Assembly: GCA_027492795.1 (NCBI GenBank)
Contig: JAPUEB010000026.1
Span: 1-64,000 of the forward strand
Source of the DNA: Chryseobacterium sp.
GTDB lineage: Bacteria > Bacteroidota > Bacteroidia > Flavobacteriales > Weeksellaceae
Direction of reading: 5' to 3'
DNA length: 64,000 bases
Within the stretch, counting starts at the first letter, position 1. Every line of letters begins with the position of its first letter. The notes beneath the pieces were generated by a model. The model saw only the letters and a list, made by a program, of their open reading frames with translations, was not told where the DNA came from and searched no databases. Below are positions 1 to 64,000 of this stretch, in pieces. The position numbers and the translations under genes were made by a program.

Positions 1-19
1 ATAAATTTAACTATTTTTA

Positions 20-61
20 TCTGACACAAAGTAAAGGCAAAGCCCCTTTCCGTTGTACGAC
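20..61. repeat. right-hand end of an attC-like site (cut by window start)
   Basis: GTTGTACGAC at 52-61 is preceded by a short GC-containing stretch (GGCAAAGCCCC, about 37-47). An inverted copy of the core, GTCGTACAAC, lies at 605-614 just past the next gene. The pair looks like the end of one recombination-site-like element and the start of another around a single gene. Assignment is by pattern only. Confidence 0.35.
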
Positions 62-97
62 ATTTTATAAAAACAATCCCTCGAAGAGAAGTCTGAA

Positions 98-598
98 ATG
101 AATGAAGTCACATTAAAAATAAAAAATTATCTAATTGTAATTTTTAGAATTACTTTTATGCTTATCTCATTCTCACTTCCAATTATTTTCCTTAATGCTG
201 GGTATAAAAATATGATTTCACAAGGATATTACCTTTGGTTCTCCTATTTTCTTTTAATATTTTTGACTCTAATTTACACCTTAATTAAAGTAAATTATTA
301 CGAATTGATTTCCGCTAAAATTTATGGCGGTAATTTGCACTATAAAAATTTACTTATTTTTAAGAATAAAATTAACCTAAAAAATATTTCTGGTTTTAGA
401 AACGGTATAGACGATGAAGGTAATCAATACATAAGTTTATATTCAGATAAAAATAAAAAAATTGCAACATTGAAAATAAATATTTATTCAAATCTACCTA
501 CATTTCTTAATGCTTTAGGTTGTGAAAATATTGGAATAGAACTAACTAATTTTCAGAAAATCATCCAGAAAATAAAATTATTTGTAAGAGGAAAATAA
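98..598 (+). CDS. small membrane protein of unknown function, cassette-like
   Basis: A 166-residue protein I do not recognise. Two hydrophobic helices (about residues 11-33 and 44-64) sit at the N-terminus, followed by a soluble, lysine- and asparagine-rich half with alternating strands. This layout is seen in many small PH-like membrane proteins, and the 134-residue protein at 21,759 has a similar plan. It stands alone: the flanks at 52-61 and 605-614 carry inverted copies of GTTGTACGAC, and the next gene is on the other strand. The coding sequence is very AT-rich compared with the core genes further right, which fits acquired DNA. The function cannot be told from the sequence. Confidence 0.6.
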   Translation: MNEVTLKIKNYLIVIFRITFMLISFSLPIIFLNAGYKNMISQGYYLWFSYFLLIFLTLIYTLIKVNYYELISAKIYGGNLHYKNLLIFKNKINLKNISGFRNGIDDEGNQYISLYSDKNKKIATLKINIYSNLPTFLNALGCENIGIELTNFQKIIQKIKLFVRGK

Positions 599-603
599 AA
601 AAA

Positions 604-697
604 CGTCGTACAACATCGGTTTTGCAAGATGCGGGGTTGAAGGAAATCTCAGAAAATTTCTAGAAAATACCCGCAAAAAACTTTTTCCTCTGTACTT
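604..697. repeat. attC-like imperfect palindrome
   Basis: It begins with GTCGTACAAC (605-614). It can then fold: GGTTTTGC (618-625) against GCAAAAAAC (673-681), GCGGG (631-635) against CCCGC (670-674), and GAAAT (643-647) against ATTTC (656-660). A degenerate right end (CTCTGTACTT) follows near 687-696. The layout of paired outer and inner arms around a loop resembles an integron attC site, but no integrase gene is in the window. The rest of the gap to 861 is AT-rich and holds a further hairpin with arms CCATTTTTTA / TAAAAAATGG. Confidence 0.35.
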
Positions 698-861
698 CTA
701 TTTTTTCAAAGGAATCGGAGAATCTGTGATTTCCATTTTTTAGTTTTTTTGTAATTTTAAAAAATGGATAAACAAACCAAATAACAACCAAAAATGGTGA
801 ACCTATTTCAGAATAAGAAACACAAAAACACTTTATAAGGGTATTTCAATTGATAGTAAAA

Positions 862-888
862 CCGCCTCAAAATTTGATTTTGAGGCGG
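862..888 (-). terminator. rho-independent terminator after the CotH-domain gene
   Basis: Perfect 11-bp stem CCGCCTCAAAA (862-872) / TTTTGAGGCGG (878-888) with a 5-nt loop. On the minus strand a T-run follows, so it most likely ends transcription of the gene stopping at 931. A short T-run on the plus side could make it act both ways. Confidence 0.75.
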
Positions 889-930
889 AATTTTAATGAT
901 TTTAGAATTAAATTTTTAAATAAATTCAAT

Positions 931-3900
931 CTATTTTTTAATCAAAACCTTATGGGTGGAAACGCCATTAGAATGATAAACTTTGAGGATGTATAACCCA
1001 TCTGCAAATCCACGAATATCGAGTTGGTTTTCTGGAATGGATTTCTTTTTTAGAACCAAACTACCGCCCATATCGTATAATTCTGCATAATTTAGATTGC
1101 TTTTCTCAAGATTTTTTAGATAAATGAATTCTTTTGCAGGATTTGGATAAATCGATACTTGCTCTTTAACAGTTGCAACTTCTTTTTTTGCAACATCATC
1201 AGATTTCTGTGTGGTATTCGCTGCTTTTGCTACGGGTACAGTTTCAAATCCATACACTTCAAATTCATAGATAGAATATCCCCATTGTGTGGCTCTCTGC
1301 AAACCTTTAAACATAATGTATCTTCCCGAACCTACCAAGTTGGTAAGCGTATTCGTAAGTGAAGTATTATTAGTAACGCTTGTTATCGTAGTCCAGTTCA
1401 CATTGTCGTTGGAGGTTAAGATTTCGTAGGCTTTTCCATAAGCGGCCTCCCATTTTATTACCACTTTTGTAATGTTATAAGTTTTGCCTAAATCTACCTT
1501 TAACCATTGTGCACTTGAATAGTTGGTTGACCATCTTGTGCTGGTATTGCCATCTACAGCATACATCCCTGAAAGACTCGCAATGTTGGATTCTACTGAT
1601 GAAGTAGTGGTAGGTCTATTTAAGGCTAAATTTACATTTGCTAAAGAAGCCGTTGTAACATTTACCGCATTGCTTTCGGCAGATAAATTTCCTGCAGCAT
1701 CTTTGGCTTTTACAGTAAATGTATAGGTAGTTGATGCGGAAAGTCCTGTTACCACAAACGAATTTGCTGTAGTGGTTCCTATTTGGTTTGTTCCAGAATA
1801 AACATAATATTCCGTTACACTTACATTATCTGTGGAAGCATTCCAACTCAAATTAACAGAATTTTGAGTGATATTGGATGCCACAAGATTCGTAGGAGCC
1901 GATGGAGGAGTTGTATCCGGCGCTAAAGTTGTGAAACTCCACAAATCTCCTGCGGTTGTTCCGGTAGTATTAATGCTTTCTACTCTCCAATAATAAGTAG
2001 TATTTGGCAATAAAGTCCCTGTGGAGTAAGTATTATTAACACTGTTGCTAATGGTGCTTGCCAACGGCGGATTATTTGTTGTTCCAAAATAAACTTTTTG
2101 ACTTTGAGTTTCATTTCCTGCTGTCCAACTTAATGTAGGCGATAATGCAACTCCAGTAGCCGAATTTGCCGGTGAAGGATTAGACGCTTTTGAAGGTGCA
2201 GATGGAATATAAGGAATACCGTAAACCTCAAACTCGTAAATGGAATATCCATATTGAGTTCCCCGTAGCGAACCAACCAGTTTAATGTATCTTCCCACTC
2301 CTGAAAGATTGGTAAAATCATTATTTAAAGAGGTATTGTTCGTTACAGATTTTAATACAGTCCAATTAGTTCCATCAACAGAAACTAAAATCTGAAAATC
2401 TTTACCATAAGCGGCTTCCCATTTTACAACGCTTCTGCTAATGCTGTAAACATTCTGCAAATCAACCTGTATCCACTCATTATTCGTATAATTACTGGAC
2501 CATCTTGTTGTAGTAGTGCCATCAACTGCAAAACTACCTGCAAAACTGGCAGTATTTGCTTCCACAGATGATGTTGTAGTTGGTTTATTAAGCGCCAAAT
2601 TTACAGTTGGCGAAGGTGGAACAACAGTAATTGTTTTGGTGATTGAATTTTGTCCTACCGTATTGCTAACCTGCAGTGTAACATCATAATTTCCTGCTTG
2701 CGAAAACATTGTTGCCCCATTTACCGCTGTAGAAACCGAAGGAGTTCCACCGTTAAAAGCCCAGTTACTGGAGGTGAAAAACTGCGAAGTATTGGTAAAA
2801 GTAACGGTTTGCCCAACCGAGATGTTTTGTGGAATTGTAAAATTCGCAATGGGTTGTGGCAATGTATATGTTGCCGCCTGCCAATTGGTTGCAACTGAAT
2901 TATCAGAGTTCAAATCGATAAGATTAAGATATGCGCCGCCTCCATCTGCAGCCGTTGGCCAAGGAGCCGTGTCAGCGTAAGTAACTTCATCCACGATATT
3001 TCCAAAAGGGTCTGCAAGAACCAATTTTTGTGAAGAATTGGATAAATTTCTTAAGTTTTGTCCAATAGCAGTTCCTCCATAATAAGAATTGTAAACAGCA
3101 GGATCTGCCGCTATATAAACCGTTTGTCCTGCATTAATAATCGAATTTTGTGGAAATGTAAAACTTACCCCTAATTCTTTAAAATAATAACCAGAAGCAT
3201 CCACAGAGGCAGTATCGTTATTGGTAATGCCGATAAATTCTAAACTATTTGATGAAAACGAACCCGCTACTGCAGGATTGTAATGAATTTTTGAAATAAC
3301 AAGTTTCGGTAAAGTAGGAAAAGTACAAGTGGTTCCACTGGAAATATTGCTATTCATCCAGTTAATTCTATTCTGAATCCAAGTTTTCAAATTGGAAATT
3401 TCTGTAGTAAAATTTGCCACAGTTCCCCATCGCTGTTGTTCTCGGTCTTTGGCTTCAGAAATTAGCGAAACTATGCTGTCTATTTGTGTAGATAAGACTG
3501 CATAACTCATCGGTTTTCCTGTTGCGGACATTTCTTGCCATCTTTTAGCCAAATAACAACGGAAACGCGGCGTTTGAAACAAATTATACCAAGAATTTGC
3601 CCCGATATTGTCTCCATTATTGAATTGCCAAATATTGTAGCCACTTCTTCCGTAAGGTAAAAAAGGATCACTACCGAAAGAGGCATTAAAATCCCAAACT
3701 GGTCCCGCTTTCAATTTTCCGCCCCGATCTTTATGGAAAAATGTACTGAATTGATAAGCATCAACATTAGAGGCAAATTCATTCATCAACATAAAATCCA
3801 CATAAGATGGAATATCGATTAATGATGGAAGCCCATTGCTGATGTTCATATTTTTATTTGCCGCAGCCGTTTCTACACTATTAAAATAATCTTTTATATA

Positions 3901-4641
3901 AGTGGTTTGCTGTGCGGTAGCGTCTATCGGTTTTGGTAATTCGTGGATGTATTTTACGGGTACATTAATTCTGTTCGTGTAAGTCCAGTTCGGTGTTTCT
4001 CCCGTCTTAAGTTTTTCCGCTTTAGTGATGTAACCGCCCGAAATGTTTGGTTCAGCATTATCCGTGGTTGTAATCTTGGTTATATTTATTCTGTTGCCAT
4101 CTGCTTTCAACTTCTCCATTAAAACATATAGACCCTTGTAATCACCATTTACTACTACTTCCACATATTTGCATCTGGAAGCATAATTTCCCATACCGCG
4201 ATAGGTATTATATGCCAAAACATCCCTCATCAAACTAGGATCATGCGCGAACGAATTCAAAATCCAGTCATTTTCAGACGGAAAACCCAACAAACTCACA
4301 TTATTATTGGTTCCATCGGCTTTCAATGTTGTTAAACCATAAGGTTTTTTTGGCAAATCTTGCGAAGTGCTGCCTCGAAACTCTATACCAATTTTACCGT
4401 TATAGTTCAAGTATGCGGTATTATCCACATCTGTAAGGTAATTTCGGGATCCGTCTGTTCGGTAAATAATCTTCATAGAGGCCGGAACTTTAGGATCGTC
4501 TATGATTTCATACTGCTGTCCTGTCGCAGGATTAACATCCGTGGTAATGACGACAATTGGCAAATTGCTGCTGCTAAAAATCTGTGCAAAAGAGAGTTGC
4601 ACATAAAAAAGGATTAGCAAAAAAAAGACTTTTTTCTTCAT
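931..4641 (-). CDS. CotH kinase / lamin-tail / discoidin multidomain surface protein, T9SS cargo
   Basis: A secreted 1,236-residue protein. From the N-terminus: signal peptide (MKKKVFFLLILFYVQLSFAQ); CotH kinase-like domain (about 85-430, with a VLMEKLKADGNRI segment and GPVWDFN); lamin-tail domain (445-590); PKD-like domain (600-675); F5/8 type C (discoidin) domain (685-820); two fibronectin type III domains (825-1005); a second F5/8 type C domain (1010-1145); and a type IX secretion C-terminal sorting domain (from about 1165, opening YPNPAKEF and ending KVLIKK). CotH proteins phosphorylate proteins in Bacillus spores, but the substrate here is unknown. The two discoidin domains are near copies and probably bind carbohydrate. 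The frame extends 15 codons upstream to 4,686; I chose ATG 4641 because the signal peptide starts there (ATG 4647 is also possible). It has its own terminator and no operon partner. Confidence 0.85.
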   Translation of the reverse strand: MKKKVFFLLILFYVQLSFAQIFSSSNLPIVVITTDVNPATGQQYEIIDDPKVPASMKIIYRTDGSRNYLTDVDNTAYLNYNGKIGIEFRGSTSQDLPKKPYGLTTLKADGTNNNVSLLGFPSENDWILNSFAHDPSLMRDVLAYNTYRGMGNYASRCKYVEVVVNGDYKGLYVLMEKLKADGNRINITKITTTDNAEPNISGGYITKAEKLKTGETPNWTYTNRINVPVKYIHELPKPIDATAQQTTYIKDYFNSVETAAANKNMNISNGLPSLIDIPSYVDFMLMNEFASNVDAYQFSTFFHKDRGGKLKAGPVWDFNASFGSDPFLPYGRSGYNIWQFNNGDNIGANSWYNLFQTPRFRCYLAKRWQEMSATGKPMSYAVLSTQIDSIVSLISEAKDREQQRWGTVANFTTEISNLKTWIQNRINWMNSNISSGTTCTFPTLPKLVISKIHYNPAVAGSFSSNSLEFIGITNNDTASVDASGYYFKELGVSFTFPQNSIINAGQTVYIAADPAVYNSYYGGTAIGQNLRNLSNSSQKLVLADPFGNIVDEVTYADTAPWPTAADGGGAYLNLIDLNSDNSVATNWQAATYTLPQPIANFTIPQNISVGQTVTFTNTSQFFTSSNWAFNGGTPSVSTAVNGATMFSQAGNYDVTLQVSNTVGQNSITKTITVVPPSPTVNLALNKPTTTSSVEANTASFAGSFAVDGTTTTRWSSNYTNNEWIQVDLQNVYSISRSVVKWEAAYGKDFQILVSVDGTNWTVLKSVTNNTSLNNDFTNLSGVGRYIKLVGSLRGTQYGYSIYEFEVYGIPYIPSAPSKASNPSPANSATGVALSPTLSWTAGNETQSQKVYFGTTNNPPLASTISNSVNNTYSTGTLLPNTTYYWRVESINTTGTTAGDLWSFTTLAPDTTPPSAPTNLVASNITQNSVNLSWNASTDNVSVTEYYVYSGTNQIGTTTANSFVVTGLSASTTYTFTVKAKDAAGNLSAESNAVNVTTASLANVNLALNRPTTTSSVESNIASLSGMYAVDGNTSTRWSTNYSSAQWLKVDLGKTYNITKVVIKWEAAYGKAYEILTSNDNVNWTTITSVTNNTSLTNTLTNLVGSGRYIMFKGLQRATQWGYSIYEFEVYGFETVPVAKAANTTQKSDDVAKKEVATVKEQVSIYPNPAKEFIYLKNLEKSNLNYAELYDMGGSLVLKKKSIPENQLDIRGFADGLYILKVYHSNGVSTHKVLIKK

Positions 4642-4701
4642 ATACATAAATTTTAAAAAAATTACTGAGGAAAATCTTTTTTTCACATTTGTGTAATGTG
4701 G

Positions 4702-4720
4702 AATAGTATCAAATACTATT
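4702..4720. promoter_or_regulatory. short perfect inverted repeat upstream of the CotH gene
   Basis: AATAGTAT (4702-4709), 3-nt spacer, ATACTATT (4713-4720), about 60 bp upstream of the chosen start. The size and symmetry fit a regulator site, but no regulator is linked to it. The rest of 4,642-5,131 is very AT-rich without a convincing gene; it also holds the palindromes at 4984 and 5024. Confidence 0.25.
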
Positions 4721-4983
4721 TTGTAATAATTGTATCAAAAATAATATAAATTTTCAATTAATCAAATTTATTTTAGATTTTTTTTAAATATTCACTAACG
4801 AATGTTAATAAGTATTGCGAAATAAACAAAATCAAATAGTTGAAAAATATTCTTTTATATCAAATTAAAATATATAGGAAATGTGAGCGAAAAGTCTTTT
4901 AGAATAAAGTAAAGGATGAATTTTATTTGAATTTTGATGAGGGACGAAAATATACAAAAGAAACTGAATTAAGCACATTTTTC

Positions 4984-5009
4984 TGATAAAAAAAATATTT
5001 TTTTTATCA
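4984..5009. repeat. perfect 26-bp AT palindrome
   Basis: TGAT, eight A, TA, eight T, ATCA: a perfect palindrome. It could be a bidirectional terminator, but no gene ends just before it on the plus strand and the pnp terminator lies separately at 5132-5160. Confidence 0.5.
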
Positions 5010-5023
5010 ATTTCGATGATAAT

Positions 5024-5070
5024 TTTTGCCACAAATGCACGAATTAATTATTCATGAGTTTGCTGCATTT
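5024..5070. repeat. TGCCAC palindromic repeat, copy A (degenerate)
   Basis: The left arm TTTGCCACAAATGCACGAAT is related to copies at 7951, 19662 and 29692. The right arm (TTCATGAG...GCTGCATTT) is eroded. Confidence 0.5.
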
Positions 5071-5131
5071 AAAATTCTTAAAAAATCTCTATCGGTTATT
5101 TTGGATTTTTCAAATGAAAAGAAAAAACAAC

Positions 5132-5160
5132 AAAAAAACTCCACTCTTTCGAGTGGAGTT
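5132..5160 (-). terminator. rho-independent terminator of pnp
   Basis: 10-bp stem AACTCCACTC (5137-5146) / GAGTGGAGTT (5151-5160) with a TTTC loop; on the minus strand seven Ts follow. It lies 8 bp past the pnp stop codon. Confidence 0.85.
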
Positions 5161-5167
5161 TCTATTT

Positions 5168-7351
5168 TTAACCTTGTGGTTCAGGTTTCTGTCCTTCATT
5201 ATTTTGAGGTCTTTCCTCTCTCGGTTTCTGTTCCGGTCTTGGCGGACGCGGCAACAACACCTTTCTTGAAAGTTTCATTTTCTTGCGGTCGTCGTAACCC
5301 ATGAATTTTACCTCCACTTCGTCGCCTTCTGCGTAAGGAACTTTATCCAATCTTCTCCATTCGATTTCTGAAATGTGAAGAAGCCCTTCGGTTCCTTTTG
5401 CAATCGCTACAAACGCACCGAAATCCATTACTTTTACTACTTTTCCTTTGTAAACATCGCCCACAACTGGAACGAAAGTAATTTCGTTAATCGCAGCAAT
5501 GGTTGCGTTGATGTTTTCTCTGTTTACGCCAGAAATTTCGATTCTACCAATTTCACCAATTTCTTCAATCGCAATAACGGTTTCGAAATCTTTCTGCATC
5601 TGCTGAATGATTTTTCCTCCAGGTCCTATAACAGCGCCGATGAATTCTTTTGGAATTTCCAAAATTTCCATTTTCGGAGCGTGAGGTTTTACGTCGGCTC
5701 TTGGTTTATCGATGGTTTTCAAGATTTCTCCCAAAATATGTAATCTTCCGTTTCTTGCTTGGTTAAGAGCGGTTGTCATAATATCCATCGTCAATCCCTG
5801 GATTTTGATGTCCATTTGACAAGCTGTGATTCCGTCTGCAGTTCCCGTTACTTTAAAGTCCATATCACCTAAATGGTCTTCATCACCTAAAATATCGGAA
5901 AGAACGGTGAATTTACCTGATTTTGGATCGGTAATCAATCCCATCGCAATTCCGGAAACCGGTTTTGAAATTTGTACACCCGCATCCATCAAAGCCAAAG
6001 TTCCTGCACAAACTGTCGCCATAGAAGACGAGCCGTTTGATTCCAAAATATCGGAAACAATACGAATGGTATAAGGATTTTCGGCAGGAATCATGTTTTG
6101 CAACGCTCTTTGCGCCAAGTTTCCGTGTCCTACTTCTCTTCTGGAAGTTCCTCTCAAAGGTCTTGCTTCACCTGTTGAAAATGGTGGGAAATTATAGTGT
6201 AAAAAGAATTTTTCGTCATGTTGAGAAGCAACGGAATCCACCATGTTTGCGTCTTTAATCGAACCTAAGGTTACGGCGGTTAAAGATTGCGTTTCACCTC
6301 TCGTGAAAATTGCGGAACCGTGCGCTCCCGGAAGATAATCGATTTCGCTCCAAATTGGACGAATAGTTTCCGGATCACGACCATCCAAACGAATTTTTTC
6401 ATTCAAAATCATTTGGCGCATCGCTTCTTTTTCTACATCGTGGTAATAAATTTTTGCGAATGGCTCTACTTCCGCTCTTTCTTCTTCAGAATATTGAGAA
6501 AGGAATTCCTCTAAAACCGCTGCGAAATTATCGTGTCTTTCTTCTTTTGCTGAAGGCGTTTTCGCAACTTGATATACTTTATCGTAAGTTTCTCTCCAAA
6601 CTTTTTCGCGAATTTCTTCATTGTGAGTTTCGTGCGAGTATTCTCTTTTTGGGAAGGCTTTTCCAACTCTTTCTGCCAATCTTTCCTGTGCTGCAATTTG
6701 AACTTTAATTTCATCATGAGCATATTGAATCGCTTCAATCATTTCCTGCTCAGAAATTTCGTCCATAATTCCTTCTACCATTACGATGGAATCTTTTGTC
6801 GCTCCCACCATAATGTCCAAATCTGCTTTTTTCAGATTTTCAAAACTTGGATTTACGGAAAGTTGACCGTCGATTCTCACCACTCTCACTTCAGACATCG
6901 GTCCGTTGAAAGGGATGTCGGTAATCGCAATCGCTGCAGAAGCCGCTAAACCTGCCAAATCTTCTGGCATTGCTTCTTTATCGTAAGAAATAAGGGAAAT
7001 CATCACCTGAACTTCTGCGTGGAAATCTTCTGGGAAAAGCGGACGAAGAACTCTGTCCACCAATCTCATCGTTAAAATTTCTTCGTCGGAAGGTCTTGCC
7101 TCTCTTCTGAAAAAGTTTCCAGGAATTTTGCCTCCTGCGTAGAATTTTTCTCTGTAATCTACCGTTAATGGAAGGAAATCTACTCCCGGATTTGCGTCTT
7201 TGTTGGCTACAACGGTTGCTAAAAGCATCGTCCCACCACATTTTACTACTACAGAACCGTTCGCTTGTTTTGCGAGACGACCTGTCTCAATGGAGATTTC
7301 TCTCCCGTCTTTTAATTGAAATTTTTCAATAATTGCTTCTGGAGCATTCAT
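5168..7351 (-). CDS. pnp: polyribonucleotide nucleotidyltransferase (PNPase)
   Basis: 3'-5' phosphorolytic exoribonuclease of mRNA turnover, cytoplasmic and normally a trimer. The 727 residues match the usual length. Two RNase PH-like cores (about 10-220 and 320-530) are separated by a helical segment. They are followed by a KH domain with the signature [16 protein letters not shown] (about 570) and an S1 domain ([18 protein letters not shown], from about 630). The protein ends in a Pro/Arg/Glu-rich tail ([15 protein letters not shown]), which is common in this phylum. It is a single-gene unit with its own terminator. A -7 element (TACATTTG on the minus strand, 7458-7465) predicts a leader of about 100 nt. 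E. coli pnp is controlled through its leader; the same is possible here but not shown. Confidence 0.97.
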
Positions 7352-7457
7352 AAAATAAAAAAATTTGTTGCTTTCTGCCGTTTGCTTTCGGCTTTCCGCG
7401 AATCTGCGCCACTTCTTCAGGCAGATTTTCTTGTTAATACTTCGTTTTTAATCGGTG

Positions 7458-7465
7458 CAAATGTA
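7458..7465 (-). promoter_or_regulatory. Bacteroidota-type -7 element for pnp
   Basis: TACATTTG on the minus strand matches TAnnTTTG exactly. A clear TTG -33 element is not seen. The predicted leader is about 100 nt and contains short repeated AAAGC stretches. Confidence 0.45.
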
Positions 7466-7595
7466 CGGATTTTTCTTGGTTTTTAATTTGAGAAATATTT
7501 CTATCATTAATCAATAATTAATGAATCTTTAATCAAACTTTCAAACTCAAATCAACTAAAAAATTCTTATTTTTAAAGATGAAAATTTTAAATAA

Positions 7596-7949
7596 ATGAA
7601 AAACAACGAACGCGTCTATAAAATGTCTTTTGCCTCAGTTTATCCTCATTACATCGCAAAAGCGGAGAAAAAAGGAAGAACGAAAGCGGAAGTTGATGAA
7701 ATTATTTTTTGGTTAACCGGTTATGATGAGAAATCGTTGCAAGAAATCTTAGAAAATAAAACCAATTTTCAAGATTTTTTTGAAAATGCTCCGCAAATGA
7801 ATCCAAATGCATCGAAAATTACAGGTGTCATTTGTGGTTATCGTGTGGAGGAAATTGAGGAAAAACTGATGCAGCAAATTCGCTATTTGGATAAATTGAT
7901 TGATGAGTTGGCAAAAGGGAAAAAGATGGAAAAAATTTTGAGGACATAA
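7596..7949 (+). CDS. DUF2200 family protein
   Basis: A 117-residue soluble protein that fits the DUF2200 family, whose function is unknown. It opens [20 protein letters not shown], has a [16 protein letters not shown] stretch and a central FWLTGYDE, and ends in helical segments ([20 protein letters not shown]). It has no signal peptide or membrane helix. It stands alone between the divergent pnp gene and the next plus-strand gene; a TGCCAC repeat begins immediately after its stop codon. Family assignment rests on recalled sequence similarity. Confidence 0.8.
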
Positions 7950-7950
7950 T

Positions 7951-7999
7951 TTTTTGCCACGAATGCACGAGTGAACCTATTAATACACTTTGATGCTAT
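7951..7999. repeat. TGCCAC palindromic repeat, copy B (degenerate)
   Basis: The left arm TTGCCACGAATGCACGA is nearly identical to copy C at 19662; the right arm has decayed. Confidence 0.5.
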
Positions 8000-8165
8000 T
8001 TCTAACTCATATTAAATTTTTTCACAATGATTTTCAAATTCTAAAAGCGAATTTTTAAAATCTCGCTTAAGATTTACATCATTCTCATTTTTGAAATTTT
8101 TGGTGCGATTGTGGTTTTTAAATTTTCAACAAATCACAAAATATTAACACTTAAAATTTAAAATT

Positions 8166-8411
8166 ATGGGAATTCTTTGGACACTTATTATCGGCGCTGT
8201 TGCAGGTTGGTTGGGCGCACAAATCTTTAAAGGCGGAAGTCTTGGATTAATCGGAAACATTATCGTAGGAATCGTTGGTGGTTTCATCGGTTATTGGTTG
8301 TTGGGAACAACTTTCGGAACTGAAATTATCGGGCAAATTCTTACGGGAGCCGTTGGTTCTATTGTTCTTCTTGCTATCGTGAACTTGGTTACACGAGGAA
8401 GGGCTGTTTAG
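8166..8411 (+). CDS. GlsB/YeaQ/YmgE-type stress-response membrane protein
   Basis: An 81-residue, very hydrophobic protein of the transglycosylase-associated family. It has three glycine-rich membrane helices (about 2-20, 28-46 and 52-75) with the family pattern WLGAQIFKGGSLGLIGN and GFIGYWLLG. Members sit in the inner membrane and rise under stress or in stationary phase in E. coli; the biochemical role is unknown. The length is normal. It is a single gene, with a palindrome at 8430-8460 shortly after the stop. Confidence 0.88.
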   Translation: MGILWTLIIGAVAGWLGAQIFKGGSLGLIGNIIVGIVGGFIGYWLLGTTFGTEIIGQILTGAVGSIVLLAIVNLVTRGRAV

Positions 8412-8429
8412 TTTTTGAAAAATTTTTAA

Positions 8430-8460
8430 AACCTTATAGGTTTCGGAAACCTATAAGGTT
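8430..8460 (+). terminator. 14-bp palindrome, probable terminator
   Basis: AACCTTATAGGTTT (8430-8443) / AAACCTATAAGGTT (8447-8460), 3-nt loop. It follows the GlsB-type gene, but only three Ts come after it, so it may instead be a dispersed palindrome. Confidence 0.5.
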
Positions 8461-8484
8461 TACCAAGGTTACACATTTACCAAT

Positions 8485-8516
8485 AAAAAAGCAACCCATT
8501 TCTGAGTTGCTTTTTT
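8485..8516 (-). terminator. bidirectional terminator of rpsO
   Basis: AAAAAAGCAAC (8485-8495) / GTTGCTTTTTT (8506-8516). A/T runs flank both sides, so it can end rpsO on the minus strand and any plus-strand readthrough. Confidence 0.75.
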
Positions 8517-8534
8517 GTTTGATATTGCTGAAAA

Positions 8535-8804
8535 TTACTTTCTCAAACCAAGTTCAGCGATAATTGCTCTATATCTTGTGATATCTTTTTTCTTAAGATA
8601 GTCCAACAATGCTTTTCTTTTACCTACCAGTTTCACCAAAGATCTTTCTGTGTTGTAATCTTTGTGGTTGGCTTTCAGGTGACCAGTTAAATGGTTGATT
8701 CTGTAAGTGAAAAGCGCCACTTGTCCTTCTGCGCTTCCTGTGTTTTCTGCTTTACCTCCGTGCTTTGCGAAGATTTCTGATTTTTTTTCTGATGTTAAGT
8801 ACAT
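8535..8804 (-). CDS. rpsO: 30S ribosomal protein S15
   Basis: Primary 16S rRNA-binding protein of the small subunit platform. The 89 residues are the family length. Typical segments are visible: GGKAENTGSAEGQVALFTYRI, the loop HLKANHKDYNTERSL, LVGKRKALLDYLKKKDITRY, and the C-terminal LGLRK. It forms a single-gene unit with a near-consensus promoter (8841-8870) and a terminator (8485-8516). In E. coli rpsO is followed by pnp; here pnp lies about 1.2 kb away on the same strand but downstream of a separate promoter, with two plus-strand genes between them. Confidence 0.97.
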   Translation of the reverse strand: MYLTSEKKSEIFAKHGGKAENTGSAEGQVALFTYRINHLTGHLKANHKDYNTERSLVKLVGKRKALLDYLKKKDITRYRAIIAELGLRK

Positions 8805-8840
8805 GCAAATATTATTTAATGATTATTATGTAACGAGGTG

Positions 8841-8870
8841 CAAAAATATAACTTTTTAGTGAACCGGCAA
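8841..8870 (-). promoter_or_regulatory. promoter of rpsO
   Basis: On the minus strand: TTG (8868-8870), 19-bp spacer, TATTTTTG (8841-8848). Both elements and the spacing fit the Bacteroidota primary sigma consensus. Transcription should start near 8835, giving a leader of about 30 nt. Confidence 0.75.
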
Positions 8871-8956
8871 AACCTCAGAGAGAATATTGAGGTGTTTGAG
8901 CGAAAAAAATGTTAAAAATTTCTTAAATTATATAGTGGAAATCCGTCAAATGGTGT

Positions 8957-8964
8957 TAAATTTG
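8957..8964 (+). promoter_or_regulatory. -7 element of the gene at 8979
   Basis: TAAATTTG, an exact TAnnTTTG match 14 bp before the start codon, so the leader would be very short. No TTG at the expected distance. Confidence 0.45.
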
Positions 8965-8978
8965 CACTTATTAAAACC

Positions 8979-9539
8979 ATGAATTCAAGATTATTACCTT
9001 CTTTTTTCTTCTTTTTTACATTGCTTTCAGGATTTCAAATTTATGAAGCGCAGCTATATACAAATTCACTGGAACAAAAGACATCACGAAACAATAAGGT
9101 AATTATCTATTTTAATCCTGAAATTGTTCCCAATGTGGACGAAATTAGAGATGTTACCTATGATTCTTTTTTTTCTGCCGTTACAGACCGTTTTTCGCGC
9201 ACAAAAAATAATACCGTTTCCCGCGTACAAACCCCAGTTTCATACGATAATGTGGACATAGAAACGGTAAAGCAAATTATTGAAAATAACGATGCAGATT
9301 TCGCGGTTGTTCCAAAAGTAAAGTTTTTCAAAGTAGGTATCGGAACTTATGTTTTTTCCAGCCAAGTTGTAGTAAGCATGAAGCTTTATAATGCCTCGGG
9401 AAAGCTAATTTCCGAACGTTCTTATGATACTTTGAAAAAAAATGCAAGAATTTTCGGATCTGCAGAAAATTCTATAAAAATTGGAACAGACGGCGTTTTG
9501 AAAAGCATTCTGAAAGACATCAGAAGAACCCATTCTTAA
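8979..9539 (+). CDS. secreted protein of unknown function
   Basis: A 186-residue protein that I do not recognise. It has an N-terminal signal sequence (about residues 5-24, rich in F, ending near YEAQ) and no lipobox. The mature part alternates strands and helices (ETVKQIIENNDADFAVVPKV) and resembles small periplasmic proteins whose fold repeats a beta-alpha unit, but this is only an impression. It precedes mgtE by 85 bp on the same strand; mgtE has its own -7 element, so joint transcription is uncertain. Confidence 0.7.
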   Translation: MNSRLLPSFFFFFTLLSGFQIYEAQLYTNSLEQKTSRNNKVIIYFNPEIVPNVDEIRDVTYDSFFSAVTDRFSRTKNNTVSRVQTPVSYDNVDIETVKQIIENNDADFAVVPKVKFFKVGIGTYVFSSQVVVSMKLYNASGKLISERSYDTLKKNARIFGSAENSIKIGTDGVLKSILKDIRRTHS

Positions 9540-9599
9540 AAAAAGGCGTAAACATTCCTTATATAATTCCGAACGGCTGCTTTATTGATTATTTTCAGC

Positions 9600-9607
9600 T
9601 ATTTTTG
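9600..9607 (+). promoter_or_regulatory. -7 element of mgtE
   Basis: TATTTTTG, an exact TAnnTTTG match, 17 bp before the GTG start. It supports the GTG at 9625 as the true start because no upstream ATG lies between. The -33 element is weak. Confidence 0.4.
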
Positions 9608-9624
9608 CAAAAAGTAAAAATTCT

Positions 9625-10944
9625 GTGGAAACCAAAGAACTTGTATTCAATCCTGCCGATATTGCCGAAACGCTAAGTGAGCTGCACGCAGATGAGAGGC
9701 TTTTGGCTTTTTTAAAGGTTCCGAAAGAATACAAAGCTGAAGTCTTTTCGCACTTAGACAACGATTTTCAGGAGGAAACCATTCGGGGAATTGCCAGCGA
9801 AGAAGTAGCCGAAATCCTGAACGCAATGACTCCCGATGACAGAACGAATTTGTTTGAAGATTTTCCGGACGAGCTCATCAAATATTCCATCAATCTTCTA
9901 AATCCGCAAGAGCGAAGAATCGCCCTCAAGCTTTTGGGTTACGACGAAGATTCTATTGCGAGGATGATGACACCTTATTACATCCAAATCCGAAAGGAAT
10001 GGACGGTGAAAAGATGTTTTGAACAAATAAAAAAAGTAGGAAGAAAGGTAGAAACACTCAATTATCTTTATGTAGTAGATGAAAGAAACCGATTGATTGA
10101 TGACTTGGACATCCGAAATTTGTTGCTTGCAGACGAGGATCAGCTGGTTTCAGACCTTACCGACAGTCATTACGTTGCGATTACCACTACAACTTCCAAA
10201 GAAGACGCTGTTCAATATTTTGAAAAGTACGACAGAAACGCGCTCCCAATTGTTACCGAAGCCGGAGTTTTGGTAGGAATTGTAACCATCGACGATATTT
10301 TGGACCAAATAGAGCAACAAAACACCGAAGACATCCAAAAATTCGGGGGTATGGAAGCCTTGGACGAACCTTACCTGCAAACGCATTGGTGGGAAATGAT
10401 AAAAAAACGTGGTTTTTGGCTCATTGTTCTTTTCTTTTTACAGCTTATAACGGCTTCTGTAATGGGTTTTTATGAAAATGAAATAGAAAAGGCTGTAGTT
10501 TTAGCACTCTTTATTCCATTAATTATTTCAAGCGGAGGAAATTCGGGTTCGCAAGCTGCAACCTTGATTATCCGTGCAATGGCTTTGCAGGAAATAAGTT
10601 TAAAAGATTGGTGGATTGTAATGCGGAAAGAAATTATTACCGGACTCTTTCTTGGTTCACTTTTAGGAATTATCGGGTTTTTCAGAATAATGATTTGGCA
10701 AAAATTGGGCTGGTTTAATTACGGAGATTACTGGTTTTACATAGGAATTAGCGCAGCGGTTTCTTTGGCGATGATCGTACTTTGGGGAACACTTTCAGGC
10801 TCAATGGTTCCATTTATTTTGAAAAAATTCAATCTGGATCCCGCTACTTCTTCCGCTCCTTTTGTAGCAACTTTGGTGGATGTTACAGGTTTAATTATCT
10901 ATTTTACGATTGCCGCGATGTTGCTAACGGGAAAACTTCTTTAA
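9625..10944 (+). CDS. mgtE: magnesium transporter MgtE
   Basis: Mg2+ channel/transporter of the inner membrane. The 439 residues are a normal length. It has a cytoplasmic MgtE N domain (about 10-115), paired CBS domains (about 120-240) that sense Mg2+ in this family, and five membrane helices (from about 262) with the conserved pore segment [13 protein letters not shown]. The start is GTG at 9625: the N domain begins right after it and no in-frame ATG is available before residue 66. A binding-protein gene follows after 12 bp, so the two are probably co-transcribed. Confidence 0.95.
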
Positions 10945-10956
10945 AGAATTTTGCTC

Positions 10957-11685
10957 ATGCGAATAATCTCTTTAGTTCCATCAATTACCGAAACATTATT
11001 CGATTTTGGTCTTTCTGAAAATGAAATTGTAGGAAGGACTAAGTTCTGTATTCATCCCAAGAATTCTGTGAAAAAAATCGAGATTATTGGTGGCACAAAA
11101 ACTCTTAACCTTGAAAAAATCAAGAAACTTCAGCCCGACCTCATCATTGCAAATAAGGAGGAAAATGTAAAAGAACAAATTGAGGAATTAATGAAATTCT
11201 GCGATGTTTGGCTTACAGATATCAATACCCTCGATGATAACAGAAATTTCCTGAAAGAACTTGGAAAAACGCTGAACAAAACGGAAACAGCCAAAAAATT
11301 CATTGCAGAAACCGATAAAATTTTGGAAAAACCTGTTCAAAATCCAAAAAAATCAGCAGCATATTTAATTTGGAAAAACCCTTACATGGCTGTAGGAAGC
11401 GATACTTTCATCAACGATGTTCTCACAAATCTCAGTTTTCAAAATATTTTTGAAAATGAAAAAAGATATCCCGAAATTTCAATTGATGATTTACAACCAG
11501 CCGATGCAATTTTACTTTCAACCGAGCCTTTTCCTTTTAAAAATCAGCATATCGATGAAATTCAAGAAATATTCCCCGAAAAAAAGGTAATTCTTGTAGA
11601 TGGTGAGGCGTTTTCTTGGTACGGAACAAGAATTTCCAAAAAAGAAGAATATTTCCGAGAGCTTTGCGCTGAAATTTTTGCTTAA
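10957..11685 (+). CDS. BtuF/FecB-like metal-complex binding protein without signal peptide
   Basis: A helical-backbone metal receptor of the cobalamin/siderophore-binding class (242 residues). It opens directly with the first beta strand RIISLVPSITETL, and the family's KIKKLQPDLIIANKEEN segment is clear. Periplasmic members start with a signal peptide or lipobox; this one has neither. It is therefore probably cytoplasmic or uses another route, as seen for many short members in Bacteroidota. A TTG at 10951 is in frame, but ATG 10957 is the natural start. It follows mgtE by 12 bp. No permease or ATPase gene is nearby, so the ligand is unknown. Confidence 0.8.
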   Translation: MRIISLVPSITETLFDFGLSENEIVGRTKFCIHPKNSVKKIEIIGGTKTLNLEKIKKLQPDLIIANKEENVKEQIEELMKFCDVWLTDINTLDDNRNFLKELGKTLNKTETAKKFIAETDKILEKPVQNPKKSAAYLIWKNPYMAVGSDTFINDVLTNLSFQNIFENEKRYPEISIDDLQPADAILLSTEPFPFKNQHIDEIQEIFPEKKVILVDGEAFSWYGTRISKKEEYFRELCAEIFA

Positions 11686-11702
11686 ATACATGAAAATTTT
11701 TA

Positions 11703-11844
11703 CAACCACAAAAGTAACAAAAGTTTAAAAGTTTATAATTCAACTTGTTAAAGAGAAAATAAGATTTCCGTGCAGACTTATTTTAACTTTGAAAAAAATA
11801 ATTATGTCCTTACTAATTAAGTGCTTTTGTGACTTTTGTGGTTG
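11703..11844. repeat. long inverted repeat in a convergent gap
   Basis: CAACCACAAAAGTAACAAAAG core (11703-11723) and its reverse complement with one mismatch (11824-11844), 100 bp apart. It lies between the binding-protein gene (plus) and the GAF gene (minus). The separation is large for a terminator; it looks like the ends of a small dispersed element. Confidence 0.5.
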
Positions 11845-11879
11845 AAATATAATTTTTTTTCATGTACTAAAATTTTTGG

Positions 11880-12329
11880 TTAAATAACTTTCGCTACCTC
11901 ATCGCAAAGCCACTCCAACATTTCGCGATCTTCTTTTGTAAAAGGATTTAATGTATGAGAATCTATATCAATTTGTCCAATGTTCTCGCCGTTTTTGAAA
12001 ATTGGAACTACAATTTCTGCTTTTGTATCAATAGAGCAGCTTAAATAATTATCCTGCGCATTCACATCAGGAACTACAAAGGTTTCGCCGGAAACCGCAA
12101 CCTGTCCGCAAATCCCTTTTCCATAAGGAATCACGGTGTGATCTGTTGCCGCACCAACGTAAGGCCCTAAAACCAGCTCATCTTTTTCGCCATTTTTAAA
12201 ATAAAAACCCGTCCAATTGAAATAGGAAATCTCCTGATCCAGCAACTGACAAATTTTTTGAAGTTTTTCTTCTTTTTCAAACTTCGGGCTTTCCAAAATA
12301 GTGGAAAGTCTTTTCTTTATTTCCGACAT
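11880..12329 (-). CDS. GAF-domain free methionine-R-sulfoxide reductase
   Basis: A 149-residue single GAF domain, matching the fRMsr family, which reduces free methionine-R-sulfoxide in the cytoplasm using active-site cysteines. The family pattern is clear: NWTGFYF, GPYVG, KGICGQVA (Cys74), VPDVN, YLSCS (Cys98, position of the catalytic cysteine), KAEIVVPI and IGQIDIDS. The third, non-essential cysteine of E. coli fRMsr is not obvious. It lies 11 bp downstream of the 478-residue unknown gene and is probably co-transcribed with it. Confidence 0.85.
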   Translation of the reverse strand: MSEIKKRLSTILESPKFEKEEKLQKICQLLDQEISYFNWTGFYFKNGEKDELVLGPYVGAATDHTVIPYGKGICGQVAVSGETFVVPDVNAQDNYLSCSIDTKAEIVVPIFKNGENIGQIDIDSHTLNPFTKEDREMLEWLCDEVAKVI

Positions 12330-12340
12330 TTATCCTTTTT

Positions 12341-13777
12341 TTAGCTGAATTCTTTTAACTCTACTTCTTCCTTATAGCCGAACATTCCGCGTTCTTTTAT
12401 CATTTCTGCAACGCCATCCGGAACTTGGTTTTCCCAGCCGGTTAGGTTATGCGTTATCTTTCTCAAAATCTCTCTGGAATATATCTCGGAAAACTTAGGG
12501 TTGTAGGTTTCAATATCCTTTATCCTTTTATTGAGTTTGAAATACTTATACAGTTCTTTCAAATTATCATTCACCTTCAGGTTATTGGAGTCTAATAATT
12601 CATGGGTGTCGGGATCGCGATATGGATAAAGATAAACCGTCATATCATTTCTGAAAAATTTTCCAAAAGCCTCCAAAATGCCTCCCGAAAGGTTTTTGTA
12701 ATATTTTTCATCAAAAACCATCAGCAAATTATTCACGCCCATTGCGATGCCAATTTTATGTCCTGTAAAGCTTGCAAAGTAATCGATAAGGCGGTAATAT
12801 TCTGAGAAATTAGAAATAATTACGGTGTAGCCCAGTTTTGCCAGCACATCTACCCTATCCAGAAAGTCGCGCTCGTCTATCTCGCCTTCGCCTTTCAGGT
12901 TGGAAATTGTGATTTCAAAAAGAACTTCGGTTTCATCGTGGCTGCATTGTGCATCATCCATAAACATTTTCAGTCCACTTTCGAACATATCAATATTCAC
13001 CTTGGTTACGGGGCGAAAACTACCTCTTACCGCAAAAATATTTTTTCGGTAAAGCATATCGGCAGGAAGCATATTTTTGCCATCGGGATTGAAGATTACC
13101 GCATCCGTCATCCCGTTTTTCACCAGTTGAAGGCTCATCAAACGATTATCTACATATTTGAAAGATGGGCCTACAAAATCAATCATATCAATTTCCAAAT
13201 CGTCCAGATCAATATCGTCATACAAAGATTCTATCAATCTTCGCGGATTATCGCTGTAGAAAAATGCTCCGTAAATAAGGTTCACCCCAAGATTTCCAAG
13301 AGTTTCCTGCTGTAAGGTAGTATTGTTTTCCCGAAATTTTACGTGAAGCACTATTTCGTTATAATCTTCATTGGCTTCTTTTTGAAAACGAACTCCTACC
13401 CAACCGTGACCTTTGAAGGTTTTCTCAAAATTGATGGTGGTAACGGTGTTTGCGTAAGAAAAAAATCTTCTTCCGGGGCTGTTATCTCTGGAAAGGCGCT
13501 CCTCTATTAAAGAAACTTCATAGCGAAGCATTTTGCGGAGGCGGTTTTGTGTAACGTATCGGTTATGGGCTTCCTTGCCATAAATAGCGTCGGAAAAATC
13601 TTTATCATAAGCGGACATTGCTTTTGCGATGGTTTTGGAAGCTCCACCTGCCCGAAAAAAGTGGCGAACAGTTTCCTGCCCTGCTCCAATTTCCGCAAAA
13701 GTTCCATAGATATCGGTATCGAGATTGATTGCTAAAGCTTTCTGTTTAGGAGTAAGTTTTTGCTTTATCAAAGACAT
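12341..13777 (-). CDS. conserved protein of unknown function (often mislabelled in databases)
   Basis: A 478-residue soluble protein with no signal peptide or membrane helix. It begins MSLIKQKLTPKQKALAINLD, followed by YGTFAEIGAGQETVRHFFRAGGASKTIAKAMSAYDK. I recognise the family as widespread in Bacteroidota but know no established function. Some databases call members TonB-dependent receptor or nucleotide adenylyltransferase, yet no barrel, plug, signal peptide or HxGH-type motif is visible, so I do not accept either. It is transcribed just ahead of the GAF reductase (11-bp gap) and divergently from the hydrolase at 13824. Confidence 0.8.
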   Translation of the reverse strand: MSLIKQKLTPKQKALAINLDTDIYGTFAEIGAGQETVRHFFRAGGASKTIAKAMSAYDKDFSDAIYGKEAHNRYVTQNRLRKMLRYEVSLIEERLSRDNSPGRRFFSYANTVTTINFEKTFKGHGWVGVRFQKEANEDYNEIVLHVKFRENNTTLQQETLGNLGVNLIYGAFFYSDNPRRLIESLYDDIDLDDLEIDMIDFVGPSFKYVDNRLMSLQLVKNGMTDAVIFNPDGKNMLPADMLYRKNIFAVRGSFRPVTKVNIDMFESGLKMFMDDAQCSHDETEVLFEITISNLKGEGEIDERDFLDRVDVLAKLGYTVIISNFSEYYRLIDYFASFTGHKIGIAMGVNNLLMVFDEKYYKNLSGGILEAFGKFFRNDMTVYLYPYRDPDTHELLDSNNLKVNDNLKELYKYFKLNKRIKDIETYNPKFSEIYSREILRKITHNLTGWENQVPDGVAEMIKERGMFGYKEEVELKEFS

Positions 13778-13823
13778 TTTTTTGAATTTTTTGTAAATTT
13801 ACGAAATAAAAGCAAAACAGAGA

Positions 13824-14588
13824 ATGCAGCTGAAATTTTTAGGAACCGGAACTTCACAAGGTGTACCCGTAATTGGCTGCAGCTGCAAAGTTTGTACATC
13901 ACAAAACCCAAAAGACACCCGTTTTCGCTCTTCGGTGATGATTACTACCGATGCCGGAAAGAAAATACTGATAGACTGCGGTCCCGATTTTCGCCAGCAA
14001 ATGCTCATCAACAAAGAAAAAAATGTAGATGCCATTTTGCTAACCCATGAACATAACGACCATGTAATTGGACTGGACGATTTGCGACCACTCATTTTTA
14101 AGAGCGGAAAGGAAATGGAAATTTTTTGTAATGAAAGAGTGGGCGAAGAAGTGAAAAGCCGTTTTCCGTATGCTTTTGCGGATGAAAAATATCCGGGAGC
14201 GCCATCTTTTAAAATTCAGGAAATTAATGGGAATTTTGAACTTTTCAATACTGATGTTATTCCTGTGGAAGTGATGCATTATAAAATCCCGATTTATGGT
14301 TTTAGGTTTAGAAATGTAGCCTATATAACGGATGCAAGTTCTATTTCTAAACTTGAGAAGGAAAAACTGCAAAATCTGGATGTCCTCATTTTAAACTGTA
14401 TCCGAAAAGAAACGCCACATCCTGCACATTTCATTTTGGAAGATATTATTAATTTAAATAATGAATTGAAACCAAAAACACTTTACCTCACCCATATCAG
14501 TCATCTTTTTGGGACTTTTGATGATGAGGAACCACTACTTCCACCAAACATTCATCTTTCTTACGATGGTTTGGAATTTGAATTTTGA
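13824..14588 (+). CDS. metallo-beta-lactamase-fold hydrolase (PhnP-like)
   Basis: A 254-residue member of the MBL superfamily, closest in plan to PhnP, the 5-phosphoribosyl 1,2-cyclic phosphate phosphodiesterase. Metal ligands are visible in THEHNDH (His75, His77, Asp79, His80), with later histidines at VMHYKI and LTHISHLFG. The N-terminal GCSCKVC cluster (Cys19-24) resembles the extra zinc site of PhnP. No phosphonate genes are near, so the true substrate is uncertain. It is divergent from the 478-residue unknown gene, 46 bp apart. Confidence 0.85.
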   Translation: MQLKFLGTGTSQGVPVIGCSCKVCTSQNPKDTRFRSSVMITTDAGKKILIDCGPDFRQQMLINKEKNVDAILLTHEHNDHVIGLDDLRPLIFKSGKEMEIFCNERVGEEVKSRFPYAFADEKYPGAPSFKIQEINGNFELFNTDVIPVEVMHYKIPIYGFRFRNVAYITDASSISKLEKEKLQNLDVLILNCIRKETPHPAHFILEDIINLNNELKPKTLYLTHISHLFGTFDDEEPLLPPNIHLSYDGLEFEF

Positions 14589-14607
14589 AAAAATGTTGAA
14601 ATATTTT

Positions 14608-14636
14608 TTGAAAAAATAAAAAAAACTCTATATTTG
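14608..14636 (+). promoter_or_regulatory. promoter of tRNA-Leu
   Basis: TTG (14608-14610), 18-bp spacer, TATATTTG (14629-14636): a full Bacteroidota promoter ending 16 bp before the tRNA. Confidence 0.7.
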
Positions 14637-14652
14637 CAAACCCAATTACGAA

Positions 14653-14737
14653 GCCCAGGTGGCGGAATTGGTAGACGCGCTAGACTCAAACTCTAGTATC
14701 GCAAGATGTACCGGTTCGATTCCGGTCCTGGGTACCA
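14653..14737 (+). tRNA. tRNA-Leu (anticodon CAA)
   Basis: An 85-nt tRNA with a long variable arm, as expected for leucine. The acceptor stem is GCCCAGG / CCTGGGT with encoded CCA end (14735-14737). The anticodon stem CTAGA / TCTAG encloses the loop CTCAAAC, giving CAA, which reads UUG. The T-loop TTCGATT is present in the arm CCGGTTCGATTCCGG. It has its own promoter and terminator. Confidence 0.95.
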
Positions 14738-14772
14738 AGCCGAAAAGTTCAATTGAACTTTTCGGCTTTTTT
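14738..14772 (+). terminator. rho-independent terminator of tRNA-Leu
   Basis: 13-bp perfect stem AGCCGAAAAGTTC (14738-14750) / GAACTTTTCGGCT (14755-14767), AATT loop, then a T-run. Between it and the yceI promoter (to 15020) the DNA is extremely AT-rich and I see no gene. Confidence 0.9.
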
Positions 14773-15020
14773 TATACACTTAAATTTAATTCTTTTTCCA
14801 ATCTATACAACATCTAAAGCATGACTGTTATCAGCTTTTTGGATAATTCACATTTATATTTATTGTCAAAAATCTAAACAAATATTTAATTTTTTAACAA
14901 ATAATTTCAAAAATCAAGTTAATATTATACATTTTTAATCAAAATTGAAATTTATTAATAGTTTTTGGCAATTTTATATTATTTTAAGATATATATCATA
15001 AAATTTAGTGATAATGTGTG

Positions 15021-15050
15021 TTGATTTTATAATCATAATATCTAACTTTG
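15021..15050 (+). promoter_or_regulatory. promoter of the YceI/barrel operon
   Basis: TTG (15021-15023), 19-bp spacer, TAACTTTG (15043-15050): full consensus. The leader would be about 35 nt. Confidence 0.75.
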
Positions 15051-15091
15051 TTTAAGAAAATTGAACTTAATAAATAATTAATACTTTAGAT

Positions 15092-15619
15092 ATGAAAAAA
15101 TTAGTTTTAAAATCCTTGGTTCTGATGTTCGGCTTAATGGTGGGGATAGCTTCCGCACAAAACATTACAGGGAAATCAACCAAGATTACTGTAGATGGAA
15201 CTTCACCACTTCATGACTGGACAATGACCTCTACTTCAGCTAACTTTAGTGCTACCGTGAACGGTAATGTTATTAACAACATTAAATTCTCTACCGTATC
15301 TAAAAATCTGAAGAGTACCAAAGGGAAAATGATGGACAACAAAGCCTACAACGCACTGAAAGCAGATAAATTTCCGAACGTAAGCTTCACTGCTACTTCC
15401 TTGAATATTGGTAAAGGCACTTTAACCGGAAAACTTACCATTGCAGGTGTTACCAAAAATGTATCTATGCCCGCAAATGTTATAAAAAATGGAAACTCTT
15501 ACAACGTTACCGCCACAGAAAGCATGACACTTTCTGAATACGGAATGGAAAGACCAGGTTTTATGGGCGTAAGAACAGGAGACGCCATTACCGTTACCGT
15601 AAATATTGTTGCTAACTAA
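15092..15619 (+). CDS. YceI family periplasmic lipid-binding-like protein
   Basis: 175 residues with a signal peptide (cleavage near IASAQ, about residue 22). The YceI fold is a beta barrel that binds polyisoprenoid or amphiphilic ligands in structurally studied members; the physiological role is unclear. Family marks visible: GTSPLHDWTM, MDNKAYNALKADKFPNVSF, LTGKLTIAGVTK, and the C-terminal SEYGMERPGFMGVRTGD. It is the first gene of a three-gene operon with an outer-membrane barrel (31 bp downstream) and a second YceI-like gene. Confidence 0.93.
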   Translation: MKKLVLKSLVLMFGLMVGIASAQNITGKSTKITVDGTSPLHDWTMTSTSANFSATVNGNVINNIKFSTVSKNLKSTKGKMMDNKAYNALKADKFPNVSFTATSLNIGKGTLTGKLTIAGVTKNVSMPANVIKNGNSYNVTATESMTLSEYGMERPGFMGVRTGDAITVTVNIVAN

Positions 15620-15650
15620 TAGAAAATAGATAATTTAAATTTATAGTACA

Positions 15651-17084
15651 ATGAAAACTTCATTATTAAAAATTTCCGCATTCGCTTTAGTTTTAGCAGG
15701 CGGTTTTATGTATGCACAGGAAGAAACTCCATCGATGAGAGAGTATCTTGCACCAGAAAAATACCAAAGAAACGTATTTGAAGACCCTAAAGTAGCGTCG
15801 CCTGAATATACAGGTGTTAAAGTAACTGTAGGTGGAGATTTTGCATTGCAATTTCAAGCTCTAGATCACAGTACAGAAGGCGTTTACAAATCTACACAAG
15901 CAGGTTTTTTCCCAGGAACCAGCACACCTTTGGCAGGTGCACCGATTCAGCTTTACAAAATGCACCAAGATTTCAACCTACCAACAGCAAATCTAGATGT
16001 GAATGCATATCTTTCAAAAGGACTTAAAATGCATTTAAGAACGTATCTTTCAGCACGTCATCACAATGAAGCTTGGGTAAAAGGAGGTTATATCCAAATT
16101 GACGAACTAGACTTCATTAAAGAAGGATTCCTTTCTAATGTAATGCAGTATGCAAGAGTTAGAATTGGTATGGACGAGGTAAACTACGGCGACTCTCACT
16201 TCAGAAGATCGGATAATGCTGAAACCATCAACAACCCATTCGTAGGGAACAATATCATGGACTCTTTTACTACTGAAGCTTTTGGTGAAGGTTATCTATT
16301 TTACAAAGGATTTTTCGGAATGTTGGGTGTTGCCAATGGAAAACTTAACCAAGTTGTGATAGAAACTTCAAGATACAATGCTGATAACAAACCATCTCTT
16401 TATTTAAAAGGAGGATATGACAAGCAAATCAATCAAGATTTAAGAGTGAGAGTTAGTGCATCTATGTACAGCAATCAAGGTACTACAACAGGAACTTATC
16501 TTTATGGTGCCGATAGAGCAGGTGGTAGATATTACTATACCAATCTTGCAGCACCTGTACAATATGTGGCTGTAGCCGGAACTTCTACACCTCTCATAAC
16601 TCTTCCTGGTGGAATTGGAAATCCTGAAGATTTAGCTGCTGCACCACAAACCAACAGATTCAACCCTGGTTTCAAAAAGAATACCGCTTTCCAAGTGAAC
16701 CCTTTTATTAAATATCAAGGTCTTGAATTCTTTGGTGTATTCGAACATGTTTCCGGATATAAAACTTTAAGCGGAACTACTCTTCAGCCAACTAAAGGTA
16801 GCTACACTCAACTCGTTGGTGAATTACTTTACAGATTCGGCGGAAAAGAACAATTCTATGTAGGTGGAAGATACAACACTGTAAACGGTAAAGATTTCGA
16901 TACCGCTCCTGAAAGAAAAATCAGTCGTTTCAATATTGCAGGCGGTTGGTTTATGACTAAAAATGTTCTTGCAAAATTAGAATATGTGACTCAAAAATAT
17001 GACAATGGAGCTGCTTGGGACAATACTCCTTATGATGGTGGTAAGTTCAATGGCGTAATGCTAGAAGCAACTATAGGTTTCTAA
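15651..17084 (+). CDS. outer-membrane beta-barrel (porin-like) protein
   Basis: 477 residues with a signal peptide ending near MYAQ (residue 22). The mature protein alternates short polar turns with amphipathic strands rich in aromatic and Gly residues, and ends in a strand with C-terminal Phe (MLEATIGF), as expected for an outer-membrane barrel. Strand-like repeats such as GGDFALQFQ, LYLKGGYD, FYVGGRYN and FNIAGGWFMTK support this. It has no TonB box or plug, so a passive channel is likely; the substrate is unknown. It lies between two YceI-like genes on one strand, which suggests a shared envelope role. A terminator at 17107 should limit transcription of the third gene. Confidence 0.8.
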   Translation: MKTSLLKISAFALVLAGGFMYAQEETPSMREYLAPEKYQRNVFEDPKVASPEYTGVKVTVGGDFALQFQALDHSTEGVYKSTQAGFFPGTSTPLAGAPIQLYKMHQDFNLPTANLDVNAYLSKGLKMHLRTYLSARHHNEAWVKGGYIQIDELDFIKEGFLSNVMQYARVRIGMDEVNYGDSHFRRSDNAETINNPFVGNNIMDSFTTEAFGEGYLFYKGFFGMLGVANGKLNQVVIETSRYNADNKPSLYLKGGYDKQINQDLRVRVSASMYSNQGTTTGTYLYGADRAGGRYYYTNLAAPVQYVAVAGTSTPLITLPGGIGNPEDLAAAPQTNRFNPGFKKNTAFQVNPFIKYQGLEFFGVFEHVSGYKTLSGTTLQPTKGSYTQLVGELLYRFGGKEQFYVGGRYNTVNGKDFDTAPERKISRFNIAGGWFMTKNVLAKLEYVTQKYDNGAAWDNTPYDGGKFNGVMLEATIGF

Positions 17085-17106
17085 TTATCAATTTCAATTT
17101 AGAAAG

Positions 17107-17134
17107 AAGGGGCATTATTTTTGCCCCTTTTTTA
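17107..17134 (+). terminator. terminator after the barrel gene
   Basis: AAGGGGCA (17107-17114) / TGCCCCTT (17122-17129) with a T-run. It sits between the barrel gene and the next YceI-like gene, so it is probably an attenuating or partial terminator, unless the third gene has its own start site. Confidence 0.75.
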
Positions 17135-17145
17135 TTCTGATCATT

Positions 17146-17649
17146 ATGAAAAAAAATTTTATTTTCATTCTTTTTTTCGCAGTCAAAATCTTGTTTTCAC
17201 AGGCTAATAAAGTAGTGGTGAATGGAAAAACCAATGTAAATACCTTCAAATGTATCAACGAAAAATTCAACAGCGCAAGTAATAGTTATTCCTTCAAAAA
17301 AAATCAGCTTCCCTACCTTCAGCTCGAAGTAGAAAATTTCGACTGCAAAAATAAAATAATGACCAACGACCTGAGGAAAACCCTGAAAGCAGATCAATAT
17401 CCGAAAATGTTTGTGAAATTTATCAGCTTCAAAAAGATAAGCGAACAACAATACCAAGCTACCATAGAAGTAAAACTTACCGACAAAACAAGAGTGTACA
17501 CCACCAGTTTTTACCCTTCGCAAAATACTTTCGTAGGCAGGGAATACGTTCGTTTCAGCGATTTTGGATTAAAAGCCCCCACAAAAATGGGCGGAATGAT
17601 TGTAGTGGAAGACCAACTGAACTTGGTTCTTACGCTAAATAATTATTAG
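17146..17649 (+). CDS. YceI-like secreted protein
   Basis: 167 residues with a signal peptide (to about residue 20, LFSQA). It is a divergent YceI-type protein: RKTLKADQYPKMFVKFISF matches the family's NALKADKFPNVSFTAT region of the gene at 15092. The late VRFSDFGLKAPTKMGGMIVVEDQ matches its SEYGMERPGFMGV region. The two are clearly paralogues at low identity, separated by the barrel gene, with a terminator between barrel and this gene (17107-17134). Confidence 0.8.
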   Translation: MKKNFIFILFFAVKILFSQANKVVVNGKTNVNTFKCINEKFNSASNSYSFKKNQLPYLQLEVENFDCKNKIMTNDLRKTLKADQYPKMFVKFISFKKISEQQYQATIEVKLTDKTRVYTTSFYPSQNTFVGREYVRFSDFGLKAPTKMGGMIVVEDQLNLVLTLNNY

Positions 17650-17664
17650 GCAGCTCCACCAAAA

Positions 17665-18306
17665 TCACTTATACATCCAAAAAAGCACGGGTTTATTAGA
17701 CTTTTTTAAAATTTCATCTATTTCCCTCATCGCATTATTGGAAACTGTGGGACAACCCCATCCTTCCGGCGAACCTTTCGGAAAAACTTCATCATCACTC
17801 ATCTTATCCCAAGAATGAAAAACGATGAACCTTTTCAGAGCATTGGAATTGGTTTCTTCCAAACCGTGCATCAGATATTTTACATGAATTCCCCATTCGC
17901 TGTAGCCGCGCTCGCCAAGTTTATATTTTCCTAATGATGAAAGATGCGAGCCATCCACGTTGCTGAATTTTGGTGAGTTTTTCGTAAAATCCATACTCCA
18001 AATCTTATTTCCACAACCGTGGCCAACCAAATATCGATGAGTAACCTTTTTCTGGTTGAAATCCCATACAAAAAACCTCTTTACGCCCGAATGTAAGCCC
18101 ATATCCATCAAAATGCAGAAATCTGTATTGAAATTCTTTTTCTTACAAAATTTCAAAGCTTCCTCTCCTTTTTTAGTAGTTTTTTGGAGATCTACAACAG
18201 GTTTTTGTTCTGTTTTAAATATTTTTTCATCAAAATCCGATTTTTCCACTTTGGTACAGGAAAAAATAAAACCGAAAGCAATTAGAAAAATAAGAAATCT
18301 CTTCAT
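17665..18306 (-). CDS. L,D-transpeptidase catalytic-domain lipoprotein
   Basis: 213 residues, lipoprotein signal with lipobox ending at Cys17 (FIFSC). It belongs to the murein L,D-transpeptidase catalytic-domain family, related to the YkuD fold. Core marks: HGCGN, GSHLSSLGKYKLGERGYSEWGIH, HSW, and the active-site region GSPEGWGCPTVS with the nucleophilic Cys. Such enzymes can crosslink peptidoglycan or attach proteins to it. It ends against the YceI-like gene (convergent, 15-bp gap), with no clear terminator between. Confidence 0.88.
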   Translation of the reverse strand: MKRFLIFLIAFGFIFSCTKVEKSDFDEKIFKTEQKPVVDLQKTTKKGEEALKFCKKKNFNTDFCILMDMGLHSGVKRFFVWDFNQKKVTHRYLVGHGCGNKIWSMDFTKNSPKFSNVDGSHLSSLGKYKLGERGYSEWGIHVKYLMHGLEETNSNALKRFIVFHSWDKMSDDEVFPKGSPEGWGCPTVSNNAMREIDEILKKSNKPVLFWMYK

Positions 18307-18354
18307 TCTTAAAGGACTTAAAATTTGTTTTAATTATTAATCTCTAAAAATATT

Positions 18355-18419
18355 GCACTCCTACGGAGTGCTGTTTTCGTCAAAATCATTTCTACACATA
18401 TAGAACTCCTATGGAGTTC
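18355..18419. repeat. pair of CTCC-TAY-GGAG palindromes
   Basis: GCACTCC TAC GGAGTGC (18355-18371) and GAACTCC TAT GGAGTTC (18403-18419): two related short palindromes about 48 bp apart in an intergenic gap. Confidence 0.55.
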
Positions 18420-18470
18420 CCTCATAAAACTAACATTCTCAGAAAAAAATTCCCTATCTATCAAAAATCT

Positions 18471-18506
18471 TTCACCATTCACCATTTCACTATTCACTAT
18501 TCACCA
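18471..18506. repeat. heptanucleotide tandem repeat (TTCACYA)
   Basis: Five units of TTCACCA or TTCACTA (one with an extra T) just downstream of the minus-strand gene stopping at 18516. See also the different 7-bp repeat at 25660. Confidence 0.6.
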
Positions 18507-18515
18507 TTTACCCTC

Positions 18516-19199
18516 CTACTCATAATGTTGAAAAATCCCAAAATCACTCGGCGTCCAAAGTGCGGCTTTTTGTCCGGCTGCTTTTAGGCCATTATTCGTC
18601 CAAGTGTTGCAGGTATCTAAAAAGCTGTAGCTACTTTTTGCATCGTAGAAGGCATCATTTTTTCCGTAAACGGCATCGGTTTTTATCAGAATTACTTTTC
18701 CTGCAGCATCTCGATCGAATTTATTTTCAATAAATTTTATCAAATTTTTGTATTGATTTTCTGTAATTAAAATTCTTTTGCAATCCTTTCCCAAAGTCAT
18801 TTTTTCGTAAAAAGTGCAGTGCATCGCCGATTCGCTTAACCAAAACGCAGCTTTGAAAGCGGTAGAAAATTTCAAATCTGCCCAAGTTGGGGTATCCAGA
18901 TAAAAACCTTTGTCGCCCCAACCAATCGCAATATATTTGAAATCTGTTCTTTTGGAAACAGTATTTTCAAATGGAATTTCTTGGCTCCAATCCTTAATTT
19001 CGTTCTTTACAGGAACTACCAAATCGGTGTGAACTCCGTTGGTAAGGATAAAAATTTCTACATTTTTCGGCTCTGTAGTTATTTCGGCGGGAATTTCGAT
19101 AAATGGGATTAAATATGACAAAAGCAAATACATTGCAACGATTCCAATGATTGCCCAAATGCCTTTCAGCACATTAATAACTGCTTTTTTTACATTCAT
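18516..19199 (-). CDS. DUF2459 (TIGR02117) family membrane-anchored protein
   Basis: 227 residues: one N-terminal membrane helix (about 12-33), then a soluble, probably periplasmic, domain. Family marks: ILTNGVHTDLVVPV, FKYIAIGWGDKGFYLDTPTW, SAMHCTFYE, and the C-terminal DTCNTWTNNGLKAAGQKAALWTP. The function of the family is unknown. The Cys/His/Asn residues that align with conserved positions hint at a hydrolase-like fold, but that is only a guess. It is a single gene on its strand. Confidence 0.85.
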   Translation of the reverse strand: MNVKKAVINVLKGIWAIIGIVAMYLLLSYLIPFIEIPAEITTEPKNVEIFILTNGVHTDLVVPVKNEIKDWSQEIPFENTVSKRTDFKYIAIGWGDKGFYLDTPTWADLKFSTAFKAAFWLSESAMHCTFYEKMTLGKDCKRILITENQYKNLIKFIENKFDRDAAGKVILIKTDAVYGKNDAFYDAKSSYSFLDTCNTWTNNGLKAAGQKAALWTPSDFGIFQHYE

Positions 19200-19300
19200 G
19201 ATATATTGTCTTCACATAATTTCTATAAAACAATTTTGTACAAAGAAAGCTACTTGCAAATTGTTCATGAAAAATTAATATTAAATTTTCTTCAAAATAT

Positions 19301-19330
19301 TTGGAAATTTAAGAAATAATAGTATATTTA
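19301..19330 (+). promoter_or_regulatory. promoter of a small basic-protein gene
   Basis: TTG (19301-19303), 19-bp spacer, TATATTTA (19323-19330): seven of eight -7 bases match. Transcription should start near 19337, 17 nt before the ATG. Confidence 0.5.
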
Positions 19331-19353
19331 TTACCGAAATATTTATCAAAAAT

Positions 19354-19437
19354 ATGCGCAAAAACACCAAATCGCAAAAAAGATTCAAATTTCGGGTAAA
19401 AATAGCTCCTAAAAGAGTTCAGCAAAAAAAATATTGA
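19354..19437 (+). CDS. candidate 27-residue highly basic protein, unrecognised
   Basis: A 27-codon ORF in the 546-bp gap between the DUF2459 gene and queG. It starts MRKNTKSQKRFKFRV and ends RVQQKKY; more than a third of its residues are Lys or Arg and it has no acidic residue. It has a promoter with correct spacing (19301-19330), a leader of about 17 nt, and a strong terminator that begins at the stop codon (19436-19473). That arrangement is that of a complete single-gene unit. The composition recalls small ribosomal or RNA-binding proteins, but I cannot name a family. The alternative is a small RNA of about 135 nt in which the ORF is fortuitous. A longer minus-strand frame across the same DNA looks like an antisense shadow. 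Confidence 0.5.
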   Translation: MRKNTKSQKRFKFRVKIAPKRVQQKKY

Positions 19438-19473
19438 TTTTCGGTGAAGTTTCGGCTTCCTGAAAATCTTTTT
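19436..19473 (+). terminator. rho-independent terminator of the small gene
   Basis: GATTTTCGG-GAAG arm (19436-19449, one bulge) pairs with CTTCCTGAAAATC (19456-19468), loop TTTCGG, then TTTTT C TTTTT. It has no other plus-strand gene to serve. Confidence 0.75.
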
Positions 19474-19661
19474 CTTTTTACAGAACCTGTTATTTTTACT
19501 ACAATGATTTTGAAAAACCTTAAAAATACAAATTAAGGTTATGGGATTTTCTCCCTTTTTCTTTCGGCAAAACTTAACAGTTGATACCAAAACCATATTC
19601 AATGTAGTCCAATATTTTGCCGACAAATATTTTTAATTTTACCTTGTTGAATGATTATTAA

Positions 19662-19725
19662 TGCCACGAAATCGCAGATTCGACGAAGCCAATGCACGAA
19701 TAAATTCCTTAGTGCATTCGTGGCA
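19662..19725. repeat. TGCCAC palindromic repeat, copy C (intact)
   Basis: Outer arms TGCCACGAA (19662-19670) / TTCGTGGCA (19717-19725) and inner arms AATGCAC (19691-19697) / GTGCATT (19712-19718). It sits 20 bp past the queG stop and may also act as its terminator. Confidence 0.7.
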
Positions 19726-19745
19726 AAACTACTATATTGTTTATT

Positions 19746-20696
19746 CTATTTTTTTGGTGGTATAACTTCAAAACCCAAAAACTCGATATTCCTTTTCAAT
19801 CCTGCAAATTTTGTCCTTTTCACAGGTGATTTTTTAAAGATTTCAGAAAAAATTTCTTGCGTAAGTTCCTTCCAGTTTTCTTTTCGGAAGTTTTTTAGAT
19901 ATGCATTCGGTTGAAATTTTGGTTGATTGTGCGGCAAAGAAAAGCGGTTCCACGGACAAACATCCTGACAAATATCGCAGCCAAACATCCAATCCTCCAT
20001 TTTTTTGGAAAAATCTGATGGAATTTCGTTTTTCAATTCGATGGTTGCGTAAGAAATACATTTGCTGCCGTCAACAATTTTTTCTGAAACGATCGCATCT
20101 GTTGGACACGCTTCTATACATTTCGTGCAGGTTCCGCAGTGGTCTGTTGTGGGTAAATCGTATTGCAAATCGAGATCGCAGATGATTTCTGCCAAAAAAT
20201 AGAAAGAACCACTTTTTTTGGTAATCAGATTCGCATTTTTTCCCACCCAGCCAATTCCGGATTTTCTTGCCCAACTTCTTTCCAAAACCGGAGCAGAATC
20301 CGTAAAAATTCTACAATGAAAATCCCCGATTTCCTCCTGAAGTTCTGCCACCATTTCCCGTAAAATTTCTTTTATAACTTCATGATAATCCTCACCATAG
20401 GCATATTTTGAAATCTTAAAATTATCTAAAGTTGAAATTTCTTCCTTCGGAAAGTAGTTGTAAGAAAGGGAAATTACAGATTTTGCGTGAGGTACCAATA
20501 AACTGGGATCAAGACGTTTATCGAAATGGTTTTCCATATATTTCATTTCGCCATGGAAACCATTTTTCAAAAAATTTTCGAGCGGTTTCGCGTCTTCCTC
20601 CAAAAAACCGGCTTTGGAAATACCGCAATCCTGAAACCCAAACTTTTTTGCCTTCTCCTTTATCAGTTCCGAATATTTCTGTGCGTTTTGAAACAT
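19746..20696 (-). CDS. queG: epoxyqueuosine reductase QueG
   Basis: Last step of queuosine synthesis: reduces epoxyqueuosine to queuosine in tRNA, using cobalamin and two 4Fe-4S clusters. 316 residues from ATG 20696, the usual start region ([16 protein letters not shown]). Cluster ligands are seen in [12 protein letters not shown] and [11 protein letters not shown]; the substrate-pocket region [17 protein letters not shown] is intact. The frame continues 40 codons upstream to 20816, but that part is read out of a 10-bp tandem repeat array, so it is not protein coding. The upstream gap with the divergent rhodanese gene holds that array. Confidence 0.95.
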
Positions 20697-20723
20697 AATG
20701 TGCTGCAAAGTAACAAAATTTCC

Positions 20724-20731
20724 TATTTTTG
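20724..20731 (+). promoter_or_regulatory. candidate -7 element of the rhodanese gene
   Basis: TATTTTTG, exact TAnnTTTG match. If used, the transcript would start near 20738 and carry the whole GTTTGAW array in its leader. No good TTG -33 element. Confidence 0.35.
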
Positions 20732-20745
20732 TTTCACAAAAACTT

Positions 20746-20852
20746 GTTTGATAAGGTTTGAAATCGTTTGAAGTAGTTTGATAATGTTCTTTCTCCTCAA
20801 ACAAGTTCAAACTCAATCAAACGATTTCAAACTCAATCAAACAAATTCAAAC
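20746..20852. repeat. 10-bp phased GTTTGAW array with a central inversion
   Basis: Four copies of GTTTGAW start at 20746, 20756, 20766 and 20776. After a 14-bp centre, six copies of the reverse complement follow (TCAAAC at 20797, then WTCAAAC at 20806, 20816, 20826, 20836 and 20846). The period is exactly 10 bp, with 3-bp spacers that vary. Left GTTTGAAATCGTTTGA (20756-20771) is a perfect 16-bp complement of the right half (20817-20832), so RNA or single-stranded DNA could form a long hairpin. Confidence 0.85.
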
Positions 20853-20871
20853 TTTAAACAAACTCTGTGTT

Positions 20872-21159
20872 ATGTCATTAAAAGAAGTATTAGAAGCTGG
20901 AAACTACGAACTGATCGACGTTCGCGAACCGATGGAACTGATGATGGATGGCGAGATAGAAGGCGCTAAAAATATTCCGCTAGGACAAGTGGCGGATAGA
21001 AAAGACGAAATTTTGAACCTCGAAAAACCGGTAATTCTTTTTTGCAGAAGCGGAAACCGCAGCGGAAAAGCGTTGGAATATTTAGAATCCGAAGGCTTGA
21101 AAAACGGATACAACGGCGGCGGTTGGAGCGAACTGAAAAACATTTTGGAACAACTGTAA
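20872..21159 (+). CDS. rhodanese-like sulfurtransferase domain protein
   Basis: A 95-residue single rhodanese domain. It shows the opening LIDVREPMELMMDGEIEGAKNIPLG and the active-site loop CRSGNRS with its catalytic Cys, which would carry a persulfide. The size and lack of a signal peptide fit GlpE/PspE-type cytoplasmic proteins. It is divergent from queG, with the phased repeat array between them, and is followed by its own terminator. Confidence 0.92.
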   Translation: MSLKEVLEAGNYELIDVREPMELMMDGEIEGAKNIPLGQVADRKDEILNLEKPVILFCRSGNRSGKALEYLESEGLKNGYNGGGWSELKNILEQL

Positions 21160-21164
21160 TTGAC

Positions 21165-21192
21165 ATCCTCTCGTTTTCGGGAGGATTTTTTT
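21165..21192 (+). terminator. rho-independent terminator of the rhodanese gene
   Basis: ATCCTCTCG (21165-21173) / CGGGAGGAT (21178-21186), TTTT loop, long T-run. Six bases past the stop. Confidence 0.85.
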
Positions 21193-21247
21193 TTGTGTAT
21201 ATTTGATTGCAATTTGAAAATAAGAAAATTCGCAAATTAATTTATTG

Positions 21248-21435
21248 AGGTCATAACTTAACTTCATATTTAACAACACTTATAAACAGGATGTTTGTCA
21301 TTCCGAAGGAATCTAAATAATCTTTGTAGAGATGCTTTCAGCATGACAAACTTTATGCATATTTTTGTATTTGACTGATAATCAATATTAAAATATTTTG
21401 ATAATATGTAATTAACTGCTGAACTCAATTAATTT
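21248..21435. repeat. about 190-bp dispersed repeat, copy 1
   Basis: It shares order and sequence with 41519-41780: AGGTCATARCTTAACTTCAT at one end, AATAATCTTTGTAGAGRTGC in the middle, and TAATTAACT / CAATTAACT near the other. It contains TTTGTCAT/ATGACAAA arms. It fills the gap between the rhodanese terminator and the gene at 21440. Confidence 0.7.
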
Positions 21436-21439
21436 AAAA

Positions 21440-21652
21440 ATGAAGAATCTATTCATTATTTTTGGTTTTAGTTTTTTGATATGGTTTGGTGTAGCATTGC
21501 TATTATCACAATTTATGGAATTTATTTATGTAGCCATTATTTGTGGGATTTTGCAGATAATTTTAGTTCCAAATGTTACTACTATTAAATATCAATCAGG
21601 AGATAAAACATATTTGAAGTGGGATTTCTTGAAAAAATCGTTAACAATTTAG
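21440..21652 (+). CDS. small membrane protein of unknown function
   Basis: 70 residues with two membrane helices (about 3-24 and 28-46) and a short polar tail (TTIKYQSGDKTYLKWDFLKK). It is unrecognised. The start follows directly after a dispersed repeat, and no promoter match is obvious. Either a genuine small gene or a remnant; coding appearance is moderate. Confidence 0.45.
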   Translation: MKNLFIIFGFSFLIWFGVALLLSQFMEFIYVAIICGILQIILVPNVTTIKYQSGDKTYLKWDFLKKSLTI

Positions 21653-21701
21653 AGGGTTGTGTTATCTTTTTTTTTGACTAATATCATAAATATGTAGATT
21701 T

Positions 21702-21736
21702 CAGCCTTGCCAAGGTTTAGAACCTTGACAAGGCTA
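21702..21736. repeat. AGCCTTG palindrome
   Basis: AGCCTTGCCAAGGTT pairs with AACCTTGACAAGGCT (one mismatch), with a few bases between. It could terminate the small gene before it; no strong T-run. Confidence 0.5.
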
Positions 21737-21758
21737 ATTTCAATAAAAAAAATTAAAA

Positions 21759-22163
21759 ATGCAGTTCGCTTACACCAAAAGAAGACTCCTCATCAATCTA
21801 ATTTTAGGAATTGGATGGTTGGGTATTGGTATTTCTTACTTTTTTGAAAAAGACGAAAGCTCAACTTGGAAACCTTATCTGGTAACGGTTTTAGGTATTT
21901 GTTATATTTCTTTTTTTCTGTTTGAATTTTTCCGAAAATATTTTCAAATTACTTCCGAAAAAATCATTATCAATACTTTGCCAAAAGAAGAAATTGAACT
22001 GAAATACATCAAAGAAGTAAAATATTACGCTAACGATTACACCTTCAAAACAACCAATAAAACCTTAAAAATCGTAAAGTCGCAAATCAACAAAAAGCAA
22101 CTTCCAGATTTTGAAAAATTTTTCAAGAACTTTGAGAATAAATTAGCTGAAAGCTCAATTTAG
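21759..22163 (+). CDS. membrane protein with PH-like tail, unknown function
   Basis: 134 residues: two membrane helices (about 9-28 and 38-58), then a soluble part (FQITSEKIIINTLPKEEIELKYIKEVKYY) with the strand pattern of a bacterial PH-like domain. The plan is the same as the 166-residue protein at 98. No specific role can be given. It converges on the flavoprotein gene at 22181 with 17 bp between. Confidence 0.6.
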   Translation: MQFAYTKRRLLINLILGIGWLGIGISYFFEKDESSTWKPYLVTVLGICYISFFLFEFFRKYFQITSEKIIINTLPKEEIELKYIKEVKYYANDYTFKTTNKTLKIVKSQINKKQLPDFEKFFKNFENKLAESSI

Positions 22164-22180
22164 AAGTTATTTTAAGGTTT

Positions 22181-23170
22181 TTAAAACTTAAAATAATCCG
22201 CTTGCTCAAATTCCTTCAGAAGATTTTCAAAAACCTTTTCCACAGGCAAAATTTCGTCAATTAAAGCGGAAACTTGCCCAATTTCCAGTTCGCCTTCTTC
22301 CAAATCGCCTTCAAACATTCCGCGTTTTGCACGAGCGCGACCAAGAGTTTCTTTTAAAGCTTCCACATTGCGACCATTTTCGTAAAGCTTTTCTAAATCA
22401 TGGAAAAATTTGTTTTTCACCAAACGAACGGGAGCCAATTCCTTCAAAGTAAGTTGTGTATCGCCTTCGTTTAAAGAAATCATTTTGTTTTTCCAATTGT
22501 CGTGCGAGCTTGCTTCTACGGTTGCGGCGAAACGGGAACCAATCTGTATACCGTCTGCTCCGAGAATCATCGCCGCTTTCATTTGGGAACCAAGAGCGAT
22601 TCCTCCGGCTGCAATTAAGGGTTTTGAGATATGTTTTTTTACATTGGGAATAAGGCAAAAAGTGGTGGTTTCATCTCTTCCGTTGTGTCCTCCTGCTTCG
22701 AAACCTTCCGCCACTATTGCATCAACTCCCGCTTCTTCACACTTTATGGCAAATTTTGTGGAGGAAACAACGTGGGCGACAGTTAATCCTTCTTTTTGCA
22801 AAGTTTCGGTATAAGTTTTTGGATTTCCAGCGGATGTGAAAACGATTTTCACGCCTTCTTCCAAAATAATTTTGATGATTTCTTCTAAATTTGGGTACAG
22901 CATCGGAACGTTTACGCCAAAAGGCTTGTCTGTTGCAGCCTTACATTTTTGGATGTTTTCGCGCAAAATATCGGGATACATACTTCCGGCTCCAATTAGC
23001 CCTAAACCGCCGCAATTAGAGACCGCAGAAGCCAATCTCCATCCAGAATGCCAAATCATTCCGCCTTGAATGATGGGATATTTTGTTTTGAAAAGTTCAC
23101 AAATTCTGTTGGTGTTTTCCTGCATATCTTTTAGTTTTTTGGCAGCGCCGAAATCAATAAAATTACTCAT
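22181..23170 (-). CDS. nitronate monooxygenase / FabK-like flavoprotein
   Basis: 329 residues, FMN-dependent TIM barrel of the 2-nitropropane dioxygenase family, which includes nitronate monooxygenase and the enoyl-ACP reductase FabK. Marks: PIIQGGMIWHSGWRLASAVSNCGGLGLIG, FEAGGHNG (position of the catalytic His), PLIAAGGIALG and GADGIQIGSRF. Sequence alone does not separate the two activities. The start ATG 23170 is the longest; an internal Met (codon 16) just before the conserved barrel is possible. It is not linked to fatty-acid synthesis genes here. Confidence 0.85.
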   Translation of the reverse strand: MSNFIDFGAAKKLKDMQENTNRICELFKTKYPIIQGGMIWHSGWRLASAVSNCGGLGLIGAGSMYPDILRENIQKCKAATDKPFGVNVPMLYPNLEEIIKIILEEGVKIVFTSAGNPKTYTETLQKEGLTVAHVVSSTKFAIKCEEAGVDAIVAEGFEAGGHNGRDETTTFCLIPNVKKHISKPLIAAGGIALGSQMKAAMILGADGIQIGSRFAATVEASSHDNWKNKMISLNEGDTQLTLKELAPVRLVKNKFFHDLEKLYENGRNVEALKETLGRARAKRGMFEGDLEEGELEIGQVSALIDEILPVEKVFENLLKEFEQADYFKF

Positions 23171-23225
23171 GTTGTAAAGTTAAAGCTTTCGCTATAATTT
23201 TCAAAAAACCTTGGGTGAAATTCAA

Positions 23226-23251
23226 AAAAAATCCCTGAAAACTCAGGGATT
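23226..23251 (-). terminator. terminator of surA
   Basis: AATCCCTGA (23230-23238) / TCAGGGATT (23243-23251), loop AAAC, T-run on the minus strand. Lies 8 bp past the surA stop. Confidence 0.85.
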
Positions 23252-23259
23252 CATGTATT

Positions 23260-24630
23260 TTAATTCGTTAATACAGCACTTTTTAAATCGGGATCAAAAC
23301 TGCACTGTGAATAGCGATTATTGATGGAGATGAAGATATGCGGAATTTGCTGTTTCACCCATTTATCTACCATTTCGCTCTTTTTTTTGTTCAGCGCCAT
23401 TTGCTTAATGCGGTCGTAGTCTGTTTCTATTGCAAGCTGGTGCGCAGGAATTACATCTTCAACTTTTACCAATGTTACGGCTTTTTTTCTGTTGAGTTCT
23501 GTTTCAAAAACCTCCGTCATGTCACCTTTATTCAGCCCAGCAATATGGTAGCCCATGGTTGGTTCCAAAGAAAGTTTTTCAATTTTGTCCGAACCTTCAG
23601 GACTGGTAATTATTCCTGCATTAAATTTTGTTTTTTTATCGTCAGAAAATTTGTACGCGGCATCTTTAAAAGTCATTTTACCTGTTTCTATTAACGTACG
23701 AATACTATCCAGTTCTTTTTTGGCGTCGTTTATTTCTTCTGCGGTAGGTTTTGCCATAATAAGGATGTGGCTTGCATCGTACATTTTGCCCGATTTCCTT
23801 TCGAGCTTTATAAGGTGGTAGCCAAATTCTGTTTCTATAGGATCCGATATTTCATCTTCTTGCAAATTCAGCGCAGCTGCTTCAAAAGGCTTTACCATTT
23901 GACCTTTGGAGATGTTTTTCATCAATCCTCCATTGGCTGCGGAACCCGGATCTTCGGAATAAATTCTGGCTTGGCTTTCAAAAGTTTCTCCCTTCAGGAT
24001 GTCTTGCTTGATCTTTTTCAGACGGTTGATGATTTCATCCTTGTGCGATTCTGTAAGTTTTGGAAAAATGCTTATTTGCGCCAGTGTTACCTCGTCTTTC
24101 ACCTCGGGTAGCTGAGATTTGTAGGTATTATAGAAATCTGTAACTTCATTAGGGGTAACATCCGCTTTTTCTGTAATTTTTTGATATTTCGCCTGCCCGT
24201 AATATTGGTCTGTATCTATCTTTTCGATGGCGCTCTTCATTTCGTAGGAAGTACGGAATTTATAGGATGCAAGCATCGACTTCTCATCTGGAAACTGGGC
24301 CAAAAACTGGTTATATTTTAAACTTGCATTTTCCTTTATAGCTGCGGTTCTGTTTTCGATGAGGGTGTCTTTTTTTGCTTCGTAAACAATAATTTTATTA
24401 TTAAGGATACTCTCCATTACATTACACCTGTCGTTCATCTTTGATCCCTGTTGTGCAGCATAATTGATCTGTTCTTCAATATCGGATTCCAGAATAATTT
24501 CATCCCCTATTACGGCGGCAATTCCATCAATCAGCTTTCCTTTTTGAAGCTGTGCAAATGCATTTGCCGAAAGAAAAGTGAAGAAAATCCCAAGCAAAAA
24601 AGAGAATTTCATTTTATTAATCATATTCAT
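23260..24630 (-). CDS. surA: periplasmic peptidyl-prolyl isomerase, SurA type
   Basis: 456 residues with a signal peptide (to about residue 26, NAFAQ). Chaperone and PPIase for outer-membrane proteins. It has an N-terminal chaperone part (GIAAVIGDEIILESDIEEQI) and two parvulin domains: about 175-270 with EDPGSAANGGLMKNISKGQMV and FGYHLIKLE, and about 280-380 with ASHILIMAKPT and KFNAGIITSPEGSD. The C-terminal part is about as long as the family's. The first Met is used here; later Mets at codons 3 and 7 would leave the signal peptide intact. A -7 element lies just upstream. Confidence 0.92.
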   Translation of the reverse strand: MNMINKMKFSFLLGIFFTFLSANAFAQLQKGKLIDGIAAVIGDEIILESDIEEQINYAAQQGSKMNDRCNVMESILNNKIIVYEAKKDTLIENRTAAIKENASLKYNQFLAQFPDEKSMLASYKFRTSYEMKSAIEKIDTDQYYGQAKYQKITEKADVTPNEVTDFYNTYKSQLPEVKDEVTLAQISIFPKLTESHKDEIINRLKKIKQDILKGETFESQARIYSEDPGSAANGGLMKNISKGQMVKPFEAAALNLQEDEISDPIETEFGYHLIKLERKSGKMYDASHILIMAKPTAEEINDAKKELDSIRTLIETGKMTFKDAAYKFSDDKKTKFNAGIITSPEGSDKIEKLSLEPTMGYHIAGLNKGDMTEVFETELNRKKAVTLVKVEDVIPAHQLAIETDYDRIKQMALNKKKSEMVDKWVKQQIPHIFISINNRYSQCSFDPDLKSAVLTN

Positions 24631-24647
24631 TTTTTAAAATCAATCTG

Positions 24648-24655
24648 CAAATTTA
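24648..24655 (-). promoter_or_regulatory. -7 element of surA
   Basis: TAAATTTG on the minus strand, exact TAnnTTTG match, 18 bp upstream of the first ATG. The -33 position reads TAG rather than TTG at 19 bp. Confidence 0.5.
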
Positions 24656-24706
24656 GAATTCTAAACGGATTATCCTAAATTTTATGTTATAATAATTTCT
24701 TAAAAT

Positions 24707-25627
24707 TTAAACTTCTACCTCAAAAGTTGTAAGTTCCTTAAACTGCTTGATGCGACCTATCATATCAGCTTCGGTAACTTCGGTAAGTCTTTCTGTACCA
24801 AATTTTTCTACTGTAAAGGAAGCAAGCGCAGAACCGACGATGAGTGCAGATTTCATGGTTTCAAACCCAAAATCTTCTTTTTTTGCAAGATAGGCTGCGA
24901 AACCACCTGCAAAAGTATCTCCCGCTCCTGTTGGGTCGAAAACTTCTTCCAAAGGCATTGCAGGAATTGCAAAAATTCTTCCGTCGTGGAAAAGCAAGGC
25001 TCCGTGTTCACCTTTTTTAATGATTACAAAATCGGGACCCATTTCGTGGATTTTTTTGGCGGCTTTTACCAAGGAATATTCGCCGGAAAGCTGTCGCGCT
25101 TCTTCATCGTTGATGCTGATAACGTCGGTTTTGGCAATCATTACTTTCAAAGTATCCATTGCCGTATCCATCCAAAAATTCATGGTATCTAGAATTACCA
25201 TTTTCGGACGGCTTTTCATTTTTTCTAAAACAGAAAGCTGTACAGCCGGATGAAGATTCCCTAAAAGTAAAACCTCCGCATCCTGCATAGAATCAGGAAT
25301 TTTTGGGTCGAAGTTTTCCAAAACATTCACTTCTGTTACCAAAGTATCGCGAGAATTGAGGTCGTTGTGATACCTTCCGCTCCAGAAAAATGTTTTGCCG
25401 TCTTTTACGATTTCTATTCCGTCAATATTTACACCTCTTCCGGTAAGTAAATCCAGATATTCTTGCGGAAAATCGCCTCCAACTACGGAAACAATTCCCG
25501 AAGGAACACCCATAATAGAAGAGGCAATACCGATGAAAGTAGCGGCACCACCCAAAATTTTATCTGTTTTTCCGAAAGGAGTTTCAATGGCATCGAAAGC
25601 TACGCTTCCTACAACTAATAGTTTCAT
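24707..25627 (-). CDS. PfkB family carbohydrate kinase
   Basis: 306 residues of the ribokinase/PfkB fold. It has GSVAFDAIETPFG with GGAATFIGIASSIMG near the N-terminus and the ATP/anion-hole signature DPTGAGDTFAGGFAAYL (about 235-252) with catalytic Asp. Members phosphorylate sugars or nucleosides; the substrate here cannot be read from the sequence. It is a single gene upstream of gldD's end, with a heptanucleotide repeat before its start. Confidence 0.9.
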   Translation of the reverse strand: MKLLVVGSVAFDAIETPFGKTDKILGGAATFIGIASSIMGVPSGIVSVVGGDFPQEYLDLLTGRGVNIDGIEIVKDGKTFFWSGRYHNDLNSRDTLVTEVNVLENFDPKIPDSMQDAEVLLLGNLHPAVQLSVLEKMKSRPKMVILDTMNFWMDTAMDTLKVMIAKTDVISINDEEARQLSGEYSLVKAAKKIHEMGPDFVIIKKGEHGALLFHDGRIFAIPAMPLEEVFDPTGAGDTFAGGFAAYLAKKEDFGFETMKSALIVGSALASFTVEKFGTERLTEVTEADMIGRIKQFKELTTFEVEV

Positions 25628-25659
25628 TTTATATTTTTAGTATTTGTTTAAAAAAAAAT

Positions 25660-25708
25660 CGTAATTCGTATTTCGTATTTCGTATTTCGTAATTCGTAAT
25701 TCGTACTT
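25660..25708. repeat. heptanucleotide tandem repeat (CGTAWTT)x7
   Basis: Seven units: CGTAATT, CGTATTT three times, CGTAATT twice, CGTACTT. It is located between the gldD stop (25713) and the PfkB start (25627), both on the minus strand. Confidence 0.85.
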
Positions 25709-25712
25709 CAAA

Positions 25713-26267
25713 TCATTTCCACTCGAAAGTTTCCAGCAAATGCTGCAAATCTTTCTTCACATAATCCACAGCGGGAGCTAAAGAATCGGGTTTTGGCCTT
25801 GTATTGAAATATAGATACGCGGTTACAAAATGTCGGGAACTGTCGGTAACGTAAAACTGAATATTGGAGGCAGTTTGTCCCTTCAACTCATAAAAATTTC
25901 CAAAAACTTTTTTGTCTGGATAAGAAAAAGATTTCGTGTCAATAGCACTTGCTCTCACCGTATGTTCGTAAACCATTTTTTCAGATTCTGCGATGTGGGC
26001 CTGCAAATCGCCTTTCACGGGATAATAAGTGATGAAGACTTTTCCTTTCATTTTTGGGTAATTCAGGTAAAACCAACAAGGTTTTTTTGCTGGAGAAATC
26101 TTCGCAAAATCTGACATTTCAAAGGTATAATTGCAACCACCATCAAATTTTTGATAAGTAGGAGCTGGATATTCTAAACGAAGTTCTCCGGAAGGTTTCG
26201 GAACGGAATCTTTTCCACATGAAACCAAAAAAAGTGCTGAAAAAATGAGTGAAAATCTTTTTAACAT
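25713..26267 (-). CDS. gldD: gliding motility lipoprotein GldD
   Basis: 184 residues, lipoprotein with lipobox ending at Cys17 (FLVSC). GldD is needed for gliding and type IX secretion in Flavobacterium johnsoniae, though its exact role is unknown. Marks: LRLEYPAPTYQKFDGGCNYTFE, CWFYLNYPKMKGKVFITY, and the late HFVTAYLYFNTRPKPDSLAPAVDYVK. Presence together with the type IX cargo at 931 supports a working T9SS. Upstream is mutY (59-bp gap); gldE and ssb, which are often in this neighbourhood in related genomes, are not here. Confidence 0.92.
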   Translation of the reverse strand: MLKRFSLIFSALFLVSCGKDSVPKPSGELRLEYPAPTYQKFDGGCNYTFEMSDFAKISPAKKPCWFYLNYPKMKGKVFITYYPVKGDLQAHIAESEKMVYEHTVRASAIDTKSFSYPDKKVFGNFYELKGQTASNIQFYVTDSSRHFVTAYLYFNTRPKPDSLAPAVDYVKKDLQHLLETFEWK

Positions 26268-26271
26268 TTTG

Positions 26272-26279
26272 CAAAAATA
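26272..26279 (-). promoter_or_regulatory. -7 element of gldD
   Basis: TATTTTTG on the minus strand, only 5 bp upstream of the ATG, so the mRNA would have almost no leader. Either a leaderless start or a chance match. Confidence 0.35.
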
Positions 26280-26326
26280 CTTTTTTTTGATGGAAGTTTA
26301 AGCAATGAAATTTCCATATGCTAAAA

Positions 26327-27364
26327 TCAATCTGAAAAACGGTTCAAAATATAATTTTCCAAAGGCTTTGGAAAGGATTTGCCGTGAGAATTTTCAAAAT
26401 CTGTCACCAAAAAATTACCTTCTTCCGCAAATTTTTCAAAATCTGATTTTGAAGGTAATGAAACGCTATCAATGGTGATTTCTAAATTTTTATGAGTTAG
26501 CTTATGTTTTAGGATAGTAGTTTTGCTTATCAAATGTTCAAATTTTTCTGGAATCTCTGTGGGAAATTCGTATAGGTTTTTCCAAATAAAGTCATCTTGT
26601 CTGCGGCGGATAAGAAACTGATTTTCAAACGCTACAAAGTAATATTTTAGTTGAAGATTCTCAATTTTTACTTTTTTAGTTTTTACAGGAAAGAGACTTA
26701 CTTTACTTAGGCTAAATGCAAGACAATCATTGCTTAACGGGCATTTTTCGCAAAGAGGATTCTTCGGTTTACAAATTTCCGAACCCAAATCCATCATCGC
26801 CTGATTGAAGGTTCCCGCAGAATTTTCCGGCATCATTCTAAAAGCGAGTTCCGAAAAATATTCATTTGCTTTATGATTAGAAATATCAAAATCATCCGCA
26901 AAAAGTCTGCTCAAAACCCTATAAAAATTACCATCTACAGCCGGAATCTGTTTTCCGAAACAAATACTGGAAATTGCTGCTGCAGTATACTTTCCCACTC
27001 CCTTCAACTTCAAAATATCATCATAATTTTCAGGAAATTCACCTTTAAAATCAGTCATAATTTGTTGAGAAGCTTTGTGGATATTTATCGCTCTGGAATA
27101 ATATCCCAAACCTTTCCAATACAGCAGAACTTCATCTAAATTACTTTCCGAAAGCGTCTTCACATCGGGAAAACGTTCTATAAAACGATTGTAATGGCTT
27201 AATCCCTGTTGAATTCTGGTTTGCTGAAAAACGATTTCGCAAATCCAGATATTGTAAGGATTTTGGGTTTTTCTGAAAGGCAAATCTCGTCCATGGAAAT
27301 TATACCAGTACAAAAGTTTTTTACCAATGTGAAGAAAATCAGGGTTTTGTTTGTTTGTTTTCAA
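26327..27364 (-). CDS. mutY: A/G-specific adenine glycosylase MutY
   Basis: 345 residues. Removes adenine opposite 8-oxoguanine in DNA. Visible: the catalytic Glu43 in WICEIVFQQTR, the helix-hairpin-helix LKGVGKYTAAAISSICF, the catalytic Asp in VDGNFYRVLSR, the 4Fe-4S ligands CKPKNPLCEKCPLSNDC, and a C-terminal NUDIX-like recognition domain (from about 225, with ENQFLIRRRQDDFIWKNLYEFP). It is divergent from hup; the 47-bp gap carries the hup promoter, part of which overlaps the start of mutY. Confidence 0.95.
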   Translation of the reverse strand: MKTNKQNPDFLHIGKKLLYWYNFHGRDLPFRKTQNPYNIWICEIVFQQTRIQQGLSHYNRFIERFPDVKTLSESNLDEVLLYWKGLGYYSRAINIHKASQQIMTDFKGEFPENYDDILKLKGVGKYTAAAISSICFGKQIPAVDGNFYRVLSRLFADDFDISNHKANEYFSELAFRMMPENSAGTFNQAMMDLGSEICKPKNPLCEKCPLSNDCLAFSLSKVSLFPVKTKKVKIENLQLKYYFVAFENQFLIRRRQDDFIWKNLYEFPTEIPEKFEHLISKTTILKHKLTHKNLEITIDSVSLPSKSDFEKFAEEGNFLVTDFENSHGKSFPKPLENYILNRFSD

Positions 27365-27382
27365 AAATAAGTTTTATATTTG
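27351..27382 (+). promoter_or_regulatory. promoter of hup
   Basis: TATATTTG (27375-27382), with TTG triplets at 27351 and 27355 giving spacers of 21 and 17 bp. It overlaps the 5' end of mutY on the other strand. Confidence 0.6.
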
Positions 27383-27411
27383 CACACCAAAATTAAAAAG
27401 AAAAACAGAAA

Positions 27412-27702
27412 ATGACAAAGGCAGAATTGGTAAACACCATCTCCAACAAATTGGGTACAGAAAAAGGTGAAACACAGAAAGTTGTAGAAGCATTCATGCA
27501 CGAAATTAGAAGCGCAATGTACAAAGGAGACAATGTATATTTAAGAGGTTTCGGTTCTTTCATCATCAAAACAAGGGCAGCAAAAACGGGAAGAAATATT
27601 TCTAAAAACACAGCTATTGAAATCCCTGCTCATAATATTCCGGCTTTCAAGCCATCTAAAACTTTTACAGAGAAAGTAAAAGCAAAAGTAGAGGTAAAAT
27701 AA
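27412..27702 (+). CDS. hup: HU family DNA-binding protein
   Basis: A 96-residue histone-like protein that bends DNA as a dimer. Marks: MTKAELVNTISNKLGTEKGE, VYLRGFGSFIIKTRAAKTGRN, and the arm residues NIPAFKPSKTFTEKVK. The usual GRNPQTG of the arm reads GRNISKN here, as in many Bacteroidota. It is followed after 35 bp by a 31-residue basic protein gene, probably in the same transcript. Confidence 0.95.
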   Translation: MTKAELVNTISNKLGTEKGETQKVVEAFMHEIRSAMYKGDNVYLRGFGSFIIKTRAAKTGRNISKNTAIEIPAHNIPAFKPSKTFTEKVKAKVEVK

Positions 27703-27737
27703 CAATTAAGGAGTAATAATTTTAAATTTTTTATAAA

Positions 27738-27833
27738 ATGCCAAGCGGAAAGAAAAGAAAAAGACACAAGGTAGCAACGCACAAAAGAAAGAAAAGAAGA
27801 AGAGCGAACAGACATAAGAAGAAAAAATCTTAA
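27738..27833 (+). CDS. AURKAIP1/COX24-type small basic protein (mS38/bS22-like)
   Basis: A 31-residue protein, starting MPSGKKRKRHKVATHKRKK and ending RANRHKKKKS, almost entirely Lys, Arg and His. The pattern KKRKxHKxxTHKRKKRxRxxRHKKK is that of the AURKAIP1/COX24 domain. The domain occurs in mitochondrial ribosomal protein mS38 and in short bacterial small-subunit proteins (bS22-like). A ribosomal role is therefore likely by family. It lies 35 bp after hup and is too short for most gene finders. A stem-loop at 27861 may end the transcript. Confidence 0.8.
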   Translation: MPSGKKRKRHKVATHKRKKRRRANRHKKKKS

Positions 27834-27860
27834 CCTCCTTCGATTTTTTTAAAATATATA

Positions 27861-27908
27861 ATATAGTTGGTGTTTTTATTTTTAATAATATTTCACCGAC
27901 TATATTTT
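27861..27908 (+). terminator. possible terminator after the small basic protein
   Basis: ATATAGTTGGTG (27861-27872) / CACCGACTATAT (27894-27905) with one G-U pair, followed by a short T-run. The 21-nt loop is longer than usual. Confidence 0.4.
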
Positions 27909-28108
27909 GTTTAAACCCATAATTTTCTGAAAACCATCATTGTAAAAGCTTTTTCAGAAAATATTAAAAACAATTGGGCAACAGGTTTTGGAGCGAGTAT
28001 TTCAATTTTTTTCGCATTCTGCAGCACATTTTCGCTATATTTACGTTATAGAAAAGTGTACCTAAAAAATAGCTCCAACCCTCCTAAAGTATAAATTAAT
28101 TTGAAGCA

Positions 28109-29665
28109 ATGAAGAAAGAACTGATTGTATCGCATGAAGATGAGCTCACAAAAATAGCCCTGCTGGAAGACGGTCGCCTGTTCGAACTGCACCAAGAAGA
28201 AGATAAAACAGATTTTGTAGTTGGCGATTTATTTGTAGGAAAAGTAAAAAAATTGGCTCCCAACCTGAATGCAGCCTTCGTAAATATAGGTTACAACAAA
28301 GATGCTTTTTTGCATTACCAAGATTTGGGGCCTCAATTTCTTACCTATAAAAAGTTTTTGAAAGAAACTGTTGCGAAAAAGCAGCAAAGCTCTAGCCTAA
28401 AAAACTTTCACATTGAAAAAGAGATTGACAAAAACGGCACCATCGATAAAGTAATTGCAAAAGACGACCTCATCCTTCTGCAAATCACCAAAGAACCCAT
28501 TTCTACAAAAGGTCCCAGAATTTCTACGCAAATATCTTTAACGGGACGTTTTCTAGTCCTTATCCCATTCGATAATAAAGTTTCTATTTCAAAAAAAATA
28601 GGAACTTCCGAAGAAAAAGAACGTTTGCGAACGCTTATCGAGAGCATAAAGCCAGAAGGTTTCGGCGTAATTATACGAACTGTTGCAGAAGGCAAAAAAG
28701 TGGCAGAACTGCACAACGACATGAACCAGCTGATTCAAAAATGGGAAAGCACTTTCAAAAATATTCAGAAAAATACGGTTCCAAACAAAGTTTTAAGCGA
28801 GGAAGATAAAGCTTCGGCTATATTGCGCGACAATTTTAATGCAGATTTTGTAAATATCATTTGTGATGACGAGCAAATGGTTTCCGATATGAAAAACTAC
28901 ATTGAAGTAATAGCTCCCGAACGTAAAAATATCGTACAGTTTTACAGCGGCCATATTCCTTTGATGGAATATTACAACGTGGAAAAACAGCTGAAACAAA
29001 GTTTTGGAAAACATGTAAACATTGCAGGTTCCAAAGGTGCTTATTTGGTGATTGAACATACCGAAGCTCTGCACGTTATCGATGTAAACTCAGGCCCAAG
29101 TATTTCCTCCAATTCCACAAATAAAGACCACGCTTTGAACGTGAACAAAACTGCGGCAACAGAAATTGCAAGGCAGCTCCGTTTGCGTGATATGGGAGGA
29201 ATTATCGTGATTGATTTTATTGACATGACCAATCCGGACCACCGAAAAAACCTCTACGAACACCTGAAAGAGGAAATGAAACGCGATAAGGCACGTCACA
29301 AAATTTTGCCTCCAAGTAAATTCGGTCTCATCCAGATTACCAGACAGCGAAACCGTCCTGAAAAACAAATTGAAACCAAAGAAGAAAACCCGAACGCAAC
29401 CGGAGAAATTTTAGCTCCAATTGTAGTGGTAGAAAGGATGGAAGAGGTAATCCGAAATCTAATTCAGAAAGAAAAGGGAAAAATATTTTTGCATGTTCAT
29501 CCGTTTGTAGAAGCTTACCTTACGAAAGGCTTGATAAGCATACAGACCAAATGGTATTTGAAGTACAAAAAATGGGTAACAATTATTCCACGAGACAGTT
29601 ACAAGTATTTGGAATACAAAATTTATAATGCTAAAAAAGAGGAATTGGTGGGATATTCTAATTAA
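28109..29665 (+). CDS. rng: ribonuclease E/G family endoribonuclease
   Basis: 518 residues, the short RNase G type without the long C-terminal degradosome scaffold. N-terminal S1-like domain (about 35-130, FVGKVKKLAPNLNAAFVNIGYNKDAFLH), 5'-sensor region with GFGVIIRTVAEGK, and DNase I-like domain with the catalytic aspartates in HVIDVNSG and GGIIVIDFIDM. The zinc-link Cys pair seen in RNase E (CPxC) is not visible; the stretch where it should lie reads ENPNATGEILAPIVVVERM. It processes or decays RNA in the cytoplasm. It stands alone; the 275-bp gap upstream contains a possible non-ATG ORF (27927-28094). Confidence 0.92.
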   Translation: MKKELIVSHEDELTKIALLEDGRLFELHQEEDKTDFVVGDLFVGKVKKLAPNLNAAFVNIGYNKDAFLHYQDLGPQFLTYKKFLKETVAKKQQSSSLKNFHIEKEIDKNGTIDKVIAKDDLILLQITKEPISTKGPRISTQISLTGRFLVLIPFDNKVSISKKIGTSEEKERLRTLIESIKPEGFGVIIRTVAEGKKVAELHNDMNQLIQKWESTFKNIQKNTVPNKVLSEEDKASAILRDNFNADFVNIICDDEQMVSDMKNYIEVIAPERKNIVQFYSGHIPLMEYYNVEKQLKQSFGKHVNIAGSKGAYLVIEHTEALHVIDVNSGPSISSNSTNKDHALNVNKTAATEIARQLRLRDMGGIIVIDFIDMTNPDHRKNLYEHLKEEMKRDKARHKILPPSKFGLIQITRQRNRPEKQIETKEENPNATGEILAPIVVVERMEEVIRNLIQKEKGKIFLHVHPFVEAYLTKGLISIQTKWYLKYKKWVTIIPRDSYKYLEYKIYNAKKEELVGYSN

Positions 29666-29691
29666 AGGATTCCAATTCTCTTAATTTTTTT

Positions 29692-29733
29692 TGCCATTAA
29701 TGTACGAATGAAATTATTCGTGAATTAGTGGCA
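29692..29733. repeat. TGCCAC palindromic repeat, copy D
   Basis: TGCCATTAATGTACGAAT pairs with ATTCGTGAATTAGTGGCA around a short loop. It is located shortly after the rng stop and could act as a terminator. The following DNA to 29969 holds a GC-rich patch (GCGACAAGTCGC near 29803) but no gene that I can see. Confidence 0.65.
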
Positions 29734-29969
29734 TTTTTAGTTATATAGTTTTTTCCTCAAACTGCTTACATAGTTTATTCGTTACTATTATCATAATCGT
29801 GCAGCGACAAGTCGCAAGAGGTAAACATTGTGTCGCGTTCCGCGCGAGCCAAAAGAACGTTTTTATTTTAAGCAAAATTTAAGAATGGGGCTTTTTTGAA
29901 GATTTATTTTCATCAACTTTTAACCTTACTTTAAAACAGAATCTCTATTAAAAAGCTTATTTTTGAAAC

Positions 29970-30599
29970 ATGGAATTCATAGGAAGAGATTTACTGAAAA
30001 AGATTCGCGAAACCGATTTATTGGGTGAAAATGCACACTCTATTTATTCGCCGCCTTATCGTCCTTTACTTTCATACGAACAGATTTTAGAAAAAAATCC
30101 TCGATTTGCGGCGGTAAACATCCTGCTTTATCTAAAAGATGATGAATGGCATTTACCTTTGATGCTTCGTGCAAAAAACGAAAACGACAGACACAGCGGA
30201 CAAATCTCACTTCCCGGTGGAAGTAGAGATGAGGGAGATAAAGATTTTGCCGAAACCGCCATTCGTGAAACCTCGGAAGAAATAGGCATCGAGAAACATT
30301 ACGTTCGTATCATCCGAGAAATGTCGCCAATTTACATTCCGCCGAGCAACTTTTATGTTCGTCCGTTCATTTCATATACCAAGAAAAATCCCGAGTTTTT
30401 TCTACAGGAATCCGAAGCTTTAGAACTCATCGAAATTCCTGTATCGTCTATCCTCAATCTTTCCACAGAGCCAGAAATTATGGTGCTTCCTTCATCGCGA
30501 GGTATTGAAGTTCCGGTGATTAATTTCAATGGATACATCATTTGGGGAGCAACATCAATGATTTTAAGCGAATTCAGCCAATTATTGAAAAATATGTAA
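29970..30599 (+). CDS. NUDIX hydrolase, CoA pyrophosphatase type
   Basis: 209 residues. Fits the NUDIX subgroup that hydrolyses coenzyme A to phosphopantetheine and 3',5'-ADP: RHSGQISLPGGSRDEGDKDFAETAIRETSEEIGI shows the subgroup's HxGQxSLPGG and a NUDIX box ending REtsEEiG. The usual Glu seven residues before RE is replaced by Lys, as in several CoA-type members with acidic residues nearby. It is followed after 25 bp by plsC, so it likely starts a four-gene run (29970-32435). Confidence 0.88.
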   Translation: MEFIGRDLLKKIRETDLLGENAHSIYSPPYRPLLSYEQILEKNPRFAAVNILLYLKDDEWHLPLMLRAKNENDRHSGQISLPGGSRDEGDKDFAETAIRETSEEIGIEKHYVRIIREMSPIYIPPSNFYVRPFISYTKKNPEFFLQESEALELIEIPVSSILNLSTEPEIMVLPSSRGIEVPVINFNGYIIWGATSMILSEFSQLLKNM

Positions 30600-30624
30600 A
30601 TTTGCAGATTATGTTAATTTAAAC

Positions 30625-31446
30625 ATGGCGAAAAAGAACATTTTTACCGACGCTTTCGGTAATTTATACATTCTTAAAAGATTTGTGATTTTCCTTGTGG
30701 GAGTTGTTTCTTACAGGAGATTCAATGGTTTTAATAAACTGAAAATTTCGGGAACCGAAAATTTGGTGAATCTTCCGGACAGCAATGTGCTCTTCGTAGC
30801 CAATCATCAAACTTATTTTGCGGATGTTGCCGCAATGTACCACGTTTTCTGCGCGGTAAACAATGGTTTTCTAAATACCATCAAAAATCCGGTGTATCTA
30901 TTGAATCCTAAAGTTGATTTCTATTACGTGGCTGCCGAAGAAACCGTAAACAAAGGAATTTTAGCAAGAATTTTTAAAATGGCGGGAGCAATTACCGTAA
31001 AAAGAACGTGGAGAACCGCCGGAAAAAACGTAAACCGTGTGGTAGATCTGAAGGAAGTGGATAATATCATGAAAGCTCTGGATAACGGTTGGGTAATCAC
31101 TTTTCCACAGGGAACTACCTCCGCTTTTGCACAAGGAAGACGCGGAACCGCAAAACTGGTAAAAAACCAAAGACCAATTGTAATTCCCATTAAAATTGAT
31201 GGCTTCCGAAGAGCATTTGATAAAAAAGGTCTTCTGATAAAGGTTACAGGCGTAGAACCAACCATGGAATTTAAAAAACCTTTGGAAATAGATTACGACC
31301 ATGAAAATCCGCAGCAAATTCTTAACAAAATAATGACCGCTATAGAACAGACGGAGGAGTTCAACCTACTTCACGAGTATGATCAGGAATTAAAAGCAAA
31401 AAAAGAGGCAGAAAACTTACAAAAACAAGATAATATAGAACCATGA
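30625..31446 (+). CDS. plsC: 1-acyl-glycerol-3-phosphate acyltransferase-like protein
   Basis: 273 residues of the LPLAT family, membrane-associated phospholipid synthesis. Motif I is NHQTYFAD, with His61 and Asp67. That is one residue longer than the textbook HX4D. Motif III is FPQGTTS, with Gln replacing the usual Glu of FPEGTRS. The late PIVIPIKIDGFRRAF segment corresponds to motif IV. These variants are consistent within the protein and suggest a distinct Bacteroidota subgroup, with substrate uncertain. Overlaps the next gene by 4 nt (ATGA). Confidence 0.82.
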   Translation: MAKKNIFTDAFGNLYILKRFVIFLVGVVSYRRFNGFNKLKISGTENLVNLPDSNVLFVANHQTYFADVAAMYHVFCAVNNGFLNTIKNPVYLLNPKVDFYYVAAEETVNKGILARIFKMAGAITVKRTWRTAGKNVNRVVDLKEVDNIMKALDNGWVITFPQGTTSAFAQGRRGTAKLVKNQRPIVIPIKIDGFRRAFDKKGLLIKVTGVEPTMEFKKPLEIDYDHENPQQILNKIMTAIEQTEEFNLLHEYDQELKAKKEAENLQKQDNIEP

Positions 31447-31880
31447 AAAAGCTGATTATTTTATTTTTAGCGGTTATTCTTTCTTCGTGCAACAGCCAGA
31501 AGAAATATTCAGATTTTGATTACAGCTATACCAGAAGCGGAGGTTTTGCGCCTATATACGAGAATTTCTTGATAAAAGGTAACAAAGCACACTATTCCTT
31601 TGAAGGGCAGGGAAAAAATATCAAAAAAGATTTCAAAATAAGTAACGAGGAAATTAAAAAACTTGAAGAAGTTCTTACTGCGAACAATTTCCGAATGATA
31701 GAGGAAGACCACAAAAAACTGTACGACTATATTGGAACCAGAATAAAAGTAAGTAACGGTCCAAATGCCGCCAGCAAAAGCGACGCAAGCTATATTATGC
31801 CAAAACATCAACAAAAATGGGATAACGTTGCAAAAGCTTTCCGCGAATTGCTCGATTCAAAAATAAATACCACAAAATAA
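31443..31880 (+). CDS. lipoprotein of unknown function
   Basis: 145 residues, lipobox ending at Cys16 (ILSSC). The mature part is charged and begins with a Tyr/Asp-rich stretch (YSDFDYSYTRSGGFAPIYENF). It is unrecognised. It overlaps plsC by 4 nt, which indicates translational coupling, and precedes another unknown gene by 15 bp, suggesting that the products act together in lipid or envelope work. Confidence 0.75.
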   Translation: MKKLIILFLAVILSSCNSQKKYSDFDYSYTRSGGFAPIYENFLIKGNKAHYSFEGQGKNIKKDFKISNEEIKKLEEVLTANNFRMIEEDHKKLYDYIGTRIKVSNGPNAASKSDASYIMPKHQQKWDNVAKAFRELLDSKINTTK

Positions 31881-31895
31881 CTCAATCTTTCTGCA

Positions 31896-32435
31896 TTGAA
31901 AACTATTTTTGAGCAAAATAGAGATAAAACGCGCGTTTTACTTGTCGGAAAAGAACTCTCGAAACTATTTTTTCATGTTCTTGATTTTCATGGAAAAGAA
32001 GTGGACAAAATATCTGAAAACGAAAGCGAGCGAAAAGGAAGCGACTTCCTTGTTTTCTGTAGCGATAATCCGCAGCAAACTGAAGACTTTTTACCAAATA
32101 TTGTATTTTTAGAAGCTGATTTTGCAATTCTCGAAACTTCTACGTTGCTTGAAAACATTACAGGAGGTGGAGTCTTAGTTTATTCCGAAAATTCTTATTC
32201 GATTTCCAAAAAATTGGAAACTTCAACCAATTATTTCCGGAAATTAGCTTTCCAAGAATTAGCTTTTGAAAAACATGGCGAAAACGCTACCATAGCAACC
32301 GAAATTGGCACGCTACCACTTTCCTTTTCAGATGATAGGCTTATTCGGAATTTGGACGGATTAAGGCTTCTTTGCCAGCAATTCGGGATAATGGAAGAAG
32401 AGTATTACGAAGCAGTTCTTGCTTACGATGCATAA
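31896..32435 (+). CDS. cytoplasmic protein of unknown function
   Basis: 179 residues, no signal peptide. The only upstream start in frame is TTG 31896; an ATG start would cut off most of the protein. A Rossmann-like beginning (TRVLLVGKELSKLFFHVLDFHGKEVD) and the later ADFAILETSTLLENITGGGVLVY recall Mur-ligase or NAD-binding proteins, but I see no complete motif. It ends a four-gene run with the NUDIX, PlsC-like and lipoprotein genes. Confidence 0.65.
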   Translation: MKTIFEQNRDKTRVLLVGKELSKLFFHVLDFHGKEVDKISENESERKGSDFLVFCSDNPQQTEDFLPNIVFLEADFAILETSTLLENITGGGVLVYSENSYSISKKLETSTNYFRKLAFQELAFEKHGENATIATEIGTLPLSFSDDRLIRNLDGLRLLCQQFGIMEEEYYEAVLAYDA

Positions 32436-32458
32436 AAAAACCGGCGTTTCTGCCGGTT
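32434..32458 (-). terminator. terminator of rlpA
   Basis: AACCGGC (32439-32445) / GCCGGTT (32452-32458), T-run on the minus strand. The gene on the plus side ends at 32435, so it may serve both convergent genes. Confidence 0.75.
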
Positions 32459-32484
32459 CCACTTTTTTAAAGATTTAATCTTGT

Positions 32485-32868
32485 TTAATCTTCATCGATA
32501 ATTTGATATTCAATAGGCATTGTACCGTGATTGAGGTTTCCTATTTCATCGAAAGCTGCCTTTGAAAGGTCCAAAGCTCTTGAAGAATGGAAAGGTCCTC
32601 TATCGTTCACTGTTACCGTTACAGTTTCACCTGTTTTTGGGTTGGTAACTTTCAGTTTAGTACCGAAAGGTAGTGTACGGTGGGCTGCAGTAAATTTGGA
32701 GTTGCTAAAAATTGCTCCACTTGCAGTTCTTTTCCCATTGAACTTGTCGTGATAAAACGACGCATAACTTGTTTTCACCTCATCCTTGTCACTGGTATAA
32801 TTCTTGAATGAATATAAACCCAGAGTTGAAATCATCATTATGATTACGAGAATAGCTCTTTTCATCAT
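32485..32868 (-). CDS. rlpA: RlpA-like septal ring lytic transglycosylase family protein
   Basis: 127 residues with a signal anchor (MMKRAILVIIMMISTLGLYSF). It is a double-psi beta-barrel protein: ASFYHDKFNGKRTASGAIFSNSKFTAAHRTLPFGTKLKVTNPKTG, then VTVNDRGPFHSSRALDLSKAAFDEIG. Full RlpA cleaves naked glycan strands; this short form lacks the SPOR domain, so septal targeting is not shown. The frame extends 25 codons upstream, but the promoter at 32896-32924 lies inside that extension, so ATG 32868 is the true start. Confidence 0.92.
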   Translation of the reverse strand: MMKRAILVIIMMISTLGLYSFKNYTSDKDEVKTSYASFYHDKFNGKRTASGAIFSNSKFTAAHRTLPFGTKLKVTNPKTGETVTVTVNDRGPFHSSRALDLSKAAFDEIGNLNHGTMPIEYQIIDED

Positions 32869-32895
32869 TTTGAATATTTTATTGGTTTGACAGGG

Positions 32896-32924
32896 CAAAA
32901 TTAGAACGATTCTGAAACCTGCAA
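32896..32924 (-). promoter_or_regulatory. promoter of rlpA
   Basis: On the minus strand: TTG (32922-32924), 18-bp spacer, TAATTTTG (32896-32903). It places the start of transcription near 32889, 21 nt before ATG 32868. The remaining gap to 33131 is AT-rich with no gene. Confidence 0.7.
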
Positions 32925-33131
32925 CAATCGAAGCGTTAAACATTCTTAATAATTTCTTAAAATTTTGTTAAAGACACCCGAAACTGCCTATTATCAAGGT
33001 TTTGGCAGAGATTGTTAAAAAGTGTTAAAAAGAACCCAAAAAGGTTAAGAATATTAACTAACTATTGCATAATTTCCATTTAAATTTTACATAAATCCAC
33101 TGTAAATCAGTGATAACTGAATTTTGGCATA

Positions 33132-33166
33132 AAAAAAATCTTTCAGTTTTTCTGAAAGATTTTTTT
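33132..33166 (-). terminator. terminator of rimO (possibly bidirectional)
   Basis: AAATCTTTCAG arm to 33145 and CTGAAAGATTT arm from 33152, with A- and T-runs outside both arms. It lies 10 bp past the rimO stop. Confidence 0.85.
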
Positions 33167-33176
33167 TGTGTTTTTG

Positions 33177-34478
33177 CTAAAACAATTCTCCATAAAGGTC
33201 AAATTCTTCGGCGGAGGTAATTTTTACGTTGGCAAAATCACCAATTGAGATGTAGGTATTTTCAGCGGAAACCAAAACCGTGTTATCCACATCTGGAGAA
33301 TCGAACTCTGTTCTTCCCACAAAATAATTTCCTTCTTTACGGTCGAAAATACATTTGAAAACCTTCCCTATTTTCTCCTGATTTTTCTCCCAAGAAATCT
33401 GCGACTGCAATTCCATTATTTCTTCCACTCTACGTTCCTTTACTTCCTGTGGAACGTCGTCTTCTAATTCGTATGCAGAAGTGTTTTCTTCATGAGAATA
33501 GGTGAAGCAGCCCAATCTGTCGAATCTTTGCTCGCGAACCCAATCTTTCATTTCTTGAAATCTTTCTTCGGTTTCGGAAGGATAACCACAAATTAAAGTC
33601 GTTCTAATCGCCATATCGGGAACTTTTGCGCGGAACTTAGCTAAAAGTGCGTCGGTTTTTTCGTGTGTTGTTCCACGTTTCATAGATTTTAGCAAATCTG
33701 AATTGATGTGCTGCAAAGGAATATCGATATAGTTGCAGATTTTTTCCTCGTTTTTAATCAAATCCAAAACATCTTCGGGAAAACCGCTTGGAAAAGCATA
33801 ATGCAGACGAATCCACTCTATTCCTTCCACTTTTACTAACTCCTTTAGCAAATCTGCAAGTGCGCGCTTTTTGTATAAATCTAAACCGTAGTATGTTAAA
33901 TCCTGTGCAATTAAAATTAGTTCTTTCGTTCCGTTTTTTGCCAATTTTTGAGCTTCAATCACCAAATTTTCGATTGGATTAGAGATATTTCCACCTCTCA
34001 TTAACGGAATTGCGCAAAAAGAACAAGGTCTGTCGCAACCTTCGGAAATTTTCAGATAGGCAAAATGTTTTGGCGTGGTGGTTAATCTTTCGCCAACCAA
34101 CTCGTGTTTGTAATCTGCACCAAGTTGCTTCAACAAAATTGGTAAATCTCGTGTCCCAAAATATTGGTCTACATTGGGAATTTCTCTTTCCAAATCTGGT
34201 TTATAACGCTCGGAAAGACAACCCATCACAAAAACCTTTTCAATTTCGCCTCTTTCCTTCGCTTCTACGGCATCCAAAATGGTATTTACACTTTCTTCTT
34301 TTGCGTTATCAATAAATCCGCAAGTATTGATTACTACAATATCGCCTTTTTTCTCGTGTACAACGTCTTTTCCGTTGGCTTTCAGCTGTCCCATCAAAAC
34401 TTCGGAGTCCACCACGTTTTTTGAGCAACCAAGAGTGATGATATTTATTTTCTTTTTACCGGTGGATTTTGTGCGCAT
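33177..34478 (-). CDS. rimO: ribosomal protein S12 methylthiotransferase RimO
   Basis: 433 residues from ATG 34478. Radical SAM enzyme that methylthiolates an Asp of ribosomal protein S12. Three domains: N-terminal UPF0004 (TLGCSKNVVDSE, first cluster Cys), radical SAM with CDRPCSFC, and C-terminal TRAM (from about 375). The frame continues 26 codons upstream, but those are read from a 10-bp repeat array in the leader, so they are not coding. The -7 element at 34554 gives a leader of about 70 nt that contains the array. Confidence 0.95.
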   Translation of the reverse strand: MRTKSTGKKKINIITLGCSKNVVDSEVLMGQLKANGKDVVHEKKGDIVVINTCGFIDNAKEESVNTILDAVEAKERGEIEKVFVMGCLSERYKPDLEREIPNVDQYFGTRDLPILLKQLGADYKHELVGERLTTTPKHFAYLKISEGCDRPCSFCAIPLMRGGNISNPIENLVIEAQKLAKNGTKELILIAQDLTYYGLDLYKKRALADLLKELVKVEGIEWIRLHYAFPSGFPEDVLDLIKNEEKICNYIDIPLQHINSDLLKSMKRGTTHEKTDALLAKFRAKVPDMAIRTTLICGYPSETEERFQEMKDWVREQRFDRLGCFTYSHEENTSAYELEDDVPQEVKERRVEEIMELQSQISWEKNQEKIGKVFKCIFDRKEGNYFVGRTEFDSPDVDNTVLVSAENTYISIGDFANVKITSAEEFDLYGELF

Positions 34479-34486
34479 ATTCTTCG

Positions 34487-34533
34487 GTTTGATTTGGTTT
34501 GAAGTTGTTTGAATCTGTTTGATATTGTTTGAA
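34487..34533. repeat. 10-bp phased GTTTGAW array upstream of rimO
   Basis: Five copies of GTTTGAW start at 34487, 34497, 34507, 34517 and 34527, exactly 10 bp apart with variable 3-bp spacers: the same unit as the array at 20746-20852. All five face one way here. They lie between the rimO -7 element and its ATG, so they would be transcribed. Confidence 0.85.
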
Positions 34534-34553
34534 ATCACTGAAATTTCAGGGTG

Positions 34554-34586
34554 CAAATTTAGGAATTAAAAAATGAAAATTTACAA
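34554..34586 (-). promoter_or_regulatory. promoter of rimO
   Basis: TAAATTTG on the minus strand (34554-34561), exact match; a TTG at 34584-34586 is 22 bp away, slightly long. Confidence 0.5.
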
Positions 34587-34673
34587 CAAACCCTTTCAGT
34601 GCAGAAAGAGGAATTACTATTGCACCTGAGAAAAACTTTTGCGTTTTTTCAAAGCTAAGTATAGATGAATGAA

Positions 34674-34855
34674 AAACCTTATTCCATTAGTAAAACTCCC
34701 AAATAAGGAACACTATAAACCTTATTCCATTATAAAATCCCCAAATAAAAACCATAAAAACCTTGAAGCACTATCATAAAAATGATAATTTATCGATAAT
34801 GGAATAAGGTTAACCTTTGTTATTTATTATAATAATTACTAATGGAATAAGGTTT
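34674..34855. mobile_element. MITE-like element with nested inverted repeats
   Basis: Perfect 20-bp terminal inverted repeats: AAACCTTATTCCATTAGTAA (34674-34693) and its complement (34836-34855). An inner pair repeats the same core: AAACCTTATTCCATTATAA (34717-34735) and ATAATGGAATAAGGTT (34796-34811). The 182-bp element has no gene. It sits between rimO and the polysaccharide locus. No clear target duplication is seen, so a structured RNA or regulatory element is an alternative. The rest of 34,856-35,083 has no feature that I can identify. Confidence 0.5.
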
Positions 34856-35083
34856 CCACTTCGCCGCCGTTTTTGGAATTCAAATTAGCTTTAATTCAGA
34901 TGCCGAAAAATTGTTTTCTGATTAGAAACCTGAATTTTTTTTCAGAGTTTGAAACGCTAAAAAGGTTGAGAAATAAAAAAAAACTGTGTATTGCAGCTCT
35001 TGATTTATTGAACATCCCTTCAAAATTTTCCTAAATTTTTACCGCTTAAGATTGCTTCGTGCATCGCGATGACGGAGGAAGTT

Positions 35084-35629
35084 TTAAAAATTCTTTTCAG
35101 AAAATGTTGGCTGAATTTTATCTTTTTCCGAAAGGATGACATCTTTTTGTGGAAGTTTCCAGTCGATATTTAGATCTGCATCGTTCCACAAAACGCCACC
35201 TTCGGATTCTTTGTTGTAGAAATTATCACATTTGTAGGCGAAAATTGCTGTTTCCGAAAGAACAGAAAAACCGTGACCGAAACCTCTTGGAAGGTAGAAC
35301 TGCAATTTGTTTTCTGCGGTAAGTTCCACACCAAACCATTTTCCGAAAGTTGGCGAATCGGGACGCAAATCTACCGCAACATCCCAAACTTTTCCTTCCA
35401 GACAGGAAACTAATTTTGCTTGAGCGTGTTCTGCTTTTTGCAAATGCAAACCACGAAGAACGCCGTAGGAAGATTTTGAAATATTGTCCTGCACAAAATG
35501 CCCGTTTATTCCAGTAAGTTCCTCAAACTTTTTTTCGTTGAATTTTTCGTAGAAGTAGCCTCGATCATCTTCGAAAACAGTCGGTTCGATGATGTAGCAG
35601 TCTTTCAGTGGGGTTTCTTTTATTTTCAT
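35084..35629 (-). CDS. rfbC: dTDP-4-dehydrorhamnose 3,5-epimerase family protein
   Basis: 181 residues, RmlC cupin fold. Marks: FEDDRGYFYEKFNEKKFEE, catalytic His in LRGLHLQ, LVSCLEGKVWDVAVDLRPDSPTFGKW, FYLPRGFGHGFSVLSE. In the textbook pathway it makes dTDP-4-keto-L-rhamnose, but rfbA, rfbB and rfbD are not in this window. The last gene of a tight run (39940 to 35084); its start abuts the aminotransferase stop. It may act on another keto-sugar. Confidence 0.92.
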   Translation of the reverse strand: MKIKETPLKDCYIIEPTVFEDDRGYFYEKFNEKKFEELTGINGHFVQDNISKSSYGVLRGLHLQKAEHAQAKLVSCLEGKVWDVAVDLRPDSPTFGKWFGVELTAENKLQFYLPRGFGHGFSVLSETAIFAYKCDNFYNKESEGGVLWNDADLNIDWKLPQKDVILSEKDKIQPTFSEKNF

Positions 35630-36769
35630 TTAATGTGTTTTCAAAGATAAAATTATATTTTTTATTCTAATTCTTTCTTCATCCGAAAGATTTGAGCCAG
35701 AAGGAAGACATAATCCGTTTTCAAAAAGATTTTCGGCAACCTTGTTTCCAAAATACTTTGCATCAGAAAAAACTGGTTGCAAATGCATTGGTTTCCATAA
35801 AGGGCGGGATTCTATATTATCTTCCAAAAACTTCAGGCGCAAATCTTCACGAGAAAAACCGGCTTTATTTTCATCAATAATTACGGCTGAAAGCCAATGG
35901 TTGGAAAAATAATCGGAATTTGGTTCTGTAAAAAGGGTTACTCCTTCAAAATCTTTAAAAATTTCTGCGTAGAAATCGTGCATTTTTCTTCGGGCTGCAA
36001 CTCTATCATCCAAAACCTCCATTTGTCCGCGACCGATACCTGCGCAAATATTGCTCATTCTATAATTGAAGCCTATTTCAGAATGTTGATAATGTGGAGC
36101 GTTATCCCGAGCTTGTGTAGAAAGAAAAACTGCTTTATCTTTTTGCCCTTGTGTTTTACAAACCAACGCGCCTCCACCTGAAGTCGTTATAATTTTATTT
36201 CCATTAAAGCTTAGGATGGACATTTCGCCAAAAGTTCCGCATTTTTTTCCTTTATAGGAGCTGCCCAAAGCTTCGGCGGCATCTTCTATTACCGGAATTT
36301 CGTGGCGATTTGCTATTTCTAAAATTTCTTCCATTTTTGCGGGCATTCCGTATAAATGGACTACTATGATTGCTTTCGGTTTTTTACCTGCTTCTATTCC
36401 GGAAATTATGGCTTCTTCTAGAGCTTTCGGACACATATTCCAAGTTTCTGGTTCGCTGTCTATGAAAACTGGATTTGCCCCGAGATAAGTGATAGGATTT
36501 GCAGATGCTGAAAACGTAAAACTTTGGCAAATAACCTCATCACCGTGTTTTACACCTAAAATAATTAACGCCAAATGTAGTGCAGCTGTTCCTGCGCTTA
36601 GAGCGGCAACCTCTATGTTTTCTTTCAAATAATTTTTTAAATCATCTTCAAAGTTATTGACGTTTGGACCAAGTGGAGCTACCCAATTTTCATCGAAAGC
36701 TTCGTGTATATAGTTTAATTCGGTTCCGCCCATGTGTGGAGAGGAGAGCCATATTTTTGAATTAATCAT
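35630..36769 (-). CDS. DegT/DnrJ/EryC1 sugar aminotransferase (PglE-like)
   Basis: 379 residues, PLP enzyme that puts an amino group on a nucleotide keto-sugar. Marks: LGPNVNNFEDDL, SAGTAALHLAL, EVICQSFTFSASANPITYLGANPVFID, VVHLYGMP, EDAAEALGSSYKGKKCGTFG, and the PLP Lys in SFNGNKIITTSGGGALV. The overall pattern resembles enzymes that make 4-amino-4,6-dideoxy sugars from UDP- or GDP-keto sugars. It overlaps the phosphoesterase gene by 8 nt. Its keto-sugar donor could be the CapE-type dehydratase product. Confidence 0.9.
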   Translation of the reverse strand: MINSKIWLSSPHMGGTELNYIHEAFDENWVAPLGPNVNNFEDDLKNYLKENIEVAALSAGTAALHLALIILGVKHGDEVICQSFTFSASANPITYLGANPVFIDSEPETWNMCPKALEEAIISGIEAGKKPKAIIVVHLYGMPAKMEEILEIANRHEIPVIEDAAEALGSSYKGKKCGTFGEMSILSFNGNKIITTSGGGALVCKTQGQKDKAVFLSTQARDNAPHYQHSEIGFNYRMSNICAGIGRGQMEVLDDRVAARRKMHDFYAEIFKDFEGVTLFTEPNSDYFSNHWLSAVIIDENKAGFSREDLRLKFLEDNIESRPLWKPMHLQPVFSDAKYFGNKVAENLFENGLCLPSGSNLSDEERIRIKNIILSLKTH

Positions 36770-37418
36770 ATAATATTTTTTTTGATCTATAATAATTAAG
36801 GCAGATTTCAGGATATTTTTGATGTTGCATTTCAGAAATCACTGTATCAATATTGTATAAAAAATATTTCATTTCAACTTTCATTTTCGCCGTATCGATA
36901 ATTAAATAATTTGCAACGTTTAAAAAAGCTCTGTTTTGACCTAAACTACCTGTATTAAACAAGTTTTTCCCTTTAGATATTATGTGAAATTGCTGATGTG
37001 AGTGACCTATAATTGTATTATCTTCAAAATCCAAAGAATTAATATCGGTATCTTTAAAAATATATCTATTTTCAATAGAATGTTTGAAAGAGTAAACATC
37101 TATCCGACATTGTTCTTCAATATTTTCTATAATATTTAAAAATTTTGAATCTAGTTTTGGATAACAAAAATGAAAGAATGTCTTTGCTACCTCGTTCGTT
37201 CCGGGATAATTGCCATTGAGGAAATATTCTTCATGATTTCCTTTCAAAATAGTTCCATTTTGTTGTAGCAAAAACTGTATACATTCATTGCTCCATGGTC
37301 CATAATTTACGATATCACCATGACAAACAAATGTATCAAAACTATTTCTTTCAAGATGAAAGAGTTTTTCTAATGAAATTAAATTTCCGTGAATATCTCC
37401 AAAAACAAGTATTTTCAT
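36762..37418 (-). CDS. metallophosphoesterase family protein
   Basis: 218 residues, calcineurin-like fold with all metal motifs: GDIHGN, HGDIVNYGP, GNHEEYF and GHSHQQFH. The YfcE/diadenosine-type subfamily is suggested by size. The substrate is unknown. The gene overlaps both neighbours (8 nt with the aminotransferase, 4 nt with the epimerase), which is strong evidence for a shared pathway and makes a sugar-phosphate or nucleotide-linked intermediate plausible. Confidence 0.88.
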   Translation of the reverse strand: MKILVFGDIHGNLISLEKLFHLERNSFDTFVCHGDIVNYGPWSNECIQFLLQQNGTILKGNHEEYFLNGNYPGTNEVAKTFFHFCYPKLDSKFLNIIENIEEQCRIDVYSFKHSIENRYIFKDTDINSLDFEDNTIIGHSHQQFHIISKGKNLFNTGSLGQNRAFLNVANYLIIDTAKMKVEMKYFLYNIDTVISEMQHQKYPEICLNYYRSKKILYD

Positions 37419-38287
37419 TTAATCAACTGCCTAATTCCCTGTTCAATTGACAGTAATTCTTTTGTGGGAAATTGCTTTTTTAATTTGCTAATATCAATCT
37501 TTGAACGATTGAGAACCGCATTATCTTGATTCGAATTTTCAATAATAGATTTAGAATTGCTTAATTCAATTATCAAATTTGCTAATTCTAGTAAATAAAT
37601 TTCCTCTCCTGAAGCAATATTATAGATTCCTTTTTCACCATCAAAAATAAATTTCAAGATTATATCCGAAACATCACAAACATTTATGAAGTCAAAACTT
37701 ACAAAGTCACCATTGGATAGTGATATTTTTTCATTTTTTACTGCTTTATCTATGAGTGAACACAATATTCCGCTCCACGGCATTTCCATCCCGTATATTG
37801 CTGAAAACCTAAGGTTTATAACTTCAATATCATTAAGAACACCAAAAGTCTCAAAAATAGATTCTTGGAATAACTTTGAAGATGAATACAACACATGATT
37901 ACCTATAGGTGGATTGCTATAACGCTCATTCATGTCAACTGGCCAAGGCTTATTAGCAACAACCAAAGTAGAACAATTGATTATTCTTTTTATCCTAAGT
38001 TGCTTTTGAACCCACTTGCAAATGTTTTGCGCTCCTATTATATTAGTTTTTAGAATTTTATTGAGATAAACACTATCTAAATAATAACCATTGGGTAGAA
38101 TAGTTGCACAATTAACAACTATATCAAAATAGTTTTCTTTGATTTTAAAAAAATCTTCAAAATTACTGATATCAACGGTTTTTTCGGATGATCTTGAAAC
38201 TGAAAGATATTCAATGTTATTTCGCTCCAACAACATTTTCAAACTTTTTCCAACAAATCCCTCACCTCCAAAAATAAGAATCTTCAT
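37415..38287 (-). CDS. NAD-dependent epimerase/dehydratase
   Basis: 290 residues, short-chain (extended) fold with GGEGFVGKSL for NAD(P) binding and the active-site YSSSK. The C-terminal substrate domain is short. It resembles RmlD-type reductases and epimerases, but the exact reaction cannot be assigned. Overlaps of 4 nt on both sides tie it to the phosphoesterase and ATP-grasp genes. Confidence 0.88.
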   Translation of the reverse strand: MKILIFGGEGFVGKSLKMLLERNNIEYLSVSRSSEKTVDISNFEDFFKIKENYFDIVVNCATILPNGYYLDSVYLNKILKTNIIGAQNICKWVQKQLRIKRIINCSTLVVANKPWPVDMNERYSNPPIGNHVLYSSSKLFQESIFETFGVLNDIEVINLRFSAIYGMEMPWSGILCSLIDKAVKNEKISLSNGDFVSFDFINVCDVSDIILKFIFDGEKGIYNIASGEEIYLLELANLIIELSNSKSIIENSNQDNAVLNRSKIDISKLKKQFPTKELLSIEQGIRQLIK

Positions 38288-39330
38288 TTTGCTAAACTAA
38301 AATTATAAAAAGTTGCTTTTGGATTATTTAATTGTCTTTCTCCAAAAAATTTATCCATTTCCTCATTCTCTATAAAGATATCAGACCATGCTCTCATTAC
38401 AATCCCATTTTTCACTTTGGGAAGTGAGTTTTGTCTTTGATAAAGATAATGATTCAATATTACTTCTACCTCATTTATACCATAAAAATATCGCAAAGGG
38501 GTTGTACCGCTGAAACGACCATTTATTTCAAAAATGACAGGTTCATTATTTAAAATTCTGAATTGGAAATTCACTGGCCCATCAACTTTCAGCTGTTCAG
38601 CTACTTTTGCAATAATATTATCGTACTGTGCTGTACTTTCATCTCGATATGTTCTGTAGGTATTGCCATCCCTCAAATCTCTTCTTAAGGTTGTTACTGC
38701 AATACACTTTCCATCTAAAACTATGCAACCTGATGTGAATTCCCCTTGATCATCCGGTAAATATTGCTGAACCACCAGATTGCTATTAATATTATATACT
38801 TTTAAAAGTTCCTCATGTGTATTGATTTTTAAAAGACCAATTGATCTAGCGCCATCTACTGGCTTAGCAAAAAGTGGTAATCCTAATAAATTTTCTAATT
38901 CTTGCAAATCCGCTAAAGAACTAGCCATTTTTGAGATTGGATAAGGGAATTTATTGTGTTTTAAGAATTCTGCCGTCAAAAACTTGTTATTAGAAATTTC
39001 TATAACTTTTGGATTACTAACTACAATTTTACAATTAAAATCCTGTAAAAATTCGTCGTGTGCAGCAGATAGCTTTACGAGTTCAGTGTCTGTACCTACC
39101 AAAATAGCATCAATTTTATGTGTGGATACTACTTCTTTGAGCTTAGGCAAATAATCTGCACTAACTGCTTTGGGTATACAAATAGCAAAATCTCCCAACC
39201 AATGCCCTGTAGATCTTGGATCTGGATCAGCAGTATAAATTTTTTTAGGAAAATTAGAAATCTGCAACATTCTTAAAATTCCTTGACCTAAAAGTGCTCC
39301 CGCGCCTGTAACTAGTATGTTCTTATCCAT
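38284..39330 (-). CDS. ATP-grasp domain protein
   Basis: 348 residues. CarB-like ATP-grasp: pre-ATP-grasp domain (LVTGAGALLGQGILRML, with DAILVGTDTEL), then PLFAKPVDGARSIGL and the Mg/ATP site EINGRFSGTTPLRY. Such enzymes ligate a carboxylate to an amine through an acyl phosphate. In a glycan locus it may add an amino acid or other acid to an aminosugar; that is an inference. Overlaps the sugar transferase by 8 nt and the epimerase by 4 nt. Confidence 0.88.
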   Translation of the reverse strand: MDKNILVTGAGALLGQGILRMLQISNFPKKIYTADPDPRSTGHWLGDFAICIPKAVSADYLPKLKEVVSTHKIDAILVGTDTELVKLSAAHDEFLQDFNCKIVVSNPKVIEISNNKFLTAEFLKHNKFPYPISKMASSLADLQELENLLGLPLFAKPVDGARSIGLLKINTHEELLKVYNINSNLVVQQYLPDDQGEFTSGCIVLDGKCIAVTTLRRDLRDGNTYRTYRDESTAQYDNIIAKVAEQLKVDGPVNFQFRILNNEPVIFEINGRFSGTTPLRYFYGINEVEVILNHYLYQRQNSLPKVKNGIVMRAWSDIFIENEEMDKFFGERQLNNPKATFYNFSLAK

Positions 39331-39940
39331 TTTTTTTTATATATACATCAAACCTCTCAATAATATTGCCTTGAGGATCATTAATTCCTTCCGATTTAAT
39401 CACTTTTCGGATAGTAAGAAAAAATATTTTTAAATCTAACAAAAAACTTATATTTTCAACATACCAAACATCATATTCAAACTTCTTTTCCCAGCTGATT
39501 GCATTTCTACCGTTAACCTGCGCCCAACCTGTGATTCCGGGTTTAACGTTGTTTCTTTTTCTCTGAAATTCGTTGTATAATGGCAGGTATGATGGCAAAA
39601 GTGGACGCGGACCAACAATTGACATATCTCCTAAAATCACGTTTAAAAGTTGCGGTATCTCGTCAAGAGATGTTCTTCTAACAAATGCGCCAACTTTTGT
39701 GATACGTTTTTCATCCGGTAAAAGATTTCCATCTCCATCCTTTTTATCGTTCATGGTTTTAAACTTGATGATATTGAATATTTCACCATTTTTTCCCGGT
39801 CTTTTTTGGATAAAGAAAGGCTTTCCATAATTTGCTATGAAAAGAGCAAGCATTATTAAAAAAAACAAGGGAAACAGTAGTAAAAAACCTGTTGAGGCAA
39901 TTAAAAAATCAAGAATTTGTTTGTAATATTTTCTATACAC
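39323..39940 (-). CDS. initiating sugar-1-phosphate transferase (PglC-like, short form)
   Basis: About 205 residues. A bacterial sugar transferase with one N-terminal membrane segment: IKFKTMND, LDEIPQLLNVILGDMSIVGPRPLLPSYLPLY and VKPGITGWAQVNGRNA. Transfers a sugar phosphate from UDP-sugar to undecaprenyl phosphate at the inner membrane. The frame opens at TTG 39964, but a TAAATTTG -7 element covers that codon, so GTG 39940 is the likely start (ahead of YRKYYKQILDF). It heads the run of overlapping genes down to 35084. Confidence 0.88.
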   Translation of the reverse strand: MYRKYYKQILDFLIASTGFLLLFPLFFLIMLALFIANYGKPFFIQKRPGKNGEIFNIIKFKTMNDKKDGDGNLLPDEKRITKVGAFVRRTSLDEIPQLLNVILGDMSIVGPRPLLPSYLPLYNEFQRKRNNVKPGITGWAQVNGRNAISWEKKFEYDVWYVENISFLLDLKIFFLTIRKVIKSEGINDPQGNIIERFDVYIKKNG

Positions 39941-39961
39941 AGTATGGAGGGTGTGGCTCGG

Positions 39962-39969
39962 CAAATTTA
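39962..39969 (-). promoter_or_regulatory. -7 element for the 39940-35084 gene run
   Basis: TAAATTTG on the minus strand, exact match; transcription should start near 39955. No clear -33 TTG. Confidence 0.45.
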
Positions 39970-40189
39970 GGGAAATTATTTCTCATAACCCGATGGTTAT
40001 TCAATTTTTCTGAAAATTCAATATCAGTGATGCCGAACAAAATAAACGAGATTTTTGGAAAAAGAGTGATAATAAATTATATTCACCACAATAAATATAG
40101 AACAGAAACTAAAGAAAAAAATGGATTTTTTTAACGAGAATTATCGCAAAAGTAGTGGAAATGGTAAAAAAACACCGAATTAAAAATAT

Positions 40190-41122
40190 TTAATTGCTAT
40201 TTAAAGTGAGAACTACTTTAATTGTATAAAAAATTATCTTAAGATCCAGCAAAAAGGAATAGTTTTTTATATAAAATAGGTCGAATTCAAGTTTTTTTAG
40301 GTTATCTTCCGGCGTTGCTTTTGGAAGATGCACTTGCGCCCAACCGGTGATTCCTGGCTTTACCATATGCCTTAGATCAAAATATACGTATTCTGAATTT
40401 GCAATTTCTACATATTTTGGTCTTTCCGGGCGAGGACCTATCAAACTCATATCACCATTAATGACATTGAAAAGCTGTGGAAGCTCATCCAGTTTTGTTC
40501 TTCTAAGAAATGGGCCTACAAACAATAAACGATCGTCCTTTTCTACCGTGAAACCTCCACTGTGTTTTAGTTTCATGGTACGTAGTTTATGGATTTTGAA
40601 GATTTTGCCGTTTTTGCCCACCCGATCTTGAGAAAAGAAAACGTTGCCGGGCGAATTGATAAATACCAAGATGCATCCAAAGAGTATAAGCAGTAAGGCA
40701 ATTGGGAGTAAAACAATGGCTACAGCAAGATCGAAAGCGCGCTTGAAATAGAAATCTGTTCTGGTAAAACTTATGGCAAAAACATCGTCCGCTAGATATT
40801 CGTTCTGGCTGAATTTTACTAATGGGATCCTTTTGTTGATATATTCGTAAAACTCATGGGCTTCATATACTTTTACGCCATTTATTTTGGAATCTATAAT
40901 TTCGTTTGCAAGTTTTTCAGATAAATGCCCAACATTTGTGGTGTCTATTACAATGCCGCTGACTTTAAACTTATCCGCGTATTCTTGAACCGTTAACCCA
41001 CTGCTGACACTGTAAATAATTTTTTTATGATAATTTTGAAAACCCTCATCTTTGAAAAGTTTCATAGATACATCGCTCACATTGATAAAAAGGAACCTCT
41101 TCTTCAATAAACCGGCAGGCAT
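40190..41122 (-). CDS. polyprenyl glycosylphosphotransferase, WcaJ-like with shortened N-terminus
   Basis: 310 residues from ATG 41122 (frame open to 41143). The C-terminal catalytic domain is typical: HKLRTMKLKHSGGFTVEKDDRLLFVGPFLRRTKLDELPQLFNVINGDMSLIGPRPERPKYV and VKPGITGWAQVHLPKA. Full WcaJ proteins have about 460 residues with four extra N-terminal membrane helices; here only the nucleotide-binding-like domain and the last helix (about 125-150) remain, without sign of a frameshift. It adds the first sugar to the lipid carrier. A TAACTTTG -7 element (41141-41148) covers the longer start codons and supports the shorter start. Confidence 0.88.
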   Translation of the reverse strand: MPAGLLKKRFLFINVSDVSMKLFKDEGFQNYHKKIIYSVSSGLTVQEYADKFKVSGIVIDTTNVGHLSEKLANEIIDSKINGVKVYEAHEFYEYINKRIPLVKFSQNEYLADDVFAISFTRTDFYFKRAFDLAVAIVLLPIALLLILFGCILVFINSPGNVFFSQDRVGKNGKIFKIHKLRTMKLKHSGGFTVEKDDRLLFVGPFLRRTKLDELPQLFNVINGDMSLIGPRPERPKYVEIANSEYVYFDLRHMVKPGITGWAQVHLPKATPEDNLKKLEFDLFYIKNYSFLLDLKIIFYTIKVVLTLNSN

Positions 41123-41140
41123 TTTTTTTAAAAAATTCAT

Positions 41141-41148
41141 CAAAGTTA
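41141..41148 (-). promoter_or_regulatory. -7 element of the WcaJ-like gene
   Basis: TAACTTTG on the minus strand, exact match, 18 bp before ATG 41122. Confidence 0.45.
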
Positions 41149-41241
41149 ATACTGATATTTACAGCGGATAAAATTAATATTTTTTTAATTAAAAAAAATA
41201 ACAATTTGGCTTTTTATTAAAAAGGCAAATCATTTTTCATT

Positions 41242-41538
41242 TTATATAGGATTATGCCCAATTTTGATAAGACTATTTCCATATTTATGAAAAATTGTGC
41301 CAAAGCGTAGTGCGCTGTATAGTTTTTCGTATGCAATGAAGACATTATTTATTATAATTATTAAACATTGCCTCACATCACAAAATTTTGTTTCTTCAAA
41401 AGCATAATGCTTTAAAAAGATGCGATTTCTAAAAAAGATATTATAAACAAGAATCCAGAAGTAATGAGGAAATGAAAGTTTTTGGTTGATGTTATCAAGT
41501 TTTAATATTGTACTAGCAAGGTCATAGCTTAACTTCAT
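41242..41538 (-). CDS. doubtful ORF starting inside a dispersed repeat
   Basis: A 98-codon frame (MKLSYDLASTILKLD at its start) whose first codons lie in the dispersed repeat copy 2; the copy at 21248 encodes the same MKLSYDL on its minus strand. The rest (HYFWILVYNIFFRNRIFLKHYAF) has no domain that I recognise. It may be a remnant of a gene once in this 630-bp gap or noise. Confidence 0.2.
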   Translation of the reverse strand: MKLSYDLASTILKLDNINQKLSFPHYFWILVYNIFFRNRIFLKHYAFEETKFCDVRQCLIIIINNVFIAYEKLYSALRFGTIFHKYGNSLIKIGHNPI

Positions 41539-41780
41539 ATTTAAAAATCCCCATAAACAGTGAGTTTTTCATTGACTGCGACGAATCTTCGATTTCCGAA
41601 GGAAACCTAACGAAGTGGTTGTACGAAGTGAATGTAAATAATCTTTGTAGAGGTGCTTCCACTACGTAGAATCTTCGATTTCAGCACGACAAGCTTTGTG
41701 CGTATTTTTGCACTTTATTGATAATCAAGCTTATAAATTTATAGTAGTGTGCAATTAACTAGTTACCTCAATTTAATTAT
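41519..41780. repeat. dispersed repeat, copy 2 (with insertion)
   Basis: Same ends and order as the repeat at 21248-21435, with an added internal block containing two related pieces (CGAATCTTCGATTTC and GAATCTTCGATTTC near 41580 and 41669). It ends at the stop of the WecA-like gene. Confidence 0.65.
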
Positions 41781-42747
41781 TAACAATTTGTTTTTTAAGG
41801 TTGTTCTTTATTATTAAATAAAAAATTACGGAAGGTACCACCACCAAGGGAAATAAAACAATATCTGAAACTGGCAAAAGCGTTACTGCGATATTTATCA
41901 TCATTTGCGTGAATGCATATCCGAAACTTACGATTCTGTGATCTATCTTTTTTTCATAGGAAAACAATTCATAGAGATGACGGCGGTGCGCTTCAAAAAC
42001 ATTTTCTTTCAACTTTATTCTTTCTATAATCGTTAGAAATGTTTCTACGCCATAAATTGTAAGAAATAAAAGCCATTTCAGCTCCCCCGTTTTAAGAATT
42101 AAAAGCCCTAATAAAGTAACTATCCAAAACGCAATTCCCAAACTCCCTACATCACCCATGAAACATTTCGCTTTTTTACGGTAATTAAAAAAAAGAAATA
42201 CCAATGAAGCTAAAATGGGATAAACAATGAAATTAACAGCTGCAAATTGAATAATGAATTGATTTACGAAAAGCAAAGAACCTAAGACCACAAGCGTGTG
42301 AAGACCCGACATTCCATTGATACCATCCATAAAATTGTACGCATTAAGAATACCAATAATGAATATATATACAACAGGAACCATGAAAATTGGCACCTGT
42401 TGGTATACATTGATAAAATACAATAAAAACGTGACGGATATAAAATGAAAAAGCAACCTTACTTTAATGGAAGCGCCGCGAATATCATCAATAAAGCTTA
42501 CGATACAGATTGCGAATAAACCAACACCGAATATTAAGTAATTGACTTCAGATATTGAACGATTGAAAGAAGTGCCAATAAAAAAGAGCAGGAAAGCAAT
42601 TGGGTAGATGATGCCACAGCCGCGAATAGTAATTTCCGAATGATTGCTTCTGTGGTTTGGCTTATCTATAATGTTATAACGTTCCGCGATTCGGAAATAA
42701 ATTAGCATCAATACTAAAAACACAATTGTAATAACAATATATTCCAT
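41773..42747 (-). CDS. glycosyl-phosphate transferase, WbpL/WecA family
   Basis: 324 residues with about ten membrane helices. PNPT family: SFIDDIRGA (catalytic Asp pair), NAYNFMDGINGMSG, FMGDVGSLGIAFW and HRRHLYEL. Transfers HexNAc-1-P to undecaprenyl phosphate, thereby starting a glycan. In P. aeruginosa the WbpL homologue begins O-antigen with FucNAc- or QuiNAc-1-P; its position behind CapE/F/G-like genes suggests L- or D-FucNAc or GlcNAc as the first sugar here. One of three initiating transferases in this locus. Confidence 0.93.
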   Translation of the reverse strand: MEYIVITIVFLVLMLIYFRIAERYNIIDKPNHRSNHSEITIRGCGIIYPIAFLLFFIGTSFNRSISEVNYLIFGVGLFAICIVSFIDDIRGASIKVRLLFHFISVTFLLYFINVYQQVPIFMVPVVYIFIIGILNAYNFMDGINGMSGLHTLVVLGSLLFVNQFIIQFAAVNFIVYPILASLVFLFFNYRKKAKCFMGDVGSLGIAFWIVTLLGLLILKTGELKWLLFLTIYGVETFLTIIERIKLKENVFEAHRRHLYELFSYEKKIDHRIVSFGYAFTQMMINIAVTLLPVSDIVLFPLVVVPSVIFYLIIKNNLKKQIVNN

Positions 42748-42892
42748 TTACATTTTATCTAAAACATTTTAGGGTGCCAATTTCATTTCTTGTAATTTTT
42801 TTTTTGAAATAAAGATTTTTAAGTTTTTTCTTTGATTTTTGCCTACATTTTAGTTCAAAAAAACGACTGTTACATTGAGGATAGATTAATTT

Positions 42893-44074
42893 TTAATCTT
42901 CGTTAAACAGATTAACAAATTTTCCCAGAATATGTTCTTCTGAATACCTTTTTTCAGCTAAAATTCTCGCATTCTCGCCTTTTTTCTTTAATTCATCAAC
43001 AATTTGCAAATCCAAATTCTTGAAAAATTGCTCTATTTTATTTTTTTCGTTCTGCTGAAAACTATATCCAATTTTGTTTTCGTTAATGAGCAAATCAACC
43101 TCGGTATTTTTTTCTCCAAAATATAAAATAGGCTTTCCGGATGCAAGTATGTTATATGTTTTCGACGGTACACCCAAACCAAACATACCTTCTGCAAGAG
43201 ATACAATTGCCAGATGACAAGAATTTAGAATTTCATTTTGTTTATTTCTCTCGTAGGCTGGATAAAAGTATACATTTTGCATTTTATTTTCCGCTACCCA
43301 TTTTTGTAGCTTGGGTTTTAGTACGCCTTCACCATAAATATCAAAACGAATAAGTGGATTATCCGCATCTTTCAAAATCGTCAGCAATTCCTGTAAACCT
43401 TGCACCCTTCCTACATTCCCTGCGTATTGTATGACGATTTCATTGATATTTTCGTTTTTATTTTCTGGAAAAATAGTTTCAATATCTCCCCAATTTTCTA
43501 TTATTCTAATTTTATTTTTAAGTTTTGAAGATTTCTTCAGGAAGATCTCCTCCATATCTCTACCCAAAACTATTATTTTATCAACATTTAAATAAGCCCA
43601 ATTGAATATTTTTTTGATTATTTTATATTTGGCTTCAGTTTTATCTTTGATGATTCCTGCAGGTACCGTATTTTCTGGAAAAACATCGTGAACAAGGACG
43701 TGTAATTGAAATTTTTTAATTTTTTTTAATAGCGAAACCAGTAATATGAGGGGAGCCGGATTGGTAACAATTAATACTTTATCATTCTTTTTTACTCTTC
43801 TGGCAAAGTTATAGGTTATTATGAAAGACGAATAAAAAAAACTTATTAAGCGAACAAATAAGTTTTTCTTATTGTCAGATAATTTTTGAAATCTTAAAAC
43901 ATCTATTTCAGAATTCAGGGTAAAATAGGAGGAGTCAATTTTTTGATGTTTGCCCATGGTAATAACACCAATTTCAAATTGTTCCGCCAGTTTATTGGCA
44001 ATTTTAGTTAAAATAAATGACGTGGAGGTTTCATCGGGATAAAACAGTTCGCTTAAAATCCAAATTTTCTGCAT
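42893..44074 (-). CDS. glycosyltransferase family 4 (WbuB-like)
   Basis: 393 residues, GT-B fold retaining glycosyltransferase. Opens MQKIWILSELFYPDETSTSFILTKIANKLAE and has the C-terminal donor-site segment SLAEGMFGLGVPSKTYNILASGKPIL. The gene sits directly behind the CapG-like epimerase, as wbuB does behind fnlC in E. coli O26, so an L-FucNAc transferase is the best guess. The longer frame to 44095 overlaps capG by 16 nt; ATG 44074 removes the overlap. Confidence 0.88.
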   Translation of the reverse strand: MQKIWILSELFYPDETSTSFILTKIANKLAEQFEIGVITMGKHQKIDSSYFTLNSEIDVLRFQKLSDNKKNLFVRLISFFYSSFIITYNFARRVKKNDKVLIVTNPAPLILLVSLLKKIKKFQLHVLVHDVFPENTVPAGIIKDKTEAKYKIIKKIFNWAYLNVDKIIVLGRDMEEIFLKKSSKLKNKIRIIENWGDIETIFPENKNENINEIVIQYAGNVGRVQGLQELLTILKDADNPLIRFDIYGEGVLKPKLQKWVAENKMQNVYFYPAYERNKQNEILNSCHLAIVSLAEGMFGLGVPSKTYNILASGKPILYFGEKNTEVDLLINENKIGYSFQQNEKNKIEQFFKNLDLQIVDELKKKGENARILAEKRYSEEHILGKFVNLFNED

Positions 44075-44079
44075 TTTTT

Positions 44080-45225
44080 CTATTTTTTGCTCCAAACCAC
44101 CCTGTTCACATAATCTGTATAGCTAAGGATAATTCTCACTACTTTTTCGGATACATTTGGCATGGAATAATCAATAACTTTTCTAAAATTTCTCTCATCA
44201 CCCAATTTTTGTTGTTGAACCTGCACTAGTCCCTGCATGATTCTTTCTGGCGACAATCCCACCATCATTACACTTGCTTCCTCCATAGCTTCCGGTCTTT
44301 CGTGGGCTTCACGAATATTGAGCGCGCGAAAATTAAGAATAGAAGATTCTTCTGAAATGGTTCCAGAGTCGGACAGTACTGCATAACTCCTCATCTGAAG
44401 CGCATTGTAATCGTGAAAGCCAAGAGGTTTCAGAAACTGAATTTCCGGACGCATTTGGATTTGCCTTTTATCAATCATGTTTCTTGTACGGGGATGCGTG
44501 GAAACAATGATTGGATAGCCAAAATCTTCGGCAATTTGGTTTAAGCTCTCCATCAATCCGGTGAAGTTTTTTTCTGAATTGATGTTTTCTTCTCTGTGTG
44601 AGCTTACTACGAAGTATTTGCCTTCTTCCAGATTTAATCTCGATAAAACATCAGATTTTTTTATCTGTGGCAAATAATGATTCAGCACTTCAAACATAGG
44701 CGAACCCGTTTTTATGATCCTGTCCGCAGGAAGTCCTTCTCTTAACAAGTATTCTCTTGCTATATCGCTATAAGTAAGGTTAATATCTGCGGTATGGTCT
44801 ACAATTTTTCTGTTGGTTTCTTCAGGAACTCTTTGGTCAAAACATCTATTTCCGGCCTCCATGTGGAAGATGGGTATTTGTCTTTTTTTGGCGGGAATTG
44901 CACAAAGACAAGAATTGGTATCACCCAAAACAAGAAAAGCGTCTGGTTGAAGTTCTTCCAAAAGGGGATCAATCTTTATCAAAATGTTTCCTATGGTTTC
45001 TGTGGGAGTTTTTCCTGCAGCTTCTAGAAAGTAGTCGGGTTTGCACAGCCCCAAATCATCAAAAAATATTTGGTTCAGCTCGTAATCATAATTCTGTCCG
45101 GTGTGAACGATAATGTGTTCCACCGCTTTGGAATTATCCAGAGCGTTAAGAACGCGAGACAGCCTAATAATTTCCGGACGCGTTCCTACCACCGTCATCA
45201 CTTTTAGTTTTTTCATAGATTTCAT
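44080..45225 (-). CDS. fnlC: UDP-2-acetamido-2,6-dideoxy-L-talose 2-epimerase, CapG/FnlC/WbjD-like
   Basis: 381 residues, non-hydrolysing UDP-HexNAc 2-epimerase fold: VGTRPEIIRLSRVL, VHTGQNYDYELNQIFFDDL, GDTNSCLCAIPAKKRQIPIFHMEAGNRCFDQRVPEETNRKI, SSHREENI and SDSGTISEESSIL. The NRCFDQRVPEE stretch (instead of LRS of WecB) is typical of CapG/FnlC. It forms UDP-N-acetyl-L-fucosamine, the third step after CapE and CapF, which are encoded upstream on the same strand; a WaaL/Wzy-like gene is inserted between. Confidence 0.92.
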   Translation of the reverse strand: MKSMKKLKVMTVVGTRPEIIRLSRVLNALDNSKAVEHIIVHTGQNYDYELNQIFFDDLGLCKPDYFLEAAGKTPTETIGNILIKIDPLLEELQPDAFLVLGDTNSCLCAIPAKKRQIPIFHMEAGNRCFDQRVPEETNRKIVDHTADINLTYSDIAREYLLREGLPADRIIKTGSPMFEVLNHYLPQIKKSDVLSRLNLEEGKYFVVSSHREENINSEKNFTGLMESLNQIAEDFGYPIIVSTHPRTRNMIDKRQIQMRPEIQFLKPLGFHDYNALQMRSYAVLSDSGTISEESSILNFRALNIREAHERPEAMEEASVMMVGLSPERIMQGLVQVQQQKLGDERNFRKVIDYSMPNVSEKVVRIILSYTDYVNRVVWSKK

Positions 45226-45264
45226 TTTGACTGTATTTCTAAATTTAATAACTGTGTTTGCTAT

Positions 45265-46476
45265 TTATTCATTTTTTACTGATGCAATAGGAATTGCCCA
45301 CAACATGGCGAGATAAAACCATACATCCGTATTTCCAAAAATATTATAAGAAGTTATGCTTAAAATATAGTATTGCAAAAATAAAATCCCAATCCAAATT
45401 CTCTCATTTTGTTCCTTGTTTTTTGCCAAGATGAAGAGCTTTTTGAACGAATTGGCATGGATATATGCAATCATCACAAACCCTACAATGCCCATTGCCA
45501 TAAGCACTTCCAAATATATATTGTGCGGATACATCCCATCGCTGAAAAGTATTGACTTGCCAAAGATGGGTTTTTCTAAAAAACCTTGTATAGCTTCATA
45601 ATAAAGCCCTCCTCTTTGCGAGGTATCTCCCTGAAAGATACTATTATAAATTCTTTCTAAAAATAAATTATTGCCCTTAATTTGCACATTCCTATCTTTC
45701 ATTGCGATATATAATGCCGCTATCGCCATGACAACGAAGGAAAGAAAAACAATAATTTTTTTGTAGTCCTTTTTTACAAAAAATATAAGGAAGGTTACTA
45801 TTATAAGGGCTAAAACCGGACTCCTTGTGTTTGAAAAATAAATGATAATCAAGCCAGATGCAAACCCAAATAAAAGTAAAATTTTCCATAAAGGTTTGAT
45901 ATCTCTTTTAAAGAACAATGGATATAGGGACAATAGTGACAGTGATGCACCAATATGCCCAAATGAAATGGTGTAGATGGAATGAATGCCGTGTGAACGA
46001 CCAAAGTCATCTCTTGGGATACCTGCAAAAAAATTAGCTAAAACTACCATAAAGAGAATAGTGTAAATAGCCTTAAAGACGATTTCATAATTAACATCAC
46101 GTCCCCGATTGACCAAAACCGCAAAAATTGGGATAAAGTTTATGAGGTAAACTCTCTGCAAAATTTCGGAAATACTTAGGGTTTGCAATTGTTCGTAATG
46201 CTGAAAGCTGTAATATGCCTTGAAGCCGTAGAAGAGCCAAAATAGCGTCATTACAATTATAGGAAGATCTATCTTGAAGGTTTTCGCCAAAATATTTTTT
46301 AAAATCACAAGAAAAGCCAAAAGCAAAACAAGTATCCGGAATGGAATAGTGAAAACCGTGCTTTTCACAGCGGTTACTTCAGGAAATATGCTAATAACTA
46401 TAAACCCTACTGATAGCAGAACATACAACAGATTAGTAACAAAAGAATAATATTTCTTTGGAAAATCAATCATCAT
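45265..46476 (-). CDS. O-antigen ligase/polymerase-like membrane protein
   Basis: 403 residues with ten to twelve membrane helices and the Wzy_C/WaaL-type motifs YFSNTRSPVLALI and YPHNIYLEVLMAMGIVG in the large periplasmic loop. It could be the ligase that attaches O-antigen to lipid A core or a polymerase. The second, clearly Wzy-like gene at 60077 makes a ligase role, or a second polymerase, equally possible. The start overlaps the capF stop by 1 nt. Confidence 0.82.
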   Translation of the reverse strand: MMIDFPKKYYSFVTNLLYVLLSVGFIVISIFPEVTAVKSTVFTIPFRILVLLLAFLVILKNILAKTFKIDLPIIVMTLFWLFYGFKAYYSFQHYEQLQTLSISEILQRVYLINFIPIFAVLVNRGRDVNYEIVFKAIYTILFMVVLANFFAGIPRDDFGRSHGIHSIYTISFGHIGASLSLLSLYPLFFKRDIKPLWKILLLFGFASGLIIIYFSNTRSPVLALIIVTFLIFFVKKDYKKIIVFLSFVVMAIAALYIAMKDRNVQIKGNNLFLERIYNSIFQGDTSQRGGLYYEAIQGFLEKPIFGKSILFSDGMYPHNIYLEVLMAMGIVGFVMIAYIHANSFKKLFILAKNKEQNERIWIGILFLQYYILSITSYNIFGNTDVWFYLAMLWAIPIASVKNE

Positions 46477-47594
46477 TATACATTTTCAAAATAAGTATCT
46501 GCATTCGTCGGGTCGTAAGGTTCATTGATCCAAAAAATGGTATAAAGCTCCTCCTCCCCTATATTTTTTATATTGTGGGTGTACCAAATCGGCATATCCA
46601 CAAAAGCTGGCTCTTCTCCGTCCAAATAAAAATCTAAAACCACATCGGAATCTATTTTTCTTAGCTGAATTAACGCTTTTCCTTTGATTACTGCAAAACG
46701 TTCAATTTTTCGGGTATGAAAGTGATTTCCCCTTGTAATTCCGGGAACTGTTGTGGAAAAAGAACATTGTCCGCCAATTCCCAATCTTATTACTTCTACA
46801 AAAGCTCCCCTATCATCGGTATGTTGTGTGAATTTTACGGGATAATGATTTTTGATGTCGAAATAACTTCGGAAAGTGTTAAAGAGATTGTAATCAAATG
46901 CTGTTTTTAGTTCCGGAATTTCGCCACCCTCAAAATAAAGTTTTTTAAAATCTTCTAGTTTTTTCAATACTTCTGAAACCCTGTTGGTTGAAGTATACGG
47001 AACTTCGTAGCTGTCTTTGGTAGTATTTTCGGCAATTTGGGCAATAATTTCATTTACTAATTCTCCTACATATATTAAATTTACTTCACCGTCCTGTTGA
47101 ATTTCCGGTTGTTCTCCATGTGTAAGTTTATGGCAAAATGTAGCGATGAATGAATTGTAGTTTGGCTTCCCGAAAGGTCCGAAAACATTGGGGATTATTA
47201 AACCTGTAAAGGTTCCGCCACTTTTTTTAGCCCATTCTGAAAGTAATTCTCTACCTACTTTCTTTGATTTTCCGTAAAGATTGTCTTTTTCTTCTTGGGA
47301 AGATGATGAAAACAATACATGTGCTTTAGAATTTGTTTTTTCTAAAGCATTTACTAATTTTTTTACCAGCTCAACGTTTACGTCATAAATTACCTGTGCA
47401 TCGGTGTGTCTATTCATGGCAGCAAGGTGAACAACTACGTCACACTTTTTTATAAAATCCTCCAATTTCTCTGCTACATCAAAAAAAGAAGCTTCAAAAG
47501 GAATTTTTTCAAATTTATCTGGGTGGAGGCCCAATGTATTGTAAAGATGACTGCCTACAAAACCATTTTGGCCGGTTATACCTATTTTTAGCAT
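46476..47594 (-). CDS. fnlB: UDP-2-acetamido-2,6-dideoxy-hexose reductase/epimerase, CapF/FnlB/WbjC-like
   Basis: 372 residues, two domains like S. aureus CapF. The N-terminal NAD(P)-dependent short-chain domain shows TGQNGFVGSHL, VVHLAAMNRH and YGKSKK. The C-terminal cupin (about 255-372) has a metal site in TTVPGITRGNHFHTRKIERFAVIKG. The cupin epimerises and the N-domain reduces the CapE product, giving UDP-2-acetamido-2,6-dideoxy-L-talose. It is adjacent to CapE-like and cupin genes upstream. Confidence 0.93.
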   Translation of the reverse strand: MLKIGITGQNGFVGSHLYNTLGLHPDKFEKIPFEASFFDVAEKLEDFIKKCDVVVHLAAMNRHTDAQVIYDVNVELVKKLVNALEKTNSKAHVLFSSSSQEEKDNLYGKSKKVGRELLSEWAKKSGGTFTGLIIPNVFGPFGKPNYNSFIATFCHKLTHGEQPEIQQDGEVNLIYVGELVNEIIAQIAENTTKDSYEVPYTSTNRVSEVLKKLEDFKKLYFEGGEIPELKTAFDYNLFNTFRSYFDIKNHYPVKFTQHTDDRGAFVEVIRLGIGGQCSFSTTVPGITRGNHFHTRKIERFAVIKGKALIQLRKIDSDVVLDFYLDGEEPAFVDMPIWYTHNIKNIGEEELYTIFWINEPYDPTNADTYFENV

Positions 47595-47605
47595 TTTAGG
47601 ATACT

Positions 47606-48034
47606 TTAAAAATTTTTATAAACATCGAATGTTTCCAAAGGAAATCGATATTCATCATTTACTTCGTTTAAATGATAATCTGCCATTGCTAACAGTTTGG
47701 CTTCTTTATCTATTTGTTTTATACCAGTAACAAAACCTGCGGGAACATGCAATACATCCATATTTTCTGAAGAAAGTTTAAAGAAAATACTCTCTAAACC
47801 ACTTGATGGTTTTTCCCAATCGTCAATCTTAATTAATTGAATTAGAAATTCGCCCTGTATTACGCAAAACCACCTTTGTTCCACTTTATGACCTTGCCAC
47901 GCCCGAATGATATGGTTGTGGTTATTTTCTATGATGTACATCCTTTTGATATCGGAAGCGTCAAAGTTATTATTAAATTTCAACTTTCCTCTTTCATCAG
48001 AAAATTTTGCCCCAGAAATTAAACTTGGTTCCAT
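47606..48034 (-). CDS. RmlC-like cupin sugar epimerase
   Basis: 142 residues, single cupin of the WxcM/FdtA or dTDP-4-dehydrorhamnose epimerase-related group: DERGKLKFNNNF, IRAWQGHKVEQRWFCVIQGEFLIQLIKID, VLHVPAGFVTGIKQI. Small cupins of this kind isomerise keto-sugars. It sits 11 bp upstream of capF and 14 bp downstream of capE, so it most likely acts on the same 4-keto intermediate, or assists CapF. Confidence 0.82.
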   Translation of the reverse strand: MEPSLISGAKFSDERGKLKFNNNFDASDIKRMYIIENNHNHIIRAWQGHKVEQRWFCVIQGEFLIQLIKIDDWEKPSSGLESIFFKLSSENMDVLHVPAGFVTGIKQIDKEAKLLAMADYHLNEVNDEYRFPLETFDVYKNF

Positions 48035-48048
48035 AAATCATCAAAAGG

Positions 48049-49086
48049 TTAATCTGGATATTGCAAAATTCCTTCTTCGCCCAAAACTTCTTTTCTAATT
48101 AATGGTAGTTTCAACAACAGCTTTTTCATACCCTCCACATCTTGCTGAGTTGTATTGTGGGAATGGTAGTCTTCTATTAAAGAAATATCCTTGGCTCCTT
48201 CAGAGAAATATTGTGCATAATTCAAGTCGCGGTTGTCGGCAGGAATACGGTAAAAATCCCCCATATCATCAGCCTTCATCATTTCTTCCCGTGTGCAAAG
48301 GGTTTCGTAAAGTTTTTCACCGTGCCTTGTTCCGATGATTTTAATGTTGTTTTGGGCATTAAACATTTCCTTTAAAGCCTGTGCCAAATCGCCAATAGTT
48401 CCAGCGGGGGCTTTGTTTACGAATAAATCCCCAGAATTTCCGTTCTCGAAGGCAAATAAAACCAGATCTACCGCTTCTTCCAAAGACATTAGGAAACGCG
48501 TCATATTTGGGTCGGTAATGGTAATATCTTCCCCGTTTTTTATCTGTTTTACAAAAAGAGGAATTACCGAACCTCTGGAAGCCATTACATTTCCATATCT
48601 GGTAAGACAGACGGTGGTTTTTTCTAAATTTCTGCTTGCTGCTACGGCTACTTTCTCCATCATTGCCTTGGAAATTCCCATTGCGTTTATGGGGTATGCA
48701 GCTTTATCTGTACTGAGGCATATTATTTTTTTTACTTCATTTTTTACGCCAGCATCTATTACGTTTTTCGTTCCAAAAACGTTTGTTTTTACAGCTTCCA
48801 TGGGGAAAAATTCGCATGAAGGAACTTGCTTCAGCGCTGCTGCGTGAAAAATATAATCCACACCTCTTGTTGCATGTTCTATGCTATCATAATCCCGAAC
48901 GTCTCCAATATAAAATTTCAGTTTATCGTTTTTGAACAGATTTCGCATATCGTCCTGCTTCTTTTCGTCGCGGGAAAAGATGCGTATTTCTTTAAAATGA
49001 TCCGTATCTATAAATTTCCTTAGGACTGCCGTTCCGAAAGATCCTGTTCCTCCTGTGATGAGGAGGGTTTTATTGTTTATTTTCAT
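48049..49086 (-). CDS. fnlA: UDP-GlcNAc 4,6-dehydratase/5-epimerase, CapE/FnlA/WbjB-like
   Basis: 345 residues, soluble short-chain (extended) enzyme of the CapD/FlaA1 group: TGGTGSFGTAVLRKF, GDVRDYDSIEHATRGVDYIFHAAALKQVPSCEFFPMEAVKTN, MGISKAMMEKV (the Tyr of YxxxK replaced by Met, as in inverting dehydratases of this group). First step of UDP-L-FucNAc synthesis. Its neighbours downstream are the cupin, CapF and CapG, which complete the pathway. Confidence 0.94.
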   Translation of the reverse strand: MKINNKTLLITGGTGSFGTAVLRKFIDTDHFKEIRIFSRDEKKQDDMRNLFKNDKLKFYIGDVRDYDSIEHATRGVDYIFHAAALKQVPSCEFFPMEAVKTNVFGTKNVIDAGVKNEVKKIICLSTDKAAYPINAMGISKAMMEKVAVAASRNLEKTTVCLTRYGNVMASRGSVIPLFVKQIKNGEDITITDPNMTRFLMSLEEAVDLVLFAFENGNSGDLFVNKAPAGTIGDLAQALKEMFNAQNNIKIIGTRHGEKLYETLCTREEMMKADDMGDFYRIPADNRDLNYAQYFSEGAKDISLIEDYHSHNTTQQDVEGMKKLLLKLPLIRKEVLGEEGILQYPD

Positions 49087-49107
49087 TCTGTAAGGTTTTT
49101 CCGTTCA

Positions 49108-50904
49108 TTAAAGCTCCATTCCGTAGAGTTTTTCCCAAATTGCTAGATTGTATAGCCTCCATTCAAAGTCTCTGTCATGTATACATGTAAATTTATTTTT
49201 GAAGAGTTCCTGTATAATTTTAGAATTATTAATAGTATCTGTAATTTCTTTGGAGGGAGGCCACCACTCTTCTATTGGTGCATTGAAGCCAATTTTTTTT
49301 CTTTTCCAGGCAATTTCGCGCGGTAGAAATTTTTCTACACAGTTGCGGAGAATGTATTTCGACCATCCTTCATATATTTTAAAATTGTTATTGATGGATA
49401 AGAAGGTTTCCACAAATTTGTAATCCAAAAAAGGAAGTCTGGTTTCTATTGAATAAGCCATGGAGTTCATATCTTCCCAACGTAGAAGCTGTGGAATTTG
49501 TGCCCAAAATATTTCATTTTTCTGAAGCTCGAATATATTGCTATACGATTTATTGAGTTTTTTTATGTGCCGGTAATCAATCTTTCTTTTATATTTTTCT
49601 TTTAGGTTCGATCCCCTAAACATCAAATATAATTTGCGGACATGATAGTTTGTAAAGTAAAAATATATTTTTAGCGCTTCCAGCTTGGAGATACCATAAT
49701 GCCTTCTAATATTAAGAAAAAAGAGAAAACTTTCCTTAAAACTATGGCTACGCATAAATGCAGCGGCATATCTGCTGTACCCAAGAAGAATTTCGTCTGC
49801 TCCTTGCCCATCCAAGAGAACCTTTATGCCATTTTTTTTGGCTTCTTTCATAAGAAAAGTCTGCATATAGACAGAAAGCCCCGTAAACGGCTCCTCCATT
49901 GAGTATATCACCTGCTGTATTGCATTTTCAAACTCTTGTTTTGTTGGGTAAATAACCTTGTGGTTTACGGATGTAATATTTGTTATTGTTTTTGATAAAT
50001 CAGCTTCATCATCTTCTTTATTGATGCATCCTACGGTAACGGCTGTAAATTCTGAACTTTTACTTTCAAGAAGTTTTGATACTACAGATACCGTGTATGA
50101 AGAATCCAAACCTCCACTTAGGGCTGATCCAACTTTTACATCAGCGCGCAATCTTAATTTGATAGATCTTTCAAACTCTTTTTCAAATAAATTTATGGAT
50201 TGTTGTAAATTTAACTTGGTTATTTTTTTATTCTGAACAAGATCATAATATTTTTTTATCTGATAGGAGTGGTCTGAAAGATCATAAACTAAATTATGGG
50301 AGCCTTGTAGCTTGAAAATTTCTTTAAAAAATGTTTCGTTGTTATGTTCGGTAAAGTTCGTATCTAAAAACTGTAGAACAATTTGCAGATTAATTTTTTT
50401 TAGTTTTTTAACCTCTAAAATCGCTTTGATTTCCGATGCAAAATAGAAGCCTTCACTGTCTGCGTGGTAATAAAATGGCTTTACTCCGAACCGGTCTCGT
50501 GAGCAGAATAGTATGTTTTTTTTTCTATCGTGTATGGCGAATGCCCACATCCCGTTAAACTTCTTAACACAATTTTCTCCCCACAATTCATAGGCATACA
50601 AAAGTACCTCGGTATCCGAATTGGTTTTAAATCGATATCCAAATCTTTGCAGTTCTTCCCTTATTTCAAGATAGTTATAGATGGCCCCATTAAATACCAA
50701 AACACTATTTGAAGAGGAAAAAGGCTGATCTGCGGAATGGCTTACATCTATAATTGCCAATCTTCTGTGTCCAAAACCTACATTATTTTCCACATAAAAA
50801 CCATCAGAATCTGGACCGCGATGCTTTATTTTTTCAGTCATCTTTTCCAATTCGGCGGTTTCTACATTTCTATTTTTATAGATTATGCCTGCTATTCCAC
50901 ACAT
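49108..50904 (-). CDS. asnB: asparagine synthase-like glutamine amidotransferase
   Basis: 598 residues. N-terminal class II glutaminase domain with catalytic Cys2 (MCGIAGIIY) and C-terminal synthetase domain with the PP-loop ALSGGLDSSYT. Complete for activity. In polysaccharide loci AsnB homologues (for example WbpS of P. aeruginosa O6) amidate the carboxyl group of a uronic acid. The di-N-acetyl uronic acid genes further right make that the best guess here; ordinary asparagine synthesis is less likely given the context. It lies 26 bp downstream of hisF2. Confidence 0.9.
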   Translation of the reverse strand: MCGIAGIIYKNRNVETAELEKMTEKIKHRGPDSDGFYVENNVGFGHRRLAIIDVSHSADQPFSSSNSVLVFNGAIYNYLEIREELQRFGYRFKTNSDTEVLLYAYELWGENCVKKFNGMWAFAIHDRKKNILFCSRDRFGVKPFYYHADSEGFYFASEIKAILEVKKLKKINLQIVLQFLDTNFTEHNNETFFKEIFKLQGSHNLVYDLSDHSYQIKKYYDLVQNKKITKLNLQQSINLFEKEFERSIKLRLRADVKVGSALSGGLDSSYTVSVVSKLLESKSSEFTAVTVGCINKEDDEADLSKTITNITSVNHKVIYPTKQEFENAIQQVIYSMEEPFTGLSVYMQTFLMKEAKKNGIKVLLDGQGADEILLGYSRYAAAFMRSHSFKESFLFFLNIRRHYGISKLEALKIYFYFTNYHVRKLYLMFRGSNLKEKYKRKIDYRHIKKLNKSYSNIFELQKNEIFWAQIPQLLRWEDMNSMAYSIETRLPFLDYKFVETFLSINNNFKIYEGWSKYILRNCVEKFLPREIAWKRKKIGFNAPIEEWWPPSKEITDTINNSKIIQELFKNKFTCIHDRDFEWRLYNLAIWEKLYGMEL

Positions 50905-50930
50905 TTTTACTATTCCAGAAGGTTCCCTTT

Positions 50931-51704
50931 CTAATTAAAATATTTTTTTACCAAAGCATCCTTATCTTCGAAATTCGGATAATTAATGAGTACTGCTTTC
51001 AGTTTTCCTTTGTATACAAACAAACTTCCCGCTGAAGCTCCAATGATACCAAATTTTGAAATTAATGCCCCAATATCGTCTAAGGATCCTGCACCGCCAA
51101 TTGCGGTTAGCGGAAGCGTGGTAGCATTTCTTGCCTTTTCCATCAAATTCATGTCGTAACCCTTCATTTCACCATCGGCATCAATGTTATTGATCACGAT
51201 TTCTCCTGCGCCTAATTCTTGAAATTTTGCAATTAAATCGAATGGTGATTTCCCTGTGGATTTTTTTCCGTTGTGCGTGTAAACTTCATAGCCACCAAAA
51301 AGTTTTTTCTTTACATCCAAAACTATTACTACGCTTTGGCTTCCCACTTTATCTGCAATTTCTTTTACCAATTGTGGATTACTAATAGCGCCTGAACTAA
51401 GGGCAATCTTTTCTACCCCTAAACCAAAAATTCTTTGCGCCTGCTCTGAAGTTGTAATTCCTCCACCGTAGCACAAAGGCATTCTGCATTCTTCCGCCCA
51501 ATGTTCAATCATCTGGAAATCCGGACCTCTGCCTTCGGCTGTTGCATCAATATCAAGTATCACCAATTCATCCACTTCCTTCTCATTAAAGATGCGAACC
51601 GCATTCATGGGATCTCCCAAATATCGCTCATCTTTAAATTTTGTAGTTTTTACAAGCCCTTTGTCTCTTACCAAAAGGCAGGGTATGATCCTTGGTCTTA
51701 ACAT
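50931..51704 (-). CDS. hisF2: HisF-like synthase subunit of sugar acetamidino formation
   Basis: 257 residues, TIM barrel clearly homologous to HisF. Of the two catalytic aspartates of true HisF, Asp11 is replaced by Leu (IIPCLLVRDKG) while Asp130 is kept (IVLDVKK). The cyclase reaction of histidine synthesis is therefore unlikely, and the barrel probably serves as an ammonia channel. P. aeruginosa HisF2, which works with WbpG, opens with the same PCLL pattern as I recall it. The gene overlaps hisH2 by 7 nt. Confidence 0.92.
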   Translation of the reverse strand: MLRPRIIPCLLVRDKGLVKTTKFKDERYLGDPMNAVRIFNEKEVDELVILDIDATAEGRGPDFQMIEHWAEECRMPLCYGGGITTSEQAQRIFGLGVEKIALSSGAISNPQLVKEIADKVGSQSVVIVLDVKKKLFGGYEVYTHNGKKSTGKSPFDLIAKFQELGAGEIVINNIDADGEMKGYDMNLMEKARNATTLPLTAIGGAGSLDDIGALISKFGIIGASAGSLFVYKGKLKAVLINYPNFEDKDALVKKYFN

Positions 51705-52315
51705 AATTCAGCAAAATTCTTTAAAAGTTGAATGCCAAAATGGTGGCTTTTCTCAGGATGAAACTGCACTCCATATATGTTTTCGCGGTTTACGGCACAT
51801 GTGAAATTGATGGCGTATTCGGCATTTGCGATGCTGTTTTGCTGATTGTGGCAATGAAAGTAGTAACTATGGAGAAAATAAAATCTGGCATCTTTTTCCA
51901 GATTGTTGAAAAGTGGATTTTTGGTTGTGGCATATACATCGTTCCATCCCATATGTGGAAGAGGCATTTTTGCGGATCGCTGTGCGTCATCAAACTTGTT
52001 TACTTCGGCATCAATCCAGCCCAATCCCTTTAATGCACCTTCATCACTTCTTTCCGCCATCATCTGCATACCAACGCAGATTCCAATGACGGGTTTTTTT
52101 TCATTCAAAACAAGATGATTCACTTTCTCCATCATTCCGGAGTCGGTGAAACGTTGCATTGCATAATCGAAATGACCTACGCCCGGCAAAATAATTTTGT
52201 CTGCATCCAACAATTCAGATTCTGTTTTTGCAGTTTTTGCAGGAATATTTAATTGTTTATAAATATTCAGGAAGGCGCTAATATTTCCTACGCCATAATC
52301 TATAAGTGTTACCAT
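51698..52315 (-). CDS. hisH2: HisH-like glutaminase subunit of sugar acetamidino formation
   Basis: 205 residues, class I glutamine amidotransferase with intact triad: Cys80 in GICVGMQMM, and His186/Glu188 in GVQFHPEKS. It releases ammonia for the HisF2/WbpG partner proteins. The oxyanion loop LPGVGHFDYAM is present. The start overlaps the wbpG stop by 1 nt, so the three genes form a coupled module. Confidence 0.93.
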   Translation of the reverse strand: MVTLIDYGVGNISAFLNIYKQLNIPAKTAKTESELLDADKIILPGVGHFDYAMQRFTDSGMMEKVNHLVLNEKKPVIGICVGMQMMAERSDEGALKGLGWIDAEVNKFDDAQRSAKMPLPHMGWNDVYATTKNPLFNNLEKDARFYFLHSYYFHCHNQQNSIANAEYAINFTCAVNRENIYGVQFHPEKSHHFGIQLLKNFAELC

Positions 52316-53463
52316 TATTTGAATGCCCGTTTTTCCAAGCCTAATATCTGCATTACCTTTGTTCCGAGTTGAATTAATTGGTGATTATTTTTATAGTCGT
52401 TAAACGTTTTGTTTGGCCCATTAAAGTAACCCCAAAGTTCATCTACCGTGAAACCCAATTTTTTTGCTACGAATTCAAATTCTTTCATCAGTTCATCTTC
52501 TGGAAGCTCTGGTTCAGAAACTCTTTTCAATGCATCTTCCCTGCTCATTTGTCCGGTAAGCACCAAACTCGATAGGTGGTTTTTTCTTTTATCGAAGCCA
52601 AATTTTCTTGGCAGCCAGAATGCTTCATACCATCTTGTAAAACGGCTTTCGTGATGCTTGTGCTTATATCTTTGCCATCCATATTCTTTTTCCAGGAGAT
52701 CTTCTGCTTCTTTTTTGATAAATCTGGTGCTATCCAAAGGTTTCACCACTCGAACTCCATTGACGAAACGATATTGAATTTTATATTTGAATATATCACA
52801 AGTGGGGAAGGTTTTGAGTTTTCTTTCTCCGAATTTATTATGAATATCATTTACATATTTCATATCGGTTTGGTAATAAGCTCCCCAGTGCAATGGTTCG
52901 CGGACGCATTCTGTGGAGAAATTTCCGCCTGTAAGGATATATTTTATCCCGTTTTTTGCGCAATAGTTGTAAAGTGATGAAAAAAACACAAGATCTTGCG
53001 GAGTATCTATATCGGGAACCTGAGATTTTATGAAGGCTCTTTGTAGGTCTTTCATTTCTTCCCAGTTGATAACATCCGTATATAGATCCAATCCCAAACC
53101 ATCTACCAAACCTCTGATATTGTTTGTAGAAACATCCGAATTCCAACCTGCATCTACGTGATAAAGCAACGGCCTCATTCCCCATTTTTTCACGGCAAGA
53201 TGCACGAGATAAGAACTATCCAAACCTCCAGAAATTCCAATAATGCAATCGTGATCTTTACCTATCCCCTCTTTTTTTATTTTTTCAAGTGTGGGTAGTA
53301 TTTTTACTTCATCTTCTTCGCTGTTTTTCCAATTGGGCAGTATATTGTCATAATAGTTTGCACAGTAGTCACATCTTCCATTTTCATCAAAAATTATGGT
53401 TTCATCTGTAGAGTCCATAATGCAGTTTGTACAAACTTGAATATTTTTTTTCGCTGTTATCAT
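52315..53463 (-). CDS. wbpG: N-acetyl sugar amidotransferase (WbpG / PseA / LfnA family)
   Basis: 382 residues. N-terminal zinc-type cysteines (Cys11, Cys14, Cys31, Cys34) and an ATP pyrophosphatase P-loop SGGLDSS (78-84). It activates an N-acetyl group on a nucleotide sugar with ATP, after which ammonia from HisH2/HisF2 gives an acetamidino group. In P. aeruginosa O5 WbpG acts on the ManNAc3NAcA branch; LfnA in O12 acts on L-FucNAc. Both donor sugars can be predicted in this locus, so the acceptor is open. First gene of a run that has its own -7 element at 53484. Confidence 0.93.
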   Translation of the reverse strand: MITAKKNIQVCTNCIMDSTDETIIFDENGRCDYCANYYDNILPNWKNSEEDEVKILPTLEKIKKEGIGKDHDCIIGISGGLDSSYLVHLAVKKWGMRPLLYHVDAGWNSDVSTNNIRGLVDGLGLDLYTDVINWEEMKDLQRAFIKSQVPDIDTPQDLVFFSSLYNYCAKNGIKYILTGGNFSTECVREPLHWGAYYQTDMKYVNDIHNKFGERKLKTFPTCDIFKYKIQYRFVNGVRVVKPLDSTRFIKKEAEDLLEKEYGWQRYKHKHHESRFTRWYEAFWLPRKFGFDKRKNHLSSLVLTGQMSREDALKRVSEPELPEDELMKEFEFVAKKLGFTVDELWGYFNGPNKTFNDYKNNHQLIQLGTKVMQILGLEKRAFK

Positions 53464-53483
53464 TTACATTGGATTTTGAGTTG

Positions 53484-53491
53484 CAAATATA
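53484..53491 (-). promoter_or_regulatory. -7 element ahead of wbpG
   Basis: TATATTTG on the minus strand, exact TAnnTTTG match about 20 bp before the wbpG start. It suggests that the wbpG-hisH2-hisF2-asnB run can be transcribed separately. Confidence 0.5.
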
Positions 53492-53603
53492 GCATATTTC
53501 TTAGGCGCATACATATAAATTTGGATGTACCGATAGCTGTGAAATTTTTATGTTCGGCGATAGATTGCTAGTTTTATTTGCAAATAACTTTTTTATAAAA
53601 AAT

Positions 53604-55067
53604 TTAATTTTTGGTATTATAAATTTTGTTGTTTTTAATCTTGTTACTTCCTTTTTTTTCTATGTTGAATAGCACGAGCTCATCGATATTTTTACTGTTA
53701 CCCAATACCTCATTATTTTCAAATGAGATATTTTTTATTTTATTGCCGGGATATTTTCTGCCCGCATCGGCTGGTGTACCAATAAAATATAATACCTCTT
53801 TATCTGTATTGAATTTATTGCCAGAAATTTTGAAATTAGCACCTGTATCTATATTTTTATACTTTTCGATACGTATCTGATCTTTGATGTTTTGTGGAGA
53901 AGTATTTTCAAAGTATCCACGAAGAGCAACGCCTCCAATATTACTAAATATGTTATTGCTAATGGTAACATCGTTCATGTTAATAAAATACATGCCCGAT
54001 TTTTTGGTATTTGAGATGGTATTTCCCAAAAATTGCGACCCAAAACTATAGTCGCTTACAATACCATACATAAAGGTGCCGTCTATGATATTATTTTGTA
54101 CATCAACGTCCGGAGAAAGGCTAACGGAAATTGATCCCGCTCCCAATGTTTCTGTTTCGTCGGAATTTCGTAAAGTATTATATATTTTATTACCTATAAT
54201 CTTTGTTTTATTTGCAGTCATAATATAAATTCCCATTCCCTTCGGTGATTTCGCCTTTCCTACTTCACCTATGTTTCTTATTTCGTTATCCTGTATTATC
54301 GTATTATTTATCGTATTTCCTTCCACTGCCAATTCGTAAATAAGTACACCGTAAGACCTCAAATTTGAAATTTTATTGTTGATAATAATGTTATCGTTGC
54401 CGTGTCCCAGAAGACCAATACCAATACTTAATTTATCATTCCCATCAATATTATTGCCCTCTATTCGATTGGAGTTGTGCATATACCCTTTTCCAGAATA
54501 ACCCATCATGATTGCAGAAAAATCGTTTATTTCTTTCACATCCAATGCGGGATTCATAAATAGGTTATTCTGAATCAAATTATTGCTACAACCTTTCCCA
54601 TCCGATGTTGGATAAAACAAAATATTGTTACCTGCAATATTATCGAAAGTTGTATTTTTAATAGTACAATTTTGAACACCATTTAAAAGAATGCCGTAAC
54701 CTGTGTAAAAATCCTTTGCTGTTTGCCCATTTCCCTTGATATTACCTCCATCCAAAACAAAATTGTCGTGCATTACAGCGAATCCAGAATTAGTTGTTGT
54801 AAAATTAAGCACACTGCCTTTTTCCATTTTTACAACTGTGTTGCTTCTAGAAGTTACAAGATTACTACTAAGTGAATACTGACCTTTCTTGATGGTAATT
54901 TCTAGTACTTTTCCATCTTTTCTATTTAGCGCGTTTTGTATTTTAGTTTGCGATTGAGCGCCCGGACTGATTGTAACAAAGACTGTATCTCTATTTTGTG
55001 CCTTACAGCTAATAATGCAAAAGAGAAGAATGTAAAAAAGAAACCTGGTAGAAATAAGTTGAATCAT
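53604..55067 (-). CDS. right-handed beta-helix repeat lipoprotein
   Basis: 487 residues, lipoprotein signal with lipobox ending at Cys21 (CIISC). The mature protein is a parallel beta-helix with many N-rich turns (NNLIQNNLFMN, NRIEGNNIDGN, NIIINNKISNL, NTIIQDNEI). The same fold occurs in pectate lyases, alginate epimerases and glycan-processing proteins. No catalytic site can be named. Its place inside a polysaccharide locus suggests that it modifies, cleaves or exports the glycan, at the cell envelope. It is separate from its neighbours by 140 and 35 bp. Confidence 0.85.
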   Translation of the reverse strand: MIQLISTRFLFYILLFCIISCKAQNRDTVFVTISPGAQSQTKIQNALNRKDGKVLEITIKKGQYSLSSNLVTSRSNTVVKMEKGSVLNFTTTNSGFAVMHDNFVLDGGNIKGNGQTAKDFYTGYGILLNGVQNCTIKNTTFDNIAGNNILFYPTSDGKGCSNNLIQNNLFMNPALDVKEINDFSAIMMGYSGKGYMHNSNRIEGNNIDGNDKLSIGIGLLGHGNDNIIINNKISNLRSYGVLIYELAVEGNTINNTIIQDNEIRNIGEVGKAKSPKGMGIYIMTANKTKIIGNKIYNTLRNSDETETLGAGSISVSLSPDVDVQNNIIDGTFMYGIVSDYSFGSQFLGNTISNTKKSGMYFINMNDVTISNNIFSNIGGVALRGYFENTSPQNIKDQIRIEKYKNIDTGANFKISGNKFNTDKEVLYFIGTPADAGRKYPGNKIKNISFENNEVLGNSKNIDELVLFNIEKKGSNKIKNNKIYNTKN

Positions 55068-55102
55068 AGAAAAGTATTTACGGTTAAAAAAAGCTAAAAC
55101 GT

Positions 55103-56197
55103 TTACTTTTGATTTTCAAGAATTTGCAATATTTTTTTTTGGTAAATTTCTGTCCTGTATTTTTCCAAAGCTTCGTCGCGATTGTTGATGGCAATTTTTT
55201 TCAAATCTTCTTTTTCTGATAGTAATCTCCTTAAAGCTTTTGCTAAAGATATGACCGACTTTTTCTCCACCAAAAATCCATTGAAATTATCTCTAAATAC
55301 ATACGGAATCCCACTATGATCGCTCGTTATTACCACACAACCTGTGGCATAACCTTCCAAAATACTTATTGGCTGTCCTTCAAATGGATAATAAGTGGGT
55401 AAACAGAACACATGACTTTCTATATATAGGTTTCTTTTCTTTTCACCGTCTATGAATTTACCTAGATACTCTAAATTATTATTCTGGGAAATTTTTGTTA
55501 AAAATGACTCTTCATCTTTTGCCGATTCAAAACCACCTACGAAGGTAACCCTCAATTTGCTTTGCTCCTCTGCGGATAATGACAAAAAAGCGTCCGCAAG
55601 CTCATTATATCCTTTTCCTGGAATGAGATTACTAAGAAAAAGCACTTTAATCGGATTTACATTTTCAAATTTTTTTTCAATCTCATCGGTGTTTGCAAAT
55701 AAAAAATCTTCCGCAAAATTTGGGACAATATGTATCTTTTCTTCGGACACCACTTTTCTAAAGCTTTCAAAGTTTGCCGGTCCCTCCACAATAACGCCTC
55801 CAATTTTTTCCATGAACTTGGCGTTGGCTTTTTTTTGCCAACCTGTTCCGTGCAATATTTCTTTCATTCCGGCGCCGCCAAGCATCTGTATATACGTTTT
55901 AGAGATTTTTTTGCTGATGATGTTATAAATGAGTAAATCTCGCAGGTTGCCCGCGAAAGACTCTGCGAGTGATAAAAATACGATGTCGTTTTTTTTATAA
56001 CTTTTTCTTACCTCTTTCGCGATATTGAAAATATCTTTGATGCGTGCTAATGAACCTTCACCATTTTTCAAGCTGTTTTTACTTAAATTAATGACCTGAA
56101 CCTGATGATTTTCTTGCAGTGCATCCAAAATCACCTTCGATGCCTTACTCTGTCCATTTATGGGCGGCGGAATGGGTGCAATAAACAATATCTTCAT
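55103..56197 (-). CDS. glycosyltransferase family 4
   Basis: 364 residues, GT-B fold: opening IAPIPPPINGQSKASKVIL, the central VLFLSNLIPGKGYNELADAFL, and the donor site YPFEGQPISILEGYATGCVVITSDHSGIP. Adds a sugar to the lipid-linked repeat unit; donor and linkage unknown. It overlaps the epimerase gene by 4 nt. Confidence 0.92.
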   Translation of the reverse strand: MKILFIAPIPPPINGQSKASKVILDALQENHQVQVINLSKNSLKNGEGSLARIKDIFNIAKEVRKSYKKNDIVFLSLAESFAGNLRDLLIYNIISKKISKTYIQMLGGAGMKEILHGTGWQKKANAKFMEKIGGVIVEGPANFESFRKVVSEEKIHIVPNFAEDFLFANTDEIEKKFENVNPIKVLFLSNLIPGKGYNELADAFLSLSAEEQSKLRVTFVGGFESAKDEESFLTKISQNNNLEYLGKFIDGEKKRNLYIESHVFCLPTYYPFEGQPISILEGYATGCVVITSDHSGIPYVFRDNFNGFLVEKKSVISLAKALRRLLSEKEDLKKIAINNRDEALEKYRTEIYQKKILQILENQK

Positions 56198-57135
56198 ACC
56201 TCATTATCATTTTTTATCCATTCCCAAACTTCCGAAAGTCCGTTTTCTAGGGACATATTCGCATTCCAGTTGTATTTGTTTCTTAATTTTTCGGTATTTA
56301 AAACGTTATACTGGCAATCAAAGTTTCTTGAGGATTTGTGAACAATATCTATTGGCTGCTGTGAAATATTTTCTATTTTATCTATGATTTCTTTAATGGA
56401 ATATCCTTGCTGGCTTCCCACATTGAAAACTTCTGTACTTCCCGCTAAAGATTGATCTTCTATGGTTTTCAGCAAAGCATCAGCAACATCCCGAACGTGC
56501 ACAAAATCTCTAATGACCTTCCCTTCGTCATATAAATCAAGCGACTTGGAATCTCGGATTGCTTTAAATGCAAACCCAATAATTCCTTGTGGCTTAACCA
56601 AGTTTTGAAATTTGCCATACACATTAGACGGACGCAAAATAGCACTTGAAAAATGTTTTTTTCTTGTGAGATACTCTACATATTTTTCTATTACAGACTT
56701 TGAAAGCCCATAATTTGAGATTGGATTTTGATGCAGCTCTTCTTTTATTGGGGTATGCTCTGAAACATCTCCATAAACGGTTCCACCGGAAGAAAAGTAA
56801 ACAAATTTCTCAAGTTTGGTGAGTTCGTCCGCTTTTTCAAGAAATCTTACGATGGGCGAAACATTCAACATGAAATCATCCACCAAACTATCATCTTTTG
56901 TGGAAGGAACGGAGCTGTGTACCAGCCAAATTACAAAATTACAGTCTTTCACACTGCCCAAAAGTTCTTTTGTATGATGAATATCCACTGCCGCGGTTCT
57001 CACATTCGAACCATCATCCAAATTATTTTTAACGGAGTGATCAACGCATAAGATTTCAAAATCTTTCTCAGAAAGATAATCGGTAAGGTTTTTACCAATA
57101 AATCCATTGCCACCAATAATTGCAATTTTTTTCAT
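56194..57135 (-). CDS. NAD-dependent nucleotide-sugar epimerase/reductase
   Basis: 313 residues, extended short-chain fold with IIGGNGFIGKNL and the catalytic YGLSK. The overall pattern is GalE/WbpV-like, which includes UDP-glucose 4-epimerase and 4-keto reductases that make D-FucNAc or QuiNAc. The specific activity is open. Overlaps both neighbours (4 nt and 1 nt). Confidence 0.9.
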   Translation of the reverse strand: MKKIAIIGGNGFIGKNLTDYLSEKDFEILCVDHSVKNNLDDGSNVRTAAVDIHHTKELLGSVKDCNFVIWLVHSSVPSTKDDSLVDDFMLNVSPIVRFLEKADELTKLEKFVYFSSGGTVYGDVSEHTPIKEELHQNPISNYGLSKSVIEKYVEYLTRKKHFSSAILRPSNVYGKFQNLVKPQGIIGFAFKAIRDSKSLDLYDEGKVIRDFVHVRDVADALLKTIEDQSLAGSTEVFNVGSQQGYSIKEIIDKIENISQQPIDIVHKSSRNFDCQYNVLNTEKLRNKYNWNANMSLENGLSEVWEWIKNDNEV

Positions 57136-57830
57136 TATCTCACTTTAATAAAAGATATTTCTTCCCTACCTTCGGAAATACCGAACAACTCATAACCATT
57201 ACTTTTTAAGGTTTCCACCATTTTTTTTGTTCTCTCTTTCCCATCTGGGAAAAATCTTTCATGGATTTCTATTAAAATTTGATCAATTTCGACGGGTGCA
57301 GCGAGAATGCTGTCCAAAACTTTATATTCGGATCCTTCGATATCCATTTTCAGCACATCAACTTTTCTGTGGCCAAGTTCCTGAACGATATCGGTAAGAC
57401 ATTTCATACTTGCGGAAACTTTCTTGCCCTCATCCACATTTTTTTGGTTAATGACGCTTCCCGATACATAATTATCATTTTTGGGAAGTAAAAACTCCAC
57501 TACACCGGTTCTGTCGTCAATTCCGTATGGAAAAAAGTTAAATTCTTTGGGATTTTCACGATTATTCACCCAAGTAATAGATTTGGGGGTGGGATCGAAT
57601 GCAAAAACTTTACATCTAAACTCTTTTATCAGCTCTTCATCGAAAGAAATATCTTCACCGACTCCAAATGAGTAAATGATGGAATGTTTTCCCAATTTTT
57701 CTTTGTGCACGTAAAAACCGCCATAATTATTACCATACCACTGATGCGCAATCTTCACACCCAGTTTAAGGTTGGATATACGGCCTAAAACTATGTTTAA
57801 ATTTGTTTTAACTTTCCCTAAAATAGACAT
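57135..57830 (-). CDS. FkbM family methyltransferase
   Basis: 231 residues, SAM-dependent class I methyltransferase: IYSFGVGEDISFDEELI for SAM binding, VLKMDIEGSEYKVLDSIL typical of FkbM. Members O-methylate sugars or cap glycans. In O-antigen loci such enzymes often methylate one hydroxyl of the repeat. It overlaps the epimerase by 1 nt and follows the glycosyltransferase by 7 bp. Confidence 0.88.
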   Translation of the reverse strand: MSILGKVKTNLNIVLGRISNLKLGVKIAHQWYGNNYGGFYVHKEKLGKHSIIYSFGVGEDISFDEELIKEFRCKVFAFDPTPKSITWVNNRENPKEFNFFPYGIDDRTGVVEFLLPKNDNYVSGSVINQKNVDEGKKVSASMKCLTDIVQELGHRKVDVLKMDIEGSEYKVLDSILAAPVEIDQILIEIHERFFPDGKERTKKMVETLKSNGYELFGISEGREEISFIKVR

Positions 57831-57837
57831 TTGTAAT

Positions 57838-59040
57838 TTATTTGGTGGTTTTGTGAAATTTGTGGTACTCTTCTATCATCACATCTGTAAACTTTTGTGC
57901 AATAGGTACAAAATTAAAATTATTCACGACATTTTCCCTTGCATTTTTTTGATAATCAGAGAATTCTTTATTAGGCATATTTCCGAAGGTTTCAATAGCG
58001 TTGCGAAACTCATCCATATTGTTTTCACTGAAAATGATTCCCTTTTTATTTGAAGCCCTTTCCACATTAATTTCATTTTCTTCCAAAACTACGGGCAAAG
58101 CACAACTTTGCACCTCCATATAGCTCATACTGCATTGTTTTGGAAATACTGCGATATCTGCGGCTTGATAAAATTTTGCCAAATCGAAATACGTTTGTGT
58201 TGGGAACCTCAATATTTCGTTTTCCGTTTCAGAAAGGATTCGATTTACCTCTTTTCCGTAGTCGTCTTTCGGCGCGGTTCCGATAATGATGAACTTGATG
58301 TTTCTATCGACCAAATTAAACTTTTTCTTCAGGCTTTCGGCTAAAAATTTTCCTCCTTTTGCATGATCCAATTTTCCGGCATATAATACTACAAAATCAT
58401 TTTCGCCAATGCCGTGTTCTTTTCGAAATGACGATCGTACATCTGCATTGGGTTTGTAGAATTCGGTATCGGTTCCAAAAGACAAAAGCTTTGTTTTGGA
58501 AAGCGGAATATTGTAATGCTTTTGTACAAAATCTGTATCCACCACCCGAATTAATGGAATATCGTTTTTGAGGATGATGGGGGTTACAAATTTTCTGTAG
58601 AAAAACCTAAAATATTCTCGAAACCTATTCTCTGATGCCATTTCAAGCATATGGCAATCTAAGACATAAGGAACATTCATGTTCTTATAATCCCACAGAA
58701 GTTTCATTCCCATAACGGTGTCTTCATTATGAACAAACAAAACGTCCGGGTTTAAAGATTTGATAAGTTTATGTAATCCAGGCTTAAAGATTGCCCTTCC
58801 GCTGTAGTAGGCATAAAGAGGGTGTCGTATGATTTTCACACCTGTACTTTTTTCAAAGTCTTTATCTTTTTCTTCAATATTTTCTTTGCCGAAAAAAGAG
58901 GTGAGAAAAACAGGAATCTTATCAAGTTCACCCGCTACAATTATCACTTCATGGCCTTGCTCTACTTGTAACTTGGTAAGCAAATTAATTTGGTATCCTG
59001 CGTTGGGATGTACAAAATCTTCTACATGTACAAATCTCAT
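57838..59040 (-). CDS. glycosyltransferase family 4
   Basis: 400 residues, GT-B fold. N-terminal acceptor domain (FVHVEDFVHPNAGYQINLLTKLQVEQGHEV), central VLYAGKLDHAKGGKFLAESL, and C-terminal segment PKQCSMSYMEVQSCALPVVLEEN with the acidic donor-site residues. One of three GT4 enzymes in the window; donor unknown. It abuts the WbpI-like gene with no gap. Confidence 0.92.
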   Translation of the reverse strand: MRFVHVEDFVHPNAGYQINLLTKLQVEQGHEVIIVAGELDKIPVFLTSFFGKENIEEKDKDFEKSTGVKIIRHPLYAYYSGRAIFKPGLHKLIKSLNPDVLFVHNEDTVMGMKLLWDYKNMNVPYVLDCHMLEMASENRFREYFRFFYRKFVTPIILKNDIPLIRVVDTDFVQKHYNIPLSKTKLLSFGTDTEFYKPNADVRSSFRKEHGIGENDFVVLYAGKLDHAKGGKFLAESLKKKFNLVDRNIKFIIIGTAPKDDYGKEVNRILSETENEILRFPTQTYFDLAKFYQAADIAVFPKQCSMSYMEVQSCALPVVLEENEINVERASNKKGIIFSENNMDEFRNAIETFGNMPNKEFSDYQKNARENVVNNFNFVPIAQKFTDVMIEEYHKFHKTTK

Positions 59041-60120
59041 TTATTTGTAATTTTTTAGTTCTTTAATAATCAATTCCGCGGTATTACCGTTTCCATAAAG
59101 CTCTTTATCGAAAGATACATCTAGTTTCTGTATTTTTTCTGCCTTCTCCAAAATTTCATCAGTACCAATTTTTGAGAGCAGATTATATCCATTCTCCACC
59201 AGTTCCACCCATTCTGTTTGATCCCTCAAAGTTAGGCAAGGTTTTTTGAAGAAGTAGGCTTCTTTTTGAAGACCTCCGCTGTCTGTAATTACAAATTTAC
59301 AATTTTGGAGGCACCAAATCATTTCCAAATAACCTAAGGGTTGTGTAAAGATAATGCTACTAAAAACATCTTCGTAATTGGCATATAATTCTTGCAGTTT
59401 GCTTTTTGTTCTTGGATGTAGGGGAAGAACCACGGGTGTTTTCTCTGATATTTTATTTAGAGATTCGAAAATGGTTTTCAATTTTTGCGGATTATCGGTG
59501 TTTTCTGCGCGATGCACGGTGCAAAGGGCAAAACTGCTTGGCAAATCTTTACCGAAATCTATTTCTTTTTGAGCATAAAACAGTGATGCATCCAGCATGA
59601 TGTCTCCTGTTTTTACGATTCTTTTGTCTTTGAAATTATCAAAACCTTCGGTTTTTAAGTTTTCTATTGCGTTATCTGTGGGACAGAACAGAATATTACT
59701 TAATCTATCCGAAATTATTCGATTGATTTCTTCGGGCATATCTGTATTGAAAGAGCGCAACCCAGATTCAACGTGGGCAAGCTTGATATGTAGTTTGGAT
59801 GCTACCAATGCACCTGCTAAAGTAGAATTGGTGTCCCCATAAATTAAAATCCAATCCGGTTTTTCCTGTAAAGCCAGCTTTTCAATTTCCATCATCATTA
59901 ATCCCGTCATTTCCCCATGAAATTTACTCTGTATATGCAGGTTATATTTGGGCTTGGGTATCTGCATATCATCGAAGAAAACTTCAGACATATTTGCATC
60001 ATAATGTTGGCCCGTATGAACCAAAACCTCCTCTATATCCTCATCCTTTTCTATAGCTCTGCTTAGTACGGCGGCTTTAATGAACTGTGGCCTTGCTCCT
60101 ATTATTGTTATGATTTTCAT
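59041..60120 (-). CDS. wbpI: non-hydrolysing UDP-HexNAc 2-epimerase, WbpI-like
   Basis: 359 residues: IIGARPQFIKAAVL, VHTGQHYDANMSEVFFDDM, GDTNSTLAGALVASKLHIKLAHVESGLRSFNTDMPEEINR, HRAENTDN, LGYLEMIW and SDSGGLQKEAYFFKKPCLTLRDQTEWVEL. The wording QFIKA, NMSEVFF and YLEMIW matches WbpI, which turns UDP-GlcNAc3NAcA into UDP-ManNAc3NAcA, better than plain WecB (GTRPEAIK). The genes on its right (WbpB- and WbpD-like) fit that pathway. It overlaps wzy by 44 nt. Confidence 0.92.
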   Translation of the reverse strand: MKIITIIGARPQFIKAAVLSRAIEKDEDIEEVLVHTGQHYDANMSEVFFDDMQIPKPKYNLHIQSKFHGEMTGLMMMEIEKLALQEKPDWILIYGDTNSTLAGALVASKLHIKLAHVESGLRSFNTDMPEEINRIISDRLSNILFCPTDNAIENLKTEGFDNFKDKRIVKTGDIMLDASLFYAQKEIDFGKDLPSSFALCTVHRAENTDNPQKLKTIFESLNKISEKTPVVLPLHPRTKSKLQELYANYEDVFSSIIFTQPLGYLEMIWCLQNCKFVITDSGGLQKEAYFFKKPCLTLRDQTEWVELVENGYNLLSKIGTDEILEKAEKIQKLDVSFDKELYGNGNTAELIIKELKNYK

Positions 60121-61414
60121 TGATATAAGGATTTTTTAATGTTGATTGTAAAGACAAAAATAAAAGAATTAGAAAACCTCCACCTGTAACCAGTGAGGAA
60201 AATAAAGACTGATTAAGAAGAATACTTGTATAGGGTATTAAAATACAAAGCAGAAAAACCTTGTTATATGAGGAGCCAATTCTATTAAAAACTATGAATA
60301 TAAAAAATAAAATAACAGAAGAGACAATAATGCCCCAGTCTCCAATACTGGCAATACCGTCTGTAGCCCAAAAATTGGCATTGGCGTTCATATCATAAGA
60401 CCAATACTCCCTTCCAACCATTTGTCCCAAAGAATTGTTGCCATAAGGATAATCTTTACTAATAGCATTGATAACGTTTATATGCGAATAATAGGTTTTG
60501 GGGTGATTTTCAAAATATTTGTGATAATAATTGGTAAGCATACCACCATTTCCAAGCGTCCTCATCCAAAACAAAGCTGAAAATAAACTTCTGATGAATA
60601 TTAATGAGATAATCATTACGCCTATTAATCCTAATCCTATGGCTGAAAATGCAGTGCTTAAGTTTCTGTTTTTCAAAAATCTATAAATCGCAAATATCAT
60701 CAAAGGAAATAATAGGATAGACTTATCGGCAGTTGCCATATAAAAAATAAGCGAACCCAACATCGATGAAAAAAAATAGACATATTTTTTGGAAAACAAA
60801 CCGTAGGTTGCCGAAACCGGTATAAAGACATTTGCAAGCCAAGCCCCAATGTAAGCTGTAAAAAGATCATCTCCCAGTGCTGCAGTTGCGGATCTCTGTA
60901 TATAAACATCCTCGTAAGAAGAAAATTTCAAACTCCCCCTATAAATGAAAGCGATATAAGCCGTCCCAATCCATGTAAGCACCAATACAATTTTGAATAC
61001 ATCCAAACCTGTAGGTAAAGCAATCCGCACTTTAACATTCCCGAAACGATCCGCCAAAAAAAGCAAAGACATACCGAAACAGAATAAGGACTGTAGAAAC
61101 ATTATATATTCTGCCTTATTATCCGATGCCAAATAAAACGTAATAACAATCGGAATATACAATACATAATAAATAAAAATGGATAAAAAACTTGAAATCT
61201 GTTTAACTCCCATATAAAAAAATATGGGAATTATTATTAAAAGAAGCGTATATAACTTCCAATATGTATCCTCCAACCTAACTTCAAACAAATCAAAGCC
61301 TGCATACAGGTAAGCTCCGTAAAGAAATTCCTGATAACCTATATAAAACAATATTGAGTATAGAATACCAACAAAAAACTTGAAATATTTATGGTTATAA
61401 ATTCTTTTAAACAT
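60077..61414 (-). CDS. wzy: O-antigen polymerase Wzy-like
   Basis: 445 residues, about twelve membrane helices with one large periplasmic loop (about 285-365: SALFWMRTLGNGGMLTNYYHKYF to FWATDGIASIGDWGI). Wzy proteins are poorly conserved and this one is recognised by topology and by its place between wzx and wbpI. It joins repeat units at the periplasmic face of the inner membrane. It overlaps wzx by 8 nt. Confidence 0.85.
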   Translation of the reverse strand: MFKRIYNHKYFKFFVGILYSILFYIGYQEFLYGAYLYAGFDLFEVRLEDTYWKLYTLLLIIIPIFFYMGVKQISSFLSIFIYYVLYIPIVITFYLASDNKAEYIMFLQSLFCFGMSLLFLADRFGNVKVRIALPTGLDVFKIVLVLTWIGTAYIAFIYRGSLKFSSYEDVYIQRSATAALGDDLFTAYIGAWLANVFIPVSATYGLFSKKYVYFFSSMLGSLIFYMATADKSILLFPLMIFAIYRFLKNRNLSTAFSAIGLGLIGVMIISLIFIRSLFSALFWMRTLGNGGMLTNYYHKYFENHPKTYYSHINVINAISKDYPYGNNSLGQMVGREYWSYDMNANANFWATDGIASIGDWGIIVSSVILFFIFIVFNRIGSSYNKVFLLCILIPYTSILLNQSLFSSLVTGGGFLILLFLSLQSTLKNPYINENHNNNRSKATVH

Positions 61415-62669
61415 TTCCAGCTATCTTATAAGAGTTGTAAAGAAATATCAAATTGAACAAAATAGAATTTGCACAAAAAAACATTAATGAATACGATGAA
61501 CTTTCAAAGTAATAATAACCCAGAAATATCATTACTCCTCCCAAAACGGCATTAACAATCTGTAGCCTCATCAGCATTTTCTGCTTTTCACGTATGTAAA
61601 AAAGCGTATTTAAAGGGGCAACTATGAACTCGACGAAAAGCATTACAGACAATATCCTTGCAAAATGACCAGCCATTTCCCATTTTTCACCAAAAAAAAC
61701 TTGAAATACTTTGGGTGAAATAATGAAGATGACAAGAAAGATAGGAAAAGACATGATTATTAACTTTCTAAAAGTCGATTTGTACAGGCTCTCGCAGTTT
61801 CCTTTTTCCCTTATTTCATCTATTGCGTCATTTCTGAAAACATTCCCTATAGAGCTTGTAATAATTATATTGGGCAACCTTATCATCCTATTTGCCATAG
61901 AAAAAAAGCCTACAACTGTGGTGCTGTACAATGCGGAAAAAAGTATAGGTATAAATTGCTGACTGGCCGTAAGCGATAAATCCGAAAATATCATATACTT
62001 CGGAAAAGAGCTGTATTCTCTCGCAACAGGCATTACAGAACCTGAAAAAGAGCTTATGTTATAAAATTCTTTATCTTTTGCAACCAAATATATGGAGGAA
62101 ATAATAATACCGAGAATTAAAGAAAATATTAGCCCATGATTAATGTGCAATAAACCAAAAAAAATACTGAAAATTGATGTTGACAGCACCTGAATTGCAT
62201 TGGCAATGGTAATTTCCCTATATTTTTTCTTTCTTTGAAACCAATATCCCAAAGCAGAAAACACAGCTATAAAGAAGATATAAAGAGGTGAAAAATAGGA
62301 GCTTGAAAACTCTAAAAACTCCGATTTATCGTGGAAATGAATTACATCCCTAAGGAATACGATGATTAAAAAATAAAGAAGAGATACTGAAAAACCAATG
62401 TAAATTATTAGTTTAAAAATCATTTTCATTTTTAAACTGTCTTGCGGAAGCCCAAGTGCCAATTCAAACCTCCCCGTTGAAATAACTGCAAAAAAAATAG
62501 ATACACTAGTGAAAACAGAGAGGTTACCAAAATCTTCTACAGAAAACAATCGCGCTAATAAGGGTGAAGTAATAATAACTACAGTTTGGCTAATAATGGT
62601 TCCCATAGCCAACGTAGATACATTTCTAATGAATTGATTTCTCGCGATTTGATTTATTTTTTCCCTCAA
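61407..62669 (-). CDS. wzx: O-antigen flippase Wzx-like
   Basis: 420 residues, polysaccharide transporter (MATE-like) fold with about twelve helices. The N-terminal pair of helices (FIRNVSTLAMGTIISQTVVIITSPLLARLFSVEDFGNLSVF) is the clearest family segment. It moves lipid-linked repeat units across the inner membrane for Wzy. It overlaps wzy by 8 nt and follows the WbpB-like gene by 8 bp. Confidence 0.92.
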   Translation of the reverse strand: MREKINQIARNQFIRNVSTLAMGTIISQTVVIITSPLLARLFSVEDFGNLSVFTSVSIFFAVISTGRFELALGLPQDSLKMKMIFKLIIYIGFSVSLLYFLIIVFLRDVIHFHDKSEFLEFSSSYFSPLYIFFIAVFSALGYWFQRKKKYREITIANAIQVLSTSIFSIFFGLLHINHGLIFSLILGIIISSIYLVAKDKEFYNISSFSGSVMPVAREYSSFPKYMIFSDLSLTASQQFIPILFSALYSTTVVGFFSMANRMIRLPNIIITSSIGNVFRNDAIDEIREKGNCESLYKSTFRKLIIMSFPIFLVIFIISPKVFQVFFGEKWEMAGHFARILSVMLFVEFIVAPLNTLFYIREKQKMLMRLQIVNAVLGGVMIFLGYYYFESSSYSLMFFCANSILFNLIFLYNSYKIAGNV

Positions 62670-62677
62670 CTTTATTC

Positions 62678-63691
62678 CTATTTTTTCTTTTCATAAATAC
62701 GTTCAATAATCTCCACCACCTTCAATCCTTCCAAAGCGTTGGTAGTAATGGTATTTCTGCCTTTCAAAACATCTACCACATTTTCTATAATGTAATGGTG
62801 GTTTGCAGCAGAACCTTTGTAGGCACCGTAATCGTTCCCTGGATTTGTGGGCGCCAGTTCAGGCATTTCGTAATCTTTTATGTGGCAATATTCCACCTCG
62901 TTCATGTATTGTCCGCCTACTTTTAACGAACCATTTTCTGCAATTACGGTAATACTGCTTTCCAAATTTTTATCCCAAACAGAAGTGGAATAATTGATAC
63001 TTCCCATTCCTCCGTTCACAAAATCGAAGTTTACAAAACCGGAATCCTCAAAATCTGTCAAATCTTTGTGGTTAAAATCTGCGAATTTTGCCTGTATGTT
63101 CGTGATATCACCAAAATACCAGTACATCAAATCGATAAAGTGCGAAAACTGGGTGAACAACGTTCCGCCATCCAAATCTTTCTTTCCGTGCCAAGATTCC
63201 GGCTTGTAATAACGGTTGTCTCTGTTCCAGTAACAGTTGATTTGAACCATAAAAATTTTACCCAATTTTCCAGATTCTAAAAGCTCTTTCAACCAAACAC
63301 TTGGCGGCGAATAACGGTTCTGCATTACGCAAAAAACCTGCCTATGTTTCTGCAAACCTTTAAAAATCAATGCTTCGGAATCTTTTTTGGTTAAAGACAT
63401 CGGTTTTTCTATTACCAAATGTCTTCCCGATTCCAAAACCTTCATTCCCTGTTCTGCGTGGAAACCGTTTGGACTTGCAATATTAATAACGTCTATTTCC
63501 AAATCAGATTTTAACAAATCCTCCAAGCTTGAAAAAAAAGGAACATGAAAGTTTTCCAAACCCAATTTGTCTTTTTCCTTTACATCAACCAAAGCCACAA
63601 GTTCACTGTCTTCGTTGCGGCTAATCATCTCTGCATGCCTTTTGCCGATGTGTCCGCAACCAACTACTGCAAATTTTATTTTTTCTGACAT
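62678..63691 (-). CDS. wbpB: Gfo/Idh/MocA oxidoreductase, WbpB/WlbA-like
   Basis: 337 residues. NAD-binding GCGHIGKRHAEMI and EKPMSLTKKDSEALI, with active-site region RYYKPESWHGKKDLDGGTLFTQFSHFIDLMYWYFG. WlbA/WbpB oxidises C3 of UDP-GlcNAcA during synthesis of UDP-GlcNAc3NAcA. The match of HGKKDLDGGTLFTQFSHFID to this subfamily, plus the WbpD- and WbpI-like neighbours, makes the assignment good. The aminotransferase WbpE and dehydrogenase WbpA are expected beyond the right edge. Confidence 0.9.
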   Translation of the reverse strand: MSEKIKFAVVGCGHIGKRHAEMISRNEDSELVALVDVKEKDKLGLENFHVPFFSSLEDLLKSDLEIDVINIASPNGFHAEQGMKVLESGRHLVIEKPMSLTKKDSEALIFKGLQKHRQVFCVMQNRYSPPSVWLKELLESGKLGKIFMVQINCYWNRDNRYYKPESWHGKKDLDGGTLFTQFSHFIDLMYWYFGDITNIQAKFADFNHKDLTDFEDSGFVNFDFVNGGMGSINYSTSVWDKNLESSITVIAENGSLKVGGQYMNEVEYCHIKDYEMPELAPTNPGNDYGAYKGSAANHHYIIENVVDVLKGRNTITTNALEGLKVVEIIERIYEKKK

Positions 63692-63724
63692 AAAAATTAT
63701 ATTTTGTAGTTTGAAATTTGAGAT

Positions 63725-64000
63725 TTAACCCAACTTTGAAACTTTATTATTTTCTATTTTATATTTTTCTCCGCTTTCGGAACAAACCGCGATATTATCT
63801 TCATCAAATAGAAGTTTTTGACCAAATTCGCTCATCCAACCCATTTGTCTCGCTGGATTTCCTACCACCAAAGCATAAGCCGGAACTTCTTTTGTTACTA
63901 CTGCACCTGCTCCAATAAATGCAAATTCTCCAATATTATGCCCACAAACTATAGTTGCATTTGCTCCAATCGATGCACCTTTTCCAACGTGGGTTTTCAG
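63725..64000 (-). CDS. wbpD: acyltransferase with left-handed beta-helix, WbpD/WlbB-like (N-terminus outside window)
   Basis: C-terminal 91 residues of a hexapeptide-repeat transferase, cut by the right edge. It reads [38 protein letters not shown], with the repeated (I/V)G-A-x pattern, then [15 protein letters not shown], and a short tail. It would N-acetylate the 3-amino group of UDP-GlcNAc3NA, as WbpD/WlbB does. The WbpB-like gene follows 33 bp downstream on the same strand. Confidence 0.85.

Follow-up and report, generated by a model that had tools for sequence, protein, structure and literature searches.

We present here a tiny gene at positions 19354-19437 (+) of a 64,000-nucleotide stretch of Chryseobacterium DNA, analysed at its full length and called the window below, which encodes a microprotein of 27 residues with 12 Lys/Arg and no acidic residue. 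It is a real protein-coding gene, neither a chance open reading frame (ORF) nor a small RNA; this is settled by its conservation in 158 of 246 genomes of one Bacteroidota family, where strong selection acts on it as a protein-coding sequence. By analogy with bS22, bL37 and Thx, we are inclined, on balance, to regard the product as an integral, lineage-specific ribosomal protein. Annotation easily skips tiny basic genes, and solved structures have later shown some of them to be parts of the ribosome. The gene occurs in 158 of the 246 sampled species, and the family of its carriers includes opportunistic pathogens.

In the window, the gene lies in a seemingly empty gap, separate from its neighbours, and is equipped with a promoter and a terminator of its own. 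A complete tiny gene at 19301-19473 had been recognised in the preliminary description, and each of its elements was confirmed. The Bacteroidota-type promoter (19301-19330, +), read directly from the sequence, consists of TTG at 19301-19303, a 19-nt spacer and TATATTTA at 19323-19330. It is followed by the start-site region with a short A-rich leader (19331-19353, +), recognised by base composition across 86 loci; the leader would be about 17 nt long if transcription starts near 19337. The ATG at 19354 opens 27 codons (MRKNTKSQKRFKFRVKIAPKRVQQKKY) closed by TGA at 19435-19437, and an intrinsic terminator (19436-19480, +), identified by folding and conservation, begins inside the stop codon with a stem at 19436-19468 and continues with T-runs. 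The divergent upstream neighbour encodes a DUF2459 protein (18516-19199, -; PF09601, E 3.9e-67) and the convergent downstream neighbour is queG, coding for epoxyqueuosine reductase (19746-20696, -; PF08331 and PF13484). The window contains 1090 reading frames 20-70 aa long, with the first start codon and each internal Met taken as starts. A Lys/Arg content of 35% or more together with 5% or fewer acidic residues is seen in four, and two of these are the microprotein ORF and a true bS22.

The gene was read at 90 loci in 89 genomes, comprising the 30 best matches and 60 picked to cover genera. The ORF is intact at all 90, which is partly a matter of selection because the source matches were those listed without internal stops. 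At six loci with a longer reading frame, the peptide was trimmed to the last Met leaving 24-28 residues. The resulting 63 distinct peptides are 25-27 residues long, with a consensus of about MxKxxKSQKRFKxRVKxAPKRxQKKR; each has 11-14 Lys and Arg residues, and Asp or Glu is found in none of them. Glu is absent even though every Lys codon sits one A-to-G step from a Glu codon. Residues M1, R14, K16, A18, P19, K20 and R21 are invariant in the profile of 43 versions (A1). A degenerate DNA pattern, used on one genome per species, returned at least 117 stretches; of 117 named loci, 116 gave a peptide (67 distinct) and one gave none, and a single peptide has a frameshifted C-terminus with Asp.

Codon analysis covered 89 loci with 83 different DNA rows, the single 25-residue version being left out. 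For pairs with 1-5 changes pN/pS was 0.091 in frame, whereas the two remaining forward frames gave 1.15 and 1.23. The synonymous-site excess for which a check had been proposed is thus present between close relatives, as selection on a protein would leave it. With increasing distance of the pairs the ratio climbs to 0.203, 0.269, 0.316 and 0.374, because synonymous sites fill up. Entropy averaged 0.47 at the first, 0.43 at the second and 1.03 at the third codon position. According to the preliminary description, frameshifts or stop codons in relatives, together with a kept RNA structure, would have meant a small RNA; what we found lies on the protein's side, synonymous change being common and amino-acid change rare. 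Codon use was also compared between 86 copies of the gene and 13 bL35 genes from within the family. It is close for Arg (AGA+CGT 0.86 vs 0.91) and Ala (GCT 0.54 vs 0.72) and differs for Lys (AAG 0.08 vs 0.44) and Val (GTA 0.68 vs 0.10); being only partly bL35-like, it does not indicate very high expression.

The promoter pattern TTG-N19-TAnnTTTR proves little by itself, since the window has 14 instances of it where 4.9 are expected. In 57 of 86 distinct loci, among them that of the window, the gene is preceded by TTG-N17-21-TAnnTTT, compared with a mean of 3.25 and a maximum of 10 for mononucleotide-shuffled upstream sequence, and TAnnTTT is present at most 45 nt upstream of the gene in 74 of the 86. 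The promoter pattern is unmatched in 29 loci, including the three Elizabethkingia loci L032-L034, where the gene has an upstream neighbour in the same direction and may be without its own promoter; such a neighbour was seen at four loci of this genus (g23), the fourth being L044. Across the 86 loci, A is present at position -3 in 69%, at -6 in 57%, at -12 in 84%, at -13 in 91% and at -14 in 95%, over a background of 38%. In the window's own start region, positions -3, -6 and -13 are A, whereas -12 and -14 are T. In Flavobacterium johnsoniae, A at -3, -6, -12 and -13 is reported to favour initiation and to raise translation (PMC6847099). Taken together, promoter and start region look like those of a Bacteroidota gene that is translated.

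The hairpin described at the stop codon is borne out by folding. In the window (19436-19468) it reaches -15.3 kcal/mol with a z of -4.5, none of 200 dinucleotide shuffles being as stable, and T-runs come after it; a simple terminator scan of the window did not have it among its results. A z below -2 was obtained for the 60 nt starting at the stop codon in 59 of 86 loci and was not reached in the other 27, which include at least two Epilithonimonas (g9) loci. For 26 loci, chosen partly for a visible hairpin, pairing extends to 86% of cells, a value reached by 1 of 500 shuffles; both sides have changed in 8 of 14 pairs (2 of 500 as high), and the true register beats slid registers. The terminator is thus supported by folding and by conservation together, and as a summary range the promoter, the A-rich start region and the stop-codon hairpin recur in 57-91% of the 86 relatives.

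The first seven hairpin bases, TGATTTT (19435-19441), are identical in 26/26 of the chosen loci, which exceeds what base pairing alone asks. This identity, and a short transcript with a promoter and a hairpin, would also fit a small regulatory RNA or a dual-function RNA with a secondary ORF. Such an RNA is very improbable, as the protein is kept while synonymous sites vary, and the conserved parts seen outside the ORF are the promoter, the start region and the terminator. A search of the window against Rfam 15 at the gathering score gave only one tRNA and an S15-Flavobacteria leader, and nothing at the microprotein gene.

The surroundings of the gene were examined at 59 loci. DUF2459 lies upstream and divergent at 53 of them and queG downstream and convergent at 52. 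Because the gene usually stands alone between these two, the microprotein should act in trans, and with queG convergent there is in most loci nothing downstream to attenuate. A terminator hairpin placed directly after a short ORF could belong to a leader peptide or attenuator for the downstream gene, and the next downstream ORF of at least 80 aa does run in the same direction at three of the 59 loci (L065, L082 and L090); the same protein is kept regardless of this arrangement, and we find the attenuator scarcely credible. A small cationic peptide may also be antimicrobial or toxic, the more so as free bS22 and bL37 peptides, both ribosomal, inhibit growth as well (PMC10085706). Against this, no signal sequence is visible by eye, no export or immunity gene was recognised among the window neighbours and the gene is kept in one place between ordinary genes, which makes such an activity a quite improbable explanation.

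The translated-similarity search proposed for the peptide found it widespread in the family, with BLAST matching 162 of the 246 genomes when E values up to 1 are admitted. Profile A1 finds the microprotein at E ≤0.01 in the 158 genomes referred to above, which belong to 11 of 33 genera, with a single match per genome in the carriers listed. Among the 80 stretches listed for the degenerate DNA pattern, the carriers are Chryseobacterium, Elizabethkingia, Kaistella, Epilithonimonas, Cruoricaptor and a Weeksellaceae bacterium. The gene was not found in 22 of the 33 family genera sampled, a few of which are represented by incomplete genomes, and the genus sample consists of the window's own genome alone. 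Outside the family nothing convincing was seen in the order sample of 296 genomes (best outside match E 0.027) or in the class sample of 395, where one match at E 0.001 (G814) was judged to be due to chance, as it spans 18 of 26 positions and no tiny acid-free ORF surrounds it in that frame. In the phylum sample (296 genomes) there were seven matches, all of them inside the family.

Some copies are damaged. The one in G023 is frameshifted and the one in G136 has an internal stop, both being counted within the 158, and these breaks could be sequencing errors or real loss, which cannot be told apart; the copy in G071 is cut by the contig end. A divergent copy beside queG was sought at 24 non-carrier loci, and only G031 (g32) shows a decayed remnant of the gene, its sister G050 carrying the gene. 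A similar string in G035 was judged to be chance and is antisense to DUF2459. Seven non-carrier loci keep DUF2459 beside queG with no intact gene (two in g7, two in g5 and one each in g19, g2 and g32, the last being that of G031). In both g5 and g32, genomes with and without the gene are found.

The history of the gene was read against a queG tree of 82 rows, which is midpoint-rooted only and leaves out seven of the 64 carrier loci used, these having no queG. All carriers in the tree fall inside one group of 72 rows (support 95/85), which holds non-carriers too. Presence and absence require 8 changes, compared with 21 for shuffled labels, and at least three are forced by well-supported branches. 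The simplest reading would be one gain followed by losses. Because the gene is missing or decayed in several lineages, and apparently was lost several times, any ribosomal role must be dispensable. Such repeated loss is a natural experiment on how components are acquired and shed by the ribosome or by a different RNA-binding system. A fuller scenario, which we put forward tentatively and hold to be rather less probable than not, is that of an undescribed ribosomal protein family born once in the DUF2459/queG spacer of the common ancestor of Chryseobacterium, Elizabethkingia and Kaistella, fixed there by selection and lost several times since. If true, a new part of the ribosome was added and then discarded within one bacterial family.

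Comparison with known families returned no Pfam, NCBIfam or PDB sequence match; the few hits listed had E of 0.45 or more and involved 1-2 of the 43 members. Profile A1 had no match to PDB sequences at E ≤10, in a kind of search that is hard for short basic peptides. The PDB search is nevertheless able to find a basic peptide of 31 residues, because it found the bS22 of the window (27738-27833, +), which matches three PDB sequences, none of them identical. This is the comparable basic gene of the window that had been pointed out as resembling mS38/bS22, and the assignment holds, as it shares 29 of 30 residues with the F. johnsoniae chain 7jil_5. It has no NCBIfam match, and the Pfam COX24_C model misses this version of bS22, since none of 70 family genomes, the window's own included, has a match that passes the cut-off of the model.

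bS22 (mS38/eL41-like, AURKAIP1/COX24) is like the microprotein in being about 30 residues long, very basic and free of acidic residues. It differs in occurring also in actinobacteria and spirochaetes, and in the window its gene closely follows an ORF ending at 27702. A common origin of the two was rejected, since in hhalign 114 of 300 column-shuffled profiles scored as high, neither COX24_C nor PDB gave a match and bS22 is a separate gene of the window. bL35 shares the string KS..KRFK near the N-terminus with the microprotein but has 65 residues, and bTHX (Thx) shares with it a basic core of 26-27 residues and a patchy presence in the family. The microprotein could then derive from a ribosomal protein already known, as its relic or paralogue, for example from the bL35 N-terminus (MPKLKTKSGAKKRFK...) or from Thx, and its profile does beat most column-shuffled controls (22 of 300 as high for bL35, 12 of 300 for Thx). 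Neither figure reaches significance once three families have been tried, hhalign assigns probabilities of 1-1.6% and the match to bL35 is 8 columns long; common origin with either was rejected. PF01632 (bL35) and PF17070 (Thx, with a MGKGD-type N-terminus and GSYGK.RPRK) matched none of the 43 members, bL35 is present as a separate gene in 13/13 genomes tested and the Thx signature is missing from the microprotein while Thx itself is present in the window's genome. We consider such a descent improbable.

Replacement of Thx by the microprotein was rejected as well, as 20 of the 24 carriers checked also have Thx. This comparison used 70 genomes, with the frameshifted copy of G023 counted among the carriers; the four carriers without Thx are G012, whose weak match (E 0.06) was counted as absent, and three g23 genomes. 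Thx is itself patchy, PF17070 being found in 39 of the 70 family genomes at E ≤0.1 and over the cut-off in 35; the three Elizabethkingia (g23) genomes tested have no match, and two matches in the window's genome exceed the cut-off.

Parallels also come from ribosome structures. Cryo-EM revealed small basic proteins missed by annotation in the ribosomes of Borrelia, bS22 and bL38 (PMC10618245), and bS22 and bL37 in those of Cutibacterium (PMC10085706). bL37 of Actinobacteria is, like the microprotein, small and lineage-restricted, and it was identified as ribosomal via the structure (PMC10085706), but it belongs to another phylum and gave no match to profile A1 in the PDB search. bL38, known from F. 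johnsoniae and Borrelia, is a small protein of the Bacteroidota ribosome that was not annotated as such in Borrelia (PMC10618245); the Borrelia protein differs in that its description includes beta-strands and a short helix and its residue numbers run past 50 (PMC10618245), and it also gave no PDB-search match to A1. Six conserved strings of the microprotein were contained in no paper among the open-licence full texts covered, and nothing on the gene appeared among the literature listed on Elizabethkingia small proteins and start-site maps or on Chryseobacterium ribosome structures. On present evidence the microprotein appears to be a new family of a known kind.

Small lineage-specific ribosomal proteins form a class that the microprotein suits by its size, charge and lack of acidic residues and by the isolation and restricted range of its gene. 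A basic, acid-poor sequence selected as protein, such as this one, is typical of ribosomal proteins, though insufficient to define them. No ribosome data for the family were found, and no sequence link to any known ribosomal protein emerged from the Pfam, NCBIfam, PDB and hhalign comparisons; contact with the ribosome or with RNA is suggested by composition and analogy. In the mechanism we propose, the R14-x-K16-x-A18-P19-K20-R21 core and the Lys/Arg-rich ends would bind structured RNA, and the protein would thread into a groove of 16S or 23S rRNA and stabilise the ribosome, as bS22, bL37 and Thx do. A part of the ribosome seems to us a better guess than an enzyme or a regulator. The same composition and conservation would also suit a microprotein binding RNA or DNA off the ribosome, such as an RNA chaperone, a nucleoid component or a partner of a ribonuclease or RNA polymerase, and both the patchy loss and the Lys and Val codons unlike those of bL35 agree with an accessory role. 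Known peptides that are so small, basic and free of acidic residues are mostly ribosomal, and no partner gene was recognised beyond the usual two neighbours; we therefore think a function off the ribosome unlikely, though less so than the other alternatives considered.

Several repeats and one RNA element were noticed along the way in the window. Between the microprotein gene and queG, an inverted repeat at 19691-19724 contains GTGCATTCGTGGC; this 13-mer is also present at 7956-7968 and 5028-5040, one copy with a mismatch, so that three were found against 0.01 expected, and the copies resemble a small dispersed repeat. The spacer between the L,D-transpeptidase and DUF2459 genes contains two short palindromes (18355-18371 and 18403-18419) that share the core CTCCTAYGGAG at a distance of 48 bp; they are possibly a REP-like element, CTCCNAYGGAG occurring twice in the window against 0.06 expected. 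From queG to the rhodanese gene (20741-20856) there are dense direct and inverted TCAAAC/GTTTGA repeats, with a 20-bp unit in three copies and inverted arms of 48 nt. The S15-Flavobacteria ribosomal leader (RF03161) lies at 8802-8848 (-), at the start of the ORF 8535-8804.
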